In this document: positions 1-64,000 of the stretch, in pieces
Numbering within the stretch: position 1 is the first letter of the stretch
How the letters are laid out: each line of letters begins with the position of its first letter
Origin: Sphingomonas sp. LR60
GTDB lineage: Bacteria; Pseudomonadota; Alphaproteobacteria; Sphingomonadales; Sphingomonadaceae
DNA: 64,000 nt
Assembly: GCF_036855935.1 (NCBI RefSeq)
Contig: NZ_JASPFK010000001.1
Location: 1,213,501-1,277,500, forward strand
Direction: 5' to 3'
Notes under the pieces: generated by a model
The model's input: only the letters and a program-made list of their open reading frames with translations
Databases searched by the model: none
Told to the model about the DNA's origin: nothing
Translations under genes and position numbers: made by a program

Positions 1-12
1 GCGAAGTTCTGA
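1..12 (+). CDS. C-terminal end of a probable outer-membrane beta-barrel protein (partial)
   Basis: The first twelve bases read Ala-Lys-Phe-stop on the plus strand. Two TonB-dependent receptors in this window end in the same residues (AKF at 29893 and at 53204), and a terminal Phe is the usual C-terminal signature of outer-membrane beta barrels. The window therefore probably opens at the last codons of a TonB-dependent receptor or porin. Four codons cannot prove this; the call rests on the C-terminal pattern alone. Confidence 0.3.
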   Translation, partial: AKF

Positions 13-36
13 CCCGAGACGGCGGCCGCTGGCTGG

Positions 37-945
37 TCAGCGCGCCGCCGCGTGCGCAAGGAAGTGTCGGCGGAACGCCTCCGCCGCAGGAGGGAGAGTG
101 CGACCGAGAGGATAGGCCAGCCCGATCGTCCGCTCTACGCTGGGATTGGTCAGCGGGCGTTCGGCGATCGTGCCCCGGTGCAACATGCCCAGCGTCGAGC
201 GCGGCAGCGCGGTGATGCCGAGCCCCGCCTCGATCAGTGCACCGACGGTGGCCAGTTGCGTGCAGTCGTACAGCCCGCGCACCGCGACATCGGCCTTGAT
301 CATCGCCGCGTCGGTGAGTTCGCGGACGCTGCTGCGCGGCGCCATCGCGATGAACGGATGCTCGGCGAAGATCGACCAGCGTGCCGGCTTGCCGGTGTCG
401 AGCGGGCTTCCGGCCGCGACGACCAGCACCATCGCGTCCTGCATCAAAGCGTCGAAGTGAAACTCGCCTTCGTCGGGCGGGGTGGTGACGGCAAGGTCGA
501 TCTGCCGCTCCTGCATCTGCTGGTACAAGGCGCCGGACAGATAATCGCGCAGCACGACGTCGACCTGCGGATGGCTGACACGGAACGACGCGATCGCCGC
601 CGGAAGCGATCCCGCCGCGACCGACGGCAGTGCGCCGATCACCACCCGGCCGCGCTCGCCGGTCAGGCTCTGCGCAAGTTCCGAGAAGGCGTGATCGAAG
701 TCGGCGGTCAGGCGCTCGACGATCGGCAGCAACGCCTCTCCGGCTGCCGTCAGGCGCACGTTGCGGCTGTCGCGATCGAACAGGCGCGCGCCGAGTTGCT
801 CTTCCAGCATCCGGATCGTGCGGCTGAGCGCCGGTTGCGAGACGTTGGCGACACGGCCGGTTTCGCTGAAGCTGCGATGATAGGCGACCATCATGAACAA
901 CCGCAGGCTCGTCATGCTGGGATTGCGTCGCATGCAACGGGACAT
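37..945 (-). CDS. LysR-family transcriptional regulator
   Basis: About 302 residues, the usual LysR length. An N-terminal winged helix-turn-helix lies at about residues 11-70, with the typical run SFSETGRVANVSQPALSRTI followed by LEEQLGARLFDR. A periplasmic-binding-protein-like effector domain fills about residues 95-300. Several in-frame Met codons lie near the start (residues 1, 5 and 11), so the exact start is uncertain; 945 is the longest choice. LysR regulators normally control a divergent neighbour, but the divergent side holds only an antiporter remnant. The target and effector cannot be read from the sequence. The family is secure. Confidence 0.9.
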   Translation of the reverse strand: MSRCMRRNPSMTSLRLFMMVAYHRSFSETGRVANVSQPALSRTIRMLEEQLGARLFDRDSRNVRLTAAGEALLPIVERLTADFDHAFSELAQSLTGERGRVVIGALPSVAAGSLPAAIASFRVSHPQVDVVLRDYLSGALYQQMQERQIDLAVTTPPDEGEFHFDALMQDAMVLVVAAGSPLDTGKPARWSIFAEHPFIAMAPRSSVRELTDAAMIKADVAVRGLYDCTQLATVGALIEAGLGITALPRSTLGMLHRGTIAERPLTNPSVERTIGLAYPLGRTLPPAAEAFRRHFLAHAAAR

Positions 946-1089
946 GCGTGGCGGCTGGCGTCACGTCAACGAGAGATCAACGGCGGCGCACCTGCTGAAG
1001 CCCAACTCCGTGCGGCAGCTCGCGTCGATGTCGTTCCCCTGCCAGCGTCCAGGCATCGGCAGGCTGCGCCGGTTTCAGATACGGCCTTT

Positions 1090-1224
1090 TCAGTGTTCGG
1101 CCTTGGTCCCTTCAGTCAGGTTCCAGCGGCTGAGCAGCAGCGGCATCGTCAATCCGTGCGCAGAGATCGAGAATGCCACCACACCGAAGGTGATCACGGT
1201 GATCTCGCCGCGTTCGGTGACACC
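1090..1224 (-). pseudogene. Remnant of a CPA1-type Na+/H+ antiporter (C-terminal end only)
   Basis: Reading the minus strand from about 1224 to the TGA at 1090 gives a short hydrophobic peptide with VITFGVVAFSISAHGLTMP followed by a Leu-rich stretch and a charged tail. This matches the last transmembrane helix and C-terminus of NhaP-like cation/proton antiporters, where ITFGVV and QGLTMP are recurrent. An in-frame TAA lies immediately upstream (1225-1227), and no antiporter sequence is visible further upstream before the hemerythrin-like gene. The rest of the gene has been deleted. The identification rests on motif memory over about 44 residues. Confidence 0.55.
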
Positions 1225-1330
1225 TTAGCCAGAGGTCGTAGTCTCCGGCAGGTAATTCAGCCGCGACACAATGCATTAACGTTTAACGGACAGTCAACCA
1301 GCCACGTTGTGAGATCAAGTGGGTGAGCTA

Positions 1331-1732
1331 ATGAAAGCGGTTCATTGTGCCGAGCATCGGCGAATGCGTGAGCTCGCTTCTACCATCCTTGCCGTTGCAT
1401 CAGGGCGAAGGCCATCCGAGTCTGGCGAGCTGGCTCAGCTCCGCCTGAGCTTCGCTCGGTTGGTGAATGCGCATTGCAACGAAGAAGGCAGGACGATCCG
1501 AGAGGCCATCCGTGCCGGGCTTGTGTGTGCGACTACGGCCGCGACCTTTCAACGTGAGCTGCAACGTTGGCGCGCCGCGCTGGCGTCTTTGAACAGCGAT
1601 TGGCCAGGCTCGCGCGCAGACCGCGACCCACGCGGCTTCGCATCAGCCTTCAAAAGCCTGGCTGACGACCTTGGTCGCTACATCGAATTGGAGGAAAGCC
1701 AGATCCTGGACAAGATCCCGGACGTTAGCTGA
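1331..1732 (+). CDS. Degenerate hemerythrin-like (HHE) protein
   Basis: About 133 residues, all helical, with no signal peptide. The N-terminal AEHRRMREL and the central NAHCNEEGRTI segments have the spacing of the first two HHE metal-ligand helices. The last helix reads YIELEESQIL where functional members normally carry a His before the paired acidic residues, so one ligand appears to be missing and metal binding is doubtful. A GTG at 1319 is an alternative start four codons upstream. Hemerythrin-like proteins bind a diiron centre and sense or store oxygen or NO. Here the role is unknown, and the gene stands alone. Confidence 0.5.
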   Translation: MKAVHCAEHRRMRELASTILAVASGRRPSESGELAQLRLSFARLVNAHCNEEGRTIREAIRAGLVCATTAATFQRELQRWRAALASLNSDWPGSRADRDPRGFASAFKSLADDLGRYIELEESQILDKIPDVS

Positions 1733-2021
1733 ACGTCTTCGTCTGCACTTCCGAACAAGAACTGCAAGGGCGGCCTCGAACCGAAACAGCTATACCAACA
1801 CCGCCAGCGGTGCTCCGCCGCGTCATCGATCGGATGGCAACGTTGACAGAGGGCAGTGCGATTGGAGCGCGCCCCGTTCAAGCGTCGATCGGCCGCGGGT
1901 TATGCGGGCGGGCGTCGAGCACGGCATCGACATGAACGAGCGGTGGAAATGGGGAGCAACCAGGATGCTCTGAACGACCGATTGTGGGTCTCGGGAGGCG
2001 CAGTGCCGACGGTCGTTCCGG

Positions 2022-2309
2022 CTAGCCTACCGTCACGCCCTTCCAAAATGCTATGCGACCGCGGATCTCTTCGGCCGCTGCTTTGGGCTCGGGATAGTAC
2101 CACGCAGCGTCAGGGTTCTCGGCACCGCCCACGTGCAGGTTGTAATAGTGGGCCGTCCCCTTCCAAGGGCAGATGGTTGTCGTGCTGCTTGGCTGGAGGA
2201 CTGCCGCGTCAACGCTGTCGGCGGGAAAGTAGTGGTTGCCTTCCACGATCACGGTATCGTCGCTCCGTGCGATCACTGACTCGTTCCATCGAGCTTCGAC
2301 CACGTCCAT
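2022..2309 (-). CDS. DUF427 domain protein
   Basis: 95 residues beginning MDVVEARWNESVIARSDDT and containing YFPADSV, TICPWKGTAHYY, AWYYPEPKAAAEEIRGRIAFW. This is the full short form of the DUF427 family (conserved CPWKG and YP.P), a small beta-rich cytoplasmic protein of unknown activity. The reading frame continues upstream to 2453, but homologous sequence begins only at the Met at 2309, so this start is chosen. It has no co-directional partner nearby. The family is recognised with good confidence; no function can be assigned. Confidence 0.85.
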   Translation of the reverse strand: MDVVEARWNESVIARSDDTVIVEGNHYFPADSVDAAVLQPSSTTTICPWKGTAHYYNLHVGGAENPDAAWYYPEPKAAAEEIRGRIAFWKGVTVG

Positions 2310-2487
2310 TCTCCTAACATTGATGCGATAGGTCGGACTGCGCCTGTCTTTCGTCAAGCGGCAACAACCCTTTGATTGAACGTCGGGTTCTAGGAAGCGC
2401 GCTGGTTGCCGCAAACGGTCGCTTGTGGGCCATCTTGGCTTGGCCGCATCCAATCCGTCCGGTGGTTCGGAAAATCGAGACCAGGCG

Positions 2488-3633
2488 TCAGCTCATAACA
2501 AGCCCCGTGATCGGTCGGTCGCGCGTTGCCTGCGCGAATAGCTTCTGCCCGACGCGCGTCGGATCCAACGCCAGCCCCTCGGCAGCGGCACCCGCGATCA
2601 GCGCATCGAGCGCGGTTGTCGGGCGGAGGTCGCGGGCCTCGTAAAGCTTGGAGGCGGCAAGGCCGGGCCAATCCGTGATGATACGCCCACCCTGGACTGC
2701 GCCGCCGAGCAGCATAGCGACTGATCCGGTACCGTGATCGGTCCCACCGGTGCCGTTGACCGCGGCGGTGCGCCCGAACTCGGTCGCGACCAGTACGGTC
2801 GTCGTCGCCCAGGCTGGTCCAAGCCCGTCGCGCAACGCCGCGAGCATCGCGTCGAGGTTTCTGAGTTGGTTGGCCAGCCGCCCGCTCTGCGCATTGTGCG
2901 TGTCCCAACCCAAGGTTTCGAGCATCGCGATCCGTGGACCGGCGGGCTTGGTCAGGAAACCCGCGGTGAGCCGGCCGAGGCTCGCGGGGTCCTGCTTGGC
3001 GCCGACGCCTGTCGCGAGCCCCTTCGTCTCGAGCGCCGCCGCCCAGATGGGATCGAGCTGCGGGTCGGCGTCGTAGAGCGCGGTGACGCGCGTCATCAGG
3101 TCGTCCGCAGCATTCGGCAACGCGGAAGGGGCATAGGAGGCGACCGGGACCGGTCCGCGCAACGCCGCGGGCACCGTAGGCGCGATCGCGATCGCCTCGT
3201 CCTGCGTGTGCGGCTGCATCGCAACCAGCCGGTTGAGCCAGCCATCGCGCACCACATAGGGCTGTGTGCCACCGGTCTCGAGCACGTTCTGGCCATCGAA
3301 ATGGGATCGGTCACGATAGGGCGAGGCGACCGCGTGCACGAACAGCGCCTGGTGCGCGGCGTACATCCTGGCGACCTCGACCAGCGCAGGATGCAGGCTG
3401 AACATCGCATCAAGCTTCGTCCCGGGAGCTTCGCCGATCAGCCCGCTGCGGAGCGCTGCGAAGGCGGGGTCACCCAGCGGGCGAAGGATGTCCAGACCAT
3501 CGGCGGCGCCACGCTGGATGATGAAGACGAAGCGGCGCTCGGTCGCGACGGTCGCAAGCGCCAGGCCGGGGGCGACGAACAGCGCGCCGGAGCCGAGCGC
3601 GGCGGCGCAGAGGAACTGACGGCGGGCGATCAT
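2488..3633 (-). CDS. DUF1501 domain secreted protein
   Basis: 381 residues. The N-terminus (ARRQFLCAAALGSGALF, then an Ala-rich stretch to ALA near residue 27) is a Tat-type twin-arginine signal. The body has the DUF1501 pattern: FIIQRGAADGLD, SPYRDRSHFDGQNVLETG, GWDTHNAQ, TEFGRT and a terminal DHGTGS segment. DUF1501 proteins are sulfatase or alkaline-phosphatase-fold proteins whose substrates are unknown. The gene starts 4 bases downstream of the DUF1800 gene. The two families are nearly always paired, which supports an operon and probably a shared periplasmic task. It is the last gene of the sigma-factor operon. Confidence 0.9.
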   Translation of the reverse strand: MIARRQFLCAAALGSGALFVAPGLALATVATERRFVFIIQRGAADGLDILRPLGDPAFAALRSGLIGEAPGTKLDAMFSLHPALVEVARMYAAHQALFVHAVASPYRDRSHFDGQNVLETGGTQPYVVRDGWLNRLVAMQPHTQDEAIAIAPTVPAALRGPVPVASYAPSALPNAADDLMTRVTALYDADPQLDPIWAAALETKGLATGVGAKQDPASLGRLTAGFLTKPAGPRIAMLETLGWDTHNAQSGRLANQLRNLDAMLAALRDGLGPAWATTTVLVATEFGRTAAVNGTGGTDHGTGSVAMLLGGAVQGGRIITDWPGLAASKLYEARDLRPTTALDALIAGAAAEGLALDPTRVGQKLFAQATRDRPITGLVMS

Positions 3634-3637
3634 CGGA

Positions 3638-5065
3638 TTATCTCCTGAGGAAATCGGGCGCGACGAGCATCAGCGCGAGCGCGCCGGCGGGGCTCTCCGC
3701 GCGGGCGATCTGTTCGGCGGTCGCGGTGTCGAGTGATGCCGGCATCAGTTTGGGCGCCAGGGTCCGCGCATCCACGCGCCCGGCGAACGGGGCCGCCAGC
3801 CGCTGAGCGGCCTCAACACGGCGCAGCAGTGCGTCCGGGCCTGCCCAACTGACGGCGATATCGTCCCACCCGGCTGGTGCGCCGGGCTTCCACACGCTTT
3901 GGCCGAGTTGGGTCTGGAGCGCGGCGATCTGTAGCTGGCCCGCCTCGGGATAACCCAGTCCACGGAGCGCCGAAACCGTCCATTCCCACGGTGTCTTGAA
4001 CTTGGTTGGCGCTGTGATCCAGCATTCGGGCGAGGCGACCAATGTGGCATAGACGGTCGGCAGGTCACCGTCGCTCCGCGTGAAGCTGTCGGCAAGCCGG
4101 GCGACCAGCGCCGGCGGCGGTGTGTCACCGGCAAAGTGTCGGGCCAGCTTGGTCGCGATATGCGTTGCGGTCGCGGCGGCGAAGTCGAGCAGTGCCGCGC
4201 GACCCTGCGCCTCGCCGTCCTGTGCATAGGTCTTGCCGAGAATAGTCCGCGTGCCGGGCTCGTGCTGGCGGGGACGGAATGCGAACGTGTTGGGATCGCC
4301 CTGCGATCGCCCCGCCCCAAGCCCGTCGACGCTCCAGCCGGTCAGGGCGCGCGCAAATTCGGTGACGTCGGCTTGGGTATAGCCCGATCGCACGCCAAGG
4401 GTATGCAATTCCATGATCTCGCGCGCGAGGTTCTCGTTCAGCCCGCGCTTGCGATCGGGATTGCGTACCGCAGCGGGGCTGTCGGGTCCGATCGACTGGA
4501 CCTGGTTGAGATAGAACAGCATCGCCGGGTGCCGCTCCGCCGCCAGCGCCATGTCGGCGAACCGACCGAGCACATGCGGGCGGATCGCGTCGCGTTCGAA
4601 TGCCGCCGCGAAGGCGGTCACCGGCGGGTTGTCGGCCGAGATGCAGAAATGGTTTGACCAGAAGTGGACAAGCCGCTCGACGAACGGGGCGGGCGTGGTG
4701 AGCGCGCTGTCGATGCGTGCCTGGACACCGGCGCGGTACAGCGCCTGCACGTCCTCGCGGAAATCCTTGCGGGCGGCTTTCAGATCGGGCGAGGCCGGCG
4801 TCGCTGCGGAGGCCTCCGTGGTCGCGGGTGCCGGGATGGTCTGGCGCGCCATTTGACGGATGGCCTGCTGGCCTTCGCGATAGCGCTGAACCACTTCGCC
4901 TGCGTCGGCGAGCGCGGCGAAGTTTGGGGGACGCACCTCGAAGCGCGCGAACTGGTCGGTCAGCCAGCGGCCGGGCACCGCCGGCACGGGATCGTCGGCG
5001 CGCGCACCGAGGCCGAAGCGGTTGAGCGCGATCGCGGCGGCGGAAAGAACGGGGGATTGCGCCAC
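3638..5065 (-). CDS. DUF1800 domain protein
   Basis: 475 residues from a GTG start. Visible family motifs are ALNRFGLGAR near the N-terminus, HFWSNHFCIS, the core NENLAREIMELHTLGV, YTQADVTEFARALTGW, and FKTPWEW near the end. DUF1800 proteins are largely helical and of unknown biochemical activity. They are co-encoded with DUF1501 proteins, as here with a 4-base gap. The upstream neighbour, 34 bases away, is a periplasmic metal-sensor-like protein, and the operon begins with an ECF sigma factor. The module therefore looks like an extracytoplasmic stress or surface-maintenance regulon. No clear signal peptide is seen on this protein. Confidence 0.9.
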   Translation of the reverse strand: MAQSPVLSAAAIALNRFGLGARADDPVPAVPGRWLTDQFARFEVRPPNFAALADAGEVVQRYREGQQAIRQMARQTIPAPATTEASAATPASPDLKAARKDFREDVQALYRAGVQARIDSALTTPAPFVERLVHFWSNHFCISADNPPVTAFAAAFERDAIRPHVLGRFADMALAAERHPAMLFYLNQVQSIGPDSPAAVRNPDRKRGLNENLAREIMELHTLGVRSGYTQADVTEFARALTGWSVDGLGAGRSQGDPNTFAFRPRQHEPGTRTILGKTYAQDGEAQGRAALLDFAAATATHIATKLARHFAGDTPPPALVARLADSFTRSDGDLPTVYATLVASPECWITAPTKFKTPWEWTVSALRGLGYPEAGQLQIAALQTQLGQSVWKPGAPAGWDDIAVSWAGPDALLRRVEAAQRLAAPFAGRVDARTLAPKLMPASLDTATAEQIARAESPAGALALMLVAPDFLRR

Positions 5066-5099
5066 AAATCTGTGCCTCGATCGGTGTTCACTGCTCCCT

Positions 5100-5546
5100 T
5101 CAACGCGGGCGGGCGCGCTTTCCGTCGGCGCGGCTCTCCATCGCGTCGGCCAGCCTCGCGCGGTCGGCGGCGGACAATGTCACGGCAAAGGCGACCGCGC
5201 GGCGCTCGACCGCGGTACGAACCGCCATATCCGCTGCACGCGCGCGATCGAGCGCGGCGTCGACCGCAGGGCCATCGACCGTGGGTGCGCGCAACAGCCG
5301 CGCCGCGTCGACCTTTGCGACGCGCGCTGCGACGATCGTGGGACGCATCGCGCGTCGCGTCTGGCGTAGCGCGGCGCGGAACGGCTGGCGGACCGATACC
5401 GGAAGCTCGGCGCCTGCGATGCGGATCACACCCGCATTGATCATCCGGCTGCCGCCACGCAGCGACACCAGACCGGCGATCAGCGCGCCGGCGAGAAACA
5501 GATTGAGGACGATCGAGGCGGCTAACGCAAGACGGAGCTTTCCCAT
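5100..5546 (-). CDS. Periplasmic heavy-metal-sensor-like (Metal_resist) protein
   Basis: 148 residues. An N-terminal membrane anchor (LRLALAASIVLNLFLAGALI) is followed by a soluble helical region rich in Arg and Ala. The layout, with VRQPFRAALRQTRRAM then a helical hairpin ending LSAADRARLADAM, resembles the CpxP/CzcX-like Metal_resist family that senses metal or envelope stress. No His-rich metal site is visible, so the sensed signal is open. It lies 3 bases downstream of the frameshifted membrane protein and upstream of DUF1800, in the same operon as the ECF sigma factor. An accessory role in sigma-factor control is an inference. Confidence 0.65.
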   Translation of the reverse strand: MGKLRLALAASIVLNLFLAGALIAGLVSLRGGSRMINAGVIRIAGAELPVSVRQPFRAALRQTRRAMRPTIVAARVAKVDAARLLRAPTVDGPAVDAALDRARAADMAVRTAVERRAVAFAVTLSAADRARLADAMESRADGKRARPR

Positions 5547-5549
5547 TCC

Positions 5550-5941
5550 TCAACCCTCCTGCGCGGTAAGATCGCCGAACGAGGTCGCGGCGTCGGCGCC
5601 CCGGTCGATCGGGGCGAACAGGCTTACCGCCGTGGTGCCCGCCGTCGCGCCCGCAAGCGCCGCGGCGATCCCGACCCCGACCACCAGAACCGTGCGCGCC
5701 GGGTGGCGGGCATTGGCGCGACCACCGCCAAGGACGTACGCAGGCGATCGGATGGGGCTGGTACGCGCCAAGCGTCGAGCACCTCGTCGAGGGCCGATGC
5801 CTGCGACAGAATGGCGACGGCGGATGGCGTATTCGCCATCGCGGCCGCGGCGTCGCGTTCGTTGACGGGCCAGCGCTTGACCACGCCGCCATAGGCTTGC
5901 GCAAGCTTTGCAAAGCGTTCGGGCGTCATCGGCTCCGTCAT
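5550..5941 (-). pseudogene. Putative anti-sigma-like single-pass membrane protein, frameshifted
   Basis: The first frame begins MTEPMTPERFAKLAQAYGG and runs through a soluble helical part to about FWWSGSG; it then turns into Arg-rich nonsense. The membrane segment (VGIAAALAGATAGTTAVSLF) and the C-terminus lie in the next frame and end at 5550. One base added in the C-run at 5675-5678 (G-run on the coding strand) joins both into one protein of about 130 residues. Its start overlaps the sigma-factor stop as ATGA, the position expected of an anti-sigma factor. No zinc-binding HxxxCxxC motif is present, so the anti-sigma role is inferred from order and topology only. Confidence 0.6.
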
Positions 5942-6489
5942 CTCTCACCTTCCTGCGACAACAGCCGGGCGCGCAAGTTGCGCCTGCCTCTGGCCAACAA
6001 CGATTCGAGCGCCTCGACGCTGATGCCGAGCGCTTCGGCAGCGGCGGCGCCCGACAGATCTTGGTAATGGACCAGCAGGACCGCCTCGCGCTGGCGCTCG
6101 GGCAACGCAGCGATCGCGTCCGCGACGGCCTTGCCGCGCTGCGTGTCGATCAACATGGCTTCGGCATCGGGCGAGGGATCGGCAAGGTCGGGCAAGGTTT
6201 CGCCCCGCGCTGCGCGGCGGTGGCGCAGCCGGTCGCGGCACAGATTGAGGACGACGGTGTGGAGCCAAGTGTCGAAGCGTGCACGACCTGGCCGCCACGC
6301 CGCGGCGTGGCGCCAGGTTCGCGCGAAGGCCTCCTGCGCCACGTCCTCCGCCTCGGGCGTGTCGCGCAGCATGCGGGTGGCGAGGCTCAAGATACGGGGC
6401 AGCTTCGCTGCGACGAGCGCGCGCATCGCCGCTGGCTCGCCACGCCCGACCCGCTCGATCAATCGCGTATCGGGATCGTCTGCGCTCAA
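5938..6489 (-). CDS. ECF-type RNA polymerase sigma factor
   Basis: 183 residues. Sigma region 2 shows ALVAAKLPRILSLATRMLRD and DVAQEAFARTWRHA. Region 4 shows IAALPERQREAVLLVHYQDL followed by the GISVEALESLLARGRRNLR recognition helix. The start is a TTG: an in-frame TGA closes the frame seven codons upstream and no ATG is better placed. It is the first gene of a minus-strand operon with a coupled ATGA overlap to the next gene. ECF factors are usually held inactive by a cognate anti-sigma factor; the candidate here is frameshifted, which could leave the sigma factor unrestrained. Confidence 0.92.
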   Translation of the reverse strand: MSADDPDTRLIERVGRGEPAAMRALVAAKLPRILSLATRMLRDTPEAEDVAQEAFARTWRHAAAWRPGRARFDTWLHTVVLNLCRDRLRHRRAARGETLPDLADPSPDAEAMLIDTQRGKAVADAIAALPERQREAVLLVHYQDLSGAAAAEALGISVEALESLLARGRRNLRARLLSQEGER

Positions 6490-6536
6490 TCGCGTCGGTT
6501 CCTGCGGTCATCGGTCGTGCCCTTCAGGGCGATGTA

Positions 6537-6559
6537 GGGGCGCTGGTATAGGGCGCCCC
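6537..6559 (-). terminator. GC-rich hairpin between the small secreted protein and the sigma operon
   Basis: GGGGCGC and GCGCCCC form a perfect 7-bp stem around a 9-base loop, just after the stop codon at 6572. No U-run follows on the minus strand, so this is at best a weak or factor-dependent terminator. Confidence 0.3.
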
Positions 6560-6571
6560 GTCATTGTTGGC

Positions 6572-6823
6572 TCAGCGATAGCGCCAACCGCCGTGCCAGC
6601 GATAGCGGTGTGCCCAATAACGATGACCGTCCCAATAGCCGCGGCCGGGATGATAGACCCCGATCCGCGAGGGGCGAACGACAACGGCTCGTCCGCGATT
6701 GGGTCGGCAATAGCCGTTCGGCGCGCGATGGGCTCCGACGCCGCATCCCTGCCGCGCTTCGGCGGGTATGGCGACAGTGAGCGCGGCGCCGGTGGCGATG
6801 GCGGCAAGCAGCAGCATACGCAT
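6572..6823 (-). CDS. Small secreted GCG_CRPN-type protein
   Basis: 83 residues with a clear signal peptide (MRMLLLAAIATGAALTVAIP, cleavage after AEA). The mature part contains GCGVGAHRAPNGYCRPNRG, the GCG...CRPN signature of a small alphaproteobacterial secreted family. It ends in a basic aromatic tail rich in His, Arg, Trp and Tyr. The start at 6823 is chosen because a GAGGAG ribosome site precedes it and the signal peptide begins there; the frame extends further upstream without support. The function is unknown. It is encoded upstream of the sigma factor on the same strand, and a link to that regulon is possible but unproven. Confidence 0.8.
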   Translation of the reverse strand: MRMLLLAAIATGAALTVAIPAEARQGCGVGAHRAPNGYCRPNRGRAVVVRPSRIGVYHPGRGYWDGHRYWAHRYRWHGGWRYR

Positions 6824-7061
6824 GATACTCTCCTCGTTCTTCACTCTCCGAAGGCACTTCCGCACCTGCCGAATACCGCTTTAACGAAGGTGGTTCGCAT
6901 TTCCGTCGCTCAGCCGCTTCACTTTGGCGGTCGCGCGAGCAGATTGGCAAACTCGGCTTCAGTTGAGCAACGAGACGAACAGCTGTCCGACCTCGGCTGA
7001 CTGGCTGTCCTCGTTAGATGACCGTATCTGGGTCAACACGCCCCGAAGTCGTCGCCCGAGA

Positions 7062-7898
7062 TCAGCCTTTGCGCGCATCCAGCAGCACCCGCAGCCGCTC
7101 GGCATCGTCAGGTGTGGCGGGGTTGTAGATGATCATCCCGAGTTCCGGTCTCCCTTCGACGGCAAACGAGGAGAACTCCATCGCCAGCAGCCCCGCGTCG
7201 GGGTGATGAATTCGCTTCAGCCCCTCGCCATGAGCGACCACGTCGTTATCTTTCCACAGCGCCTCAAACTCGGGACTGAGCCGGGACAGCTCCATGACGA
7301 GCTTCGTCACTTCGATGCTGGTGCTGGCCCCGGCGCGTGCCACGTCAGCACGAAATGCGCCGACGACGAAGCGGGCGATGCTGTCGAAATCCGCATTGCG
7401 GGAGCGGACATGGTCGCTCCCGAACATCAAGCGCAGGATGTTGCGCCCTTCTCGCGGCAGCTTGCCATAATCGGTCAGCAGCACCGCCGCTGCGCGGTTC
7501 CAGCCGACGACGTCCCACATCGCCGTCTTGATGATCGTTGGGCTCAGCACCAATCCGTCGATTACTCGTTGCAGGCGGGGCGTGATGCCGTCGACCGATT
7601 GATACCGCGCCTCCGGCAGCCGCCCGAGTCCCAGCATGTAGATGTGCTCGCGCTCCGGCTCGGTCAGCATCAGGCCCTTGGCGATGCGGTCAAGGACATC
7701 CGCAGACGGCGCGCCGCCGCGGCCCTGCTCGATCCAGGTGTACCAGGTCGGGCTTATGTTCGCGCGGCTCGCCACCTCCTCGCGGCGCAGGCCGGGCGTG
7801 CGCCGTCGTTCGCTTGTAAATCCGAAGGCCGCCGGGTCCAGGCGTGTGCGACGATCGCGCAGGTACGTACCGAGAGGATTGGGAGCATCACCGGCCAT
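7062..7898 (-). CDS. XRE-family regulator with MmyB-like ligand-binding domain
   Basis: 278 residues. An N-terminal helix-turn-helix spans about residues 6-80 (LGTYLRDRRTRL, then TPGLRREEVASRANISPTWY and WIEQGRG). The remaining 190 residues match the MmyB-like domain (REHIYMLGLGRLPE, DVVGWNRAAAVLLTDY, RNILRLMFG, FEALWKDNDV), which binds small ligands, fatty acids in some members. The ATG at 7898 has an AGGA site; a TTG at 7904 is possible. The regulator is divergent from an SDR gene 95 bases away. Such regulators commonly repress a divergent oxidoreductase, so the SDR is the likely target by inference. Confidence 0.9.
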   Translation of the reverse strand: MAGDAPNPLGTYLRDRRTRLDPAAFGFTSERRRTPGLRREEVASRANISPTWYTWIEQGRGGAPSADVLDRIAKGLMLTEPEREHIYMLGLGRLPEARYQSVDGITPRLQRVIDGLVLSPTIIKTAMWDVVGWNRAAAVLLTDYGKLPREGRNILRLMFGSDHVRSRNADFDSIARFVVGAFRADVARAGASTSIEVTKLVMELSRLSPEFEALWKDNDVVAHGEGLKRIHHPDAGLLAMEFSSFAVEGRPELGMIIYNPATPDDAERLRVLLDARKG

Positions 7899-7993
7899 GA
7901 TCAATCCTGTTGCAGGTTATACCACGATAAGGTCACTGCTTTAACAGGTTCAGCCGTGCGCGGATACGCCTCCGGTCAAGGAGGAGATTTCCC

Positions 7994-8896
7994 ATGCGCG
8001 TGTTCCTGACCGGTGCGACCGGCTTTATCGGCTCCCATGTCCTTCCCGAGCTGCTCCACCGCGGCCATGAGGTGCTCGGGCTCACCCGCTCCGACGCGGG
8101 CGCACAACAGCTCGAGGCGGCCGGCGCCGCGGTTCATCGCGGCGACTTGGAACGGCCCGAGACGCTTGCCAGCGGTGTCGCGATCGCCGACGCGGTCATT
8201 CACTGCGCGTTCGACCACGACTTCCGGAACTTTGTCGAAAATACCCGGAAGGACGAACGCAACATCGCCGCGATGGGAGACGCGCTGGAAGGGACGAACA
8301 AGCCGATCCTGATAACGTCCGGCATCGGTATCGGTACGCCGCGGGGCGGCGGTCTCGCAACCGAGGATGTCCTGAACCCGCTCCATGCAAATCCGCGCAT
8401 ACGAACGGAACTGGCAGCCGCAGCGTTGATCGCTCACCGCATCGATGTGCGAACTATTCGCCTGCCGCAAGTGCATGATACGATCAGGGCCGGTCTGATC
8501 ACGCCGCTGATTGCCGAGGCGCGCCGTGCCGGCGCGATCGCGTATGTTGGTGAGGGCAGGACGCGCTGGGCAGCGGCACATATCAGCGATGTCGCCAGGC
8601 TCTACGTGCTGGCGCTCGAGCGTGGCGAACCCGGCGCGCGATACCATGCATCGATCGAAGAGGGCGTCGACGCGCGCACGATCGCAGAGGCCATCGGGGA
8701 GGGAACTGGATTGCCCGTACGTTCGATCGCAGCCGAAGACATCGAGCGTTACTTCGGCTGGATGGCTCCCTTTGCCGCTCTCGATATGACCGCTTCGAGC
8801 GCCTGGACGCAGGCGCGCCTGGATTGGAAACCCACAGGCCCCGATCTTCTCAGCGACCTCGCCGCGATGGATCATTCTGAATTGCTTATCGGGTGA
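7994..8896 (+). CDS. Atypical SDR / NAD-dependent epimerase-like protein
   Basis: 300 residues with an N-terminal Rossmann nucleotide-binding motif GATGFIGSH at residues 7-15. HRGDLERPE (acidic residue after strand 2), VIHCAFDHDF and ITSGIGIGTP follow. The usual YxxxK catalytic pair is absent around residue 135, where HANPRIRTELAAAAL is seen, which places it among atypical SDRs of the NmrA/epimerase type. A strong AAGGAGGAG site precedes the ATG. It is transcribed away from the XRE regulator and followed by a 12-bp hairpin. The substrate is unknown; it may reduce or isomerise a small carbonyl compound or act as a redox sensor. Confidence 0.88.
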   Translation: MRVFLTGATGFIGSHVLPELLHRGHEVLGLTRSDAGAQQLEAAGAAVHRGDLERPETLASGVAIADAVIHCAFDHDFRNFVENTRKDERNIAAMGDALEGTNKPILITSGIGIGTPRGGGLATEDVLNPLHANPRIRTELAAAALIAHRIDVRTIRLPQVHDTIRAGLITPLIAEARRAGAIAYVGEGRTRWAAAHISDVARLYVLALERGEPGARYHASIEEGVDARTIAEAIGEGTGLPVRSIAAEDIERYFGWMAPFAALDMTASSAWTQARLDWKPTGPDLLSDLAAMDHSELLIG

Positions 8897-8908
8897 CAGA
8901 CTGCCTTC

Positions 8909-8942
8909 GCACGCCGGCTTCAACAGGTACAAGCCGGCGTGC
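8909..8942. terminator. 12-bp perfect hairpin downstream of the SDR gene
   Basis: GCACGCCGGCTT at 8909-8920 pairs perfectly with AAGCCGGCGTGC at 8931-8942 around a 10-base loop, starting 13 bases after the SDR stop. No U-run follows, so it may terminate with help from Rho or protect the 3' end. Confidence 0.5.
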
Positions 8943-9463
8943 AGCGGCCTGACCTTGCCCTCTACGGTCTCAGCATGGCTTTGGTCGGTTACGCGAACGA
9001 TCGGCCGACTTTGGCATATCGCTTTAGAGTCTGATTCATCCGACGAGAATCGCGGGGGAATTCCCAGTCATGCTTCAATACGATTCAATCTGCTGGCCGG
9101 GAGGAGGTCGGCAGATGTGGGTCGAGGCTATTCGAATGATTTGCGTGAGCGTGTCGCGCCCTCGGTTGCGGGAGGGCGGCCGTGCCGGGCGACGGTGGCG
9201 CTGTTCGGGGTAAGCGTTGGAGGCCCAAGCATCCCAACCTGCTCTTTGAGCCGCTGCGCCGCGCTGTCCGCGACTCCAGGCAAACTGATTGGCGCGCAGA
9301 GCTTCAAAGGGCTCTGATCTCGGCACTTGATCGCGGTCGAAATGATGTGCCGAGCATCATCGGCTTCGACATCGCAATCGTTTGTCGAAAGCACCATACC
9401 AGCGGCATAAGTTAAGGCTGACACTCGTCACTGATTTGTCAGGCCAGTGCAAGCGCATCAAGC
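8943..9463. other. Long intergenic stretch without a supported gene
   Basis: Both strands carry open frames of 77-120 codons here (for example 9128-9424 minus and 9182-9415 plus). None shows a recognisable domain, a good ribosome site or coding-like composition. The base composition is less GC-rich than in the neighbouring genes. It is best treated as non-coding DNA or decayed sequence upstream of the receptor promoter. Confidence 0.5.
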
Positions 9464-9492
9464 TTGACCGTGCCTGCATCCTGTCATACAAA
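9464..9492 (+). promoter_or_regulatory. Sigma-70-like promoter of the first TonB receptor
   Basis: TTGACC at 9464-9469 and TACAAA at 9487-9492 are separated by exactly 17 bases, matching the housekeeping consensus at 5/6 and 4/6 positions. The start site would fall near 9499, about 68 bases before the GTG start codon. Confidence 0.5.
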
Positions 9493-9500
9493 CCAGTTGA

Positions 9501-9508
9501 TAGCGCTA
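9501..9508. promoter_or_regulatory. TAGCGCTA palindrome, possible LacI-type operator
   Basis: A perfect 8-bp palindrome (TAGCGCTA, with a central CG step as in LacI/GalR operators) lies immediately downstream of the predicted start site. A repressor bound here would block initiation. Similar AGCGCT-centred operators control sugar-dependent TonB receptors in Caulobacter and Xanthomonas relatives. No LacI gene is in the window, so the cognate regulator would act from elsewhere. Confidence 0.4.
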
Positions 9509-9566
9509 ACGGCGCGGTAAGCCTGTCGGTATGAAGCAGGCATCAACATGTTGGAGGAGAGGCATC

Positions 9567-12500
9567 GTGCTCGTAAGCCGTCGTCACATCGTTCGTCTTT
9601 CTTTGCGCGCTGCTGTTGCAGCGACCGCTCTCATTGCCGCTGACGCGCAGGCGCAGAATGCCGCTTCTGGACCGGGAGGCCAGCAGCCTTCTCCGGCGAC
9701 GCAGGTCGACACCGCCGCCAATCCAGACGCGCAGGTGCCGCAGGGTTCGGTGCAGAGCGTCGAGCAGGCAACCGGTACCGGCCAGCCAAGCGACGACATC
9801 GTTGTCACCGGCATCCGCGCCTCATTGCAAAGCGCAACCAACGCGAAACGAAATTCGGTCGGCTTCGGCGACTCGATCTTCGCTGAGGACATCGGCAAGC
9901 TGCCGGCCACCAACCTCGCCGAGACGCTGAATCGCATTCCCGGCGTACGGCTGAACCGCGACATCAGCGGCGAGGGCACGCAGGTGTCGATCCGCGGGCT
10001 AGGACCCAGCTTCTCCAAGGTGTTGCTCAACGGCACGCAATTCGCGGTCGCATCTGACGGTGGCACCAACGGCGGGCAGGGCGACAACCGTCAGGTCGAT
10101 CTCGACTTCTTCCCCTCCGAACTGTTCACGCGGCTTGATGTCGCCAAGTCCGCGACCGCCTCGACGCTGGAGGGCGGGATTGCCGGTACCGTCAATCTGC
10201 GCAACGCGCGACCGTTCGACAAGCCGGGTACGCACGTGACGGTCGTCGCGCAGGGCGCCTATACCGACAGCAACGACAAGGTCGGGCCGCGCGGCGCGCT
10301 GGTCGCCAGTCACACGTTCGGCGACACGTTTGGTATCCTCGTCGGGGTGGCGGGCGTGCGGCAGAAGACGCGCATCGATGGCTATGACACCGTCGGCTTT
10401 ACCGACGCCAACCTGGCGTGCGGCACCGGATGCAACGTCTCGCCGCCGGAGAGCAACGGCTTCAGCTTCGCCAGTACGACCCCGGCCAATGTCGGACGCG
10501 GGCTGGTGACCGGCGCGCCGGTCGACCTCGCTGCCACCTCGGGGCTGACGCTGTCGCAGCTGTCCAAGGCGATCCTGCCGCGGCTCGGCCGTCCGACGCT
10601 GACCGAGGGAACGCGCTCGCGGATTTCGGCGATCGCGTCGATGGAATGGCGCCCGTCCGACGCGTTCCACTTCGCGCTCGACGGCATCTACGCCAAGTCT
10701 AAGCGCGATTACGTGCGGTCGAACATGAACTGGCAGGTTCGCAATTCCGGTCCGGGAACGTCGCCGCAATCCACCGGCGGCATGGTGCCGTTCGACGTCA
10801 CCGTCGATCAGAACAACGTCGTCACCTCGGGTGTCTTCGCCAATTCGTCGTTCTTCTCCGAGAATAGCCTGTTCAACCAGCGCACCGAATTTTGGAACGT
10901 CACGCCCAGCGCATCATGGCGCCCGACCGAGCGCGTCAAGATCGACCTGTCGGCCAATTGGGGCAAGAGCAACTTCTTCCGCGAGCAGCCGACGTTTGCG
11001 TTCCAGACCGCACCGAACTCCGGTGTGGAGGTCACCTACGACAACACGACCGGCAGCCCGCAGCCGATCATTTCCGCCAATCGCGACCTCGGCGATCCCA
11101 ACCTCGGCTGGCAATGGTATCGCGTCAACGTCCAGAACATCCGCCGCGAGACCGAGACCAAGGGCGCGCACTTGGACGTATACGTCGGCGACGACCAGCT
11201 GAACTTCAAGGCGGGCGCCGCCTATGACGAGGCGCAGCGCAGCATCCGCGCCTTCGACAACACCAACGCCTATCAATTGTCGGTGTGCGGCAGCCCGTGC
11301 ACCGGCAACACCGGGACCGTGCCGACCAGCGCGCTGTCCCAATATCTGATGCGCACGCCGGTCACGAATTTCGGCCATCTGTCGAACGGCAAGTTCGGCG
11401 TCACCAGTTTCATCATGCCCGACTTCGACGCGTTGAAGAGCGTCACCAACTATGCGTCGTTCCGTGACAATGCGCCCGAGGCGCGCGGTTCGGTGACCGG
11501 CGGCGCGACCGGCGACATCTACGAGACCGTGTGGGGCGGCTATGCCGAGATGAACGGCGTATCCGAGATCTTCGGGCGCGAACTCCACGCCAACGCCGGC
11601 GTGCGCTACACCTACACCCGCCAGAAGGTGGTCGGGCCCAGCCAGATCGGCACCGCGATCGTCGACATCACCGCGCGCTCCAACTACGTGCAGGTGCTGC
11701 CTTCGGCCAACTTCGCCTACGATGTCTTCGACAACCTCAAGCTGCGCTTCGCTGTGTCGAAGTCGATGACGCGCCCTGACGCCAATCTCGTGCTGCCCGG
11801 TGTAACCTTCTCGGACCCGAGCGCGCAGATCGCAAGCGCGGGCAACCCGGCGCTCGAACCATACACCTCGGACAACATCGACGTCGGCGGCGAATTCTAC
11901 ACCGGCGGTGCTGGCTATGTGGGCGTCTCGTTCTTCCGCAAGAACATCAAGGGCTTCACCGCGACGATCCAGCAGCAGAGCCCGTTCGGCGACCTCAACA
12001 TCCCGCTAGACGCGCTGCAATCGACGCAGCGGCAGGCGCTGCTCGACCGCGCCGCGGCGGCCGGTGTTGCCCCCGCGCAGGTCGCGATTACCGTCAACCG
12101 CCCGGTCAACCTCAACAATCTCATCATTCAGGGCGTCGAGGGGACGTGGAACCAGCCGCTCGACTTCCTGTTCAAGGGCCTGGGCTTCCAGGCGAATGGC
12201 ACCCATATCACGCAGGATTCGGACAGCGGGCTGGTCGCACCCGGGGTGCCCAAGTGGGGCTATAACGTTCAGGGCTATTACGAGAATTACGGCCTGTCGC
12301 TCAGCCTGAACTACGTATGGCAGGGCGCCGTGATCGCCGCCAACCCGCCGCAGAACAATCTGCCGCTCGGCCTGCTGGCCGATGCGCGCGGGCAACTCGA
12401 CCTGTCAGCCGGCTATCAATTGCCGTTCCTGAACAAGGCGATGCGGCTGACGCTGGACGTGCTGAACATCACCAACGCGCCGATCCGCACCACCTTCGGC

Positions 12501-12572
12501 TACGATAATGCGGCGTACAGCGTCTATTATCCGGGACGGCAGGTGCTCTTCGGCCTGCGCGCCAGCTTCTGA
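9567..12572 (+). CDS. TonB-dependent receptor (TonB-Xanth-Caul type), carbohydrate uptake
   Basis: 1001 residues. The GTG at 9567 is preferred over the ATG at 9531 because GGAGGAGAGG precedes it at correct spacing and it gives a clean signal peptide (LRAAVAATALIAADAQAQ). A short linker leads to DDIVVTGIRASLQ, then the plug domain (IFAEDIGKLPATNLAETLNR, VSIRGLGPSFSKVLLNG), then a 22-strand-type barrel ending LRASF with terminal Phe. It imports a TonB-powered ligand across the outer membrane. The next gene is a GH35 beta-galactosidase, so the ligand is probably a galactose-containing oligosaccharide (inference). A hairpin separates the two genes. Confidence 0.93.
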   Translation: MLVSRRHIVRLSLRAAVAATALIAADAQAQNAASGPGGQQPSPATQVDTAANPDAQVPQGSVQSVEQATGTGQPSDDIVVTGIRASLQSATNAKRNSVGFGDSIFAEDIGKLPATNLAETLNRIPGVRLNRDISGEGTQVSIRGLGPSFSKVLLNGTQFAVASDGGTNGGQGDNRQVDLDFFPSELFTRLDVAKSATASTLEGGIAGTVNLRNARPFDKPGTHVTVVAQGAYTDSNDKVGPRGALVASHTFGDTFGILVGVAGVRQKTRIDGYDTVGFTDANLACGTGCNVSPPESNGFSFASTTPANVGRGLVTGAPVDLAATSGLTLSQLSKAILPRLGRPTLTEGTRSRISAIASMEWRPSDAFHFALDGIYAKSKRDYVRSNMNWQVRNSGPGTSPQSTGGMVPFDVTVDQNNVVTSGVFANSSFFSENSLFNQRTEFWNVTPSASWRPTERVKIDLSANWGKSNFFREQPTFAFQTAPNSGVEVTYDNTTGSPQPIISANRDLGDPNLGWQWYRVNVQNIRRETETKGAHLDVYVGDDQLNFKAGAAYDEAQRSIRAFDNTNAYQLSVCGSPCTGNTGTVPTSALSQYLMRTPVTNFGHLSNGKFGVTSFIMPDFDALKSVTNYASFRDNAPEARGSVTGGATGDIYETVWGGYAEMNGVSEIFGRELHANAGVRYTYTRQKVVGPSQIGTAIVDITARSNYVQVLPSANFAYDVFDNLKLRFAVSKSMTRPDANLVLPGVTFSDPSAQIASAGNPALEPYTSDNIDVGGEFYTGGAGYVGVSFFRKNIKGFTATIQQQSPFGDLNIPLDALQSTQRQALLDRAAAAGVAPAQVAITVNRPVNLNNLIIQGVEGTWNQPLDFLFKGLGFQANGTHITQDSDSGLVAPGVPKWGYNVQGYYENYGLSLSLNYVWQGAVIAANPPQNNLPLGLLADARGQLDLSAGYQLPFLNKAMRLTLDVLNITNAPIRTTFGYDNAAYSVYYPGRQVLFGLRASF

Positions 12573-12584
12573 TCGGATGCGGCA

Positions 12585-12617
12585 CGTCGGCCTCCCGACC
12601 GAGGCCGACGCTTTTCC
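12585..12617 (+). terminator. Intrinsic-terminator-like hairpin between receptor and GH35 gene
   Basis: CGTCGGCCTC (12585-12594) and GAGGCCGACG (12601-12610) form a perfect 10-bp stem with a 6-base loop, followed by CTTTTCC. It begins 12 bases after the receptor stop and ends 28 bases before the GH35 ATG. It would lower, not abolish, read-through into the hydrolase gene. Confidence 0.6.
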
Positions 12618-12645
12618 GAAAACGCGACTTGCTTGGGGAGCTGCG

Positions 12646-14331
12646 ATGTTCAGCCTGTTGTCTGCCTTCCGAACGATCCTCTCCGGGCTCGCCTTGCTCG
12701 CAGGCACGGCGGCACACGCGCAGTCGGCGGGCACGCCGCACCTCGAGCGGCGCGGGAAGGCGACGCAGCTGATCGTCGACGGTAAGCCCTTCCTCGTGCT
12801 GGGCGGCGAACTGCACAATTCGAGCAGCAGCGATCTCGCTTACATGGCGCCGATCTGGCCGCGCATGAAGGCGATGAACCTCAATACCGTGCTTGCGCCC
12901 GTCGCCTGGGAGACGATCGAGCCACGGGAAGGCCAGTTCGATTTCAGCAATGTCGATGGCTTGCTGAAGGGGGCACGTGCCCAGAATCTGCGCCTCGTGC
13001 TTCTGTGGTTCGGGGCGTGGAAGAACACCTACTCAAGCTACGTGCCGGGATGGGTGAAGCGCGATCAGGCGCGTTTCGCCCGCGCGCAAACCAGTGACGG
13101 CCGCGGTACCGAGCGACTGTCACCCTTCTCGATCAACACACGCGACGCCGATGCGCGAGCTTTTGCCAAACTGATGCGCCACCTGCGCGATGTCGACGGG
13201 GCGCAGCACACCGTGTTGATGGTGCAGGTCGAGAATGAGGTCGGCGTGATCCCGGAATCCCGCGACCATTCGGCTGCGGCCGAGGCTGCACTCGCCGCGC
13301 CTGTACCGGAATCGATCGTGCGCTACCTCGCCGCGCATCGCACCACTTTGCACCCATCGCTGCGCACCGCGTGGGAGAACGCCGGAGCCCGCACTGCAGG
13401 AACGTGGCGCGAAGTGTTTGGCGAGGCGGGCATGACGGACTCGCTGTTCATGTCCTGGGCGTACGCCACCTTCATCGAAAAGGTGACGGCGGCGGGAAAA
13501 GCGGAATATCAGCTGCCGATGTTCACCAATGCCGCGTTGATCCGGCCCAATTACGAACCCGGCCAGTATAATTCGGGCGGTCCGCTGCCGTTTGCGATCG
13601 ACATCTACAAGGCTGGTGCGCCGTCGCTCGACTTTCTGGCGCCGGACATTTATTTCGAGGATTACGGCAATTGGGCGTCGCAATATGCCCGTGGCGACAA
13701 TCCGTTGTTCGTGCCGGAGGCGCGCGGCGGGGCCGTCGGCGCTGCAAACGCCCTCTATAGTTTCGGTTCGCTTGCTGCGATCGGCTTTTCGCCCTTCGGG
13801 ATCGATGGCGAGGGAGTCGTGCTGCAGGGCGACGCGAGTATCGGTCTGAGCGCCGCGGGCGAAGGCGATCCGGCGATGACGGCGCTCTACGGGCAGCTCG
13901 CTTCGATCGCGCCGCTCATCCTTGAAAAGCAGGCGCAGGGGGCAGTGACGACCGTGCTGATGGAAGGCGGAGCGCAGCGGGCGGGGCGCGGGCGGATCGG
14001 CGACTATATCGTCAATATGGTGCGCGCCAGCGGCGCCAAGGGCGATGTGGATCAAAGCAGCCGCATCGCTGCGATGTTCCTGCAGAACGGTGCCGACGAG
14101 TTTCTTGTGATCGGCAGCGGCGACGCACAACTCAGCTTTACTACCGATCGGCCCGGTGCTCCGATCGTCGGCGTGGAAAGCATCGACGAGCAGTTCTTCC
14201 GCAACAATCAGGCGGTTACCGGGCGGCGATTGAACGGTGACGAGACCGGGCAGGGGCAATCGCTGCGCTTGTTCTCGAAGGATGCCGCTGACAACAAGGC
14301 GTATCGGGTTCGACTTTATCGCTATCGCTAG
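12646..14331 (+). CDS. GH35-type beta-galactosidase with DUF5597 C-terminal domain
   Basis: 561 residues with a signal peptide (ILSGLALLAGTAAHAQ). The (beta/alpha)8 barrel carries DGKPFLVLGGELHNSS, LNTVLAPVAWETIEPREG, VENEVG (the NE pair supplies the usual acid/base Glu) and a second acidic candidate in FVPEARGG. The C-terminal part (GDYIVNMVRAS, ADEFLVIGSGDAQLSF) matches DUF5597. The start at 12646 has a GGGGAG site and yields the signal peptide; the frame extends back to 12508 but without homology. It would remove terminal galactose from oligosaccharides in the periplasm after uptake by the upstream receptor. Family secure, exact linkage unknown. Confidence 0.9.
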   Translation: MFSLLSAFRTILSGLALLAGTAAHAQSAGTPHLERRGKATQLIVDGKPFLVLGGELHNSSSSDLAYMAPIWPRMKAMNLNTVLAPVAWETIEPREGQFDFSNVDGLLKGARAQNLRLVLLWFGAWKNTYSSYVPGWVKRDQARFARAQTSDGRGTERLSPFSINTRDADARAFAKLMRHLRDVDGAQHTVLMVQVENEVGVIPESRDHSAAAEAALAAPVPESIVRYLAAHRTTLHPSLRTAWENAGARTAGTWREVFGEAGMTDSLFMSWAYATFIEKVTAAGKAEYQLPMFTNAALIRPNYEPGQYNSGGPLPFAIDIYKAGAPSLDFLAPDIYFEDYGNWASQYARGDNPLFVPEARGGAVGAANALYSFGSLAAIGFSPFGIDGEGVVLQGDASIGLSAAGEGDPAMTALYGQLASIAPLILEKQAQGAVTTVLMEGGAQRAGRGRIGDYIVNMVRASGAKGDVDQSSRIAAMFLQNGADEFLVIGSGDAQLSFTTDRPGAPIVGVESIDEQFFRNNQAVTGRRLNGDETGQGQSLRLFSKDAADNKAYRVRLYRYR

Positions 14332-14506
14332 TCTTCGCTGATCGCATGAGCCATCGGGCACCGCTCGATTGAGGAGCATGCGGGCCGGCGATACGATCAC
14401 TTGAATGCGTTCTAACGTGATGGAAGCGCTCGCTTACCTTCACGATCGATCCAAGTGGGCGCTCTTCCGGACAGGTATCAACGAGGTTGCCAGCGTCGCG
14501 CTTCAC

Positions 14507-15289
14507 TTACCCGGCGGGTTCGGACACGCCGGCACGCCGCGCGAAAACATGGCGGCGTTCGTCCATCTTCAGCCGCGTGCGCTCCCGAGCGTCGTGCTCG
14601 GTCGCCAGATAGAGGCTTTCTGTGACACGCTTCAGGTGATTTTGCATCGCTTGGCGGGCACCGGCGCTGTCCCGCGCACGTAAGGCATCGAGAATACGTC
14701 GATGATCCTCCACTGGGGGCTGAATTCCGAGCTGTCGCGCGAGCGAGAAGAGGTAGCTGCACAGCGGAGAACTATATCGTTTGTCCCAAAGCGTCCGAAC
14801 GACGCTCACGATGGCTTCGTTGCGCGTCGAGGCAGCCAGGGTTAGATGAAAAGCGCGGTCTGCACGTTCCCGGATGGTTTGATCCAAGTCGCTGGCTGCC
14901 ATTTGCGATAGCAGGCTTTCCAGTTCGGCCAATTCTTTCTGGTCAATCGTGGCGGCCGCCAAAGCCGCAGCTTCACCTTCAAACAGGCGACGTGCCTCGG
15001 TAACTTCAAAAGGGCCGACGTTATCGGTCAAGTACGAGGCCTCGGCTTCGGCCTCTGTGGCGATCACGCGGGCTCCCGCTTTATGCCGCATTTCAACAAG
15101 ACCGCGCAGCTCGAGTACGATCGTTGCCTCACGAACTGTCGGCCGGCTGACTCCAAAAATCTCTGCGATTTCACGCTCGGACGGTAATCGGCTGTTTACG
15201 GGGTAGTGCCCCAATTTGATCGATTGTTGAAGACGCCTTGCGACATGCATGTACAGCCGCTCAGGCTCGTCCTTGGACTGATCAAGCAT
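14507..15289 (-). CDS. FadR-subfamily GntR transcriptional regulator
   Basis: 260 residues. The N-terminal winged HTH shows NSRLPSEREIAEIFGVSRPT followed by VREATIVLELRGLVEMRHKAG. A C-terminal all-helical FCD domain follows (VTEARRLFEGEAAALAA, DRAFHLTLAASTRNEAIV, DHRRILDALRARDSAGARQAM), with Asp/His residues in the positions used by FCD metal-binding members. The start at 15289 is chosen because homology begins at MLDQSKDEPERLY. It sits inside the carbohydrate region between GH35 and GH92 genes, so it probably controls one or both sugar loci in response to a sugar acid or sugar-derived ligand (inference). Confidence 0.92.
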   Translation of the reverse strand: MLDQSKDEPERLYMHVARRLQQSIKLGHYPVNSRLPSEREIAEIFGVSRPTVREATIVLELRGLVEMRHKAGARVIATEAEAEASYLTDNVGPFEVTEARRLFEGEAAALAAATIDQKELAELESLLSQMAASDLDQTIRERADRAFHLTLAASTRNEAIVSVVRTLWDKRYSSPLCSYLFSLARQLGIQPPVEDHRRILDALRARDSAGARQAMQNHLKRVTESLYLATEHDARERTRLKMDERRHVFARRAGVSEPAG

Positions 15290-15520
15290 CAGCGTCGTAT
15301 CATCCTGCCTAGTCGGGAGCAGCTGCCTGACAATCAGAACGCCCCTCGCATGATTATTGCCCCCGCTTGCCTTACCATGTCTACCAACATTCTCACAGGT
15401 GATCGTTCGCGCGCCGCAGCTGCATCGGCGAACCAAGCGTGGTGCATGAGCGGTGGCTGACCGCGGAATACAGCGAGCGTTCACGGCGTTGTCGCTATCT
15501 AGCGGATGAAAGGTGAGGAT

Positions 15521-16387
15521 ATGCCCAACGTGAACCCACCAGCCTCGACATCCTCGGCGGCCCGTTCGTCCGATATGGCCAGCGAGGTGGCAGACGACAT
15601 GGCCGCCATTTTTGGCGAGGGCCAGCGTGCGGGCGACGAAGCCTTGCGCCGGGCGGACCCTCACGCCGGGGCGCTGCAGGGGAAGCGACTGCGTTCGCGC
15701 CCGTTGATCGTCACGCTACTTAGTGTCGCCGGGTTTGCGGCGATGATCGGGACCGGTGTGGTGGTCGGAAACTCGGTAGGCGCCGCCAATGTCGATCCTT
15801 CAGCACGTCTGACTACGGTCGCTGCCCGGCCTGCGCCCACACCCGCATCGCGCTCCGAGAGCAGGACGGCAACACCGATGGCGTTGCCGCCCGAGGTCAT
15901 GCCGGAAGCCATGGTGGCGTCGGCTGCGCCCGTGGACGTGCCCGCGAGTGCAACAGTGGTCGCCAAGCTGCCGAAGCAGGCGATGACCGCGTCTGTCCCG
16001 CCGCGTCTCGCGTTCCGGGAAACGCCCGGCGATGGCGAGCGGCCTGACGTGTCGTTCCGTCGCAGCCCGCGCGTGATCCAGGACCAACCGACAAACCCGC
16101 CCGTTGCCATCGCCGCTGGGCCGCGAACGGATTGCTACGGCGATGCCGACTGCACGAACGTCCGGCTCTATGCCGCCGACGGCGACGTGGCACGCGCCTA
16201 TGCAGACGCGACATCGTCGGGGGTGCGGGTGCGTGATCTCCGCGGCTATCGCAGCGAGTGGATCCGCGCCCGGAATGTCGCAGCGGATCGTCCGCGCGAG
16301 GCACTGCGGATCTACGCCATGGTCGCGGCGGACCTGCGCATGCTGGCCGACGATGCTGCCGCCGATGATCGGACGCCGTGGCAATGA
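15521..16387 (+). CDS. Single-pass membrane protein with LprI-like C-terminal region
   Basis: 288 residues. A cytoplasmic N-terminus (about 45 residues, acidic) is followed by one membrane segment (LIVTLLSVAGFAAMIGTGVV) and a long Pro/Ala/Thr-rich periplasmic linker. The C-terminal 80 residues (TDCYGDADCTNVRLYAADG, then GYRSEWIRARNVA) resemble a degenerate lysozyme-inhibitor LprI/DUF1311 module, where Cys and the W..R pattern are typical. The start at 15521 has an AAAGG site at good spacing. It overlaps the phosphatase gene by 23 bases and is probably co-transcribed with it. No function is established. Confidence 0.6.
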   Translation: MPNVNPPASTSSAARSSDMASEVADDMAAIFGEGQRAGDEALRRADPHAGALQGKRLRSRPLIVTLLSVAGFAAMIGTGVVVGNSVGAANVDPSARLTTVAARPAPTPASRSESRTATPMALPPEVMPEAMVASAAPVDVPASATVVAKLPKQAMTASVPPRLAFRETPGDGERPDVSFRRSPRVIQDQPTNPPVAIAAGPRTDCYGDADCTNVRLYAADGDVARAYADATSSGVRVRDLRGYRSEWIRARNVAADRPREALRIYAMVAADLRMLADDAAADDRTPWQ

Positions 16388-17162
16388 TCACGTTTCGGCG
16401 CGAGACCCATGGTCCGCGGCGCGGCGCGCGCAGCGGGGGCGCCCGCTCTACGCGGTGGGTGACGTCCACGGTTGCTATGACCTGTTGCGCGCGCTGCTGG
16501 CCGAGATCGGCCGCGACGCCGCAGAGCGCTATCTCGGCGTAACGCCGATGCTGGTGATGTGCGGCGACTATGTCGATCGTGGCCCAGATTCGGCCAAGGT
16601 GCTGACGGCGCTGAACTGGCTGTCGCGTTCCCGTGCGGTGGACGTGACACTGCTGGAGGGCAATCACGAGGCGATGCTGCGCATGTTCATCGATCAACCG
16701 GCCGCGCATTCGCGCTGGCTGTCGGTCGGCGGCGCGGAAACGCTGGCGTCCTACGGCTTGAACGTGCCCGATGGCGATTTGGACAAGGCAACCTTGACGA
16801 TGCTGCGGGATCGCCTGCTGGATGCGATGCCGACCTCGCACTATCGTTTGCTTGATCGCTTGGAGCCGATGGTAATCGCCGGTGACTATGCCTTCGTCCA
16901 TGCCGGCGTAAAACCGGGCGTGGCGTTGGAAGGGCAGCACCGCGAGGACTTGCTGTGGATACGCGGCGAGTTCCTCGACCATCTCGATCCGTCAGCCGCG
17001 GTGATCGTGCACGGGCATACTTGGGAAGACGATCGCGCGACGGTGCTGCCTCACCGGATCGGAATCGACACGGGAGCATATGAGACCGGAGTGCTTACCG
17101 CCCTACGGATCGAAGACGAAGCGATCGACGTGATCCAGGCGGTCGACGAAAGCATAAGGTAG
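16365..17162 (+). CDS. PPP-family metallophosphatase (serine/threonine or diadenosine-type)
   Basis: 265 residues with the complete calcineurin-like set: GDVHGCYDLL, GDYVDRGPDS, LEGNHEAML, VHAGVKPG and IVHGHTW. These provide the Asp, His and Asn ligands of the dinuclear metal site and the catalytic His. The motifs follow the bacterial PrpA/ApaH-like subclass. The first motif lies about 35 residues from the ATG at 16365, so this start is reasonable although it overlaps the upstream gene. The substrate could be phosphoprotein or dinucleoside polyphosphate. It has no signal peptide and is cytoplasmic. A palindromic hairpin follows downstream. Confidence 0.9.
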   Translation: MIGRRGNDHVSARDPWSAARRAQRGRPLYAVGDVHGCYDLLRALLAEIGRDAAERYLGVTPMLVMCGDYVDRGPDSAKVLTALNWLSRSRAVDVTLLEGNHEAMLRMFIDQPAAHSRWLSVGGAETLASYGLNVPDGDLDKATLTMLRDRLLDAMPTSHYRLLDRLEPMVIAGDYAFVHAGVKPGVALEGQHREDLLWIRGEFLDHLDPSAAVIVHGHTWEDDRATVLPHRIGIDTGAYETGVLTALRIEDEAIDVIQAVDESIR

Positions 17163-17346
17163 TGACGTCAGTACCTTGACCGGCGGATGAGCCACTCGCC
17201 TTGGCGTATCGGTTGCATCGCAAGGGGCGAAGACGGGCGGGTGGCCGAATGCCGGCTGGTCGCGTTTGACGAAGGCTGCCGTTGGGCATTTCGCATGACG
17301 TGTTGCAAGGTGATTAGACCGGCATGACGTGGAGCCGACCCACGTT

Positions 17347-17376
17347 CGTCATTGCTCCGCTACGCTCGCAATGACG
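17347..17376. repeat. CGTCATTGC palindrome (REP-like) acting as a possible bidirectional terminator
   Basis: CGTCATTGC and GCAATGACG form a perfect 9-bp stem around the 12-base loop TCCGCTACGCTC. The same core (CGCTACGCTCGCAATGACG) recurs at 62372-62390. It lies between the convergent phosphatase and GH92 genes, where it could end transcription from both sides. Confidence 0.65.
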
Positions 17377-17405
17377 GCTCGGGTTCGACGTTGTGTCATC
17401 GCACT

Positions 17406-19778
17406 CTAGTTATTCGATGAAGCGGCGGTGGCTGGACGAGTTGTCTGCGAGTACGGGCGGCTCGAGACCGACCGACCCCAGCGGGTGTCGGGCTTGTCCG
17501 TCATGGTGAACGTCAACGCGCCGCCAGCCCGGATTTCAGAATCTCTGAGGTAAGTGCGGTTGAGCGGCCGGCCGTTCAGCGTGAGCGAACCGATGTACCG
17601 ATTGGCGTCGGAAAGATTGCGGACTGTTACGGCGAAGGTGCGACCATTCGCCAAGTGCAGCTTCGCTCCGGCAACGAACGGCCGTCCAATCACATATTCG
17701 TTGCTTCCGGGCGCAACCGGATAGAAGCCGAGGGCGGTGAAGACGAGCCAGGCCGACATCTGCCCCAGATCGTCGTTGCCGCTGAGCCCTTCCGGCGTCG
17801 CCTTGTACTGGCTGGCCACGATCTGCGCGAGCCGCTCCTGCGTCCGCCACGGCGCGCCGGCATAATTGTAGAGATAGGCGACGTGGTGGCTGGGTTCGTT
17901 GCCATGAATATACTGGCCGATCAGCCCGGCAATATCCTCGGCATGGCTATAGTCGAGTTTGGAATTGTCGTAATCGAACATCGCGTCGAGCTTCTTGATC
18001 GCGCGCGCGTCGCCGCCGAGCAGTCGGAAAAGTCCTGCCTGATCCTGCGGCATGAACCAGCTATATTGCCAGGCATTGCCCTCGGTATAATCAGAGCCGT
18101 AGTTGATCGCAGTCGGATCGAACGGCGTGCGGAACGCGCCGTCGCTGCGGCGCGCACGTAGCCAGCCGGTCTTCACGTCGAAGCTGTTACGCCAGAAGGT
18201 CGCCCGGCGGTCGAACCGTGCCGCCACGTCGGTGCGCCCCAGCGCCCGCGCCATCTGCGCGATCGTCCAGTCGTCATAGGCATATTCGACGGTCTTCGAT
18301 GCCGCTTCCGGCTCGCGGTCGATCGGAACATAACCGCGGGTCATGTACTCGCCGAGGCCGCCGTAAGGAGCATAGCTGGCGCTGGCGACCATCGCGTCGA
18401 GCGCGGCATGGGCGTCGAAGCCGCGGATGCCTTTCATGTACGCGTCGGCGATCACCGGGACGGCATGATAGCCGATCATCGTCCAGGTCTCGCGTCCGGC
18501 AAACTGCCACACGGGCAAGATGCCGTGCGGGCTGAAGCGCTGGCTCGCGAGCAGCGAGTTGACAATATCGCTGGTCGTGCGCTCCGGCTGCACCAACGTC
18601 AGCAGCGGGTGTTCGGCACGGAACGTGTCCCACAGCGAAAACGTCGATCGCTGCGTGTAGCCTTCGGCGCGATGAACCTGATCGTCGGGCCCGCGCCAGC
18701 GACCATCGGCATCGCTCCACACGCTGGGCGCGATCAGGCTGTGATAAAGCGCGGTGGCGACGATCGTCTTCATCGGCGACGGCGCATCGATCTCGATCGC
18801 GCCAAGTGCGTCGCGCCACGCTGCTTGCGTTCGTGTGCGGACGGCGTCGAAGTCGCCCGGTTCGGCGTCCAGATTGGCGACCGCACCGGCCTCGTCTACC
18901 CCCGACAAAGCGACCTTCACCTCGAGCGGGCGATCGAGCGCGCCGAAATCGAGCCGTGCTTCCAGTGCCCGGCCGAGCTTCTCGGCGAGCTGGTCGGTGC
19001 CCAGTCCCGGCGGCGCAAACCCCTTGTACGTGACATCCTTTTCGCGATCGAGCAGCGCGTGGCCAGTTAACGGCGCGGAGAAGCGCATCGCGAAGAACAA
19101 CTTGCGCCCCGGTGCCCAGCCGCGCGTCTCGCGAAAGCCGGTCAGCGTGCCGTCGGCGCGCAGGTGCAGCCCCGACCACAGGATCTTGCCGGGATAGTTA
19201 TAGAGGGAGCTGCGCAGGTCGACGATCAGATGCGCGGCCTGTCCGGCAGGGAATGCATAGCGGTGGACCCCGACGCGCGTGCCCGCGGTCAGCTCGGCGC
19301 GCACCTTCGGACTGTCCAGCGTCACCGCATAATAGCCAGGCGTCGCCTGTTCGCTGGCATGCGAGAAGCGTGATCGATAGCCCGGCGCCGCGACGGTGCC
19401 CGGATCCATCGCGACCGTCTCGCCGGACGCCGGCATCACCAGAATGTCGCCGAGGTCGGAGTGGCCGGCGCCCGAGAAGTGCGTGTGGCTGAAGCCTTCG
19501 ATCGTCGGATCATCGTGCCGATAACCCGCTGCATGCGCATAGCATTCACGGATGACGCAGCGGGTGTCGGTGTCGGGCGACAGCTGCACCATGCCGAAGG
19601 GGGCGACCGCGCCGGGGAAGGTGTGTCCTTCGCCGCCTGTCCCGATAAGGGGGTCGACTGCGGCGATGGTGTCGGCCACCTGCGCGGCGACTGGCGCCGC
19701 GGTGATCACGGCCAACGCCATCGCCGCGGCGCAGGAGGCGAGCGCAATGGCCGTGCTGCGTCGTTGGTCGTTGCCCAC
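17406..19778 (-). CDS. GH92-family alpha-mannosidase
   Basis: 790 residues from a GTG start that follows a GGGAGAGA site; a signal peptide ends at PVAAQ. Early GH92 motifs are DPLIGTGGEGHTFPGAVAPF and GFSHTHFSGAGHSD. Later ones are FSLWDTFRAEHPLL, YTEGNAWQYSWFMPQD, GNEPSHHVAYLYNYAG and SGNDDLGQMSAW. These are the calcium-dependent exo-mannosidase core motifs, including the Glu of TEGN and the paired Asp residues before GQMS. Length is normal for GH92. It is divergent from the second TonB receptor across a 353-bp regulatory gap. It probably trims mannosides in the periplasm. It lacks the His-Glu pair present in the second GH92, so its linkage preference probably differs. Confidence 0.93.
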   Translation of the reverse strand: MGNDQRRSTAIALASCAAAMALAVITAAPVAAQVADTIAAVDPLIGTGGEGHTFPGAVAPFGMVQLSPDTDTRCVIRECYAHAAGYRHDDPTIEGFSHTHFSGAGHSDLGDILVMPASGETVAMDPGTVAAPGYRSRFSHASEQATPGYYAVTLDSPKVRAELTAGTRVGVHRYAFPAGQAAHLIVDLRSSLYNYPGKILWSGLHLRADGTLTGFRETRGWAPGRKLFFAMRFSAPLTGHALLDREKDVTYKGFAPPGLGTDQLAEKLGRALEARLDFGALDRPLEVKVALSGVDEAGAVANLDAEPGDFDAVRTRTQAAWRDALGAIEIDAPSPMKTIVATALYHSLIAPSVWSDADGRWRGPDDQVHRAEGYTQRSTFSLWDTFRAEHPLLTLVQPERTTSDIVNSLLASQRFSPHGILPVWQFAGRETWTMIGYHAVPVIADAYMKGIRGFDAHAALDAMVASASYAPYGGLGEYMTRGYVPIDREPEAASKTVEYAYDDWTIAQMARALGRTDVAARFDRRATFWRNSFDVKTGWLRARRSDGAFRTPFDPTAINYGSDYTEGNAWQYSWFMPQDQAGLFRLLGGDARAIKKLDAMFDYDNSKLDYSHAEDIAGLIGQYIHGNEPSHHVAYLYNYAGAPWRTQERLAQIVASQYKATPEGLSGNDDLGQMSAWLVFTALGFYPVAPGSNEYVIGRPFVAGAKLHLANGRTFAVTVRNLSDANRYIGSLTLNGRPLNRTYLRDSEIRAGGALTFTMTDKPDTRWGRSVSSRPYSQTTRPATAASSNN

Positions 19779-20131
19779 ATGTCTCTCCCGGCCCGGCACT
19801 TGCTCACCTGTCCGTTGCAGGTACCTCAAATACAAGCGGCAATAGCGGTCCTCCACCCCGAAGTCTTTGACGAGCGACGGCGTCGCACCGCCGCCATGCG
19901 GCAGCGCAATCGTTAGTCAAACCTGTGTTAAGTGGATCATTTCAAAATGTTTCTCGCGAATTCTATTTGACAAACCATTTTCTTTATTGCGAAACGAGGC
20001 GCGTCGCAGGGACGAGACAGGCACGGCTATTCAGTCGTGAACCGACGCCAGCTCACGAGCGTGCAGGTGCCCTCGACAGCACAGGGAGCCGGTTGCGGGC
20101 AGATGCCCAGCCGGGACAAGGGAGCGGTCGA
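19779..20131. promoter_or_regulatory. Divergent promoter region between GH92 and TonB receptor
   Basis: 353 bases without a gene, and clearly AT-richer than its surroundings around 19925-19995. It contains a TTGACA at 19967-19972 facing the receptor, but no convincing -10 at 16-18 bases. It also contains an inverted repeat CATTT-CA-AAATG at 19938-19949 that could be an operator. The FadR-type regulator at 14507-15289 is the nearest candidate to bind here. The assignment is tentative. Confidence 0.4.
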
Positions 20132-23100
20132 ATGTCTGATCATCGTGATCGGCCGGGAATGCCCGGGCGGCGTTTGATGGCGTTGCTGTTGGCAAGTGCC
20201 GGCTGCAGTATCGCCGCCGCAGCCCATGCGCAGGATACCACGCCGGCTACCGCACCCGCCGTCGCGCCGGACGCTGCCACGCAGGACAGCTCGGTCCCGG
20301 ACAGCAATGTTGGCACCGCGCAGGATACTGGAGCTGCGCCGGCCGGAGACACAGCGGCAGGCGACATCGTCGTGACGGGCTATCGCCGGTCGATCGAGGA
20401 AAGCCTTAGCCGCAAGCGCGAGGCGAATGCCTTCGTCGATGTCATCACTGCCGAGGACATCGGCAAATTCCCCGACAAGAACGTGGCGGATTCGCTCCAG
20501 CGCGTGCCGGGTATCATTATCGACCGCGATGGCGGCGAGGGCTCGCGCGTCAGTATTCGCGGTCTGCAATCCGACCTTACGCTGACGCAGCTCAACGGCA
20601 ATTTCATCGCCTCGGCGGACGACAACGAACCATCGCGCTCGTTCAACTATCTGCTGCTGCCGTCGAACATGATCGGCAGCGTCGACGTGTTCAAATCGCC
20701 CGAGGCGCGGCTGGACGAAGGCGGAGTCGGCGGTACGATCATCCTCCACACGCGCCGCCCGCTCGATTTGAAGTCACTCAGCGGCTTCGTTTCGGTCGAG
20801 GGTACCTACGCCGACGTGACCGAGAAGGTGCAGCCGCAGATCGGCGGGCAATTGTCGTGGAAGAACCAGGACGAAACGCTCGGCTTCCTCGTCGGTGCGA
20901 CCTATCAGGAGCGGACGGTACGCGATCACCGCGCCGCGGCGTCGAGCTGGAATTGGTGGACCTACGACCGCGCGAACGAGCCGGCGACCGACGTCAACGG
21001 CAATCCCTATGCCAATGACGATGCGATCTCCTATTGGCCGGAGGACAGCGGCGCGACCACGCAGTCGGGGCAGCGTTTCTCGGGCTATTGGGCGCCGCAA
21101 CAGGTCAGCCAGACCGTCACCGAGCAGAACCGCAAGCGGCTGGGTATCCAGGCAACCGCGCAGATGAAGCCGTTCGACGACTTCACCGTCACGGCCAATT
21201 ACTTCCGCTTCCAGGTCGACGACAACTATATCAGCAACGGCATCCAGATCCCGGAATGGGGTTATGGCAATTTCTTCTCCGGGGCGACGCTCGACAAGAG
21301 CGGCACGATCTTCCAGTCCGCGCAATTCCAGGTGCCCCCCGACGGTACCGGGTGCCGCGTGCAGATCGGCAATCAGCCGCCCTGCACGATGGAAACGCCG
21401 CAGATCTACGGCACCTACAGCCGTGAGAAGGCGGTCTCGAACACCTTCGACGTCGAGGGCGCGTTCAAGCGCGATCGCTTCGAGGCGGTGTTCAAGCTCG
21501 GCAAGACGCGCGCGACCGGCGGTCCTTCGGCGCGGTTCAGCGTGGCGGCCAAGCCGCGCGTCGTGAACGGCATCGTTGGGATCAACGGCAATCAGTACAG
21601 CGCCTGGAATTTCACCGACCAGTCGGCGAACTTCGAATTTTCGCCTGAGCTACAGAACAACATCAACAACGGCCTGACGCAGATCGATCTGGGTTCGACC
21701 AATTCATCGTTCAATCGAAGCTCGATCGCGCAACGCTATGCGCAGCTCGATCTCACGCGGCAGTTCGAAACGTTCCTCGACTCAGTGCAGGTCGGCGCGA
21801 AGTGGCGCGACGGGCAGGTCAATCGCGCCACCGGTCGGAACGAATGGTATGCCGATCCGGCCACTCAGTTGCGCTACCAGGATACGCCCGGTGCCGCGAC
21901 CACCCGGCCAGGCTTCTTCTTCGACAAGCCGCTCGGCAATATTGCCGGCGGGTTCAGCGGCAATGCCTTTCCGGCGATCGATTTCCGCAACTACCTGAAC
22001 TACCTGACCGACACCTATGGCGAGGCGGTGCGCGTCGACGAAACCGGCTTCGTCTATGGCATTGGCGAGCGGATCTGGGCCGGCTACGTCCAGGCCAATT
22101 TCAAGGCCGAGCGGTTTCGCGGCAACCTGGGCCTGCGATACGTCAACACGCGGCAGACCGGCGTCACGTCAGACCGGTTGCAGATCCTGAACGATTATTG
22201 CGTTAACGCAGAGGGCGGCCCGTTCGTGACGCCGCCGGTCGGCGCCGACGGCAATTGCATCACGCTGCCGCTCGCGCAGCGGGAGACGATCGTGAACACG
22301 CAACTCGATCAGACGCGAACGTACAGCGACTGGCTGCCGAGCCTGAACGCATCGTACGACATCACCGACAACCTGCTGCTGCGTGGTGCGGTGGCGCGGG
22401 TGATCGCACGGCCGGCGTTCACCAACCTGGGGTCGCAGCGCAACCTGACCTATCGCTCGCCGGAATATGCGTTCGATCGGCGGCAGTTCGGCGAGCGCGA
22501 GGGCTGGTCGGGATCGGGTGGCAATGGCGCGCTCAATCCCTTCAAGGCGTGGCAATATGACATCGGCATCGAATGGTATTTCAAGCGCGGGTCGGTGCTG
22601 GGCGCGACCGCGTTCCGCAAGGACGTGTCGGACTTCATCGTGCCGCTGGTGCTCGACGTCACGCAGACCGTGAACGGCCAGCCGGAGTTGATCCAGCCGT
22701 ACAGCACGGTGGCCAACGGTTCGAACGCGCGGTCGCAGGGTGTCGAGCTTTATGCGCAACATACGCTGCCGTTCGGGCTCGGTGCGCAGGTGAACTTCAC
22801 CTATAACGACACGTCGGTGGCGCAGATCACGCTCGAGGGGCAGAACGTCGGCAGCTCGCCCCTGGTCGGCAGCGCGAAGACGCAGCTCAACGGATCGCTG
22901 TTCTACGAAAACGACCGCATGTTGCTGCGCGCCTCGTACAACCGGCGCGGCGAGGTGGTGCGCGGGCTGCAATCCGGGCTGAACGTCTATGACGATCCCT
23001 ATGAGCAGATCGATCTGAACGCCTCGTACAATCTGTTCGAGAATTTCGTCCTGAGCGCCTCGGTGATCAACCTGACGAAGTCCGAACAGCGCCAGCATCT

Positions 23101-23182
23101 CGGCAACGACACCGATGCGCGGTTCATCTCGAACGTCTATTCCGGCCGGCGTGCCTATGTCGGCGTCTCGTACAAGTTCTGA
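20132..23182 (+). CDS. TonB-dependent receptor (TonB-Xanth-Caul type) of the GH43/GH92 locus
   Basis: 1016 residues. The start at 20132 is chosen because it has a GGGAGC site and leads directly to a signal peptide (LMALLLASAGCSIAAAAHAQ); the frame is open from 19925 but without homology. After a Thr/Ala/Asp-rich linker come GDIVVTGYRRSIEESLSRKR and the plug (DVITAEDIGKFPDKNVADSL, RDGGEGSRVSIRGLQSDL). A long barrel ends YKF. It is the transport gene of a locus with a GH43 and two GH92 enzymes. Its substrate is likely a mannose- or arabinose/xylose-containing glycan fragment (inference from neighbours). Confidence 0.93.
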   Translation: MSDHRDRPGMPGRRLMALLLASAGCSIAAAAHAQDTTPATAPAVAPDAATQDSSVPDSNVGTAQDTGAAPAGDTAAGDIVVTGYRRSIEESLSRKREANAFVDVITAEDIGKFPDKNVADSLQRVPGIIIDRDGGEGSRVSIRGLQSDLTLTQLNGNFIASADDNEPSRSFNYLLLPSNMIGSVDVFKSPEARLDEGGVGGTIILHTRRPLDLKSLSGFVSVEGTYADVTEKVQPQIGGQLSWKNQDETLGFLVGATYQERTVRDHRAAASSWNWWTYDRANEPATDVNGNPYANDDAISYWPEDSGATTQSGQRFSGYWAPQQVSQTVTEQNRKRLGIQATAQMKPFDDFTVTANYFRFQVDDNYISNGIQIPEWGYGNFFSGATLDKSGTIFQSAQFQVPPDGTGCRVQIGNQPPCTMETPQIYGTYSREKAVSNTFDVEGAFKRDRFEAVFKLGKTRATGGPSARFSVAAKPRVVNGIVGINGNQYSAWNFTDQSANFEFSPELQNNINNGLTQIDLGSTNSSFNRSSIAQRYAQLDLTRQFETFLDSVQVGAKWRDGQVNRATGRNEWYADPATQLRYQDTPGAATTRPGFFFDKPLGNIAGGFSGNAFPAIDFRNYLNYLTDTYGEAVRVDETGFVYGIGERIWAGYVQANFKAERFRGNLGLRYVNTRQTGVTSDRLQILNDYCVNAEGGPFVTPPVGADGNCITLPLAQRETIVNTQLDQTRTYSDWLPSLNASYDITDNLLLRGAVARVIARPAFTNLGSQRNLTYRSPEYAFDRRQFGEREGWSGSGGNGALNPFKAWQYDIGIEWYFKRGSVLGATAFRKDVSDFIVPLVLDVTQTVNGQPELIQPYSTVANGSNARSQGVELYAQHTLPFGLGAQVNFTYNDTSVAQITLEGQNVGSSPLVGSAKTQLNGSLFYENDRMLLRASYNRRGEVVRGLQSGLNVYDDPYEQIDLNASYNLFENFVLSASVINLTKSEQRQHLGNDTDARFISNVYSGRRAYVGVSYKF

Positions 23183-23202
23183 CACCGGTTATCCTTCCCC
23201 CT

Positions 23203-23232
23203 GGGTGGTCGCGGTGCGGCCACCCACTTTTT
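23203..23232 (+). terminator. Intrinsic-terminator-like hairpin between receptor and GH43 gene
   Basis: GGGTGGTCGC (23203-23212) pairs with GCGGCCACCC (23216-23225) with one G-U pair and a 3-base loop, followed by ACTTTTT. It sits 20 bases after the receptor stop and ends 16 bases before the GH43 start. It should attenuate transcription from receptor to hydrolases. Confidence 0.65.
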
Positions 23233-23248
23233 CGACAAGGGGCGCTTC

Positions 23249-24313
23249 ATGAAAAGACGTGCGGTAAACCGCCTGGTGAAGGCGGCGTTGGTCACGGGAG
23301 CGACGCTGCTGTCGGCAGGTGCGCTTTGGGCCGCCAACCCGATCGTCCCCGGCTGGTATGCCGATCCGGAAATTCGCATCTTCGCCGGCAAATACTGGAT
23401 CTACCCGACCTATTCGGATGACCCCGCCACCCCGGCCACGCCATCGCGCTTCTCCGCGCAGCAGCGCGAGGATCGCAAGCGCCGGATGGTGCGGCCATCC
23501 TATGCCAAGCAGACGTTCTTCGACGCGTTTTCGTCCCCCGATCTGGTGCACTGGACCAAGCACCGGCGCGTGTTCGATGTCGAGAATATCGCCTGGGCAT
23601 CCTATGCGGTCTGGGCGCCGTCCGCGATCGAGGTGAACGGGCGCTACTATCTGTTCTTCAGCGCCAACGACATCCAGAGCGACAACGAGGCGGGCGGGAT
23701 CGGCGTCGCGGTCAGCGACACGCCCGGCGGCCCGTTTCGCGATGCGCTCGGCAAGCCGTTGATCGGTGCGTTCCACAATGGTGCGCAGCCGATCGACCCG
23801 TTCGTGTTTCGCGACGACGATGGACAGGTCTATCTCTTTTACGGCGGCTGGAAGCATTGCAACGTCGTGCGGCTGTCCGCCGATCTGAAGTCGGTCGAAA
23901 GGCACGCCGATGGGACGACGTTCAAGGAGATCACGCCGCCGGGCTATGTCGAGGGATCGTTCGTCATCAAGCGCAAGGGCGTCTATTACCTGATGTGGTC
24001 GGAGGGCGGCTGGACCGGGCCGGATTACCGCGTCGCCTACGCGACCGGCGCCTCGCCGATCGGACCGTTCACGAAGCGCGGCACGATCGTCGCGCAGGAC
24101 ATGAAGGTCGCGCGCGGGGCAGGGCATCATTCGGTGGTCAGCGTACCGGGTAGCGATGACTGGTACATCGTCTATCACCGGCGTCCGCTAAACGACGAGA
24201 AGGGCGAGCATCGCCAGATCGCGATCGAGCCGATGCGCTTCGCCGCGGATGGATCGATCGTGCCGGTCAAGCTGACAAACTCCGGCGTCACCGCGCCGCG
24301 TCCGCTACGCTGA
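23249..24313 (+). CDS. GH43-family glycoside hydrolase
   Basis: 354 residues with an N-terminal signal peptide (LVTGATLLSAGALWA). The five-bladed propeller carries GH43 landmarks: PIVPGWYADPEIRIF (Asp base), VWAPSAIEVNGRYYLFFSAN, QPIDPFVFRDDDGQVYLFYG (pKa-modulating Asp) and YVEGSFVIKRKGVYYLMWS (acid Glu). These give beta-xylosidase, alpha-L-arabinofuranosidase or galactan-active enzymes; the specificity cannot be read here. It is 11 bases upstream of a GH92 gene and downstream of a receptor, with a terminator-like hairpin between. It probably works in the periplasm on imported oligosaccharides. Confidence 0.92.
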   Translation: MKRRAVNRLVKAALVTGATLLSAGALWAANPIVPGWYADPEIRIFAGKYWIYPTYSDDPATPATPSRFSAQQREDRKRRMVRPSYAKQTFFDAFSSPDLVHWTKHRRVFDVENIAWASYAVWAPSAIEVNGRYYLFFSANDIQSDNEAGGIGVAVSDTPGGPFRDALGKPLIGAFHNGAQPIDPFVFRDDDGQVYLFYGGWKHCNVVRLSADLKSVERHADGTTFKEITPPGYVEGSFVIKRKGVYYLMWSEGGWTGPDYRVAYATGASPIGPFTKRGTIVAQDMKVARGAGHHSVVSVPGSDDWYIVYHRRPLNDEKGEHRQIAIEPMRFAADGSIVPVKLTNSGVTAPRPLR

Positions 24314-24324
24314 GAGGAAGACCG

Positions 24325-26664
24325 TTGAGCAGGAAGCTGATGCGCAAGGGGATCGCGGCGCTGTGCGCGGGAACGATGATCGCCACCCCGGCGATGACCT
24401 TCGCGCAGGACGTACCGGTGGCGGCGATCGATCTGGTCAATCCGCTGATGGGCACCGACTCCAGCTACGAGCTGTCGTATGGCAACACCTATCCGGCGAT
24501 CGCGCTGCCGTTCGGGATGAACGCATGGACGCCGGTGACGGGCAAGATGGGCGATGGCTGGGGCTATACCTATAGCGCGCATCGCATGAACGGCATCAAG
24601 CAGACCCATCAGCCGAGCCCGTGGATGAACGATTATGCTGCCTTCGCGCTGCTGCCGATGACCGGCGCGCTGAAGGTGAAGGAAGCCGATCGCGCGTCAT
24701 GGTTCAGCCACAAGGCGGAGGTCAGCACCGCCTATGGCTACAAGGTCTATCTCGCCGACTATGACGTGACTGCCGAAGTAGCCCCGACCGAGCGCGCCGC
24801 GCAGTTCCGCTTCACCTTCCCGAAGACCGATCAGGCGCACGTGCTGCTGGACGGATATGCGGGCGGGTCGATGGTGTCGATCGACCCGAAGCGTCGGCGG
24901 ATCACCGGCTATGTCCGCAACAATCACGGCGGCGTGCCCACCAACTTCCGCAACTGGTTCGTCGCGGAATTCGATCGTGACTTCACGGTGACGCGGACCT
25001 TCGACGGCGCGGGCACAGTGACGAACGGCCGCAGCGCCGAGGGCGATCATGTCGGCGCGGTGGTCAGCTTCGCGACGCGCGCGGGCGAGCAGGTGGCGGT
25101 GCGCGTCGCATCGTCGTTCATCAGCGCGGAGCAGGCGCAGCGCAACCTCGACCGCGAGATCGGGCGCGACACGTTCGGTGCGACACAGGCCAAGGCGAAG
25201 GCGGCATGGACGCGCGAGCTGGACCGGATCCAGATCGACGATCCCGACATCGACAATCGCCGCACCTTCTATTCGGCCCTCTGGCGGATGTTGCAGTTCC
25301 CGCGACAATTCCACGAGATTGATGCGCGCGGGCAGCAGGTCCATTACAGCCCGTACGACGGGAAGGTGCACGCCGGGCCGCTCTATACCGACAACGGCTT
25401 CTGGGACACGTGGCGCGCGGTCTTCCCCTTCTTCGCGCTGATGTGTCCCGAGCGTGACGGCGAGATCATGCAGGGGCTGGTCAACACCTACAAGGAATCG
25501 GGTTGGCTGCCGGAATGGGCGAGCCCCGGGCATCGCAGCGTCATGATCGGATCGAACTCGGCCAATCTGATCGCCGACGCATATCTAAACGGTGTGCGCG
25601 GCTTCGACGTCAACAAGCTCTACGAAGCGATGGTCAAGAACGCGACCACGTCGCAGGGCCGCCCGCGCGATGCCAAGGGCAAGGTATTGACCGCGGTCGG
25701 GCGCGAGGGCGTCGAGCTGTACAACCAGCTCGGCTACGTTCCCTATGACGTCGGCATCAACGAAAATGCGGCGCGGACGCTCGAATATGCCACCGCCGAT
25801 TTCTCACTGTCGCGGCTCGCCGCGGCGCTCGGCAAGAGTGATGACGCACGCAAATATGCCGCGCAGGCGCAGAATTACCGCAAGCTGTTCGACGCGCAGA
25901 GCGGCTGGATGCGCGGGCGCAACCGCGACGGATCGTGGTCGACGCCGTTCAACCCGTACAAATGGGGCGATGCGTTTACCGAGGGCAATTCGGTTCATTA
26001 CAGCTGGTCGGTGATGCAGGATGTCGCGGGCCTGATCGACCTGATGGGCGGACGCGACGAGTTCGTCGCCCGGCTGGACTCGGTCTTTTCGACCCAGCCA
26101 ATCTTCGACGACAGCTACTATGGACAGGTCATCCACGAGATCCGCGAGATGCAGATCGTCGACATGGGGCAATATGCGCACGGCAACCAGCCGATCCAGC
26201 ACATGATCTATCTGTACGACTGGGCCGGTGCGCCGTGGAGGGCGCAATTCCACGCGCGCGAGGTGATGCGCAAGCTCTACTCCTCGGCGCCCGACGGCTA
26301 TCCCGGCGACGAGGACAATGGCCAGACTTCGGCCTGGTACGTTTTCTCGGCCTTGGGCTTCTATCCGGTGACGCCGACCGTCGGGCAATATGCGATCGGT
26401 AGCCCGCTGTTCCGACGTGCGCGCGTGACGATGCCGGGCGGCAAATTGCTCACGATCGAGGCGCAGAACAACAATCGCGATAACGTCTATATTCAGTCGG
26501 TAACGCTGAACGGCTTGGCGCATGACCGGCCGTGGCTGTCGCGCGAGGCGTTGCAGGCCGGTGGCACGCTTCGCTTCGTCATGGGGCCGACCCCGAACAA
26601 GGCGTGGGGCGCGCAGCCCGACGCGGCCCCGTTTTCGATGAGTATAGCGAAGCGGGCTCAATGA
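24325..26664 (+). CDS. GH92-family alpha-mannosidase, second copy
   Basis: 779 residues. The TTG at 24325 is favoured because GAGGAAG precedes it by 4 bases; ATG at 24340 is the alternative. The signal peptide ends AMTFAQ. GH92 motifs include NPLMGTDSSYELSYGNTYPA, FWDTWRAVFPF, FTEGNSVHYSWSVMQD, GNQPIQHMIYLYDWAG and GDEDNGQTSAWYVFSALGF. Counting from the TEGN Glu, a His-Glu pair (VIHEIREM) occurs 51-52 residues on, the spacing of the His/Glu pair I recall from the alpha-1,2-specific BT3990. GNEPSHH of the other copy is replaced by GNQPIQH. It is the last gene of the receptor-GH43-GH92 unit. The alpha-1,2 call is inference. Confidence 0.92.
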   Translation: MSRKLMRKGIAALCAGTMIATPAMTFAQDVPVAAIDLVNPLMGTDSSYELSYGNTYPAIALPFGMNAWTPVTGKMGDGWGYTYSAHRMNGIKQTHQPSPWMNDYAAFALLPMTGALKVKEADRASWFSHKAEVSTAYGYKVYLADYDVTAEVAPTERAAQFRFTFPKTDQAHVLLDGYAGGSMVSIDPKRRRITGYVRNNHGGVPTNFRNWFVAEFDRDFTVTRTFDGAGTVTNGRSAEGDHVGAVVSFATRAGEQVAVRVASSFISAEQAQRNLDREIGRDTFGATQAKAKAAWTRELDRIQIDDPDIDNRRTFYSALWRMLQFPRQFHEIDARGQQVHYSPYDGKVHAGPLYTDNGFWDTWRAVFPFFALMCPERDGEIMQGLVNTYKESGWLPEWASPGHRSVMIGSNSANLIADAYLNGVRGFDVNKLYEAMVKNATTSQGRPRDAKGKVLTAVGREGVELYNQLGYVPYDVGINENAARTLEYATADFSLSRLAAALGKSDDARKYAAQAQNYRKLFDAQSGWMRGRNRDGSWSTPFNPYKWGDAFTEGNSVHYSWSVMQDVAGLIDLMGGRDEFVARLDSVFSTQPIFDDSYYGQVIHEIREMQIVDMGQYAHGNQPIQHMIYLYDWAGAPWRAQFHAREVMRKLYSSAPDGYPGDEDNGQTSAWYVFSALGFYPVTPTVGQYAIGSPLFRRARVTMPGGKLLTIEAQNNNRDNVYIQSVTLNGLAHDRPWLSREALQAGGTLRFVMGPTPNKAWGAQPDAAPFSMSIAKRAQ

Positions 26665-26983
26665 TTTACCATCCGCTGCCGGCCGCGACCGTCAATTCCC
26701 GAAAAGCCAGCCGCGGGTGCTCGTTGATTTAGATTAGCGATGAACCAATGTAGGACCCAACCAATAGGCCTGAACTGGCGCGACGCATAATCTCGTGGAC
26801 GCGTCGCATTGTTGCTGCGTTGCGACTAAACCGTACCGCACGACATATTCACCGCAAAATGGTTGATTAATCCTATCAAAGCCGCTTCGCTTCCAAGCAC
26901 AGGGAGAGTGGCGCAACGACGTCGCCAGAAATGGTCGACGCTTCTTTCCCGCGTGAGTCTGAGAAAACGCTCGGGAGAGAAAT
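26665..26983 (+). promoter_or_regulatory. Upstream region of the third TonB receptor
   Basis: 319 bases without a supported gene, AT-rich in its second half. A weak promoter match is TTGCGA (26820-26825), 18 bases, then CATATT (26844-26849). A GATTAATC palindrome at 26865-26872 lies about 15 bases beyond the predicted start and could be an operator. A GGGAGAG ribosome site precedes the ATG at 26984. The promoter call is tentative. Confidence 0.35.
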
Positions 26984-29893
26984 ATGAGGTCGTGGTTGAT
27001 GATGGCGGCGCTTGGCGCCGGATGCTCGCTGCCGACGATGGCGCTGGCACAGGCAGCGGGGTCGACGCCTTACGCGCAGACTCTACCAACGGATCAGGCG
27101 CCTGCCGCTGATACCACGTCACCGAGCGCCGAGCCCGCCGACGCGCCGCAAACGCCCTCAACAGTTGCCGGGGAACCCGCGGTGGGCGGCGACATCGTCG
27201 TCACCGGCATTCGCGCCAGCCTCAGTTCGTCCGCGCAAGTGAAGCGCGACGCCAACCAGATCGTGGATTCGATCACCGCGGTCGACGTCGGCAAATTCCC
27301 CGACGCGAACATCGCTGAGTCGCTTCAACGCATTACCGGCGTCGCGATCGATCGCTCGGGCGGCGAGGGGCAGTTCATCACCGTCCGTGGGCTGGGGCCG
27401 GAGTTCAACACCGTGCTGGTCAACGGCCGCGTCATGGCCACCGACAATGCCGGTCGCGAATTTTCCTTCGATGTCCTGTCGTCGAACATGATCCAGCGCA
27501 CCGACGTCTTCAAGTCGCCGGTGCCCGAGTTGCAGGAAGGCGGGATCGGCGCGACGGTCAACATCGTCACCGCCCGTCCGCTGGAGGGCCGCACCGGCCT
27601 CCACGCCGCGGCGCAGATCGGCGGCATCTACGACCGCTCTCGCGAGAAGGTCACGCCCGACCTCGCGGGGACAGTGTCCTATGCCAACCCGGACAAGACG
27701 TTCGGCGTGCTGCTCGCCGGCTCCTATACCAAGCGCAAGAGCCAAACCGATCAGATCGCGATCGACGGCTGGATCAACGGCCGCCCCGACATCGTCCAGA
27801 CGATCGGCGGCGTCCCGACGCTCATTACCGGCAGCGATTCCCGTTATCCGGTGACCGGCAACGCCAACCTGCCGCAAAGCGTCTACTACCAGCGCGCGCA
27901 AGAGGAGCGCGAGCGGATCAACGTGTCCGGCGCGCTGCAGTTCAGGCCGACCGACACGTTGGAGATCACCGTCGACGGCATCTACTCGCGCTTCAACATC
28001 TCGGGCGTGACGCGCCGGCTCGATAACTTCATGGCCGCGCCGTACTTTGAACCGACATTCGACGGCAACAACACCGCGACCAGCCTGACGATGCTGGGCC
28101 GCGACTTCATCGCCGCGAACCCCGGCTTCCTAGCCGCCAACCCCGGGCTGACCAACAACGGCGTCAACGCCAAGGTCGACCACGTCTACAACACGACCAA
28201 CCGCAAGTCGGACAGCTATCAGGTCGGCGGCAACATCAAGTGGAACCCGACGGATAATGTCGAGCTGCGCTTCGATGCCTCGACGACCGGTGCCAACCGC
28301 AATTCGCCCAACGCGTATCTCGTCTATGGCGCGCTGCTGCCCTACAGCTACCAATTCTCGCTCGACGGCGGGAAGGGCGTTCCGGCGATCTCCTACGAGA
28401 ACAACATCATCAACAACGCCGATCTGATGCGGCTGCACTATATGGGTATCGACGCGAATCGCACGCGCGACCGCGGCTCTGAATATCATTTCGACACCAA
28501 ATGGACCGTCGACGACTCGATCCTGCGCAACGTCACCTTGGGTGGTTCGTATACGCAGCGGCGCAAGATCAATCGCCAGTTCAACAACAGCGATTCGAAC
28601 TGCACCTATTGCGGCTATCAGGTGCCGATCGCGTCGGGGCTGCTCAAGCCATATGAATGGGGTGACCTGCTGGGCGGCGGGCAGAACATCCCGCCGTCGC
28701 TGTTCGAGGTCGATCCGCAAGCGTTCCTCGCCTATCTCAACGATCCCGCGACGCTTAGCATCCCGTCGAACGGACGGACGCCCGCGCAACAGGCGGCGTT
28801 CGCGGCGCAGGTACAGGCACTGCCCGGTGGTCCCTTCGGCGTCCGCGAGCAGTTGCGCGGTACCGTCAACGTGCAGGAGCGGCTGATCGCGGGCTATATC
28901 AGCATGCAGTTCGGGGGCGAACGCTGGACCGGTAACGCCGGCGTGCGCGTGATCCGTACGCAGGTGCTGTCGTCCGGGTTCGACACGCCGGTCACCGGCA
29001 TCGCCAACACGCCGGGTGACGATACGCTGCAATATACCTATGGCCCCGCGACGGCGATCGCGGTGCGCAGCAGCTACGTCAACGCCTTGCCCTCGGCCAA
29101 TTTGAAGTACAACCTGACCGAGAAGCTAATCGCGCGCGGCGCCTTCTCGCAGACGATCACGCGGCCGACGCTGACCGATCTGGGCGTGAACAACGATTAT
29201 GGCGGACGCATCGCGGTGCCACTGTCGTCGGGCGGCAATCCGAGCCTGCTGCCGTTCCGCTCCACCAATTACGACCTGTCGCTGGAATGGTATCTGTCGC
29301 GTGTCAGCTACATCAGCGTCGGTGGCTTCTACAAGGATCTGTCGGACTTCCTCGAGCTGCAGACGCTGCCGGTCGAACGCTTCGGGCGGATCTATCAGGA
29401 CACCCGCACGCGCAATGGGCAAAGCGGTAAAATCAAGGGCGTCGAGGTCGGTGGGCAATATTCGTTCGATGCGCTCGGCGGCTTCGTCGGTGGCTTCGGC
29501 GTGACCGGCAACTACACCTATGTCGCCAGCAGCGCCGAACGCGATCAGACGCTCCCCGATTTCCAATGCGGCTACAACGGCCTGTCGCCGCACTCGGCGA
29601 ACGGCAGCGTCTTCTACGAACAATATGGCCTGTCGGCGCGTGTATCCTACAACTGGCGCTCGGATTATCTGCGCAACTGCCGCGACAGCCAGTCTCGCCC
29701 CCGCAACCGCTCGTCCTACGGGCAGCTCGACTTCAACGTCTCCTACGATTTCACCCCCAATTTCCAGGTCTATGTTCAGGGCGTGAATGTCACGAACCAG
29801 TTCATCGACGAATGGTCGGTGATCAAGGATCGTTATTTGTTGCAGCAGGAAACCGGGGCACGCTACAACTTTGGTGTTCGCGCCAAATTCTAG
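26984..29893 (+). CDS. TonB-dependent receptor (TonB-Xanth-Caul type), third copy
   Basis: 969 residues with a signal peptide (MMAALGAGCSLPTMALAQA). A Pro/Ala/Thr linker leads to GDIVVTGIRASLSSSAQVKR. The plug has SITAVDVGKFPDANIAESLQ and RSGGEGQFITVRGLGPEFNT, and the long barrel ends VRAKF. The plug is close in pattern to the other two receptors of the region, which suggests duplication and divergence within the locus. It is not followed by a hydrolase: the next gene, 323 bases away, is an esterase. It may take up a related glycan processed by the upstream GH92/GH43 enzymes (inference). Confidence 0.92.
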   Translation: MRSWLMMAALGAGCSLPTMALAQAAGSTPYAQTLPTDQAPAADTTSPSAEPADAPQTPSTVAGEPAVGGDIVVTGIRASLSSSAQVKRDANQIVDSITAVDVGKFPDANIAESLQRITGVAIDRSGGEGQFITVRGLGPEFNTVLVNGRVMATDNAGREFSFDVLSSNMIQRTDVFKSPVPELQEGGIGATVNIVTARPLEGRTGLHAAAQIGGIYDRSREKVTPDLAGTVSYANPDKTFGVLLAGSYTKRKSQTDQIAIDGWINGRPDIVQTIGGVPTLITGSDSRYPVTGNANLPQSVYYQRAQEERERINVSGALQFRPTDTLEITVDGIYSRFNISGVTRRLDNFMAAPYFEPTFDGNNTATSLTMLGRDFIAANPGFLAANPGLTNNGVNAKVDHVYNTTNRKSDSYQVGGNIKWNPTDNVELRFDASTTGANRNSPNAYLVYGALLPYSYQFSLDGGKGVPAISYENNIINNADLMRLHYMGIDANRTRDRGSEYHFDTKWTVDDSILRNVTLGGSYTQRRKINRQFNNSDSNCTYCGYQVPIASGLLKPYEWGDLLGGGQNIPPSLFEVDPQAFLAYLNDPATLSIPSNGRTPAQQAAFAAQVQALPGGPFGVREQLRGTVNVQERLIAGYISMQFGGERWTGNAGVRVIRTQVLSSGFDTPVTGIANTPGDDTLQYTYGPATAIAVRSSYVNALPSANLKYNLTEKLIARGAFSQTITRPTLTDLGVNNDYGGRIAVPLSSGGNPSLLPFRSTNYDLSLEWYLSRVSYISVGGFYKDLSDFLELQTLPVERFGRIYQDTRTRNGQSGKIKGVEVGGQYSFDALGGFVGGFGVTGNYTYVASSAERDQTLPDFQCGYNGLSPHSANGSVFYEQYGLSARVSYNWRSDYLRNCRDSQSRPRNRSSYGQLDFNVSYDFTPNFQVYVQGVNVTNQFIDEWSVIKDRYLLQQETGARYNFGVRAKF

Positions 29894-30216
29894 TGGGCCG
29901 ACCCCAGCGGCTGGTGTCCACATTTGACGGGAGCGATGATCCGGTCAAGCTAGGCACACCAGACGATGGGCGTGGCGGCGCGGTTTTTCGCGGATCGCGC
30001 CGTCCACGAGCTTTTCGTTCAGGCCATCTTCGCGCACGTGATCGTTGAAGCCCTACAACCTCACCCGGCTGGTCGTCGCAGGGTGCCGATGCTCACTAGG
30101 CACTCACTTGCAGGATCATCGCAGGCACCCCAGTTATGCTGCAACGCACAATGATCGCGTGCGCGGCAGTCGCATCTCCGGTCTGTTGCTCGATACTGCC
30201 CGTAAGGAGCATCGCC
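29894..30216. other. Intergenic stretch, nothing recognised
   Basis: 323 bases between the third receptor and the esterase. Short open frames exist on both strands but none has a domain or ribosome site. No clear terminator hairpin was found after the receptor stop. An AAGGAG site at the right end belongs to the esterase start. Confidence 0.4.
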
Positions 30217-31284
30217 ATGCGCTCGATTTCCGACACCATCGCTCGGCTAAAGAAAATGTCACCGTCCATCCTGCATGCCGGTGAACCGAACAACAAACTC
30301 GCGCCGACGGAAGGTTGCGGCAGCAATCCGGGAGACTTGCGCGCGCTGTTGCACGTGCCACCCGGCCTTGCTGCCAATGCCCCGCTGGTCGTGGTGCTCC
30401 ATGGGTGCACGCAGACCGCCGCGGCTTACGACCACGGTTCGGGCTGGTCCGAGCTTGCCGATCGGTTCGGCTTCGCCGTGCTGTTCCCCGAACAACAGCG
30501 GGCGAATAATCCCAATCTCTGCTTCAACTGGTTTTCGCCCGAGGACGTGCGGCGCGGTAGCGGCGAGGTAGAGTCGATCCGCGAGATGATCGTCGCCACG
30601 GTCGAGCGCCACGGGCTCGACCCGGCACGGGTTTTCGTGACCGGCCTATCAGCGGGCGGGGCGATGACTTCGGCGATGTTGGCCTGCTATCCCGAGCTGT
30701 TCGCCGGCGGTGCGATCATCGCCGGGCTGCCGTTCGGTGTCGCGCGCGGAGTGCCCGAGGCGCTGGAGCGAATGCGCGGCCGTGGCCATGATCGCGCAAC
30801 CCTCGGTGAGCGGGTACGGGCCGCGTCGCCGCATCGGGGACCATGGCCCACCGTGTCGGTCTGGCACGGCAGCAGCGACGCCACGGTCGACGCGGTCAAC
30901 GCCGCGATGATCGTCGACCAATGGCGCGGGCTCCACGGCGTCACCGATCCCGACACGACCGAGCGGGTCGCGGGGCACGTCCACCGAAGCTGGCGCGACG
31001 CTGCCGGCCGCGCGGTGATCGAGGAATATGTGGTCGCGGGGATGGGGCACGGCACACCGTTGGCGACCCGTGGCGACGAAGCCTGCGGATCGCCCGGGCC
31101 GCACATGCTCGACGCCGGCATATCTTCCACCTACCGCATCGCGGCCGCGTGGGGCATCGTTCCCGCGCTTGCGCCACTCCGAGCGGTAGAGACGCCCATC
31201 GCCCCGTTCCCGTCGTCCACGCGCTTCGATCCGGCGGCGACGATCAACGAGGCACTGCGCGGCGCCGGGCTGATCAGGCCCTGA
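30217..31284 (+). CDS. PHB-depolymerase-type / feruloyl esterase-like hydrolase
   Basis: 355 residues from the ATG at 30217, which follows AAGGAG; the frame is open from 30136 but without support. The alpha/beta hydrolase core shows LVVVLHGCTQTAAAYDHGSG, FAVLFPEQQRANNPNLCFNWF, the nucleophile elbow VTGLSAGGAMTSAML (Ser near residue 145), ISVWHG-type strand VSVWHGSSDATV (Asp) and GMGHGTP (His). This is the short-chain polyhydroxyalkanoate depolymerase/LpqC family (esterase family CE1-like). There is no obvious signal peptide, so it may be intracellular. The substrate could be PHA oligomers or feruloylated sugars; the adjacent glycan region slightly favours the latter. Confidence 0.88.
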   Translation: MRSISDTIARLKKMSPSILHAGEPNNKLAPTEGCGSNPGDLRALLHVPPGLAANAPLVVVLHGCTQTAAAYDHGSGWSELADRFGFAVLFPEQQRANNPNLCFNWFSPEDVRRGSGEVESIREMIVATVERHGLDPARVFVTGLSAGGAMTSAMLACYPELFAGGAIIAGLPFGVARGVPEALERMRGRGHDRATLGERVRAASPHRGPWPTVSVWHGSSDATVDAVNAAMIVDQWRGLHGVTDPDTTERVAGHVHRSWRDAAGRAVIEEYVVAGMGHGTPLATRGDEACGSPGPHMLDAGISSTYRIAAAWGIVPALAPLRAVETPIAPFPSSTRFDPAATINEALRGAGLIRP

Positions 31285-31382
31285 GGCTGAGCATCCGGCA
31301 TCGCGCCGTTTGCAGCATCAGTGCCGTCCGCCGCCCGAGCCTGGTCGATGATGCTGCCCGCGGTCTCGAAGAGCGACGACCG

Positions 31383-31400
31383 TTGACTTGACTTGACTTG
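31383..31400. repeat. TTGAC short tandem repeat (3.6 copies)
   Basis: TTGACTTGACTTGACTTG lies in the gap between the convergent esterase and histidine-kinase genes. It is three full 5-base units plus a partial fourth. Its length could vary by slippage, but it is outside any coding frame and probably neutral. Confidence 0.6.
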
Positions 31401-31492
31401 GCGACGGGCGTGCGGGCCAAGCGGCGAAGGGGAAGGCGCGTAGCCGGCCTGGATGGTGGAACTGGCTTGCCATCCAGTGGGCTTGATCACGA

Positions 31493-33832
31493 TCACCTCA
31501 GCACTTCAGTCAGTGCGTCGGCAAGTTCGCTGCTCCGGAATGGCTTCGTGATGCGGGGCACGGCCGGATCGATGCCTTCCGCTTCAGCATAACCCGAGAC
31601 GATCAATGCCGGCAGATCAGGTCGAATTTCTTTCAGGGCCTTGATCAATTGGGCGCCGGTCATCCCCGGCATGAGGTGATCTGTGACAAGGAGTTCCGGG
31701 GCTAGGCCGTCGCGCACCATCTGCAGAGCCGTTTCCCCTAACGCTGCCTCGACCACGTCGTAGCCGAGGTCTGAGAGCATGTGCGCCGTGCTCATGCGCA
31801 CGAGGTCTTCGTCATCGACCAGCAGGATCAACCCCTTCGCATCGGCGCCCCGTTCAGCGGCGTGGGCGGATCGCTGCTCGGCCTCGGGGAGATCATGACC
31901 GACGCGCAACCAGAGCGCGACCGTGGTTCCCACGCCGAGCGCGCTGTCGATCGTCAGCGCGCCTCCCAGTTGCGCCGCGAGCCCGTGGACCATCGACAGG
32001 CCTAGCCCCGTGCCCCTGCCGATCCCCTTGGTCGAGAAAAACGGCTCGATCGCGCGTGCGCGCGTCTGCTCGTCCATGCCGGTCCCGGTGTCTCTTACGC
32101 TGATCCGTACATAATGGCCACGCGACAGTCCGGGCCGCGCGTCCCTGACCGACTCGCGCGACACCTCGATCGTCAGGTTCCCACCATCGGGCATGGCGTC
32201 GCGCGCGTTCACCGCCAGGTTCAGGAGCGCCATCTCCAGCTGGTTGGCATCGGCCTTTGCCACCGGCAGTTCGGAAGCCGCCTGAAATCGTACCGCGATC
32301 GTCGGCCCCAGCGTCGACCCGATCAGGTCGAGCATCCCCTCAACGAGTTGCCGCACGTCGACGGCCATTGGCTGAAGCGGCTGGCGGCGGGCGAATGCCA
32401 GCAGACGTTGAACGAGCGTCCGGGCCCGCTCGGCCGACTGCAACGCGCCGTCGATCAGCCGTCGCTCCCGCTCCGAGCCGAGACCCTTGCGGTTCAGCAG
32501 ATCGAGCGATCCGACGATCGGGGTCAGCAGATTGTTGAAATCATGCGCGACCCCGCCGGTCAGGCTGCCCATCGCCTCCATCTTCTGGCTCTGTCGCAAG
32601 GCTTCCTGCGCCGCCTGGAGTTCCGCTTCGCGCGTCTTGGCGAGGGTAAGGTCACGGCCGACCGCGATGAAATTGGCGCCATTGGCTTCCGGCGCGACCA
32701 TCCATTCGATCCATTTCCAATCGCCGTCACGCGTGGCGATCCTGTTCTCGAACCGCGTCGGCTGTCCCGTTTGCGCCATGGCCTCGATTGCGGCGAGCGT
32801 GGGCGGCTTGTCGTCGGGGTGCATGAAGGTGGCATACCCGCGCGACAGCAGTTCGTCGCTGCGCCAACCCAGCACCCAGGTCCATGCCGGACTGACCGCC
32901 GACATCATCCCTGTGTAATCCGCGCGCGCCAGCATGTCCTGCGACAGGTTCCAAAGGCGGTCCCGCTCGGCCGAGCGGACGGCGACCTGCACCTCGAGCG
33001 TCTGGTTCAGTTCCTGAAGGCGCAATTCGGCATTCCGGCGCGCCGTGATGTCGTTGAACAGCACCGCTACACGATGGCTGGCGGGATCGCCGATGCGAAA
33101 GGCATGCACGTCCCACCACCGCTTCAACGTGGCAGAGCCTTCCTCCACCCGGCCGGGGACGCCCGTTTTGGCGATCTGCCCGTAGAAGTCGAACCAATGC
33201 TGTTCATGGTTGGGCACGATCTCGCGCACCCGGCGACCGGCCGGCTGGAATCCGGCCTGCTGTTCGAACGCGGGGTTCGCTTCGTTGAAGCGATAGTCGA
33301 CCGGGTGACCCGCGTCGTCGAAGATCATGTCGATGATGCAGAAACCGACCTCGATATTTTCGAACAAGGTGCGGTAGCGCGCCTCGCTGTCCTGCAACGC
33401 CACCAGCCGCGCACGCGCGTCATATTGACGGCGTCGTGCCCGCACCGCGGAACGGACGATGCTGATCAGCGTCGTCGGATGGAAGGGGCGCTCGAGGAAC
33501 GTGACGTTGCCCAATACCTCCAGATGGCGTGCCGCGGCGGGATTACGCTCCAGCCCGCCACCGCGGCTGGTGAGGAGGATGAACGGTAGATCGGACCATT
33601 CCTCCTGACCGCCTAGCCATGACGACAGCGCGGACAGGTCGGCAGTCGCGATCGCTTCCTCCGTCACGATGACAAGGGCGGCGCCCTTGTCGAGCTCGGC
33701 GACCAGATGAGCCAGGGAGGTGCAGGCAGCGGTCTCGAGATTTGCTTCGGCCAGCATCGCGCCTGCCAGGGACGCGTCGCGACCGCGCGGTGCGAGGACG
33801 AGGGCACGTTCCGAAACGGTAGATCGCTTCAC
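31493..33832 (-). CDS. Hybrid sensor histidine kinase / response regulator with PAS domains
   Basis: 779 residues. Order: an N-terminal receiver-like domain (about 8-130, lacking a clear phospho-acceptor Asp), a PAS domain (about 150-265) and a second PAS/PAC domain (about 295-405, ending WKWIEWMVAPEANG). Then come HisKA with HDFNNLL near residue 427, HATPase with NLAVNARDAMPDGG and GTGLGLSMVHG, and a C-terminal receiver (ILLVDDEDLVRMSTAHML, phospho-Asp in LLVTDHLMPGMTG near residue 714). No membrane segment is seen, so it is a soluble sensor. Its GTG start overlaps the stop of the KaiC-like gene by four bases (GTGA), implying translational coupling and a shared pathway. Confidence 0.94.
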   Translation of the reverse strand: MKRSTVSERALVLAPRGRDASLAGAMLAEANLETAACTSLAHLVAELDKGAALVIVTEEAIATADLSALSSWLGGQEEWSDLPFILLTSRGGGLERNPAAARHLEVLGNVTFLERPFHPTTLISIVRSAVRARRRQYDARARLVALQDSEARYRTLFENIEVGFCIIDMIFDDAGHPVDYRFNEANPAFEQQAGFQPAGRRVREIVPNHEQHWFDFYGQIAKTGVPGRVEEGSATLKRWWDVHAFRIGDPASHRVAVLFNDITARRNAELRLQELNQTLEVQVAVRSAERDRLWNLSQDMLARADYTGMMSAVSPAWTWVLGWRSDELLSRGYATFMHPDDKPPTLAAIEAMAQTGQPTRFENRIATRDGDWKWIEWMVAPEANGANFIAVGRDLTLAKTREAELQAAQEALRQSQKMEAMGSLTGGVAHDFNNLLTPIVGSLDLLNRKGLGSERERRLIDGALQSAERARTLVQRLLAFARRQPLQPMAVDVRQLVEGMLDLIGSTLGPTIAVRFQAASELPVAKADANQLEMALLNLAVNARDAMPDGGNLTIEVSRESVRDARPGLSRGHYVRISVRDTGTGMDEQTRARAIEPFFSTKGIGRGTGLGLSMVHGLAAQLGGALTIDSALGVGTTVALWLRVGHDLPEAEQRSAHAAERGADAKGLILLVDDEDLVRMSTAHMLSDLGYDVVEAALGETALQMVRDGLAPELLVTDHLMPGMTGAQLIKALKEIRPDLPALIVSGYAEAEGIDPAVPRITKPFRSSELADALTEVLR

Positions 33833-35331
33833 GCCTCGTCACCGTCCAGAAGATCGTTCACGCCGTGCAGGGTAGGCACGCCACGCAAGACGCCCTGGAA
33901 CTGCGTCAGCGGGTTGCCGAGCGTGATACCGTTGCTGCCGATCTGATACTCGCGGATGGTGTTCTCGTGAGGGCCGGTGCGCTTCTTCACGATCGAGATG
34001 GCGCGGCGAACCCGGCCCAGCGCTTCGAAATAGCGGAGCAGAATGACCGTGTCGGCCAGATAAGTCACGTCGACGGGGGTCTTCATATCGCCCACCAGCC
34101 CATGCTGAGCCACCGTCAGGAAGGTCGTCGCGCCCTGTCGATTGAGATATTGCAGCAGTTCGTGCAGGTGAAGGATCAGCGCCTGCTCGCCCGGCATCGC
34201 CGCCTGATAGCCGTTGAGGCTGTCGACGATCACGGTCTTGGCCCCATATTCCTCGACAGACTGACGCACGCGCGCCGAGAATTCGCCCGGCGACAGCTCG
34301 GCGGCATCGACCTGCTGCAGCAACAGCTTGCCGCCATCGACCATGGCCTGAAGATCGAAGCCGAGTCCCAATGCGCGTTGGATCAGCAGCCCGACTTCCT
34401 CGTCAAAGACGAACATCGCCGCACTTTCGCCGCGGTCGACCGCCGTCTGGATGAACGTCAGCGCGATCGAGCTTTTGCCCGTTCCTGCCGGACCCAGCAT
34501 CAGAACGCTCGACCCGCGCTCGATCCCGCCGCCGAGCAACTGGTTGAGTTCGTCCGACTGCGTGGTCAGCACGTCGCGGGAAAAGCTGGTCCGGTGCTCG
34601 GACGATACGAGGCGTGGATAAATCCGGAGGCCGCCCGTCTCGATCGTCGCGTCGTGGTAGCCACCGCGAAAATGTCGACCCCGATATTTGATGACGCGCA
34701 GGCGTCGACGCTCCGATCCATATTCGGGGGCAAGTTCCTCCAGCCGGATGACCCCATGCGCCACCGAGTGCACCGTCTTGTCGTTGGCATCGGTGGTCAG
34801 ATCATCGAGCATCAGCACCGTCGCCAGGCTCTTGGCGAAATAATGCTTCAGCGCGAGGATCTGTCGCCGATAACGTAGCGAACTCTGCGCGAGCAGGCGG
34901 ATCTCGGACAGGCTGTCGATGACGACGCGCTGCGGCTTCACCCGCTCGAACGCCTCGAAGATGCGCTTCGTGGTCTCGCCAAGCTCCAAGTCGGAGGAAT
35001 AGAGCAGGCTTTGCTGCTGGTCCTCATCAAGCAGGTTCTCCGGCGGGATCAGTTCATACAGCTCGACCCCGGCGAGATCCCAGCCGTGTGCCTGCGCAGA
35101 GGCACGCAGTTCATCCTCGGTTTCCGATAGCGTCACATACAGGCAGCGTTCCCCCGCCACTGCCCCGGTCATCAAGAACTGAAGCGCAATCGTCGTCTTG
35201 CCGGTTCCCGGGCTGCCTTCGAGAAGGAACGTACGTGCCCGTTCCAGCCCGCCTTTGAGAACATCGTCCAGGCCACGCGTGCCGGTCAGGGCATCGTCTG
35301 TCGCAAGAGAAGGCAACCGAATTCTCCCCAC
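33829..35331 (-). CDS. KaiC-like tandem RecA-domain ATPase
   Basis: 500 residues with two RecA/KaiC domains. Domain 1 has Walker A GSPGTGKTT at residues 39-47 and VVIDSLSEIRLLAQ. Domain 2 has Walker A GPAGTGKSS near residue 280 and VIVDSLNGYQAAMPGE. The layout matches CI/CII of KaiC, although no kaiA or kaiB gene is nearby. The annotated GTG start (35331) is uncertain: GGGGAG then TTG at 35316 would give a protein five residues shorter. The gene is coupled to a soluble hybrid histidine kinase downstream. KaiC homologues outside cyanobacteria are linked to stress signalling; that role here is inference. Confidence 0.9.
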   Translation of the reverse strand: MGRIRLPSLATDDALTGTRGLDDVLKGGLERARTFLLEGSPGTGKTTIALQFLMTGAVAGERCLYVTLSETEDELRASAQAHGWDLAGVELYELIPPENLLDEDQQQSLLYSSDLELGETTKRIFEAFERVKPQRVVIDSLSEIRLLAQSSLRYRRQILALKHYFAKSLATVLMLDDLTTDANDKTVHSVAHGVIRLEELAPEYGSERRRLRVIKYRGRHFRGGYHDATIETGGLRIYPRLVSSEHRTSFSRDVLTTQSDELNQLLGGGIERGSSVLMLGPAGTGKSSIALTFIQTAVDRGESAAMFVFDEEVGLLIQRALGLGFDLQAMVDGGKLLLQQVDAAELSPGEFSARVRQSVEEYGAKTVIVDSLNGYQAAMPGEQALILHLHELLQYLNRQGATTFLTVAQHGLVGDMKTPVDVTYLADTVILLRYFEALGRVRRAISIVKKRTGPHENTIREYQIGSNGITLGNPLTQFQGVLRGVPTLHGVNDLLDGDEA

Positions 35332-35771
35332 ATGGCACCGCTTTGCAGGCCCTTGAAGATTGCGGGTTACACCCGCAATCGTCGCTTGTCCCTATCAGCG
35401 ATCTAAGCGGGAGCCATGTTCCGGCAACAGAGCAATTGAGCAGCGGGTCAGCGGATCAGGCGCTTGCTATTCTCGGCGACCTTCCGCGGTAGTGCCGGGT
35501 CGTACCCTGCACGATCGTCAGCGGCCTTAGGCCGAGCGCACCCGCACCAGCCGGGTCTGGCGCTCGACCGCGGCACGGAGCTTCTCTCGGAAGGCGGCGC
35601 GCGACATGGGGGCGGCGCTCACGATGGTGCTGACGGTCGTTCTATGACAGCAACGCAGGCGGTAGAACGGCCAGGCAGCACATCGCCGTATAAACAAAGA
35701 AGTGTTTCCAGCCACAGGCAGGCCGGAGCAAAAGCTTGCGATACGATCTTCTCATCGTCGGGCCTGCAATC
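35332..35771. other. Intergenic region between the KaiC-like gene and cobA
   Basis: 440 bases. The left part should hold the promoter of the KaiC-kinase operon, but no clear -35/-10 pair was found. The middle holds a possible gene remnant on the minus strand (35456-35607, listed separately). No terminator with a U-run is visible after cobA. Confidence 0.4.
35456..35607 (-). pseudogene. Possible frameshifted remnant of an unknown small protein
   Basis: A minus-strand frame from the ATG at 35607 reads MSRAAFREKLRAAVERQTRL and then stops at a TAA. One frame over, coding-like sequence continues (ADDRAGYDPALPRKVAENSK, then RLIR and TGA at 35456). Together they would make a basic helical peptide of about 50 residues. 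I do not recognise the family, and chance cannot be excluded. Confidence 0.25.
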
Positions 35772-36566
35772 CTAAGCGGTTTCGTACGGGCGAGCATGAT
35801 CGCACGCTGCCACTAGGTCAGGCGCGCCGCTGGACCGCACGGCCTCGCCGATCAGGAGCAACGTCGGGTCGTCGTCGCTGATCGTCCGAACCAAGAAGGC
35901 GAGCGCCGACAATTGCCCGCGAATGCATCGCTCGGTCGGGAGTGAGGCGTTGACGACGATCAGCACGGGGGTCGAAGGAGCCCGCCCCGCTGCCATCAGC
36001 CGCGTCGCGACCTCGCCCGCGGCGGCGCGGCCCATGTAGACGGCCAGCGTGCTCTCCGCGCGCGCCAGCGCCGGCCAGTTCAGATCGATCGGCTCGCCGT
36101 CGCGGGCATGGGCCGTGACGAAGGTCAATGATCGCGCGAGGCCGCGCAGCGTCAACGAAACGCCGCTCGACGCGGCAGCGGCGCTGGCGGCGGTAATTCC
36201 GGGACAGATGTGCACAGGGATGCCATGCGCCGAAAGGTGCGCGGCTTCTTCGGCGGAGCGGCCGAAGATCGACGGATCGCCGCCTTTCAGTCGCACCACG
36301 CGCCGTCCCGCTTGTGCGGCAGCGAGGATCAGGTCGTTGATCGTCTCCTGCACCTTGGAATGGCGTCCCGATCTCTTGCCGACTGACAGGCATTCGGTGG
36401 TCGGGGAGGCGAGTGCGAGCACGGCAGGGCCGACCAATGCATCGTAGAAGATGATGTCGGCGGCGCGGATCAGGCGTTCGGCTTTGCGGGTCAGCAACTC
36501 CGGGTCGCCGGGTCCAGCGCCGACCAGCCAGACCGTGCCGGGGGCGATCTCATTGGATGGCAGCAT
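35772..36566 (-). CDS. cobA: Uroporphyrinogen-III C-methyltransferase (SUMT)
   Basis: 264 residues from the ATG at 36566 (upstream in-frame sequence is non-homologous). SUMT motifs are visible: VWLVGAGPGDPELLTRKAER (SAM-binding loop), ADIIFYDALVG, VVRLKGGDPSIFGRSAEEA, CPGITAASAAAASSG and LTFVTAHARDG. The enzyme transfers two methyl groups from SAM to uroporphyrinogen III to give precorrin-2, the first committed step to siroheme. It overlaps the end of the nitrate reductase gene by 17 bases and is the last gene of the nitrate operon. It supplies siroheme precursor for NirB. No CysG-type oxidase/chelatase domain is present. Confidence 0.95.
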   Translation of the reverse strand: MLPSNEIAPGTVWLVGAGPGDPELLTRKAERLIRAADIIFYDALVGPAVLALASPTTECLSVGKRSGRHSKVQETINDLILAAAQAGRRVVRLKGGDPSIFGRSAEEAAHLSAHGIPVHICPGITAASAAAASSGVSLTLRGLARSLTFVTAHARDGEPIDLNWPALARAESTLAVYMGRAAAGEVATRLMAAGRAPSTPVLIVVNASLPTERCIRGQLSALAFLVRTISDDDPTLLLIGEAVRSSGAPDLVAACDHARPYETA

Positions 36567-39147
36567 CGGCGATCTCCTGATGGTCGGTGACGAGGCGCGC
36601 GAGCGCCGGGCGGCACGAGCCGCAGTTGGTGCCAGCGCCGAGCGCCTTGCCGATCGCGGCGACATCGGTCAGCCGCTGTTCCGCGATGGCGGCGACGATG
36701 GTCTTCATGCCGACATCGAAGCAGGCGCAGACGATCGGGCCGCGATCGACGACCCCGCCGGGTGCGCGCCCGGCGAGCACGGCCGGTCCGGCTGCCGCGC
36801 CGAGTTGCTGGATGAGCCAGTCGCGCGGTGGCAGCGATCCGTCGCGTGCGAGGAACAGGCACGCCGCGAGGCGATCCTGTTCCAGCACGGCGACGCGCCA
36901 TGTGCCGCGAGCCCGATCCTGCGCCTCGACCTGCTGGCCGGACGGCAGCAACGCCTGCAAGGCTGCGGGATCGCCGTTTCCGGCCAGTTCGATCATCCAT
37001 CCCGCCGGCACCGCGACGCGCGTCGCCCAGACGACGTCGGGCAATGGCGGCGGTGCGCTGGTGCGCAGGATGGCGAAGGCGCGCCACTCCGTAGTGACGG
37101 CGGTGATCGAGGCAGGCGTGGCTTTGAAGCCGGGTTGGCCCGAATGCGGGTCGACGAGCGGTCGCGACAACAAACCGGTACGGCCGCCGTTCGCGACCTG
37201 GTCCGTCCAGTGGATCGGCACGAACAGCTCACCCACGCGCTGGCCCTCGCTGAGCGCGACGCGGTAGAGGCTGGTGCCTTGTGGGGTCGCAACGCGAGCG
37301 AGGCCGCCGTCGAGGAGGCCCAGCGCAGCGGCGTCGGACGGGTGGACCTCGACCAACGGCTCTTCGCGGTGGCGCGCCAGCTTGGGGCTCAGCCCGGTGC
37401 GGGTCATCGTGTGCCACTGGTCGCGATACCGGCCGGTGTTGAGCGTCATCGGCCATTGCTTCAGCGGGGCGGCAACCGAAGGCGACTGCGGGGCGACGAG
37501 GCGTGCGCGGCCCGATGGGGTGGGGAAGCGACCGTCGGCAAATGGCATTCCACCCCAGCGGAACGGTGCCATCGCGTCATAGGCGGCGTTGCTGATCCCG
37601 GCTTGACCCGGCAGCGCGAACAGCCGCTCGCCGCCATTCTGATAAAGCGACAGCCGGGCATGTTCGCGCCAGATGTCGGCGGGGCGATCGTAAGCGAAGT
37701 GCGACGCCCATCCCATCCGGCTCGCGACCTGACTGACGATCCACCAATCGGGTTTTGCGTCGCCGGGTAGCGGCAGCACCGCACGCTGGCGGCTGATCGT
37801 GCGGTCGGAGTTGGTGACGGTGCCGTCCTTCTCTCCCCAGCCGGCGGCGGGAAGACGGACATGTGCGTGCTCGCTGGTGTCGGTCCGCGCGACGACGTCG
37901 GAGACCACGACGAACGGGCACGCCGCCAGTGCCTCGCGGACGCGCGTCGCGTCGGGCATCGAGACGGCGGGGTTGGTTGCCATGATCCACAGCGCCTTGA
38001 TCCGCCCTTCGTCGACCGCGCGAAAAAGGTCGACCGCCTTCAGCCCCGGCCTGGTCGCCATGTGCGGTGCGGCCCAGAAGCGGGCGATGCACGCGACATG
38101 ATCGGGGGTGAAATCCATATGCGCGGCGAGCGTCGTCGCAAGGCCCCCGACTTCGCGGCCGCCCATCGCATTGGGCTGCCCGGTGATCGAGAACGGCGCG
38201 GCGCCCGGCTTGCCGATGCGCCCGGTCGCGAGATGGACGTTGATGATCGCGTTGACCTGATCGGTGCCGCGCACCGACTGGTTGATCCCCTGGCTGAACA
38301 ACGTCACGGTGCGCGGCGTCGCAGCGAACAGCTCGAAAAAGCGGTTGAGATCGGCAGGAGGCACGTCGCAGGCGCGGGCCGTTGACCACAGATCGGCGTC
38401 GCGCGTGATCGTGTCCCAGAAGCCATCGGGCACGTCGAGTTGCGCATCGTCGGTCATGCCCGTGTGGCGGCAATGCGCGAGCAGGCCGTTCATCAGCGCC
38501 ACGTCGCTGCCGGGTCGAATGGCGAGGTGGAGGTCGGCGCCCTCCGCCGTTTCGGTACGGCGCGGATCGATCACGACCAGCCGCGTGCCACGTGCCTCGC
38601 GCGCGGCCATGATCCGCTGATAGACGATCGGGTGGCACCAGGCGGTATTGGAGCCGACCAGCACGATCAAATCGGCTGCGTCGAGGTCGTCATAGCTGGC
38701 GGGGACGACGTCCTCACCGAAGGCGCGGACGTGTCCGGCGACCGCGCTCGACATGCACAGCCGCGAATTGGTGTCGATGTTGGCCGATCCGATGAAGCCC
38801 TTCATCAGCTTGTTGGCGACGTAATAGTCCTCGGTCAGCAATTGGCCCGAGACGTAAAAGGCGACGCTGTTCGGTCCGTAGCGCGCGATCGTCTCACGGA
38901 AGCGGCGCGCGACGAGGTCGAGCGCCTTGTCCCAGCTCGCCGCCTTGTCGCCGATCATCGGGGTCAGCAGCCGCCCTTCCAGCCCGACCGTTTCGCCCAG
39001 ATGCGTGCCCTTGGAACAGAGCCGGCCGTGATTGGCGGGGTGATCGGGATCGCCTTGGATCGCGACCGATCGCTCGCCGGTCCGCGTCGCGAGGATGCCG
39101 CAGCCGACACCGCAATAGGCGCAGGTGGTGCGGACCGCCGCCGTCAT
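36550..39147 (-). CDS. nasA: Assimilatory nitrate reductase catalytic subunit
   Basis: 865 residues. The N-terminal [4Fe-4S] site is CAYCGVGCG ... GRLCSKG (about residues 8-47). The Mo-bisMGD domains follow (IGSANIDTNSRLCMSSAVAG with the Cys near the Mo, LIVLVGSNTAWCHPI, LFSQGINQSVRGTDQ, GQPNAMGGREVGG). A molybdopterin dinucleotide-binding C-domain (LNTGRYRDQWHTMTRTG) and a terminal BFD-like [2Fe-2S] domain (VCACFDVG, AGTNCGSCRPAL) end the protein. This is the cytoplasmic NasA/NarB type that reduces nitrate to nitrite. The BFD-like domain probably accepts electrons, as no separate NasB flavoprotein is in the operon. The start at 39147 lies 1 base after nirD ends; no Tat signal. Confidence 0.95.
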   Translation of the reverse strand: MTAAVRTTCAYCGVGCGILATRTGERSVAIQGDPDHPANHGRLCSKGTHLGETVGLEGRLLTPMIGDKAASWDKALDLVARRFRETIARYGPNSVAFYVSGQLLTEDYYVANKLMKGFIGSANIDTNSRLCMSSAVAGHVRAFGEDVVPASYDDLDAADLIVLVGSNTAWCHPIVYQRIMAAREARGTRLVVIDPRRTETAEGADLHLAIRPGSDVALMNGLLAHCRHTGMTDDAQLDVPDGFWDTITRDADLWSTARACDVPPADLNRFFELFAATPRTVTLFSQGINQSVRGTDQVNAIINVHLATGRIGKPGAAPFSITGQPNAMGGREVGGLATTLAAHMDFTPDHVACIARFWAAPHMATRPGLKAVDLFRAVDEGRIKALWIMATNPAVSMPDATRVREALAACPFVVVSDVVARTDTSEHAHVRLPAAGWGEKDGTVTNSDRTISRQRAVLPLPGDAKPDWWIVSQVASRMGWASHFAYDRPADIWREHARLSLYQNGGERLFALPGQAGISNAAYDAMAPFRWGGMPFADGRFPTPSGRARLVAPQSPSVAAPLKQWPMTLNTGRYRDQWHTMTRTGLSPKLARHREEPLVEVHPSDAAALGLLDGGLARVATPQGTSLYRVALSEGQRVGELFVPIHWTDQVANGGRTGLLSRPLVDPHSGQPGFKATPASITAVTTEWRAFAILRTSAPPPLPDVVWATRVAVPAGWMIELAGNGDPAALQALLPSGQQVEAQDRARGTWRVAVLEQDRLAACLFLARDGSLPPRDWLIQQLGAAAGPAVLAGRAPGGVVDRGPIVCACFDVGMKTIVAAIAEQRLTDVAAIGKALGAGTNCGSCRPALARLVTDHQEIADAAIQ

Positions 39148-39148
39148 C

Positions 39149-39496
39149 TCAGGCCGCGTCCGCAAGCGGGAGAGGGCGAGCGAGCAGGATGCGCTCGCCC
39201 TCCCGCCGCACCGCCAGCGTCGGGGTGCAGCCATGGTCGGCACCCTGCGCCTGGCCGCTTGCCAGCGCGATCCGCCAATTGTGGAGCGGGCAGGCCACCG
39301 CATGGCCGTGGACGATGCCCTGGCTGAGCGGGCCGCCCTTGTGCGGGCACCGGTCAACCAGCGCGAAGACGTGATCGTCCACGGTGCGGAAGATGGCGAT
39401 CGGTGTGCCGTCCAGCGTCAGCGTGCGTGCGCCCTGCGTGGGAATATCGGCCAGCGTGCCGACGTCGAGCCAGTCCTGCATGATCGTCTCCGTCAT
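39149..39496 (-). CDS. nirD: Nitrite reductase small subunit
   Basis: 115 residues with a Rieske-like fold: VGTLADIPTQGARTLTLDGT, VDRCPHKGGPLSQGIVHG, VACPLHNWRIALASGQAQG. Unlike most NirD proteins from enteric bacteria, it keeps CPH and CPLH motifs, which could bind a [2Fe-2S] cluster. Its ATG overlaps the nirB stop (ATGA), so the two are translationally coupled. It forms the small subunit of NADH-dependent nitrite reductase with NirB and is followed 1 base later by nasA. Confidence 0.93.
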   Translation of the reverse strand: MTETIMQDWLDVGTLADIPTQGARTLTLDGTPIAIFRTVDDHVFALVDRCPHKGGPLSQGIVHGHAVACPLHNWRIALASGQAQGADHGCTPTLAVRREGERILLARPLPLADAA

Positions 39497-42009
39497 TGTG
39501 CCGTGACCAGCAGCGGCTGATGCAGATGCGCATCCTCGCCCGTGACGCGCTTCTGCCACGGGTCGTCCTGCATGAAGCGCTGCGAGAAGCGGAAGCGTGC
39601 GGCGAGGGCGGGGATGGCCTCGGGATCGTCGAGCAGGCTGGACTTGATATGGTCCATCCCGACGCGCTCGATCCACGGCGCGGTGCGCTCCAGGTAGCGC
39701 GCTTCTTCGCGATATAGCTGGATGAAGGCGGCGCAGACTTCAATCGCTTCCGCTTCGGTCGCGACCTTGCAGAGCAGATCGGTGGCGCGGACCTTGATCC
39801 CACCGTTGCCACCGACGTGAAGCTCGTAACCAGAGTCGACGCAGACGATCCCGAAGTCCTTGATCGTCGCCTCTGCGCAATTGCGTGGGCAGCCGGACAC
39901 CGCGATCTTGAATTTGTGGGGCATCCACGATCCCCACGTCATCTGCTCGATCTTGACGCCCAGACCGGTCGAATCCTGCGTGCCGAAGCGGCACCATTCC
40001 GATCCGACGCAAGTCTTCACCGTACGCAGCGACTTGCCATAGGCGTGGCCCGACACCATCCCCGCGGCGTTCAGGTCGGCCCAGACCGCGGGCAGATCCT
40101 CCTTCTTGATCCCGAAGATATCGAGCCGCTGGCCGCCGGTCACCTTCACCATCGGCGCGTCGAACTTCTCGACCACGTCGGCGATCGCGCGCAGCTCCCG
40201 CGGGTTGGTCAGGCCGCCCCACATGCGTGGCACGACCGAATAGGTGCCGTCCTTCTGAATATTGGCATGCATCCGCTCGTTGACGAAGCGGCTCTGCTGG
40301 TCGTCCTTATACTCGCCGGGTAGCGCGCAGAGCAGGTAGTAATTGAGCGCCGGGCGGCAGGAGGAACAGCCGTCGGGGGTCGACCAATGCAGCTTGTGCA
40401 TCACCTCCGGGATCGAGCGCATGCCTTGCGCGACGATCTCGCGACGGACGTCGTCATGGCCGAAGCTGGTGCACTTGCACATCGTCTTCACGGTGCGCTC
40501 GCCGCCGTAATCCGCGCCGAGCGTGATCGACAGCAATTGTTCGACCAGCCCGGTGCAGGACCCGCAGGATGCCGAGGCTTTGCAGGTCGATCGTACCGCG
40601 TCGAGGCTGATCGCGCCGTCGACGATCGTCTGGCAGACCTTGCCCTTGGTCACGCCGCTGCAGCCGCAGATCTCGGCATCGTCCGAGAGCGCCGCAACGG
40701 CCGCCTTAGGGTCCGCATGCCCACCTCCGGAGGCGAAGGCTTGGCCGAAGATCAGCACGTCGCGGATGGCGGAGACGTCCTCGCCCCTCTTCAGCAGATC
40801 GAAATACCAGCTGCCGTCCGCGGTATCGCCGTACAGGACCGCGCCGACGATCCGGTCGCCGCGCACCACGACGCGCTTGTAGATGCCGCGGCTGGCATCG
40901 CGCAGCACGATGTCCTCTGCGCCATCGCCGCCGGCGAAATCACCCGCCGAGAAGACGTCGATCCCCGACACCTTCAGCTTGGTGGAGGTGACCGAGCCGC
41001 GATAGCCGCTGTGCCGGTCGACCAGGCCGTCGGCGAGGCTTCGGCACATGTCCCACAACGGCGCGACCAGTCCGTAGATCTGACCGTCATGTTCGACGCA
41101 TTCGCCGACCGCGAGCACGTCGGGGTCGGACGTGACCATATGATCGTCGACCTTGATGCCGCGCCCCACCTCAAGTCCGGCGGTGCGGGCGAGTGCGGTG
41201 GCGGGGCGGATGCCAACCGCCATGACGACAAGGCTGGCGGGAACCAGCGTGCCATCGGCCAGCCGAACGCCCTCCACCTGCCCATCGCCGACGATCGCGG
41301 CGGTGTTCGCCTCGGTCAGGATCACCTGACCGCGCGCCTCAAGCGCGGTCTTGAGCAACCAGCCCGCCGCTTCGTCGAGTTGCCGCTCCATCAGCGTCTT
41401 GGCGAGGTGGATCACCGTCACCTTCATGCCGCGTAGCGACAGGCCGTGCGCAGCCTCCAGCCCGAGCAGCCCGCCGCCGATCACCACCGCATCGCCACCT
41501 CTATCGGCTGCGGCCAGCATGTGATCGACGTCGTTCATGTCGCGGAAGGTGATGACGCCGGGGAGGTCCTTGCCCGGCACCGGAATGATGAACGGATCGG
41601 ACCCGGTGGCGAGGAGCAGCTTGTCGTAGCCCACGCTGCGCCCCGATCGCGCGGTCACCACTTTCGCCACGCGGTCGATCGTCTCGATCGGATCGCCCGC
41701 GATCAGCTCGATCCCGTGGTCGGCGTACCAGTCGTGGCCGTTGATGACGATGTCGTCGAAGGTCTTCTCACCCGCCAACACCGGGGAGAGCATGATGCGA
41801 TTGTAGTTCACATGTGGTTCGGCGCCGAAGATCGTGACGCGGTAGCGTCCGGCATCGCGCGCGAGCAATTCCTCGATCGCGCGGCAGCCCGCCATGCCGT
41901 TGCCGACGACCACCAGATGCTGGCGATCGGGGCGGGAGGAGCGATCGTCGAGCGCGGAGGGCTCTAGCGCCTCCTCGAAATCGACCTTTGCAAAGCCTTC
42001 GAAGTCCAT
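39493..42009 (-). CDS. nirB: NADH-dependent nitrite reductase large subunit
   Basis: 838 residues. Order: N-terminal FAD/NAD-binding oxidoreductase (HLVVVGNGMAGCRAIEELLA, LATGSDPFIIPVPGKDLPGV, DAVVIGGGLLGLEAAHGLSL), a BFD-like [2Fe-2S] region (EICGCSGVTKGKVCQTI, CKASASCGSCTGLVEQLL), the ferredoxin-like half domain, and the siroheme/[4Fe-4S] site (CVGSEWCRFGTQDST and SGCPRNCAEATIKDFG). It reduces nitrite to ammonium with six electrons from NADH. The start at 42009 follows CGGAG and a leader with an intrinsic terminator and ANTAR-type hairpins. Siroheme for it would come through cobA at the end of the operon. Confidence 0.96.
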   Translation of the reverse strand: MDFEGFAKVDFEEALEPSALDDRSSRPDRQHLVVVGNGMAGCRAIEELLARDAGRYRVTIFGAEPHVNYNRIMLSPVLAGEKTFDDIVINGHDWYADHGIELIAGDPIETIDRVAKVVTARSGRSVGYDKLLLATGSDPFIIPVPGKDLPGVITFRDMNDVDHMLAAADRGGDAVVIGGGLLGLEAAHGLSLRGMKVTVIHLAKTLMERQLDEAAGWLLKTALEARGQVILTEANTAAIVGDGQVEGVRLADGTLVPASLVVMAVGIRPATALARTAGLEVGRGIKVDDHMVTSDPDVLAVGECVEHDGQIYGLVAPLWDMCRSLADGLVDRHSGYRGSVTSTKLKVSGIDVFSAGDFAGGDGAEDIVLRDASRGIYKRVVVRGDRIVGAVLYGDTADGSWYFDLLKRGEDVSAIRDVLIFGQAFASGGGHADPKAAVAALSDDAEICGCSGVTKGKVCQTIVDGAISLDAVRSTCKASASCGSCTGLVEQLLSITLGADYGGERTVKTMCKCTSFGHDDVRREIVAQGMRSIPEVMHKLHWSTPDGCSSCRPALNYYLLCALPGEYKDDQQSRFVNERMHANIQKDGTYSVVPRMWGGLTNPRELRAIADVVEKFDAPMVKVTGGQRLDIFGIKKEDLPAVWADLNAAGMVSGHAYGKSLRTVKTCVGSEWCRFGTQDSTGLGVKIEQMTWGSWMPHKFKIAVSGCPRNCAEATIKDFGIVCVDSGYELHVGGNGGIKVRATDLLCKVATEAEAIEVCAAFIQLYREEARYLERTAPWIERVGMDHIKSSLLDDPEAIPALAARFRFSQRFMQDDPWQKRVTGEDAHLHQPLLVTAQ

Positions 42010-42029
42010 GGGTCAATGCTCCGGAAACG

Positions 42030-42081
42030 AAAAAGGCCGCCATGCGGACGCTGGTGAACCCAGCGCCTGCATGGCGGCCTT
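42030..42081 (-). terminator. Intrinsic terminator in the nirB leader
   Basis: On the minus strand AAGGCCGCCATGC (42081-42069) pairs perfectly with GCATGGCGGCCTT (42045-42033), a 13-bp stem. Its loop can itself fold (CGCTGG with CCAGCG), and UUUUU follows at 42034-42030. It ends 20 bases before the nirB ATG, so uncontrolled transcription should stop before nirB. The 5' arm overlaps the P2 hairpin of the proposed NasT target. Confidence 0.85.
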
Positions 42082-42238
42082 GCCATCATCGTGAGCGGTA
42101 GCGGACGAGCCGCTGACCGAGCGATGCGCCGTCCGCATCCAGCATTGGAGCGGCCAGCCTGTGATCGACGGGCATCGTCGCCCGATCGAAAGAGAAGATG
42201 CCGTGATTCGCCGCGACCTGCAAGAGCCTTCTCGCAGG
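42071..42238 (-). promoter_or_regulatory. Putative NasT (ANTAR) antitermination leader before nirB
   Basis: Two hexaloop hairpins are visible on the minus strand. P1 (42238-42217) has stem CCTGCGAG/CTTGCAGG and loop AAGGCU. P2 (42086-42071) has stem ATGGC/GCCAT and loop AAGGCC. Both loops have A at position 1 and G at position 4, the known ANTAR-binding signature. P2's loop and 3' stem are the 5' arm of the terminator, so P2 and terminator exclude each other, as in NasT, EutV and AmiR systems. P1 and P2 are about 130 bases apart, longer than usual, which is the weak point. The leader begins 11 bases after the porin stop. Confidence 0.6.
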
Positions 42239-42248
42239 CGCAGCATCG

Positions 42249-43454
42249 TCACAGCGTCCAGTCGGCCTGCAACCACAATTTCCGCGTGTCGGTGGCGAAG
42301 CGATCCGCCTGGTAATCGGCATAGCGGACCGATAGCGCGGTCCGCCCGACCTTGGCGGAGGCGAGCAGGTCGAGTTCGTCGCCGTAGTGGCGGACCAGCC
42401 GGTCGCTGTCGAACCGGTGGTAGCTGGCCTGCAGTGCGATCGTCCCCAGTCGTGATCCCGTCTTCAGGCCATAGCCGACATTGCTGTACAGGTCGCGGAC
42501 GCCATCGGGCGGGGTGGTCAGGAATTTGTCCGCCCATCCCTGAAACTTGAAGGCGGTGGCGAGCGGCGTCTGGAACGAGGTCAACGCAGCGCCGCGATTG
42601 GCGCCTAGCACCTCAAATCCGCCGCCGACTTTCAGTGCGGACAGTGCGAGCGCGGCGTCGGCCAGATAGTAATAGGCCCGGTAGCGGTTGGGATTGCGGT
42701 GCCAATCCTGCTGACGCGCGTAGCTGAGCTGATAGCTGAGCTTCGCAGTCTGCGAGAGGGTGATGCCGCCGCCGAAACGCCCGCCATAGGTCTGGCTCGA
42801 CAGGCGAAATGCCTGCACCGCGGCCTCGTCCTGATCGACGAGATAGGCAAAGGCGGTGAGCGTGCCGAGCCGGGTCTGGTAGCCGAGATTGACGAACACG
42901 TTGTCGCCGGACACCGACGGTTGCCGTGCCCCGCGTCCGTCGATCCCCCAGATCGTCCGCTGCGCCCAGGCGTAGGTGAGGTCTGCCTTCACATGCGGCG
43001 CGGGCGCGATCTCCGCGCGGACGGCGTCGAACGTTTGGCCGTTGTCGCGAAACGCGATCGCGCCGACGAACCGTTCGTCATCCAGCGCGATCCGCTGTCG
43101 CCCGGCGGTGAGCGCATATCCCTTTCCGGCGTAGCGGACTTGCGCCCGATATAGCGCGACATTCTGCGGATCGGCCACCAGCGGTCGGGTCTGCGCGCCG
43201 TGGAGTCCGTCGTAGTAACGGTCGACCACCGCCAGCGTGCCCTGTGCCTCGACCAACGCCGACAGGCCGCTTGCCTTCGCCTCGACGCCGGTGCGGAGCC
43301 GGAGGGTGAGTGCGTCGGCGTCGTCGGCGATGCCGTCCTGCGTGGCATATTCGTAGCGGGTGCGGGCGTCGACCAACGGTGTGAGCGTGACGGTCTGCGC
43401 GCACGCCGGCCCAGCGACGACCAGTGCGGCCGCCGTTGCGATCAGTTTCTCCAT
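42249..43454 (-). CDS. Alginate-export-family outer-membrane porin, probable nitrate porin
   Basis: 401 residues with a signal peptide (ATAAALVVAGPACAQ). Alternating hydrophobic beta strands run through the mature part (LTLRLRTGVEAKAS, YALTAGRQRIALDDERFVG, RLGTLTAFAYLVDQD), and the C-terminus is WLQADWTL. This matches the alginate export (AlgE-like) porin family. Position between narK and nirB in a nitrate operon indicates a channel for nitrate or nitrite rather than alginate (inference). It is translated between the two terminator-bearing leaders, so its expression depends on the narK leader but not on the nirB leader. Confidence 0.85.
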   Translation of the reverse strand: MEKLIATAAALVVAGPACAQTVTLTPLVDARTRYEYATQDGIADDADALTLRLRTGVEAKASGLSALVEAQGTLAVVDRYYDGLHGAQTRPLVADPQNVALYRAQVRYAGKGYALTAGRQRIALDDERFVGAIAFRDNGQTFDAVRAEIAPAPHVKADLTYAWAQRTIWGIDGRGARQPSVSGDNVFVNLGYQTRLGTLTAFAYLVDQDEAAVQAFRLSSQTYGGRFGGGITLSQTAKLSYQLSYARQQDWHRNPNRYRAYYYLADAALALSALKVGGGFEVLGANRGAALTSFQTPLATAFKFQGWADKFLTTPPDGVRDLYSNVGYGLKTGSRLGTIALQASYHRFDSDRLVRHYGDELDLLASAKVGRTALSVRYADYQADRFATDTRKLWLQADWTL

Positions 43455-43512
43455 GGTTTCCCCCGAAGGAATGTCCGGGCGGCGTCGGTGCGCGCGGCCC
43501 GCCCCGATGCGA

Positions 43513-44751
43513 TCAGATCCGCACGCCCGCGGCCGCGCCCCACGTCCGCCGCCAGGTCGCCTTGACCAGCGTCAGCCCGCCCAGCGCGACCAGCGCCAGT
43601 GCGGCGAAGATCAGAAAACCGGGCGCGAAGCTGCCGGTCCATTGCTTGGCGAGGCCGAGCGACGAGGCGAGATAGAAGCCGCCGATTCCGCCGGCCATGC
43701 CGACCAGTCCGGTCATCACGCCGATCTCCGCGGCGAACCGCTGCGGCACGAGCTGGAAGATCGATCCATTTCCAACGCCCAGCGCCAGCATGGCGACGAC
43801 GAAGAACAACAGTGCGACCGTCAGCGTCGGCGCGATGCTGACCCCCGCCAGTGCCAGCGCCGCCACGATGAACACGCCGGTCAACGCCTTGACGCCACCG
43901 ATCGCATCGGCAAGCGCGCCACCCATCGGGCGGACCAGCGATCCGGCGAAAACGCAGCCGGCGGTGCAATAGCCGGCGGTGACGGTCGTCAGGCCGAAGC
44001 GTTCGGTGAAATAGATCGGCAGGCTCGCCGCCAGCCCGACGAAGCCGCCGAACGTGACGGCGTAGAAGCCCATCAACCACCAGGAATCGGCCTGCCGCAG
44101 CGGCTGGAGATATTCGCCCACGCTCTTGGGCGCCGGCCGTCCCGGCGCGTCCTTCGCCATCGCGAGATACGCGATCAGGACGAGCACGAGCGGCACGCAC
44201 GCCAGTCCGAGCACCGCATTCCAGCCGAACATCTTTGCGAGCGTCGGCGCGAACAATGCGGCGAGCACGGTGCCCGAATTGCCCATTCCGGCGAGACCCA
44301 TGGCCTTGCCCTGATGCTCGGGCGGATACCAACGGCTGGCGAGCGGCAGCGCGATGGCGAAGCTGGCGCCGGCAAACCCCAGGATCACGCCGAGTGCTAC
44401 CGTTCCGCCGAAGCTGTTCACTCCCAGCATCCAGGCGGAAAGTAGCCCGGCGATGACGATGATCTGGCTGATCGCACCGGCGCGCTTCGGCCCGATCTGG
44501 TCGACCAGCAAGCCGTTGACGACGCGCAGCACCGCGCCCGCGAGCGTCGGCGTGGCGACCATGAACCCCTTCTGCGCGGGAGTGAGCGCCAGCGTCTTGG
44601 CGATGTCAGGCGCCAGCGGCCCGAGCAGCACCCACACCATGAAGGCGAGATCGAAATACAGGAAGGCGGCGATCAGCGTCGGGGTGTGCCCGCTCGACCA
44701 GAAGCCGGTAGCGGACTTGGCGGGATCTTCCTCCCAATATGCGGTGGCCAT
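43513..44751 (-). CDS. narK: NarK/NasA-type MFS nitrate/nitrite transporter
   Basis: 412 residues with about 12 membrane segments. Nitrate/nitrite porter features include FYFDLAFMVWVLLGPLAPDI at the first helix, GSP-like RVVNGLLVDQIGPKRAGAIS, the nitrate signature ILGFAGASFAIALPLASRWY with PPEHQGKAMGLAGMGNSGTV, and the second signature FGGFVGLAASLPIYFTERFG. It moves nitrate into or nitrite out of the cytoplasm. It is the first structural gene after nasS, preceded by a 205-base leader with a terminator. The symbol narK is used for the family; the assimilatory context suggests a nitrate-uptake role. Confidence 0.93.
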   Translation of the reverse strand: MATAYWEEDPAKSATGFWSSGHTPTLIAAFLYFDLAFMVWVLLGPLAPDIAKTLALTPAQKGFMVATPTLAGAVLRVVNGLLVDQIGPKRAGAISQIIVIAGLLSAWMLGVNSFGGTVALGVILGFAGASFAIALPLASRWYPPEHQGKAMGLAGMGNSGTVLAALFAPTLAKMFGWNAVLGLACVPLVLVLIAYLAMAKDAPGRPAPKSVGEYLQPLRQADSWWLMGFYAVTFGGFVGLAASLPIYFTERFGLTTVTAGYCTAGCVFAGSLVRPMGGALADAIGGVKALTGVFIVAALALAGVSIAPTLTVALLFFVVAMLALGVGNGSIFQLVPQRFAAEIGVMTGLVGMAGGIGGFYLASSLGLAKQWTGSFAPGFLIFAALALVALGGLTLVKATWRRTWGAAAGVRI

Positions 44752-44765
44752 CGGAAAACTCCGTC

Positions 44766-44793
44766 AAAAAGGGTTTGTCCTTGCACGGCAAAC
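44766..44793 (-). terminator. Intrinsic terminator in the narK leader
   Basis: On the minus strand GTTTGCC (44793-44787) pairs with GGaCAAAC (44779-44772 region, one bulged A), followed by CCUUUUUG at 44770-44766. It ends 15 bases before the narK ATG, with the CGGAG ribosome site just after the U-run, the same layout as in the nirB leader. Confidence 0.65.
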
Positions 44794-44841
44794 GCCACTG
44801 GCCGCCTCTCCCGATCGGGAAGGCGGTCAGCGGCTTTGCTG
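44787..44841 (-). promoter_or_regulatory. Putative NasT (ANTAR) antitermination leader before narK
   Basis: P1 (44841-44828, minus) is CAGC-AAAGCC-GCTG, a 4-bp stem with a hexaloop having A at position 1 and G at 4. The loop closely resembles the nirB-leader loops AAGGCU and AAGGCC. A P2 candidate (44806-44787) is GGCGGCC-AGTGGC-GTTTGCC, again A1/G4, but its stem has one C-U mismatch and two G-U pairs. P2's 3' arm is the 5' arm of the terminator. A stronger GC hairpin (CCGCCT with AGGCGG) competes in the same stretch. Support is weaker than for the nirB leader. Confidence 0.45.
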
Positions 44842-44956
44842 GCGAAATCGATGGGGCTGCCCACCCGCGCTGGCGCGGCATCCCGGCTGAACCCGCTGCG
44901 TCGCGGATCAGGACCGAAAGCTGACCGAAGTCGCGTTTCTTCGCAAGTGCAAAATA

Positions 44957-46177
44957 TCAGATGTGGTCAGTGCCGATGCGATAGGTGCGCAAATAGCCGG
45001 CAACATCCGCGGGATCGAACACGGCGCCGTCGAAGAACCGATCCGGCCCCAGCGTCAGTGCGCCCCGATACGCACCCACGGGCATCGGCTGCGTCACCGC
45101 GCCTTCCAGCTTCAGGCTCGCGCCCGGCATCGGTTCACCCATGTCGACCAGCGCACGGCGATAGATGTCGGAGCGGAAAACCTCGGCCGCCTGCCGTTCG
45201 TTATCCGGGCTGGCGGTGATCATCCTCCATCGGACCAGCTGCGAATAGATCCACAGCGCTTGGCTGCGCCACGGGAACCCAGCGGCCTCGCGATGGAACA
45301 GCAACGCGTCGGGCACATCGACGGTGCTTTGATCGGCACTCAAGGTCAGCCGACCCGAAAGCGCAGGCAGCAACGCCGAAGCCGGTTGCCCGACATATTC
45401 GTCGCGGGCGAGCAGCTCAGCCAGCTCTTCACGGTTGGCGGGATCGTCGCACCAGGCGGCCGCCGCGGTGAGCGCCTGAAGCAGGCGGTCGACGACGTCG
45501 GCGTTCGCCTCCATCCAGTCGCGGCGCATCGCCAGCACTTTTTCGACGCCACGCTGCCAAATGCACGGACCGAGCGCCACGGCCTCCGCCAGACCTTCGC
45601 CGATCGCGATGCTGCCATAGGGCTCGCCCGCGATGAAGCCGTCGATCTCGCCGGTGCGTAGCGCTTCCGCCATCAGCGACGGGGGCAGGACGCGCAGCGT
45701 CACGTCGCGATCGGCGTCGATCCCGGCATAGCCGAGCCAATATCGCAGCATCAGCGCGTGGCTGGAGAAGCGGTGGACCACGCCGATGATCGGCTTGCGA
45801 TGGTACAAGCCGATCGCGGCGGCGAAGTCGTGCGCGCTGCCGACCGGATCGGCGGTGCGCCGGATCACGTCGGGGTCGAGGGCGGCGGCGAAACCGCCCG
45901 CCATCACCAGCATGTTGCCGTTGATGTTGAGCTTAAACGGCGCGGCGATCGCCGCGGGATGCTGGCTGAGCCCCAGCGTTACCGCGATCGCGAGTGGCGC
46001 CAGCATGTGCGCGGCCTGAACCTGACCGAACACCAGGCGGTCGCGCACCGTCGCCCAAGATGTGGTGCGCACCAAGGTGAGATCGATGTCGCGCTCGGCG
46101 GCGAAGCCCTTTTCGCGCGCGCTGACCAGCACCGCGCTGTCGGTCAGCGGCAGGAAGGCGATCGCCAGCGGCGTCAC
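44957..46177 (-). CDS. nasS: Nitrate/nitrite sensor NasS (NrtA/CmpA-like)
   Basis: 406 residues of the NrtA/CmpA periplasmic-binding-protein fold: AREKGFAAERDIDLTLVRTT, VFGQVQAAHMLAPLAIAVTL, GEIDGFIAGEPYGSIAIGEG. There is no signal peptide; the fold starts at residue 3. This fits the cytoplasmic sensor NasS rather than a transport component. NasS binds NasT in the absence of nitrate or nitrite and releases it when ligand is present. The GTG start overlaps the nasT stop (GTGA), giving coupled, stoichiometric synthesis, as expected for a sensor-regulator pair. Confidence 0.9.
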   Translation of the reverse strand: MTPLAIAFLPLTDSAVLVSAREKGFAAERDIDLTLVRTTSWATVRDRLVFGQVQAAHMLAPLAIAVTLGLSQHPAAIAAPFKLNINGNMLVMAGGFAAALDPDVIRRTADPVGSAHDFAAAIGLYHRKPIIGVVHRFSSHALMLRYWLGYAGIDADRDVTLRVLPPSLMAEALRTGEIDGFIAGEPYGSIAIGEGLAEAVALGPCIWQRGVEKVLAMRRDWMEANADVVDRLLQALTAAAAWCDDPANREELAELLARDEYVGQPASALLPALSGRLTLSADQSTVDVPDALLFHREAAGFPWRSQALWIYSQLVRWRMITASPDNERQAAEVFRSDIYRRALVDMGEPMPGASLKLEGAVTQPMPVGAYRGALTLGPDRFFDGAVFDPADVAGYLRTYRIGTDHI

Positions 46178-46809
46178 GCGCCACCTCCCAGCAGCCCGGC
46201 CGCGGTGATCAGCGCCTCCGCGACGTCGACGATGCGCCGGTTCTGATTCATCGCGGTCGAGCGCAACAGCGCATAAGCGTCGGGTTCCGACAGGTTGCGG
46301 CTGGTCATCAGGATGCTCTTCGCCTTGTCGATCGTCTTGCGGTCCGCAAGCGCGGTGGTCGCCTCGTCGAGCGCCGCCTGCATACGGGCGAAGGCGTTGA
46401 AGCGGCGGATGGCGAGGTCGATGATCGGTTTGACGCGCTCCTTGCGCAGCCCGTCAACGACATAGGCCGATACGCCCGCATCGATCGCGGCGCCGATCAT
46501 CGTATCGTCCGACCGGTCGACGAACATCGCGATCGGCCGGGCCAGCGCGCGGCTGACCACGAGCATCTCTTCCAGCGTATCGCGGCTGGGATCGCCAAGG
46601 TCCATCAGCACCACGTCGGGCGCCATCCGCTCCAGTCGCGCGACGAAGGCGCCACGCGGCGGCACGACATGGATGTCGTCATAGCCCGCCTCCCGCAATC
46701 CCTCTTCGAGAACGGTCGCGCGAAGGCCGGTATCGTCGATGATCACGATGCGCAGGATGTTCCCGAAGCCTCCTTGCGCCGTTCTGATTGCTGCGCCTGC
46801 GAACGTCAA
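46174..46809 (-). CDS. nasT: ANTAR-domain RNA-binding antiterminator NasT
   Basis: Up to 211 residues. A pseudo-receiver domain (LRIVIIDDTGLRATVLEEGL, DVVLMDLGDPSRDTLEEMLV) is followed by an ANTAR helical bundle (LADRKTIDKAKSILMTSRNL, SEPDAYALLRSTAMNQNRRI). The ANTAR core, with AKSILM, the Tyr of DAYALLR and the Ala-Met-Asn run, is intact. The start is uncertain: TTG at 46809 gives a 17-residue non-homologous extension, whereas AAGGAGG at 46775-46769 precedes a CTG at 46755 that would give MRIVIIDD. NasT binds two-hairpin leader RNAs and prevents termination. It is the first gene of the nitrate locus, and both proposed targets lie downstream. Confidence 0.92.
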   Translation of the reverse strand: MTFAGAAIRTAQGGFGNILRIVIIDDTGLRATVLEEGLREAGYDDIHVVPPRGAFVARLERMAPDVVLMDLGDPSRDTLEEMLVVSRALARPIAMFVDRSDDTMIGAAIDAGVSAYVVDGLRKERVKPIIDLAIRRFNAFARMQAALDEATTALADRKTIDKAKSILMTSRNLSEPDAYALLRSTAMNQNRRIVDVAEALITAAGLLGGGA

Positions 46810-46869
46810 TTCGTGATTTCGACAGGGCTCGTTTCTGAGTGACCCGCATCGGAAACTTGCGCGACCGCG

Positions 46870-47997
46870 CTATTCCGATGGACGCAATGTGAGCAGCGTA
46901 ATCTCGGACGGCACCCCAAGCCGAAGCGCGAAGCCCGGCCACAGGCCGGTGCCGTTGCTGACGTACAGCGTCATCCCGCCGACCGCGTATCGTCCCGACA
47001 CATAGCCGGCATTGCCGCGCGCGACGAGCCGGTCGAGACCGACGATCATGCCGCCATGGGTATGCCCGGAGAGCTGAAGCGCTACGCCGCGCGCAGCCGC
47101 ATTGCGTGCATCGCGAGGCTGATGGTCGAGCAGGATGATCGGGGCGCGGACGGGGGCTCCCTGGAGTGCAAGCGCGAGATCGGGCTTGGCCTCACCGACG
47201 CTTGGCGCCGACAGGTCCGTGACCCCGGCGACGATCAGCCGCTCACCCCCACGTTCGATCACGGCATGTTTGTTCGTCAACATGCGAAAATTCATGGACG
47301 ACAGGTGCCGCATCCATGCGCCGTAATCGAAGAAATATTCGTGGTTGCCCGGGATCGCATAGACTCCGTCCGGTGCACGGAGCTGCTGCAATGGCGCTAC
47401 GTCCTCGCGACGCATCTCGACCGAGCCGTCGATGAAATCGCCTGTCACGACGATCAGGTCAGCACCGGCTCCATTGGCACGATCCACCACTGCCTTCGTC
47501 CATCCGGGGGTAAAAAGCCGGCTGATATGAAGGTCGGTAAGCTGAACGATCCTGTAGCCGTCGAAGGATCGCGGCAGGTCACGGATCGCCACCGTCACGT
47601 TCTTTACCGGCGGAACACGGAGCGCGTTGGCCACTCCGACCCCGGCCAGTACCGCCGCCAGTCCCCCAACGGCGTAGCGTAGTGCGGCCGGTTCCCAGAT
47701 CATCTCACGACGAACGAGCATCGTCAGCAGCGCCCCCAGGTCGAGCAGCAACTGGAACACGGCAAGGAGGACGAGGGCGCCAAACGCCCAGTTGAAAAGG
47801 ATCACGATCAGCCGCGGGAACTCGGGCGCGAACACCGAGCCCGACGAGAAGCGGCTCCACAGGTGGAACTGCGACGCCGCCAGCATCAGGAGCCCCGCAG
47901 GTATCTTTGCCCAGAGCGGCAGCGGCAGGGGTGACAGCCAGCGTGCCAGGACGATCAGCGCTGGTATTGCGAAGACGACGTTGAAGATGGGACGCAC
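46870..47997 (-). CDS. Membrane-anchored metallophosphoesterase (YkuE/YaeI-like)
   Basis: 375 residues. About four N-terminal membrane segments (residues 1-130: FNVVFAIPALIVLARWL, IPAGLLMLAASQFHLW, LFNWAFGALVLLAVFQLL, YAVGGLAAVLAGVGVANAL) are followed by a calcineurin-like phosphoesterase: VQLTDLHISRLF, VVTGDFIDGS, AIPGNHEYFFDYG, LLDHQP and LSGHTHGG. These are complete metal-ligand motifs. Relatives include lipid-modifying and UDP-diacylglucosamine-type phosphoesterases. It is co-directional with nasT (60 bases apart) but probably unrelated to nitrate. The substrate is unknown. Confidence 0.88.
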   Translation of the reverse strand: MRPIFNVVFAIPALIVLARWLSPLPLPLWAKIPAGLLMLAASQFHLWSRFSSGSVFAPEFPRLIVILFNWAFGALVLLAVFQLLLDLGALLTMLVRREMIWEPAALRYAVGGLAAVLAGVGVANALRVPPVKNVTVAIRDLPRSFDGYRIVQLTDLHISRLFTPGWTKAVVDRANGAGADLIVVTGDFIDGSVEMRREDVAPLQQLRAPDGVYAIPGNHEYFFDYGAWMRHLSSMNFRMLTNKHAVIERGGERLIVAGVTDLSAPSVGEAKPDLALALQGAPVRAPIILLDHQPRDARNAAARGVALQLSGHTHGGMIVGLDRLVARGNAGYVSGRYAVGGMTLYVSNGTGLWPGFALRLGVPSEITLLTLRPSE

Positions 47998-48236
47998 TCC
48001 GGATTCTACATGCGATGCGACCCGTAAACGACGCGTACGCAGTGTGTGTCCGCCGATGCTACCGACGCGCGTTGTAATTCAGGATCTTGGCCGGCGATCA
48101 GTGCCGAGCCAGTCTCACGGAAGCTAGGCGGCGGGCGGAGTCAGGCGCTCGCAATGGCACGCATCCGGAGTCACGCCGTCGCTTACAAAGGGCCCGTCCG
48201 GCAGTCCGGAACGGGGGGCAATGAGGCAGGTCGCGC

Positions 48237-50686
48237 TTACTTGGCGATGGGCGTGGCCGTTGATGTTGCAACGGAAGGCTTGGGCTTGACGTAACGGTCG
48301 AGCCAGTCCGTCATCTGCCACAAGGTTTCCCCGGTTGATTCCAGCGCGCGATACCCATGCGGCTCATTGGGCAGGACGACGTAGCGGACGGTCGCGCCAT
48401 TGCCCTTGAGCGCAGCGTACATGCGCTCGGACTGGATCGGGAAGGTGCCGCTGTTGTCGTCGGCCGCGCCATGGATGAGGAGGATCGGCGCCTTGATCCG
48501 GTCGGCATAGGTGAACGGACTCATTTCGGTGTAGGTCGGGGTCGCCTGCCAATAGGTTCGCTGCTCGGCCTGGAAGCCGAACGGGGTTAGCGTGCGGTTG
48601 TACGCGCCCGAGCGTGCAATGCCGGCGCGGAACAGGTCGGTGTGGGCGAGCAGATTGGCGGTCATGAAGGCACCGTAGCTGTGCCCACCGACCGCCATGC
48701 GTGTCCGGTCGCCGACGCCGAGTTTCACCACCGCATCGACCGCGGCCTGCGCGTCGTCGCGCAATTGCTTGACATAGGTGTCGTTGGCCTCGGCGTCGCC
48801 CTCGCCGATGATCGGCATCGCCGGATCGTCGAGGATCGCATAGCCCTGGGTCAGCAGGAACAGGTGGCTGATCCCGCGCGGACGCGTGAAGCGGTTGCCC
48901 TGATCGACCGTTTGCCCGGCGACCTTCGCGTCGGTAAATTCGGAAGGGTAGGCCCAGAGGAGCGTCGGCAGCGGACCGTCGCGCTTGGCGTCGTAACCGG
49001 CGGGCAGATAGAGCGTGCCCGACAAGGGAACGCCGTCTGCGCGCTTATAGGTGATCGTCCGCTGGGTGACGCCAGCGAATACCGGATTTGGGTCCGGGAA
49101 CGAGGTGACGGCCTTTGCGCGATCGCCCTTAGTGTTGCGGATCATGTAGTTCGGGGCTTGCGTCGCACTTTCACGCCGCGTCAGGATGCGCCCGCGGTCA
49201 TCCAGCATCGCCACCACCGGCTCATAATAGGGGGCTTGGCGTTCCAGATCCGGGTTTGCTTGCCGCCGGCAAGCGGCAGGGTGGCAAGGAACGGGAATGC
49301 CCCTTCCTTGGTGGCGCCCTCGCCGGTGACATAGATGGCGTCGTGCGCAGGCGTGAAGCGCATCACCGGCTTGCCGGCGCTGTTCTCGTCGATCAGCGGC
49401 TCGCCCGGATCACCGTACTGATCCTGATAATTGAACGTCAGCAGCGTGCGGCCTTGACCGGGGCGTGACGGAGCAACTGCCAGCCGGTGCTCGGTTCGCG
49501 TGCGCCAATCGCGCGCCACGATCATCGCAAAACCGTTGTCCCCCCACATCGTCTCGGCATAGCGCGAGGGCGTCTGCGCAAGCTCGACGGGCGCCGCGTC
49601 GAACGGCGCGGCCTGCATCACGATCTTGTCGTGGAAGGCGACCTTCGTGCGCGGATTGCCCCCGTCTAGCGCTTCCGCCCAGACCAGCGTCGCCGGCGCA
49701 TCGGAACGCCACGTCGCTTCGCGTGGCCCTTTCACGGTGGCGTCGAAGTCGACGGGCAGGTCGTCGGCGAGCGGCCGGTCGACCAGCGTCCTGACCGGGT
49801 TTCCCTCGATCGTCGATACGGCGATCTCGGTCGCGAAGAAGCGGGCGGGCAGCAGATAGGAGTAAGGACGCTTCAGCTGCTCGGTCAGAAGGTAGCGACC
49901 ATCGGGCGAAACGCTGAAATCGGTCACGAGCCCCGCTTTACCGATCGGCTTCGCAACGCCATCGAGCCCGATGCGGACGAGCTGCCCGGTAAAATAATGG
50001 TCGAACAGCGCCTCGTCATAGGTGTTGTGAAGCAAGTCCTCGTACGTGCGCGCAGCTGACGTGCGGCCGCTGCTTTCCTGCACGACGGGGCCGGTCGGGG
50101 TCGTCGCAGCGACAGGAGGGGCGCCCCGTCCAGCGGGTATCGTATAGGCAATCAGCGCGGTTCCGTCGGGCATCCAGACATAGGGAGAGCCGAAGGTGCC
50201 GTTCAAACCTTTGGCGATCGGACGAGCGCTGCCGTCGCGATCGGCGATCCATAGCGACAGGCCGTCGGGCTCCTGGGCATAGAAGGCCAGGCGACTGCCA
50301 TTGGGAGACCAGCGCGGTGCAGCGAAGCGCAAGCCGGCCGGAAGTTTGACGTCGATGGTGCGGCCGCCGTCGATGTCCTTGAAGCTCAGGCGATTGAGCC
50401 ATTGGACGCGCACCTCGGCCTGGCCGTTGGTGGCGGGATCGATGCGGTAGCCACCGAGCCGCAGGATGGGTTTGGAGAGATTGGCGATCGTCGGCAGGTT
50501 CTCCCGGCCGAGGATTGCGAGCGTGCGATGGTCGGGACTGATCGCAACCGCCGGTGTGGGCGGCATCTCGAGTGCTTTGGCGATCGGATCAGGCGCGCGA
50601 TGGTAAGTGGTGCCAGGCGTCTGCGCGGTTGCAGCCGAGGCAAAGAGGATGGCGATCAGGCAGGCACGCGCGCGCATTCGTAACAC
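48237..50686 (-). pseudogene. S9-family (prolyl oligopeptidase-like) peptidase split by a frameshift
   Basis: The first frame (50686 to about 49235) encodes a signal peptide (LIAILFASAATAQ) and a WD40-like propeller (ISPDHRTLAILG, RWSPNGSRLAFYAQ, SPDGRYLLTEQ). The second (from about 49230 to 48237) encodes the alpha/beta hydrolase domain with the Ser elbow GGHSYGAFMTANLL, Asp in HGAADDNSG and His in NEPHGY. The join is in the run at 49230-49237: on the coding strand AAGCCCCCTATTATG would need one extra base to give the usual AKAPYYEPVV. About 815 residues if repaired. Without the fix no active enzyme is made. It may be a real pseudogene or an assembly error. Confidence 0.88.
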
Positions 50687-50822
50687 CTTGTCGTTAAGGA
50701 CCGTCGATGTGCCACGGCCGGGTCAGACCGGCCAGCGACTTTCGCGAGGGTCGGCGCACAAGGCGGTTGGTCTGCCGGGAGCAAGCGGATAGGGATACGG
50801 CTGCTTGGCGCCCGGCGCTGGT

Positions 50823-51554
50823 ATGCAGATGATGGCACAACGTCGATCCTCCCGTAACGCGAAACGACGCAAGGCACAGCGAGACGCCGCTGCGGAGCGC
50901 TGGTTGCTGCTGCTGTTCGTCGTGGCCGCTGTGGCCATCGCGGCGGGACTTCTGGATTCCGGCTCCTTCAAGGCGAGACCAAAGCGTCCGCAGGCAATGA
51001 CGATGGCGGAGGCTCGCACGTCGAACGCCGGTGTTCCGATCGTCGCGCGCGCGCGTGTCAGCGCAGCGCCGTATCGTTTTCGCGGCGGACCGGCCGAACG
51101 CGCGCAGGCGGTCGACTGCCTCGCCACGGCCGCGCTTTACGAAGTGGGTGACGATCCACGCGGGCAACGCGCCGTCATCCAGGTCATCCTCAACCGTTCG
51201 CGGACGGCCGGTTTTCCCCGCACGATCTGCGGCGTCGTCTATCAGGGTTTCGAGCGGACGACCGGTTGCCAATTCTCCTTCACCTGTGACGGCTCGATCA
51301 GACGGCGCACCCGGCATTACGGCTGGTCGGCGGCGCGGCGCGTGGCGAAGAGCGCGCTGGCAGGGCGGGTCTTTGCCGATGTGGGGCGCGCGACACATTA
51401 TCATGCTGACTGGATGGTGCCGTACTGGCGCGACACGATGACCAAGGTGGCGAAGGTCGACACCCACCTCTTCTACGTGCGCCGGCGAGGGTTGCCGGAG
51501 AGCGCCCGAGGAACGCCGTATGTGCGGAACGTCGTGCAGCGTCGGTCGCTGTAA
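50823..51554 (+). CDS. SleB-type cell wall hydrolase
   Basis: 243 residues from the first ATG; a TTG at 50805 and ATGs at 50829 and 50832 are alternatives. A basic N-terminus precedes one membrane segment (RWLLLLFVVAAVAIAAGLL), so it is anchored with its catalytic part in the periplasm. The Hydrolase_2 (SleB) domain occupies about residues 95-220: CLATAALYEVGDDPRGQRAV, VILNRSRTAGFPRTICGVVY, CQFSFTCDGS and THYHADWMVPYW. It contains the expected acidic residue in ALYEVGDD. These enzymes cut peptidoglycan, as lytic transglycosylases in SleB. It is divergent from the S9 peptidase gene. Confidence 0.9.
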   Translation: MQMMAQRRSSRNAKRRKAQRDAAAERWLLLLFVVAAVAIAAGLLDSGSFKARPKRPQAMTMAEARTSNAGVPIVARARVSAAPYRFRGGPAERAQAVDCLATAALYEVGDDPRGQRAVIQVILNRSRTAGFPRTICGVVYQGFERTTGCQFSFTCDGSIRRRTRHYGWSAARRVAKSALAGRVFADVGRATHYHADWMVPYWRDTMTKVAKVDTHLFYVRRRGLPESARGTPYVRNVVQRRSL

Positions 51555-51587
51555 CTATCCGGACGCTCAGGTCCGAGGAGATTTCCG

Positions 51588-51836
51588 ATGGCAGACGCCG
51601 GAACTGCGACGCTCTACCGCATGGTTTTGCCCGAACACACTTGTCCGTTCGGCGTTCGCGCCAAGCAGATGCTCGAAGCGGCGGGGTATGACGTGGACGA
51701 TCGCATCCTGCTGTCGCGCGAGGAAGTCGACGCGTTCAAGGCTGAACAGGGCGTCGCGACCACCCCGCAGATCTTCATCGACGGCGAGCGGATCGGCGGG
51801 AGCGATGAACTCGAGCGCTATCTCGCTCAGGGCTAA
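51588..51836 (+). CDS. Glutaredoxin family protein
   Basis: 82 residues, the size of a classical glutaredoxin. The active site reads HTCPFGVRAKQML, with a single Cys where dithiol enzymes have CPYC, so it is monothiol. The cis-Pro loop VATTPQIFIDGERIGGSDEL and the following helix are intact and would bind glutathione. It may reduce glutathione mixed disulfides or carry Fe-S clusters. It is followed 4 bases later by tspO and then by a DCC thiol-oxidoreductase-like gene, so a redox-related operon is likely. Confidence 0.92.
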   Translation: MADAGTATLYRMVLPEHTCPFGVRAKQMLEAAGYDVDDRILLSREEVDAFKAEQGVATTPQIFIDGERIGGSDELERYLAQG

Positions 51837-51840
51837 CCGG

Positions 51841-52368
51841 ATGGCGGGCAACGATCCACATCTCCCGCGCGGCCTGTCGCGCCTTGCGGCGTTTGCCGTG
51901 GTCGGCGCGGTGCTCGGCGCGAGCGCGATCGTCGGCAGACGCAACGCACCCGACCCGTCGCATCCAGGCATTCGCCGCTGGTATCGACGGCTCGAAAAAC
52001 CCGGCTTCACACCGCCCGATGCGGCCTTCGGCGCGGTTTGGCCGGTGCTGGAAACCGGTCTCGCAGTCGGTGGCTATCGTTTGCTGCGGCACCCCGGCGG
52101 GCTCGAGCGCAACGCCGCTGTCGGCCTGTGGCTGGCCAATACCGCGATGGTTGGCGGCTGGACGCAGCTGTTCTTTCGCGAGCGGCAGCTTGGTGCCAGC
52201 GCAGCGGCGTCGGCGGCGATGGTCGTGACTGGCGCCGGCTATGTTCTTACCGCCGCAAAGGTGGATCGCCCCGCCTCAGCCTTGGGGGTGCCGTTCGTAG
52301 GATGGCTCGCTTTCGCCACGATCCTCTCAGGGCGCATCTGGCGCGACAATGCCGCGGTCGCGCGGTGA
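51841..52368 (+). CDS. tspO: TspO/MBR-family membrane protein
   Basis: 175 residues with five membrane segments. TspO hallmarks are WYRRLEKPGFTPPDAAFGAV with WPVLETGLAVGGYRLL, NTAMVGGWTQLFFRERQLGA, and a last helix ending LAFATILSGRIW. The ATG at 51841 is 4 bases after the glutaredoxin stop. TspO binds porphyrins and cholesterol-like ligands and acts in tetrapyrrole or stress regulation in alphaproteobacteria. The usual Trp-rich second loop is partly altered (HPGGLERNAAVGLWLANT), so tetrapyrrole binding should not be assumed. Confidence 0.85.
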   Translation: MAGNDPHLPRGLSRLAAFAVVGAVLGASAIVGRRNAPDPSHPGIRRWYRRLEKPGFTPPDAAFGAVWPVLETGLAVGGYRLLRHPGGLERNAAVGLWLANTAMVGGWTQLFFRERQLGASAAASAAMVVTGAGYVLTAAKVDRPASALGVPFVGWLAFATILSGRIWRDNAAVAR

Positions 52369-52727
52369 GGCGGGTTACGGTCTGGCATGATGGCGACTGC
52401 CCCCTTTGCCGGCGTGAGATTGCGACGATGCGCCGTCTCGATCGGCGTGGCGCGATCGACTTCGTCGACGTGACGGGGGCGGGGACGTGTCCGCTGGATC
52501 GGGCCGAAATGCTGGCACGCTTCCATGCGCGCGAGGAGGGTGGTCCGTTGTTGTCAGGCGCAGCCGCTTTCGCCGCGATGTGGCGTGCGATTCCGGTGTT
52601 GCGACCGTTGGGCGAAGTAGCGCGGAACCGCCTTGCTCTGGCGCTACTCGAGCGCCTCTACGGCCGCTTCCTTCGTGTACGACCGCGGCTGCAGCGATGG
52701 CTGGCGTCGCGCGAGGCGCGGGCATGA
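52365..52727 (+). CDS. DCC-family thiol-disulfide oxidoreductase-like protein (DUF393)
   Basis: 120 residues starting at a GTG that overlaps the tspO stop (GTGA). The N-terminal VWHDGDCPLCRREIATMRRL is the DxDCxxC hallmark of the family. The C-terminal half has AAFAAMWRAIPVLRPLGEVA and two hydrophobic helices. A role in thiol redox chemistry is assumed from the CxxC but has not been shown for the family in general. It is probably co-translated with tspO and the glutaredoxin gene. Confidence 0.9.
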   Translation: MRRVTVWHDGDCPLCRREIATMRRLDRRGAIDFVDVTGAGTCPLDRAEMLARFHAREEGGPLLSGAAAFAAMWRAIPVLRPLGEVARNRLALALLERLYGRFLRVRPRLQRWLASREARA

Positions 52728-52778
52728 GGCTGTCGCTCCGGGGCGGGTAAGTGTTTGGTATCGGGGCGTACTAATCGC

Positions 52779-53054
52779 CTAGGCGCGGCGTGCTGTTGGC
52801 CGCAGCCCCATCAGTCGCAACGCGCGGAGCACCGTTCCGTGCGTGATCGGTCCTCCGCGCGGCGCAAGCAGTTGGAAGGCTTGGCAGGCCGCGACCAGCG
52901 TGCGCGTATCGGGAAAGCTGTCGAGCCGCCCGGTTTCGGCGCGATGCCGGCGGATCGTTGCCTCCAGGCAGCGGATGATCGGTTCGGCGCGGGCATAAGC
53001 GTCCGCGCGCCGCGCGCCGTGCCGAAGCTCCAGATCACCGATACCGTCCATCAT
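52779..53054 (-). CDS. Hypothetical protein
   Basis: 91 residues from the ATG at 53054 (a TTG at 53084 is open but has no support). The sequence is helical and basic: LELRHGARRADAYARAEPII, RCLEATIRRHRAETGRLD, LVAACQAFQLLAPRGGPITH. I do not recognise the family. Composition is coding-like and the frame is not contained in a larger gene on the other strand, so it is probably real. It lies downstream of, and opposite to, the DCC gene. Confidence 0.5.
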   Translation of the reverse strand: MMDGIGDLELRHGARRADAYARAEPIIRCLEATIRRHRAETGRLDSFPDTRTLVAACQAFQLLAPRGGPITHGTVLRALRLMGLRPTARRA

Positions 53055-53203
53055 CGCGGCGGCTCTTAGCAGCTTGATTAACAAGCACCATCCGACGAGC
53101 GCCGAGCTGATTGCAGATCGCGATCAGCGTGCGCAGTGGCGCCGTCAGCGCCTGCTCGACATGCCGGGCATCGGGTGATCGGGGACGAGCAGGGCCGCCA
53201 GTC

Positions 53204-55732
53204 CTAGAACTTCGCGCCGGCGCGGATGCCGATCGTTCGGGGGGCGATCGGAACGATATAAGGGCGCTGATCGCATGCGCCGCATTGCTGGAAGCGGGAA
53301 ATCTGGCCGCGCTCGTCCCAGAGATTTCGTGCAAATATCTCAAAGGTATAGTTCGCGAGTTCGGCGCCGATCGACAGGTTTGCGCTGGTATAGGGTTGCA
53401 GCCGGCCAAGCGCCGCGGCCTTGGCGAGGCGCAGGTCCGAGGCGGCGGAGCTTTGGTGTGCGACGAGGCCCTGTATATAGGCGCGGGCCGTGCCGATCGG
53501 GACCGAGTAACGTGCTGTTCCGCTGACCTTAAAACGCGGCGTGATCGGCAGGCGGGTGCCGCTGGGCGCGAGGACTTTCGCGCCTTCCGCGCTGCAATCG
53601 ACGGAATCGCACAGGTCCGTGCGCGTCCGGGCATTGGTGTACGAGCCGGCTGCGGTCAGCGAAAGTGCGCCCAGGGTGACGTTGGTATCCATTTCGATGC
53701 CGCGAATTCGCGCGTCGGGGCCGTTCTGGATTACGGTGAAGCTGTTTTCACCAAGGAACGAGAACTGAAATTGATCCCAATTCTGCTGATATACCGCCCC
53801 GTTAAAGCGGACGGTGCCGCCCGGTAGCGTGGTTTTCCAACCGATCTCGTAATTGGTCAAAAAGTCGGCGGCGTAATCGCCGACGTCGCCGCGGCGATTG
53901 ATCCCGCCGGGACGGAAGCCGCGCGAGGCGGTCGCATAGAGGAGGACCTCGTCGGTCGGCTTCCACGTCGCGTTGAAGCGATAGGTGACGCCCTGTCCGT
54001 CGGCCCGCTTGGGCACCACGCGGTTGCCGTCGGGAACGCCGAGGTTGACGCACGGGATCGCGCCGACGTCGGGCGTGGTGAGGAAAGCGGTGGTGTCGCC
54101 GCCATTCAGATAGGCGTCGCGCAACGTGCCGCCGCCGGCCATGTAGCAACTCGCCACGCCGGTGCGCGAGCTGCCGGCGGCGTTGAACGGGCTGGCCGTG
54201 TAGGGGCGCCCATCCGCGGCATCGACGCCGGGATTGCGACCGAAGCCGAAGAAGCCGACCAGCGAATTGTCATAGATGAAGACACGTCCGCCCGCGGTGA
54301 GCGTCAGCTTCGAGGTCAGGTCGTAGCTTGCCTCGCCGAAGACCGCATAATCCTTGTCGACACGGTGCTGTCGGGTCAGCCACAACGTACCGGGGTAGCC
54401 GTTGACGGATACCTGCTGGCCGAGGTTCGGGATCTGATAGTCCTGGAAGATCAGGTTGCTCTGCCGCTGGTAGAAGGCACCCGCGACCAACCGGAACGGC
54501 TGGTCAACCGGTGAAGCGATGCGCAATTCCTGGCTGAGCTTCTTGAAGTGATCGCGGCCGATCACCCGCTGACGCGGGTCGATCGTGTTGCCGGCATTGT
54601 CCTGATAATAGAAATAGCCGGCAAGCCCGCCGACCGCCGAATAGAGCGAGTCATAGGCTTCGGAATAATCGGTATAGTCGCTCGACTGGACCGCGCGGCG
54701 ATCGAGCAATGCACCGGCATAGGTGACGTCCCAATTGCCGAGCTGGCCCTCGATCGTCAGCGCCGCCTGCGCAAAGCGGTCGCGACGATATTCGGGGTAG
54801 AAGCGCTGCACCTCAAGGTCGCCGACCTTCGGATCGTAGCCATAGCTGCCGTGGCTGTTCTGTTCCTGATAGAGCAAGGTGGGCGTCGCGGTCCAATTGT
54901 CGTCGAGATCGATCTTGAGCGCGGCGCGGCCACCGTAGGTTTCGGTGTCGTTATAGTCCTTCTTGACGAAGGCGGCATTGTCGACGCTGATCCCGCCCGG
55001 CTGCGGCAGGAAGCGGCGCGTGCCGGGGACGTTGTCGATGAAGCCGGCGTCCTTCTGGTAGAAGCCGACCATGCGCAGCGCGACGCGCTCGCCGAACGGG
55101 ATGTTGAGCATCCCTTCGCTGACGTAGCCGATGCCGCCGGAGCGCAGCATGTTCACCTCGCCATCGACACGTCCGTAGAAGCCGGCGGTGTCGGGCTTGT
55201 TGGTGATGATGCGGATCGTCCCCGCCTCGCTCGACGCGCCGTACAGCGTGCCCTGCGGGCCGGCGAGGCTTTCGATGCGGGCGATATCGTAGACATGGAC
55301 GTCGAGCGTGCCGCCGATCGTCGTGACCGGTTGTTCGTCGAGATAGACGCCGACCGAGGGCAGGGAGCCCGAGTGATTGCCGTCACCGCCCGACGCGACG
55401 CCACGCATGTAGACGGTGGTGACACCCGGTTGCGACGACTGGAACGCGACCGACGGGAGCAATTGCGTGTAATCGTTGAAGTTGGAGACGTTGAGCTGGT
55501 CGAGGCGGCGCGTGCCGATCGCCTGGATGCTGATCGGGACGTTCTGAATGCTTTCGTCACGCTTCTGCGCGGTGACGATGATGTCGCCATCACTGGTGGT
55601 GGCGGTCGGTTGCTGAGACGGGGTGTCCGCGCTGGTGGTCTGGCCGGAGCCGGTTTGCGCTCCAGCGGGAGCGGCAAACGCCGCCGACACCAGCAACGGA
55701 ACGAGCACGCGACGACGGAAGCTGACCACCAC
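53204..55732 (-). CDS. TonB-dependent receptor (FecA/CirA-like)
   Basis: 842 residues from a GTG with AAGGGG 7 bases upstream. The signal peptide ends AFAAPAGAQ. A short linker leads to the TonB-box-like DIIVTAQKRDESIQNVPISI and the plug (LNVSNFNDYTQLLPSVAFQS, VYMRGVASGGDGNH, VGVYLDEQPVTTIGGTLDVH, IESLAGPQGTLYGASSEAGT). A 22-strand barrel ends RAGAKF. This plug type is widespread in sphingomonads and Caulobacter and differs from the three receptors at 9.5-30 kb. The upstream co-directional gene is a TPR-sulfotransferase. The ligand is unknown; the catabolic genes downstream of the permease suggest an amine or aromatic compound (inference). Confidence 0.93.
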   Translation of the reverse strand: MVVSFRRRVLVPLLVSAAFAAPAGAQTGSGQTTSADTPSQQPTATTSDGDIIVTAQKRDESIQNVPISIQAIGTRRLDQLNVSNFNDYTQLLPSVAFQSSQPGVTTVYMRGVASGGDGNHSGSLPSVGVYLDEQPVTTIGGTLDVHVYDIARIESLAGPQGTLYGASSEAGTIRIITNKPDTAGFYGRVDGEVNMLRSGGIGYVSEGMLNIPFGERVALRMVGFYQKDAGFIDNVPGTRRFLPQPGGISVDNAAFVKKDYNDTETYGGRAALKIDLDDNWTATPTLLYQEQNSHGSYGYDPKVGDLEVQRFYPEYRRDRFAQAALTIEGQLGNWDVTYAGALLDRRAVQSSDYTDYSEAYDSLYSAVGGLAGYFYYQDNAGNTIDPRQRVIGRDHFKKLSQELRIASPVDQPFRLVAGAFYQRQSNLIFQDYQIPNLGQQVSVNGYPGTLWLTRQHRVDKDYAVFGEASYDLTSKLTLTAGGRVFIYDNSLVGFFGFGRNPGVDAADGRPYTASPFNAAGSSRTGVASCYMAGGGTLRDAYLNGGDTTAFLTTPDVGAIPCVNLGVPDGNRVVPKRADGQGVTYRFNATWKPTDEVLLYATASRGFRPGGINRRGDVGDYAADFLTNYEIGWKTTLPGGTVRFNGAVYQQNWDQFQFSFLGENSFTVIQNGPDARIRGIEMDTNVTLGALSLTAAGSYTNARTRTDLCDSVDCSAEGAKVLAPSGTRLPITPRFKVSGTARYSVPIGTARAYIQGLVAHQSSAASDLRLAKAAALGRLQPYTSANLSIGAELANYTFEIFARNLWDERGQISRFQQCGACDQRPYIVPIAPRTIGIRAGAKF

Positions 55733-55824
55733 AACAATCCCCTTTGTTGCGACTATTTGATGACATGCTGCAGCGCGGCAGCAGTGCGGTCAATCCGGGA
55801 GAGAAACATTTTATCTTAAATGTC

Positions 55825-55848
55825 CGGCGTGACGAAATTGTCACGCCG
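55825..55848 (-). terminator. Hairpin spanning the sulfotransferase stop codon
   Basis: CGGCGTGAC and GTCACGCCG form a perfect 9-bp stem with a 6-base loop that includes the stop codon at 55841-55843. No real U-run follows on the minus strand (GACATTTAAG), so it may only partly separate the sulfotransferase and receptor transcripts. Confidence 0.4.
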
Positions 55849-57433
55849 ACGGCGCTGTTCCCGGCGCAAGAGGATAACAGTCGATGACGTCGCCGAGCGC
55901 CTGCTCCAGCGGTTGGAGGTGCGCGGCAAATGGTCGCCATGCGCGGTCACCGCCGCGAAAGATCGGCTGTCGTACCTGCTCGGAAGAGGCCGTGCGCACC
56001 GCTCGCTCGGTGCGGTGCGATGACAGACAGGCGGGGTCGAAGGGGAGGCGGCACGCGTCGAGCAGCGCACGGATATGCGGTTCCGGCGCATCGACCAGTT
56101 GCTCGTGGATCACCCGATGGACATGGCTGGGCTGCACCGCGTCGATGTGCGCCATCATCCGCACGTAATCGCGGTAGTAATGCCCCATGTCGTCGAGCGC
56201 GTAGCTGAAGCCCTGACCGCGCGCGAAATGCTGCTTGAAGTTCGAGAAGCAACAGGCACGTGGGTCGCGCCGCGCGTCGATGATCGTGGCATTGGGCAGG
56301 ATCAGCCGGATCAGGGCGACGTGCGCCCAGTTGTTCGGCAATTTGTCGACGAAGAAGGGGCGGTCGCTGCGGCGCTGGACCGCGGCGCGGCGGAGATATT
56401 CCTCGCCCAGCGTGCGGGCCTGCGCCGCAGTAATGGTCGCGAGCCCCGCGGGATAGTCGGCGATGCGGCGGGCGAGCGCGGGCAGGTCGGGCAATTCGGT
56501 CGTGCCCTCGACCAAGGGGTGACTGGCGAGGATCTGTTCGACCAGCGTCGATCCGGCGCGCGGCATTCCGAGAACGAAGATCGGGTCGTGTGCAGGGCAG
56601 CCCCAGCCGGCGCGTTCGGCAAAGAAGTCGGCGGTGGCGGTCGCGACGATCGTGTCGACGAACTGTGTCGTCTCGCTGGCGTCATAGGCGATCTGCGTCC
56701 GGCGCAGCGCATTGCCGGCGGCATAATGCGCAAAGGCGCGATCGGCGTCGCCGCGTTCCTCCCATGCCTTGCCGAGCGCGAAGTCGAGATGGAAGCGATC
56801 TTCGATCGTGATCGCCGGATCGGCAAGCGCGGTGGCCATCGCCGCGACATCCGCATCGTCGAACCGCACGGTCTTGAGGTTCGCGAGGCTCCACCATGCC
56901 TCGCCCAGCGCCGGGCGCAAGGCAATCGCGCCGCGATAGGCGGCGACGCCGTCCGCCTGTCGCCCGACCGTCTTGAGCATATGACCGTAGCTCATCCACA
57001 CCTTCGGCTGCGAGGGGGCGGCGGCGAGCACGCGTTCGTAGAGCGTGATCGCTTCCTCGAACCCGCCAAGCCGGCCGAGTGCCGCGGCCTTGAGATTGGC
57101 GTGTCCGAGATGCTCTGGCTCGGCGGCGAGCAACGTGTCGAGTTCGGCGAGCGCGTCGACGGCGCGGTTCTGGCGGTAGAGTACGATCGCAAGATTGGCG
57201 CGCGCCGCGGTGAAGCCGGGTGCGAGTTCGAGCGCGCGGCGCAACAGTGTCTCGGCATCGCGATTGCGCCCGATCCGTCCGGCCAGTTCGGCGAGCATCC
57301 GGATCGCGCGGGCATCGAACGGGTCGCGCTTCAGGTAAGTGCGCAGCAACGGCTCGGCGACGTCGAGCTGATTGTCGTGGAGCGCCAGCGCGGCGTCGAC
57401 TAGCAAGGCAGGGAAACGGGCAGGGTTGGGCAT
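55841..57433 (-). CDS. TPR-containing sulfotransferase-family protein
   Basis: 530 residues. Residues 10-230 form TPR-like repeats (DVAEPLLRTYLKRDPFDARA, AETLLRRALELAPGFTAARA, EEAITLYERVLAAAPSQPKV). The C-terminal sulfotransferase domain has the 5'-PAPS loop FVLGMPRAGSTLVEQILASH, TELPDLPAL, RPFFVDKLPNNW and IIDARRDPRACCFSNFKQHF (3'-phosphate site). It is cytoplasmic. This pairing of TPR-sulfotransferase with a TonB receptor recurs in sphingomonads and Caulobacter; the acceptor is unknown. The start codon overlaps that of the divergent permease. Confidence 0.9.
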   Translation of the reverse strand: MPNPARFPALLVDAALALHDNQLDVAEPLLRTYLKRDPFDARAIRMLAELAGRIGRNRDAETLLRRALELAPGFTAARANLAIVLYRQNRAVDALAELDTLLAAEPEHLGHANLKAAALGRLGGFEEAITLYERVLAAAPSQPKVWMSYGHMLKTVGRQADGVAAYRGAIALRPALGEAWWSLANLKTVRFDDADVAAMATALADPAITIEDRFHLDFALGKAWEERGDADRAFAHYAAGNALRRTQIAYDASETTQFVDTIVATATADFFAERAGWGCPAHDPIFVLGMPRAGSTLVEQILASHPLVEGTTELPDLPALARRIADYPAGLATITAAQARTLGEEYLRRAAVQRRSDRPFFVDKLPNNWAHVALIRLILPNATIIDARRDPRACCFSNFKQHFARGQGFSYALDDMGHYYRDYVRMMAHIDAVQPSHVHRVIHEQLVDAPEPHIRALLDACRLPFDPACLSSHRTERAVRTASSEQVRQPIFRGGDRAWRPFAAHLQPLEQALGDVIDCYPLAPGTAPSA

Positions 57434-58763
57434 GGACGAACGAGCAGACCACGGCGAGGCGACCGGATCAAGCGCCAGGTCCATGGAAGGAAAAGGCGCG
57501 CTCGGCTTCTGGGGCGCGCTGGCGCTGGTGATGGGCAATCTGATCGGGTCGGGCATCTACCTGCTGCCCGCGACGCTGGCGCCGTTCGGGGCGAATGCGA
57601 CCTTCGGCTGGGTGGTGACGATCGCCGGGGCGATGGCGCTGGCGTTCGTCTTCGCGCGGCTGGCGGCGGCGGTGCCGCAGGCGGGCGGACCGTATGCCTA
57701 TGCCGATGCGGCGTTCGGGCCGGCGGTCGGCTTCGCGACGGCGTGGAGCTATTGGACATTGATCTGGGCGGGCAACGGTGCGGTGGCGGTCGCGGCGGTC
57801 AGCGCGCTGAGCGTCGCCATCCCGGCGCTCGCGCCCCATGCGGCGATCGCGGCGGTGGCAATGGTTTGGGTCTTCGTCGGCGTGAACGTCCGCGGCGTTG
57901 CGGCGGCGGCGCGGGTGCAGGTGGTGACGATGGTGCTCAAGCTGATGCCGCTCGCCGCGGTGGCGCTGCTCGCCGGCTGGCTGCTGCTGACCAAGGGCGG
58001 CGCGGCGGTGGTGCAGGATGCGCCGGTGCCGCTCGCCGCGGGCACGATCGCGGGCGCGGCGGCACTGACCTTCTGGGGCTTCCTGGGTGTCGAGTCCGCG
58101 ACGGTGCCGGCCGACCGGATGCGGGACCCGGCACGTACCGTGCCGCGCGCGACGCTGATCGGGACTGCGGCGGTGGGCGTGATCTATCTGATCGTCTCGG
58201 GGGCGATCACCGCCTTGATGCCGCGTGCGGCGGTCACCGCGTCGCCGGCGCCAATCGCCGACTTTCTGGGAAGCGCGCTGGGTGGGGCGACCGCGCAGAT
58301 CGTGGCGCTGTTCGCGACGGTGAGCGCGTTGGGCACGCTGAACGGCTTCGTCCTGCTGCAAGGCGAGGTGCCGCGGGCGATGGCGCGTGGCGGGGTGTTC
58401 CCGCGTTGGTTCGGGCATGAGAACGCGGCGGGGGTGCCGGTACGCGCGCACGTCCTGGCGGGCATGATGGTGACGGCGGTGACGCTGGCCAATTATACGC
58501 GCGGTATGGGCGACCTGTTCGCGTTCGTCGCTGCGGTGTCGCTGGCGGCGGGGATGCTCGCCTATTTCGTCAGTGCGCTGGCCGGTGTGGCGTTGCTGCG
58601 CGGCGATACGGTCGGGCGCATCGCGGGACTCGCGTCCGCGCTGTTCATCGCGTGGCTGTCCTATGGGCTCGGGCCGGAGGCGAACGCCTGGGCGTTGGTG
58701 CTGCTGCTTGCGGGCGTGCCCGTCTATTGGTGGGTCAGGCGCGTCGTCGCCAGCGGCCGATGA
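57432..58763 (+). CDS. APC-family amino acid/amine permease
   Basis: 443 residues from ATG 57432, or 426 from ATG 57483; the first membrane segment begins soon after the second. About 12 membrane segments are visible. APC features include ALVMGNLIGSGIYLLPATLA in helix 1, PQAGGPYAYADAAFGPAVGF, ALTFWGFLGVESATVPADRM and RDPARTVPRATLIGTAAVGV. It would import an amino acid, amine or related cation. It is divergent from the sulfotransferase and its 3' end overlaps the convergent oxidoreductase by 29 bases. The substrate may be that of the Rieske oxygenase and FAD oxidoreductase (inference). Confidence 0.92.
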   Translation: MDERADHGEATGSSARSMEGKGALGFWGALALVMGNLIGSGIYLLPATLAPFGANATFGWVVTIAGAMALAFVFARLAAAVPQAGGPYAYADAAFGPAVGFATAWSYWTLIWAGNGAVAVAAVSALSVAIPALAPHAAIAAVAMVWVFVGVNVRGVAAAARVQVVTMVLKLMPLAAVALLAGWLLLTKGGAAVVQDAPVPLAAGTIAGAAALTFWGFLGVESATVPADRMRDPARTVPRATLIGTAAVGVIYLIVSGAITALMPRAAVTASPAPIADFLGSALGGATAQIVALFATVSALGTLNGFVLLQGEVPRAMARGGVFPRWFGHENAAGVPVRAHVLAGMMVTAVTLANYTRGMGDLFAFVAAVSLAAGMLAYFVSALAGVALLRGDTVGRIAGLASALFIAWLSYGLGPEANAWALVLLLAGVPVYWWVRRVVASGR

Positions 58764-60348
58764 GGCTGCGGTCGGCAAGGATCGCCTGCGCCGCATTGTG
58801 GCCCGGCGCCCCGGTCACCCCGCCGCCCGGATGCGTGCCCGATCCGCACATGTAGAGGCCGTGGATCGGCGCGCGATAGTCGCCATGCCCGAGCACCGGC
58901 CGCGCCGACCATAATTGGTCGAGGCTCATGCGGCCGTGGAAGATGTCGCCGTCGATCAGCCCGAACTTGCGCTCCAGATCGAGTGGCGAGTGGATCTGGC
59001 GCGCGATCACCGATTTCTTGAAGTTGGGGGCGTGGCGGTCGACCGTGTCGATGATGAGGTCGGCGACTTCCTCGCGCGCGTCGTCCCAACTGCGGCCGTC
59101 CGGTAGCTGCGGCGCGAATTGCTGGCAGAACAGGCTGGCGATGTGCATTCCCGGCGGGGCGAGGCTGTCGTCGACGGTGGTGGGGAGCTTCATCTCGACG
59201 ATCGGTTCTCGCGACCAGCCGTGGACCTTCGCATCGTCGAAGGCGCGGTCCATGTAGTCGAGGCCGGGGGCGATGATGATCCCGGCGGTGTGGTGCTCGG
59301 CGCGCTCCTTGCCGGGCAATACGGTGAAGTCGGGCAGTTCGCTGAGCGCGACGTTCATGCGGAACGTGCCCGAGCCGGTCTTGAACCCGGCGACGCGGCG
59401 GCGGAAATCCTCCGGCATGTCGCTGGCATCCACCATCTGTCGGTAGAGCATCGCCGGGCCGACGTTGGCGGCGACGATCGGCGCGGCGATCTCCTCGCCG
59501 CTTTCCAGCACCACGCCGGCCGCCTTGCCGCCGTCGACCAGCACGCGCGCGACCGGCGCGTCGAGGCTGATCTCGACCCCGGCATCGAGGCACGCCGCCT
59601 GCATCGCCTGCGTGATCGCGCCCATCCCGCCGACCGAATGGCCCCATGCGCCGAACTTGCCGTTCACCTCGCCGAAGACGTGGTGGAGCAGGACATAGGC
59701 CGAGCCAGGGGTCGACACGCCCGCGAAATTACCGACCACGGCGTCGAAGGCGAACGCCGATTTGACGTGGTCGTCCTCGAACCAGCCATCGAGGAAGTCG
59801 CGTGCCGATTTGGTGAAGACGTCGAGCAGGTCGCGCTGCGCGGCGATGTCGAGCTTGGCGAGCGGCCAGCCCTGTCGGGCGGCGGACACCACCTCCGCCA
59901 GACCGCCGCCGGCGTTGGGCGGGGCTTTAAGCGCGAGGTCGCGGAGCACCTGCGCGACGCGTTCCAGCGCGGCGTCATAGCGCGGATAGGCGTCGGCATC
60001 GCGACGGCTGAAGCGCGCGAACTGCTCCTGCGTGCGCTGCATTCCGCCGCCAAGCGTGAGGTAGGTGTCGGGAAAGGGGAAGAAGTTGCTGATCGTCCGC
60101 TCGATGATGCGGTAGCCGCGATCGTGCAGCTTCATGTCCGCGATCACCTTCGGTCGCAGCAGGCTGACCGTGTAGCTGGCGGTGGAGTTGCGGAAGCCGG
60201 GGTGGAATTCCTCGGTCACCGCCGCGCCGCCGACGACGTGACGGCGTTCGAGCACGCGGACCTTCAGCCCGGCACGCGCGAGATAGAAGGCGCAGACCAG
60301 CCCGTTGTGTCCGCCGCCGATGATGAGTGCGTCGTACTTTTCCGTCAT
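58735..60348 (-). CDS. PYROXD2/phytoene-desaturase-like FAD oxidoreductase
   Basis: 537 residues from ATG 60348; the frame extends back to 60402 only by reading through a repeat. The N-terminal dinucleotide fold is YDALIIGGGHNGLVCAFYLA with ERRHVVGGAAVTEEFHPGFR. The C-terminal FAD motif is MCGSGTHPGGGVTGAPGHNA. Internal matches include GGMGAITQAMQAACLDAGVE. This is the carotenoid-desaturase-like/PYROXD2 group, not a proven carotenoid enzyme. It may oxidise an amine or fatty-acyl substrate. It is co-directional with and downstream of the Rieske oxygenase gene, with a REP pair in between. Confidence 0.9.
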   Translation of the reverse strand: MTEKYDALIIGGGHNGLVCAFYLARAGLKVRVLERRHVVGGAAVTEEFHPGFRNSTASYTVSLLRPKVIADMKLHDRGYRIIERTISNFFPFPDTYLTLGGGMQRTQEQFARFSRRDADAYPRYDAALERVAQVLRDLALKAPPNAGGGLAEVVSAARQGWPLAKLDIAAQRDLLDVFTKSARDFLDGWFEDDHVKSAFAFDAVVGNFAGVSTPGSAYVLLHHVFGEVNGKFGAWGHSVGGMGAITQAMQAACLDAGVEISLDAPVARVLVDGGKAAGVVLESGEEIAAPIVAANVGPAMLYRQMVDASDMPEDFRRRVAGFKTGSGTFRMNVALSELPDFTVLPGKERAEHHTAGIIIAPGLDYMDRAFDDAKVHGWSREPIVEMKLPTTVDDSLAPPGMHIASLFCQQFAPQLPDGRSWDDAREEVADLIIDTVDRHAPNFKKSVIARQIHSPLDLERKFGLIDGDIFHGRMSLDQLWSARPVLGHGDYRAPIHGLYMCGSGTHPGGGVTGAPGHNAAQAILADRSLIGRWRRRA

Positions 60349-60353
60349 CTTGC

Positions 60354-60384
60354 CCCCGTCGCCCCTGCGCAGGCAGGGGCCTAT
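60354..60384. repeat. REP-like palindrome, first arm of an inverted pair
   Basis: The arm contains the perfect hairpin GCCCCTGC-GCAG-GCAGGGGC (8-bp stem, 4-base loop, 60361-60380), flanked by CCCCGTC and CTATG. Its reverse complement recurs at 60461-60489. It lies directly upstream of the oxidoreductase start and between it and the Rieske gene. Confidence 0.8.
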
Positions 60385-60447
60385 GTCTGTTCGTTCCGCC
60401 ACGTCTTTTCGACGAGGAATGCCGTGCCTGTGTCTAACCTTGCCCAG

Positions 60448-61653
60448 TCACTCGACAGTCATGGGCCCCTGCCTGCGCAGGGGCGACGGGGAGTTATGTG
60501 ACCAGCCCGGCGGCGGTGCGCGGTGGAGGCGGGCCTCCGGTATCCGCGCGCGGATCTTGGCGGCGAAGCTGCGCAGACACACCTCGCTCGCGCCGATCGG
60601 GCCGGCGGTGTAGCTGGACGAGGCCATGCCCTGTTGCACGAGCTCGATCAGCCAGGTGTCCTCGGCGTTGACGGTGCGGTTGATCCGCCAATTGGCGTAA
60701 CGGGCGAGCTTCATCTCGCGACGCGCGTCGGGCAGCGCGAAGGTCATCTCGCGCAGCATGCACGTCGTCGGCGTCAGCGGCAGCCATTGCATGAAGTCGA
60801 CCTGATCGGCGTAGATATCGAACGCCATGTTCGGCCAGAGCTTGTAATAGAGCCACAGGCGCTGGTTGGTTTCGGGCAGGTGATCGACGCGCGGCAGGTG
60901 CGTCTGATAGAAACGCTCCCACACGTTGTCGGAAGGTCGATCGACGAGCTGCCCCGACATCTTGTCGACCCAGCCCGCCGCCTCGATCGCGTAGCTCTTG
61001 CCGAACAGCCGGCTGAGCCCGTCATGGGCGACGGGGATGTGGAGGTTGTCGGAATAATTATCGCCGACATTCTTCCAGTTCACGGCCCGCGTGCGATGGC
61101 GCACGTCGCCGATCCGGCGCAGGTCGGCGAAGCGATAGGGCGCGATCTCGTGATCGTAGGGCGCCATCATTTCCGCGACGCGCGGTCCGCCGTCATCCTC
61201 GAGCCGCACGAACACGAACCCGCGCCAGCGGTCGATGTCGACCGGAACGAGCCCGCTATCCGCCATGTCGAGCGCGGGATAGTCGCGACGCATCGGCACG
61301 CCGCTCAATCGCCCGTCCAGCTCATAGGCCCAGGCATGATACGGGCACACCAATTTGCGCGCGCACCCGGCGTCACCCTCGACCAACCGCATCGCGCGGT
61401 GACGACAGACGTTGTGGAAGGCCCGGATTTCGCCGTTGCCGCCGCGCACGACCACAACATTTTCGTTCAGATACGACAGCGTTCGCCATGCGCCGGGCTG
61501 GTCGAGATCGCTCTCGTGGCACACGATCTGCCACGAGGGGCGGATGACGCGCGCGCATTCGAGCGCGAAAAACTCCGGATCGGTGTACAGCCAACCGGGC
61601 AGGCTCCAGTCGGCATCGGGATCACGATCATGCAGCTCGGCCGGACGGAGCAT
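60448..61653 (-). CDS. Rieske-type aromatic-ring-hydroxylating/N-demethylating oxygenase alpha subunit
   Basis: 401 residues from ATG 61653. Rieske cluster ligands are HNVCRHRAMRLVEG and LVCPYHAWAYELDG. The catalytic domain shows NWKNVGDNYSDNLHIPVAHD (2-His Fe site) with a later Asp-bearing MAFDIYADQVDF segment. The subclass resembles GbcA/stachydrine-demethylase and carnitine-monooxygenase alpha subunits rather than naphthalene dioxygenases; a reductase gene is not in the window. The last residues (SPSPLRRQGPMTVE) are encoded by the REP arm, so the C-terminus looks extended by the repeat. It is divergent from a TetR regulator. The substrate is unknown. Confidence 0.9.
   Translation of the reverse strand: MLRPAELHDRDPDADWSLPGWLYTDPEFFALECARVIRPSWQIVCHESDLDQPGAWRTLSYLNENVVVVRGGNGEIRAFHNVCRHRAMRLVEGDAGCARKLVCPYHAWAYELDGRLSGVPMRRDYPALDMADSGLVPVDIDRWRGFVFVRLEDDGGPRVAEMMAPYDHEIAPYRFADLRRIGDVRHRTRAVNWKNVGDNYSDNLHIPVAHDGLSRLFGKSYAIEAAGWVDKMSGQLVDRPSDNVWERFYQTHLPRVDHLPETNQRLWLYYKLWPNMAFDIYADQVDFMQWLPLTPTTCMLREMTFALPDARREMKLARYANWRINRTVNAEDTWLIELVQQGMASSSYTAGPIGASEVCLRSFAAKIRARIPEARLHRAPPPGWSHNSPSPLRRQGPMTVE
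60461..60489. repeat. REP-like palindrome, second arm of an inverted pair
   Basis: Reverse complement of the first arm: ATGGGCCCCTGCCTGCGCAG then GGGCGACGG. It overlaps the 3' end of the Rieske gene. Together with 60354-60384 it makes a BIME/REPIN-like inverted pair around a 76-base unique core. Confidence 0.8.
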
Positions 61654-61701
61654 AGGAGGTTCTCGCGTGCTTGTTGCACGAACGTATAACAAGGTGCAGC
61701 G

Positions 61702-62276
61702 TTGAGCAAGCGCGCAAGTCCCGACGATCGTCGCCGCGACCTGATCGAGGCGACGGTGCGCGTGCTCGCGGAACGCGGCGCGGCGGGCGCGTCGGTGCGG
61801 ACGATCGCCGCGGCGGCGAACGTGTCGCCGGGATTGGTGACGCATCATTTCGGCGGAGTCGATCGACTGGTGGCCGCCTCTTACGATCATGTCGCGGCGC
61901 AGGTCGCGACGGCGCTGGAGGCGGCGGTCGAGGCAGAGGAAGCGCGCCACGCGCGCGATTGGCGGCCTATGTCGCGGCCAACTTCGCTGCGCCGATCGCC
62001 GATCCGGCGCTGCTCGCGACGTGGCTGGCGCTATGGAGCCTGGCGCGGGGTGACGTGGCGATGCTGGCGCGGCATGAACATCATTATGCGGATTTTCGGG
62101 CGCGGTTGGAGGACTTGCTTGCCGAGTGTGGCGTGGCGCCCGCGCGGGTGCGGCTGGCGGCGATCGGGGTTACCGCATTGGTCGATGGCTTGTGGCTGGA
62201 GTTGTGCCTGTCGCCCGACAGCTTCTCCGCCGAAGAGGCGCGGCAGATCGCGGCGGCATATCTGGCGGGGTTGTGA
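61702..62276 (+). pseudogene. TetR/BetI-like regulator split by a frameshift
   Basis: The first frame starts MSKRASPDDRRRDLIEATVR and carries a normal TetR HTH (ASVRTIAAAANVSPGLVTHH, FGGVDRLVAASYDHVAAQ). After about residue 83 it turns into Arg/Trp-rich nonsense. The next frame supplies the ligand domain (RLAAYVAANFAAPIADPALL, ATWLALWSLARGDVAMLARH, VTALVDGLWLELCLSPDSFS) to the stop at 62276. The shift falls in the GC repeat at about 61941-61958, one base. Joined, it is about 190 residues, the BetI length. BetI-type regulators repress choline or amine catabolism, and it is divergent from the Rieske oxygenase. Without repair it would lack its sensor domain. Confidence 0.85.
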
Positions 62277-62313
62277 AGTGAGATCATCAAGGACGTTGGT
62301 CAAACATCCTGAT

Positions 62314-62390
62314 CGTCATTACGAGCGTAGCGACGTAAGCTAGGGCGTCCTGATCCGGCTCTGGATTGCTTCGCTACGCTCGCAATGACG
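62314..62390. repeat. REP-like inverted pair between convergent TetR and M20 genes
   Basis: CGTCATTACGAGCGTAGCGA at 62314-62333 is an imperfect reverse complement of CGCTACGCTCGCAATGACG at 62372-62390, with a short variable centre (GGCGTCCTGATCCGGCTCTGG). This is the same core as in the 17347-17376 hairpin. It sits between two convergent genes and may serve as a bidirectional terminator. Confidence 0.75.
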
Positions 62391-62396
62391 AACCCG

Positions 62397-63782
62397 TCAC
62401 TTCGACAGATCGGTGAACAGTGAGTCGTAATAAGCGATGCCGAGCGCGATATTGTCGATCGGGGTACGCTCGTTGAGGCCGTGGCTGAAATCGTCCGATT
62501 CCTTGATGAAGGTCGGGCTCGCGCCATAGCTGGGGACGTGGTGATAGCGGAACCACATGCTGTCGCTCGCGCCCGCCGACATGCTGGGAAATACCGGCAC
62601 GCCCGGCCGGGTCTTGGCGATCGCCTTGGTCACTGCGGCAACGAAATCGGGGCGCATCGGCGAGGCGTCGTTGGGGACCGAGCCCTCGCTGACGTCGCGG
62701 ATCGTGAGCTTCGGCTCGGCGGCGACCTGCTTGAGCGTCACCATCACGTCGGCCGGTTTCACGCCGGGGAAGATGCGGCAATTGATGTTCGCGGTCGCGC
62801 GCTGCGGCAGCGCGTTCAGCGCATGGCCGCCATTGATCATCGTCGCGACGCAGGTGGTGCCGATCTGGCCGACATAGGCGGGGTCGGCGGCGAGCGTGGC
62901 GATCGCTTTCTCGTCCTTCGGATTGGCAGCAAAGGCGCGCATCGCTGCGGCGAGCGCGCCGCTTTTCTGCTTCGCCGCTTCCTGGAAGAACTTCTTGGTA
63001 AGGTCGGACAGTTGTGGCGTGAAGCGGTAGTTGCCGATCCGCACCAGCGCCGCCGACAGTTGATTGATCGCGTTTTCGGGGCGCGGGGCCGAACTGTGTC
63101 CACCGGGGTTGGTGACGGTCAGTTCGAAATCGGCATAGGTCTTTTCCGCGCCGTTCCAGGTGAAGAACTGCGCGCGGCCATCTTCGCCAAGCCGTCCGCC
63201 GCCGCCATCGATGTTGATGACCAGCTCGGCGTTCTTCAACTGCTCCGCGATGAGCGCGCTGGTCTTCATGCGCGTTTCCTCATCGCCGGAGAATTCGAGC
63301 ACGATGTCGCGACGCGGACGATAGCCGGCGCGCTTCATCTGCAACAAGGCCGCGATCGTCACCGCGGCGTCGAGCTTCATGTCGGTCGCGCCGCGGCCGT
63401 AGAGATAGCCGTTCTCGATCACCGGAGTGAACGGATCGCGCTGCCAGTCGGCGGGCTTCGCCTCGACGACGTCGATATGGCCGGAGATCACCAAAGGCTT
63501 GGCGGCGCGGTCGCTGCCCGGCCACCGTGCGATGAGGTAGGCGGTGTCGTCGACGGGGGTGACGGTGACGTCGGTGATTCCGCCCGCGACCAGCACCGAC
63601 TTCAGATAGGCGGCGAGCTGCGGGGTCTGGTTGCCCGGGCCGGCGACGCTGCGGAAGGCGATCGCCCGCTTGGCGATGTCGAGCGCCTGGGTTTCCGCGG
63701 CCGATTTTGCATGGAGCGCGGAGGTGGGCGCGACACTGAGCAACGTGGCGCCAAACGCAAGACGAACCCAATTACGCTTCAT
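62397..63782 (-). CDS. M20-family metallopeptidase, secreted
   Basis: 461 residues with a signal peptide (LAFGATLLSVAPTSALHA). M20 motifs are VISGHIDVVEAKPADWQRDP (first zinc His/Asp), YGRGATDMKLDAAVTIAALL (bridging Asp), ILEFSGDEETRMKTSALIAE (catalytic Glu, then Glu ligand), the dimerisation domain NPGGHSSAPRPENAINQLSA, and a final MSAGASDSMWFRYHHVPSYG. It probably cleaves dipeptides or N-acyl amino acids in the periplasm. It is near the APC permease locus and could feed that transporter (inference). Confidence 0.93.
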   Translation of the reverse strand: MKRNWVRLAFGATLLSVAPTSALHAKSAAETQALDIAKRAIAFRSVAGPGNQTPQLAAYLKSVLVAGGITDVTVTPVDDTAYLIARWPGSDRAAKPLVISGHIDVVEAKPADWQRDPFTPVIENGYLYGRGATDMKLDAAVTIAALLQMKRAGYRPRRDIVLEFSGDEETRMKTSALIAEQLKNAELVINIDGGGGRLGEDGRAQFFTWNGAEKTYADFELTVTNPGGHSSAPRPENAINQLSAALVRIGNYRFTPQLSDLTKKFFQEAAKQKSGALAAAMRAFAANPKDEKAIATLAADPAYVGQIGTTCVATMINGGHALNALPQRATANINCRIFPGVKPADVMVTLKQVAAEPKLTIRDVSEGSVPNDASPMRPDFVAAVTKAIAKTRPGVPVFPSMSAGASDSMWFRYHHVPSYGASPTFIKESDDFSHGLNERTPIDNIALGIAYYDSLFTDLSK

Positions 63783-63860
63783 AATGTTTTCCCCGCCATG
63801 CTTTCGCGGACGCTAGGCCGCTCAAGCGAAAAGGCAACCTGCTTGCCGCCGTTGTCTGCG

Positions 63861-63998
63861 TCACCCGCCGATCGGCATCCCCGGCGGGATTGCCGGGACC
63901 GACCGTTTGGTGGGCGCAAGGGCGCGCTCGAGGGCAGTCGTGTCGCCGAGCAGGCGCGCTACGCCTTGAGCCCATGGATCGCGCTTGTCGCGCCCGAA
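63861..63998 (-). CDS. C-terminal end of an unidentified protein (partial at window edge)
   Basis: Minus-strand reading from the right edge gives FGRDKRDPWAQGVARLLGDT, a further helical stretch (TALERALAPTKRSVPAIPPG), then MPIGG and TGA at 63861. The composition is coding-like and the frame has no stop to the window edge. About 45 residues are too few to identify the family. Confidence 0.5.
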   Translation of the reverse strand, partial: FGRDKRDPWAQGVARLLGDTTALERALAPTKRSVPAIPPGMPIGG

Positions 63999-64000
63999 CC

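Follow-up and report, generated by a model that had tools for sequence, protein, structure and literature searches.

The nitrate cluster of Sphingomonas sp. LR60 raises the question of how transcription of nirB is controlled, and whether nirB-nirD-nasA-cobA is switched apart from the narK-porin part that precedes it. An initial annotation had proposed an internal attenuator of the ANTAR type, placed between the porin gene and nirB within one transcript. The window, that is, the whole 64,000-nt stretch of DNA analysed here and numbered from its first base, carries on its minus strand, in this order, nasT, nasS, narK, the porin gene (Pfam Alginate_exp), nirB, nasA (molybdopterin oxidoreductase) and cobA (tetrapyrrole methylase); nirD, which lies between nirB and nasA, was assigned by visual inspection alone. 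The genes central to the argument are:

39493-42009, minus strand: nirB, assimilatory nitrite reductase large subunit, the controlled gene (Pfam NIR_SIR, Pyr_redox_2, Fer2_BFD)
44957-46177, minus strand: nasS, NMT1-like binding protein, presumed nitrate/nitrite sensor (Pfam NMT1_2)
46174-46743, minus strand: nasT, receiver-like plus ANTAR, presumed RNA-binding antiterminator (Pfam ANTAR, E 1.8e-19; Response_reg just below the cut-off)

This nasT is the single ANTAR match (PF03861 search) in the LR60 genome. Of 61 related genomes, LR60 itself among them, 22 have a NirB match with an E-value no worse than 1e-100. PF03861 was searched for in 24 of these 61, and within the genus an ANTAR gene is present in 18/18 nirB-bearing genomes (own included) and in 0/6 tested genomes lacking nirB. 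The NasT/NasS proteins of the genus are of two kinds, type II, with NasT 82.5-84% identical to that of the window (three loci, two genomes), and type I, with 57.5-63% identity (15 loci). Sphingomonas sp. TDK1 was seen to carry two type II nasT-nasS-narK-porin-nirB-nasA clusters in one genome (L112, L132), with both of the leaders described below in each. Just downstream of cobA, a gene at 33829-35331 (minus strand) has two P-loop stretches and, by eye, resembles KaiC.

Hairpins and terminator in the porin-nirB gap

The 239-nt gap between the porin gene and nirB is strongly structured (fold z -6.0 against dinucleotide shuffles, 0/200 shuffles as good). Its elements are as follows, with loop bases given by position (G4 is G at loop position 4):

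42163-42189, minus strand: hairpin H1, hexaloop GACGAT (G1, G4), assigned from the fold, the conservation of loop G4 and pair counts
42128-42158, minus strand: hairpin H2, hexaloop AATGCT (A1, G4), about 6 nt downstream of the H1 stem
42087-42126, minus strand: spacer hairpin HX, with closing helix CATCG/CGATG, one nucleotide downstream of H2 and abutting H3
42071-42086, minus strand: hairpin H3 (P2 of the initial annotation), ATGGC-AAGGCC-GCCAT, hexaloop AAGGCC (A1, G4), proposed antiterminator hairpin
42030-42081, minus strand: intrinsic terminator with U tail (stem 42081-42033), its 5' arm formed by the loop and 3' arm of H3

The terminator had been described as a 13-bp stem with a U5 tail 20 bases before nirB, and this is what is found: the arms AAGGCCGCCATGC and GCATGGCGGCCTT form 13 outer base pairs around an inner 8-bp stem, two T of the T5 tail pair with two A, and 20 nt lead to the nirB ATG (42009). 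The sharing of its 5' arm with the ATGGC/GCCAT hairpin likewise holds, through the loop and 3' arm of H3, so that H3 and the terminator are mutually exclusive. The nascent chain is predicted to fold as H1-H2-HX-H3 at 120 nt and as H1-H2-HX-terminator at 160 nt. H1 and H2 lie inside the 130 bases that the initial annotation had treated as the spacer between its two hairpins, and both of their G4 hexaloops were missed there. Loop to loop, H1 and H2 are 33 nt apart, and H2 and H3 65 nt, because the 40-nt HX stands between them and makes up 40 of the 41 nt of linker. H1, H2 and H3 provide the tandem arrangement of an ANTAR target (at least two hairpins with 6-nt loops on stems of at least 3 bp), and all three carry G4; A1 in both loops of a pair is found for H2 and H3, but not with H1, whose first loop base in the window is G. 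The Rfam ANTAR/NasT match that the initial annotation had looked to did not materialise: the whole 64-kb window has 0 Rfam matches at gathering score, and the 15 sub-threshold matches on 41950-42300 all belong to unrelated families, nine of them microRNAs matching the long terminator hairpin.

Conservation was followed in close relatives of the window NasT. A scan of named genomes listed 80 of 240 type II loci, on which the type II gap and leader counts given here rest; most are labelled Sphingomonas, Sphingobium, Novosphingobium or Rhizorhabdus, and together with the window they yield 76 readable nirB gaps and 78 readable narK gaps. A hexaloop A..G[CT]C overlapped by a terminator occurs in 71 of the 76 nirB gaps (window included) and 75 of the 78 narK gaps among the loci listed, so the overlap of P2 and terminator proposed initially is kept across relatives. 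H3 was picked by this loop pattern, and its A1 and G4 are therefore no independent evidence. The element was not found in the nirB gaps of five type II loci among those listed (L067, L071, L087, L101 and L130); in L101 a long inverted repeat was seen by eye in place of the leader. Within 400 nt before nirB no hexaloop-terminator element was found in any of the 15 type I loci, where the previous long reading frame ends near nirB or overlaps it.

The 71 listed nirB leaders comprise 15 of a long type (window included) and 56 of a short type. The loops of H1 and H2 were not selected by sequence, and G4 is present in 71/71 for each (15/15 long, 56/56 short), a count that does not amount to 71 independent cases since the compared leaders are related. 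Position 1 is freer: A1 is found in 13/15 long-type leaders in both loops, and the short type has A 45, G 10 and T 1 in H1 and A 42 and G 14 in H2. Control hexaloops (n=7147) have G4 in 33% and A1 in 18%. Moreover, a loop-agnostic scan for the strongest hexaloop in the 56 short-type leaders found H1 in 55 (G4 in 54) and H2 in 53 (G4 in 53). Covariation supports the same hairpins: in the short type 12/20 pairs are changed on both sides, covering H1, H2 and an outer H2 helix, and in the long type 4/17, covering H1, H2 and, via one pair, HX, with 0/500 shuffles as high in either case. HX has a counterpart in all 15 long-type leaders, where four pairs of its helix (columns 153-157/189-193 of alignment A1) form in 15/15 and the fifth in 7/15. 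In short-type relatives such as L139 the linker comes to about 6 nt when the outer GCC/GGC helix of H2 is taken as formed.

A second leader before narK

A further element of the same kind, missed by the initial annotation, precedes narK:

44790-44908, minus strand: second putative NasT leader, best genome match of model R2
44908-44891, minus strand: H1 of this leader, loop GACGCA
44879-44859, minus strand: H2, loop AGCGCG
44841-44828, minus strand: H3, loop AAAGCC
44837-44790, minus strand: terminator stem, without a clear U tract

Two covariance models were built. R1 (alignment A4) contains 48 of the 56 short-type nirB leaders, with the window excluded and near-duplicates dropped by eye; R2 (alignment A5) contains 68 of the 75 narK leaders, omitting the window, L094, L130, L136, L141 and the near-duplicates L082 and L131. 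On the 3.94-Mb genome the best R1 match is 42070-42186 (E 2.8e-4), the next standing at E 3.08, and with filters off over 6 kb the two best matches are a shorter version of the former, 42070-42146 (18.9 bits), and the narK leader, 44826-44909 (16.5 bits). R2 places the window narK leader first (E 6.2e-8) and the nirB leader second (E 0.035). Over 246 genomes of the order, R1 with stricter filters gave eight matches at E 0.001 or better. Other NasT targets in the genome were considered and rejected: the R1 match at E 3.08 (judged flagellar by eye) and the R2 matches at E 0.39 and 0.62 fall inside coding stretches, R2 having been checked below E 2.76.

In the 68 structurally aligned narK leaders G4 is present in 68/68 and H1 has G1 in 53/68; three H1 pairs and two H2 pairs change on both sides. 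A loop-agnostic scan of the 75 gives H1 with G4 in 34 of 73 found and H2 with G4 in 56 of 71 found, registers being unclear here because one-base stem shifts tie or another hairpin wins. The longest T run after the terminator stem is 6 in 62/75 listed narK leaders. The window narK leader was seen to keep H1-H3 (50.5 bits), its terminator stem being followed by GTTTGCC, with no T run directly after the stem; by this sequence, the terminator may be leaky. In type I loci the hexaloop-terminator pair before narK is found in 15/15. By a strict scan, nine of these have two more hexaloops with G4, located at -84 to -96 and at -48 to -58; L060 and L061 have one, at -35 or -37, and the other four have fewer or ambiguous ones. 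The initial annotation held that the nirB part is switched separately from narK-porin. A separate leader does precede nirB, but narK has its own of the same kind, so that each of the two units probably has a leader under the control of a shared NasT.

Across the class an ANTAR protein was found in 49/289 genomes (other Alphaproteobacteria and some sphingomonads), and 40 loci from these were examined. They contain 16 hexaloop-terminator candidates, nine of which are preceded at 18-26 nt by a second hexaloop with A1 and G4; two of the nine (L162, L170) have a third, and L148 and one L165 site show three if G1 is allowed. On these counts the pair is the more usual form across the class, and the triple is not unique to sphingomonads. 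In seven loci of other Alphaproteobacteria (L148, L153, L158, L168, L170, L171 and L174), leaders were seen by eye behind sigma54-like TGGCAC-N5-[CT]TGC sites, in contrast to the sigma70-like boxes at the window nirB leader.

The promoter-like element and the reach of the leader

Upstream of H1 lie a promoter-like element, which the initial annotation had not noted, and hairpin P1:

42218-42223, minus strand: -35 box TTGCAG of the inferred nirB promoter; CTTG invariant in 15/15 long-type leaders
42195-42200, minus strand: -10 box CATCTT of the inferred nirB promoter after a 17-bp spacer; A2 and T6 of the hexamer invariant in 15/15 long-type leaders
42217-42238, minus strand: hairpin P1, loop AAGGCT, a real inverted repeat whose hairpin is not conserved and which extends over the -35 box

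The predicted transcription start, at about 42189-42187, coincides with H1. A pattern CTTG..nAnnnT with a spacer of 16-18 bp (17 bp in 59 leaders), ending 13-15 nt before the H1 loop, occurs in 70/71 listed nirB leaders, the sole miss being L110, as against 48/3550 positions in the upstream DNA of the same loci; the pattern was defined after the alignments had been inspected. Before narK it is weaker (46/75, window included). The leader unit is also present in the 16/71 listed loci in which nirB follows narK without a detected porin gene. The nirB leader thus probably has a promoter of its own, TTGCAG-17-CATCTT, beyond an internal site alone, and a purely internal position within one transcript is not supported in the form initially claimed, though read-through into the leader could still occur. 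Inspection by eye showed a GCGA[AT]TC-like motif recurring between the -35 and -10 boxes of many promoters of nirB and narK (in the window, 42223-42195 and 44946-44918, minus strand), and a TTGCAnTGCAA-like palindrome near the start in the short type and upstream of the -35 box in the long type; these are possible operators of some regulator.

The upstream AAGGCU hexaloop of the initial annotation exists as a hairpin, CCTGCGAG-AAGGCT-CTTGCAGG (42238-42217), and 130 bases indeed separate it from P2. The reading in which P1 and P2, 130 bases from each other, serve as the sensing hairpins of an internal attenuator in a nasT-...-cobA transcript could draw on the 8-bp stem of P1 (9 with a G-U pair), on its A1/G4 loop and on the position of the porin stop, 10 nt from P1, so that read-through RNA would contain it. 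As a partner hairpin, however, P1 was rejected. Only 39% of cells are paired in 15 relatives, a value reached by 74/500 shuffles, and 142/500 reach its covariation score and 23/500 its number of pairs changed on both sides. An A..G.. hexaloop on at least 5 bp occurs in the equivalent stretch of just 5/71 listed loci (window included), the 3' arm of P1 doubles as the conserved -35-like box, and the R1 and R2 matches both end short of P1. With P1 unsupported as the partner, the unusual partner spacing of 130 bases loses its support too; H1 and H2, which lie with HX inside that stretch, are the more likely partners. We consider sensing through P1 and P2 highly unlikely; the A1/G4 attenuator of the ANTAR type, with nasT in the same cluster, is supported in kind, by the overlap of H3 and terminator in relatives, the G4 of H1 and H2 and the sole ANTAR gene, without P1 as the loop partner.

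An ordinary constitutive terminator after the porin gene, with hexaloops by chance, is slightly less credible still. A strong terminator alone would separate narK-porin from the nirB unit, but it would leave the covariation and the invariant G4 unexplained, with loops far from the control hexaloop composition; moreover, it sits between the proposed nirB promoter and nirB, where a constitutive stop would silence nirB. Far more likely is a combination in which nirB is transcribed from a promoter of its own through its own leader, and the same attenuator also controls read-through arriving from narK-porin. The porin gene precedes nirB in 55/71 listed loci, and with no clear U tract in the window narK leader, RNA reading through may be frequent here. 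A generic promoter/terminator pattern scan calls no other terminator between the porin gene and nirB; this weighs little, since the scan calls neither the promoter nor the terminator of the nirB leader itself. The combination is compatible with the NasT-controlled leader that we prefer, with overlapping chances, and we put it a little below even.

Proposed control and relation to known ANTAR systems

The hairpins, their conservation and covariation, the overlap of H3 and terminator, the promoter-like element and its register, the adjacency of nasT and nasS and the second leader before narK can all be read from sequence. On this basis the porin-nirB gap very probably acts as a leader through which NasT controls nirB-nirD-nasA-cobA by transcription attenuation, with its own sigma70-like promoter. 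NasT binding, nitrate control, loading order and promoter activity are extrapolated from work in other bacteria. In RNA starting at about 42188, H1 and H2 would form immediately, separated by about 6 nt, followed by HX and then by H3. Without nitrate or nitrite, NasS would hold NasT, the long terminator would displace H3 and transcription would stop before nirB. With nitrate or nitrite, NasT would be freed, dock on H1/H2 and then hold H3, so that the terminator could not form and nirB would be read. Counting against the model are the G1 of the window H1, an H2-H3 linker beyond the EutV range and the fifth HX pair, which fails in 8/15. The same holds for the relatedness of the compared leaders, the definition of the promoter pattern after inspection of the alignments, the generic scan that does not call the promoter, the short R1 match of 18.9 bits with filters off, and the nirB gaps in which no element was found (5/76 listed type II, 15/15 type I).

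The accepted model of ANTAR antiterminators has two hexaloops at a tight distance. NasT-dependent antitermination of the nirBD leader is reportedly known from nirBD-PA1779-cobA of P. aeruginosa (Romeo 2012). For P. putida, the NasT-controlled nirBD leader NalA is described as sigma54/NtrC-driven (PMC12830290). The Pseudomonas leaders, as far as these sources go, resemble that of the window in the type of target operon and in a leader RNA that stops transcription unless NasT binds, and differ in promoter, which looks sigma70-like in the window. For Paracoccus denitrificans nasA, two papers (PMC3795266, PMC5424462) describe nasTS upstream, a gap of about 200 bp with hairpins HI and HII, proposed termination and binding of NasT to the leader. 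There, one leader with two named hairpins lies between nasS and the structural genes, whereas the window has two leaders with three hexaloops each.

The eutP element bound by EutV in Enterococcus faecalis has G4 hexaloops, the last hairpin being overlapped by the terminator; eut linkers are 5-12 nt, and adding 20 nt abolished antitermination (PMC3369931, PMC8934654, as excerpted). In an actinobacterial survey, linkers of ANTAR hairpins are 2-25 nt (PMC8164766). The H1-H2 linker, of about 6 nt, is short but involves G1 in H1, and the 41 nt between H2 and H3, including the 40-nt HX, exceed the published range taken literally. The EutV element, as described there, has two hairpins with A1 in both, whereas the window leader has three, with G1 allowed in H1 and HX placed before H3. 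More than two hairpins are also seen in EutX, a dual hexaloop with one more G4 hexaloop that is said to titrate the ANTAR protein (PMC8934654, in part), and in PPE1-5' RNA, which has three predicted hairpins, binds the ANTAR protein PdtaR and is described as titrating it from other targets (PMC8131098, in part). As described there, these RNAs remove an ANTAR protein and, unlike the window leader, are not leaders of their own controlled gene.

A literature title search, covering largely papers outside subscription, found neither NasT leaders of sphingomonads nor a three-hexaloop attenuator. NasT antitermination of nirB leaders is known from Pseudomonas, and the variant here would consist in the three hexaloops, the tolerated G1 and the inserted hairpin. 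Tentatively, and with slightly more doubt than belief, we suggest that sphingomonad NasT acts on a three-hexaloop array, in which H1 (purine at position 1, G4) and H2 would be the loading platform for a NasT oligomer and H3 the switch, and in which the two leaders would make a two-gate nitrate regulon. Stacking would keep the ends close, which would allow HX to stand between platform and switch.

A third G4 hexaloop is kept in 71/71 listed nirB leaders, and a 15-member group adds a whole hairpin before the switch hairpin. Such natural variants make the recruit-then-transfer model proposed for EutV directly testable as to which hexaloop loads and which switches, and as to distance versus stacking. 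Furthermore, they widen the search pattern for ANTAR RNAs beyond the A1 pairs sought in the surveys consulted.
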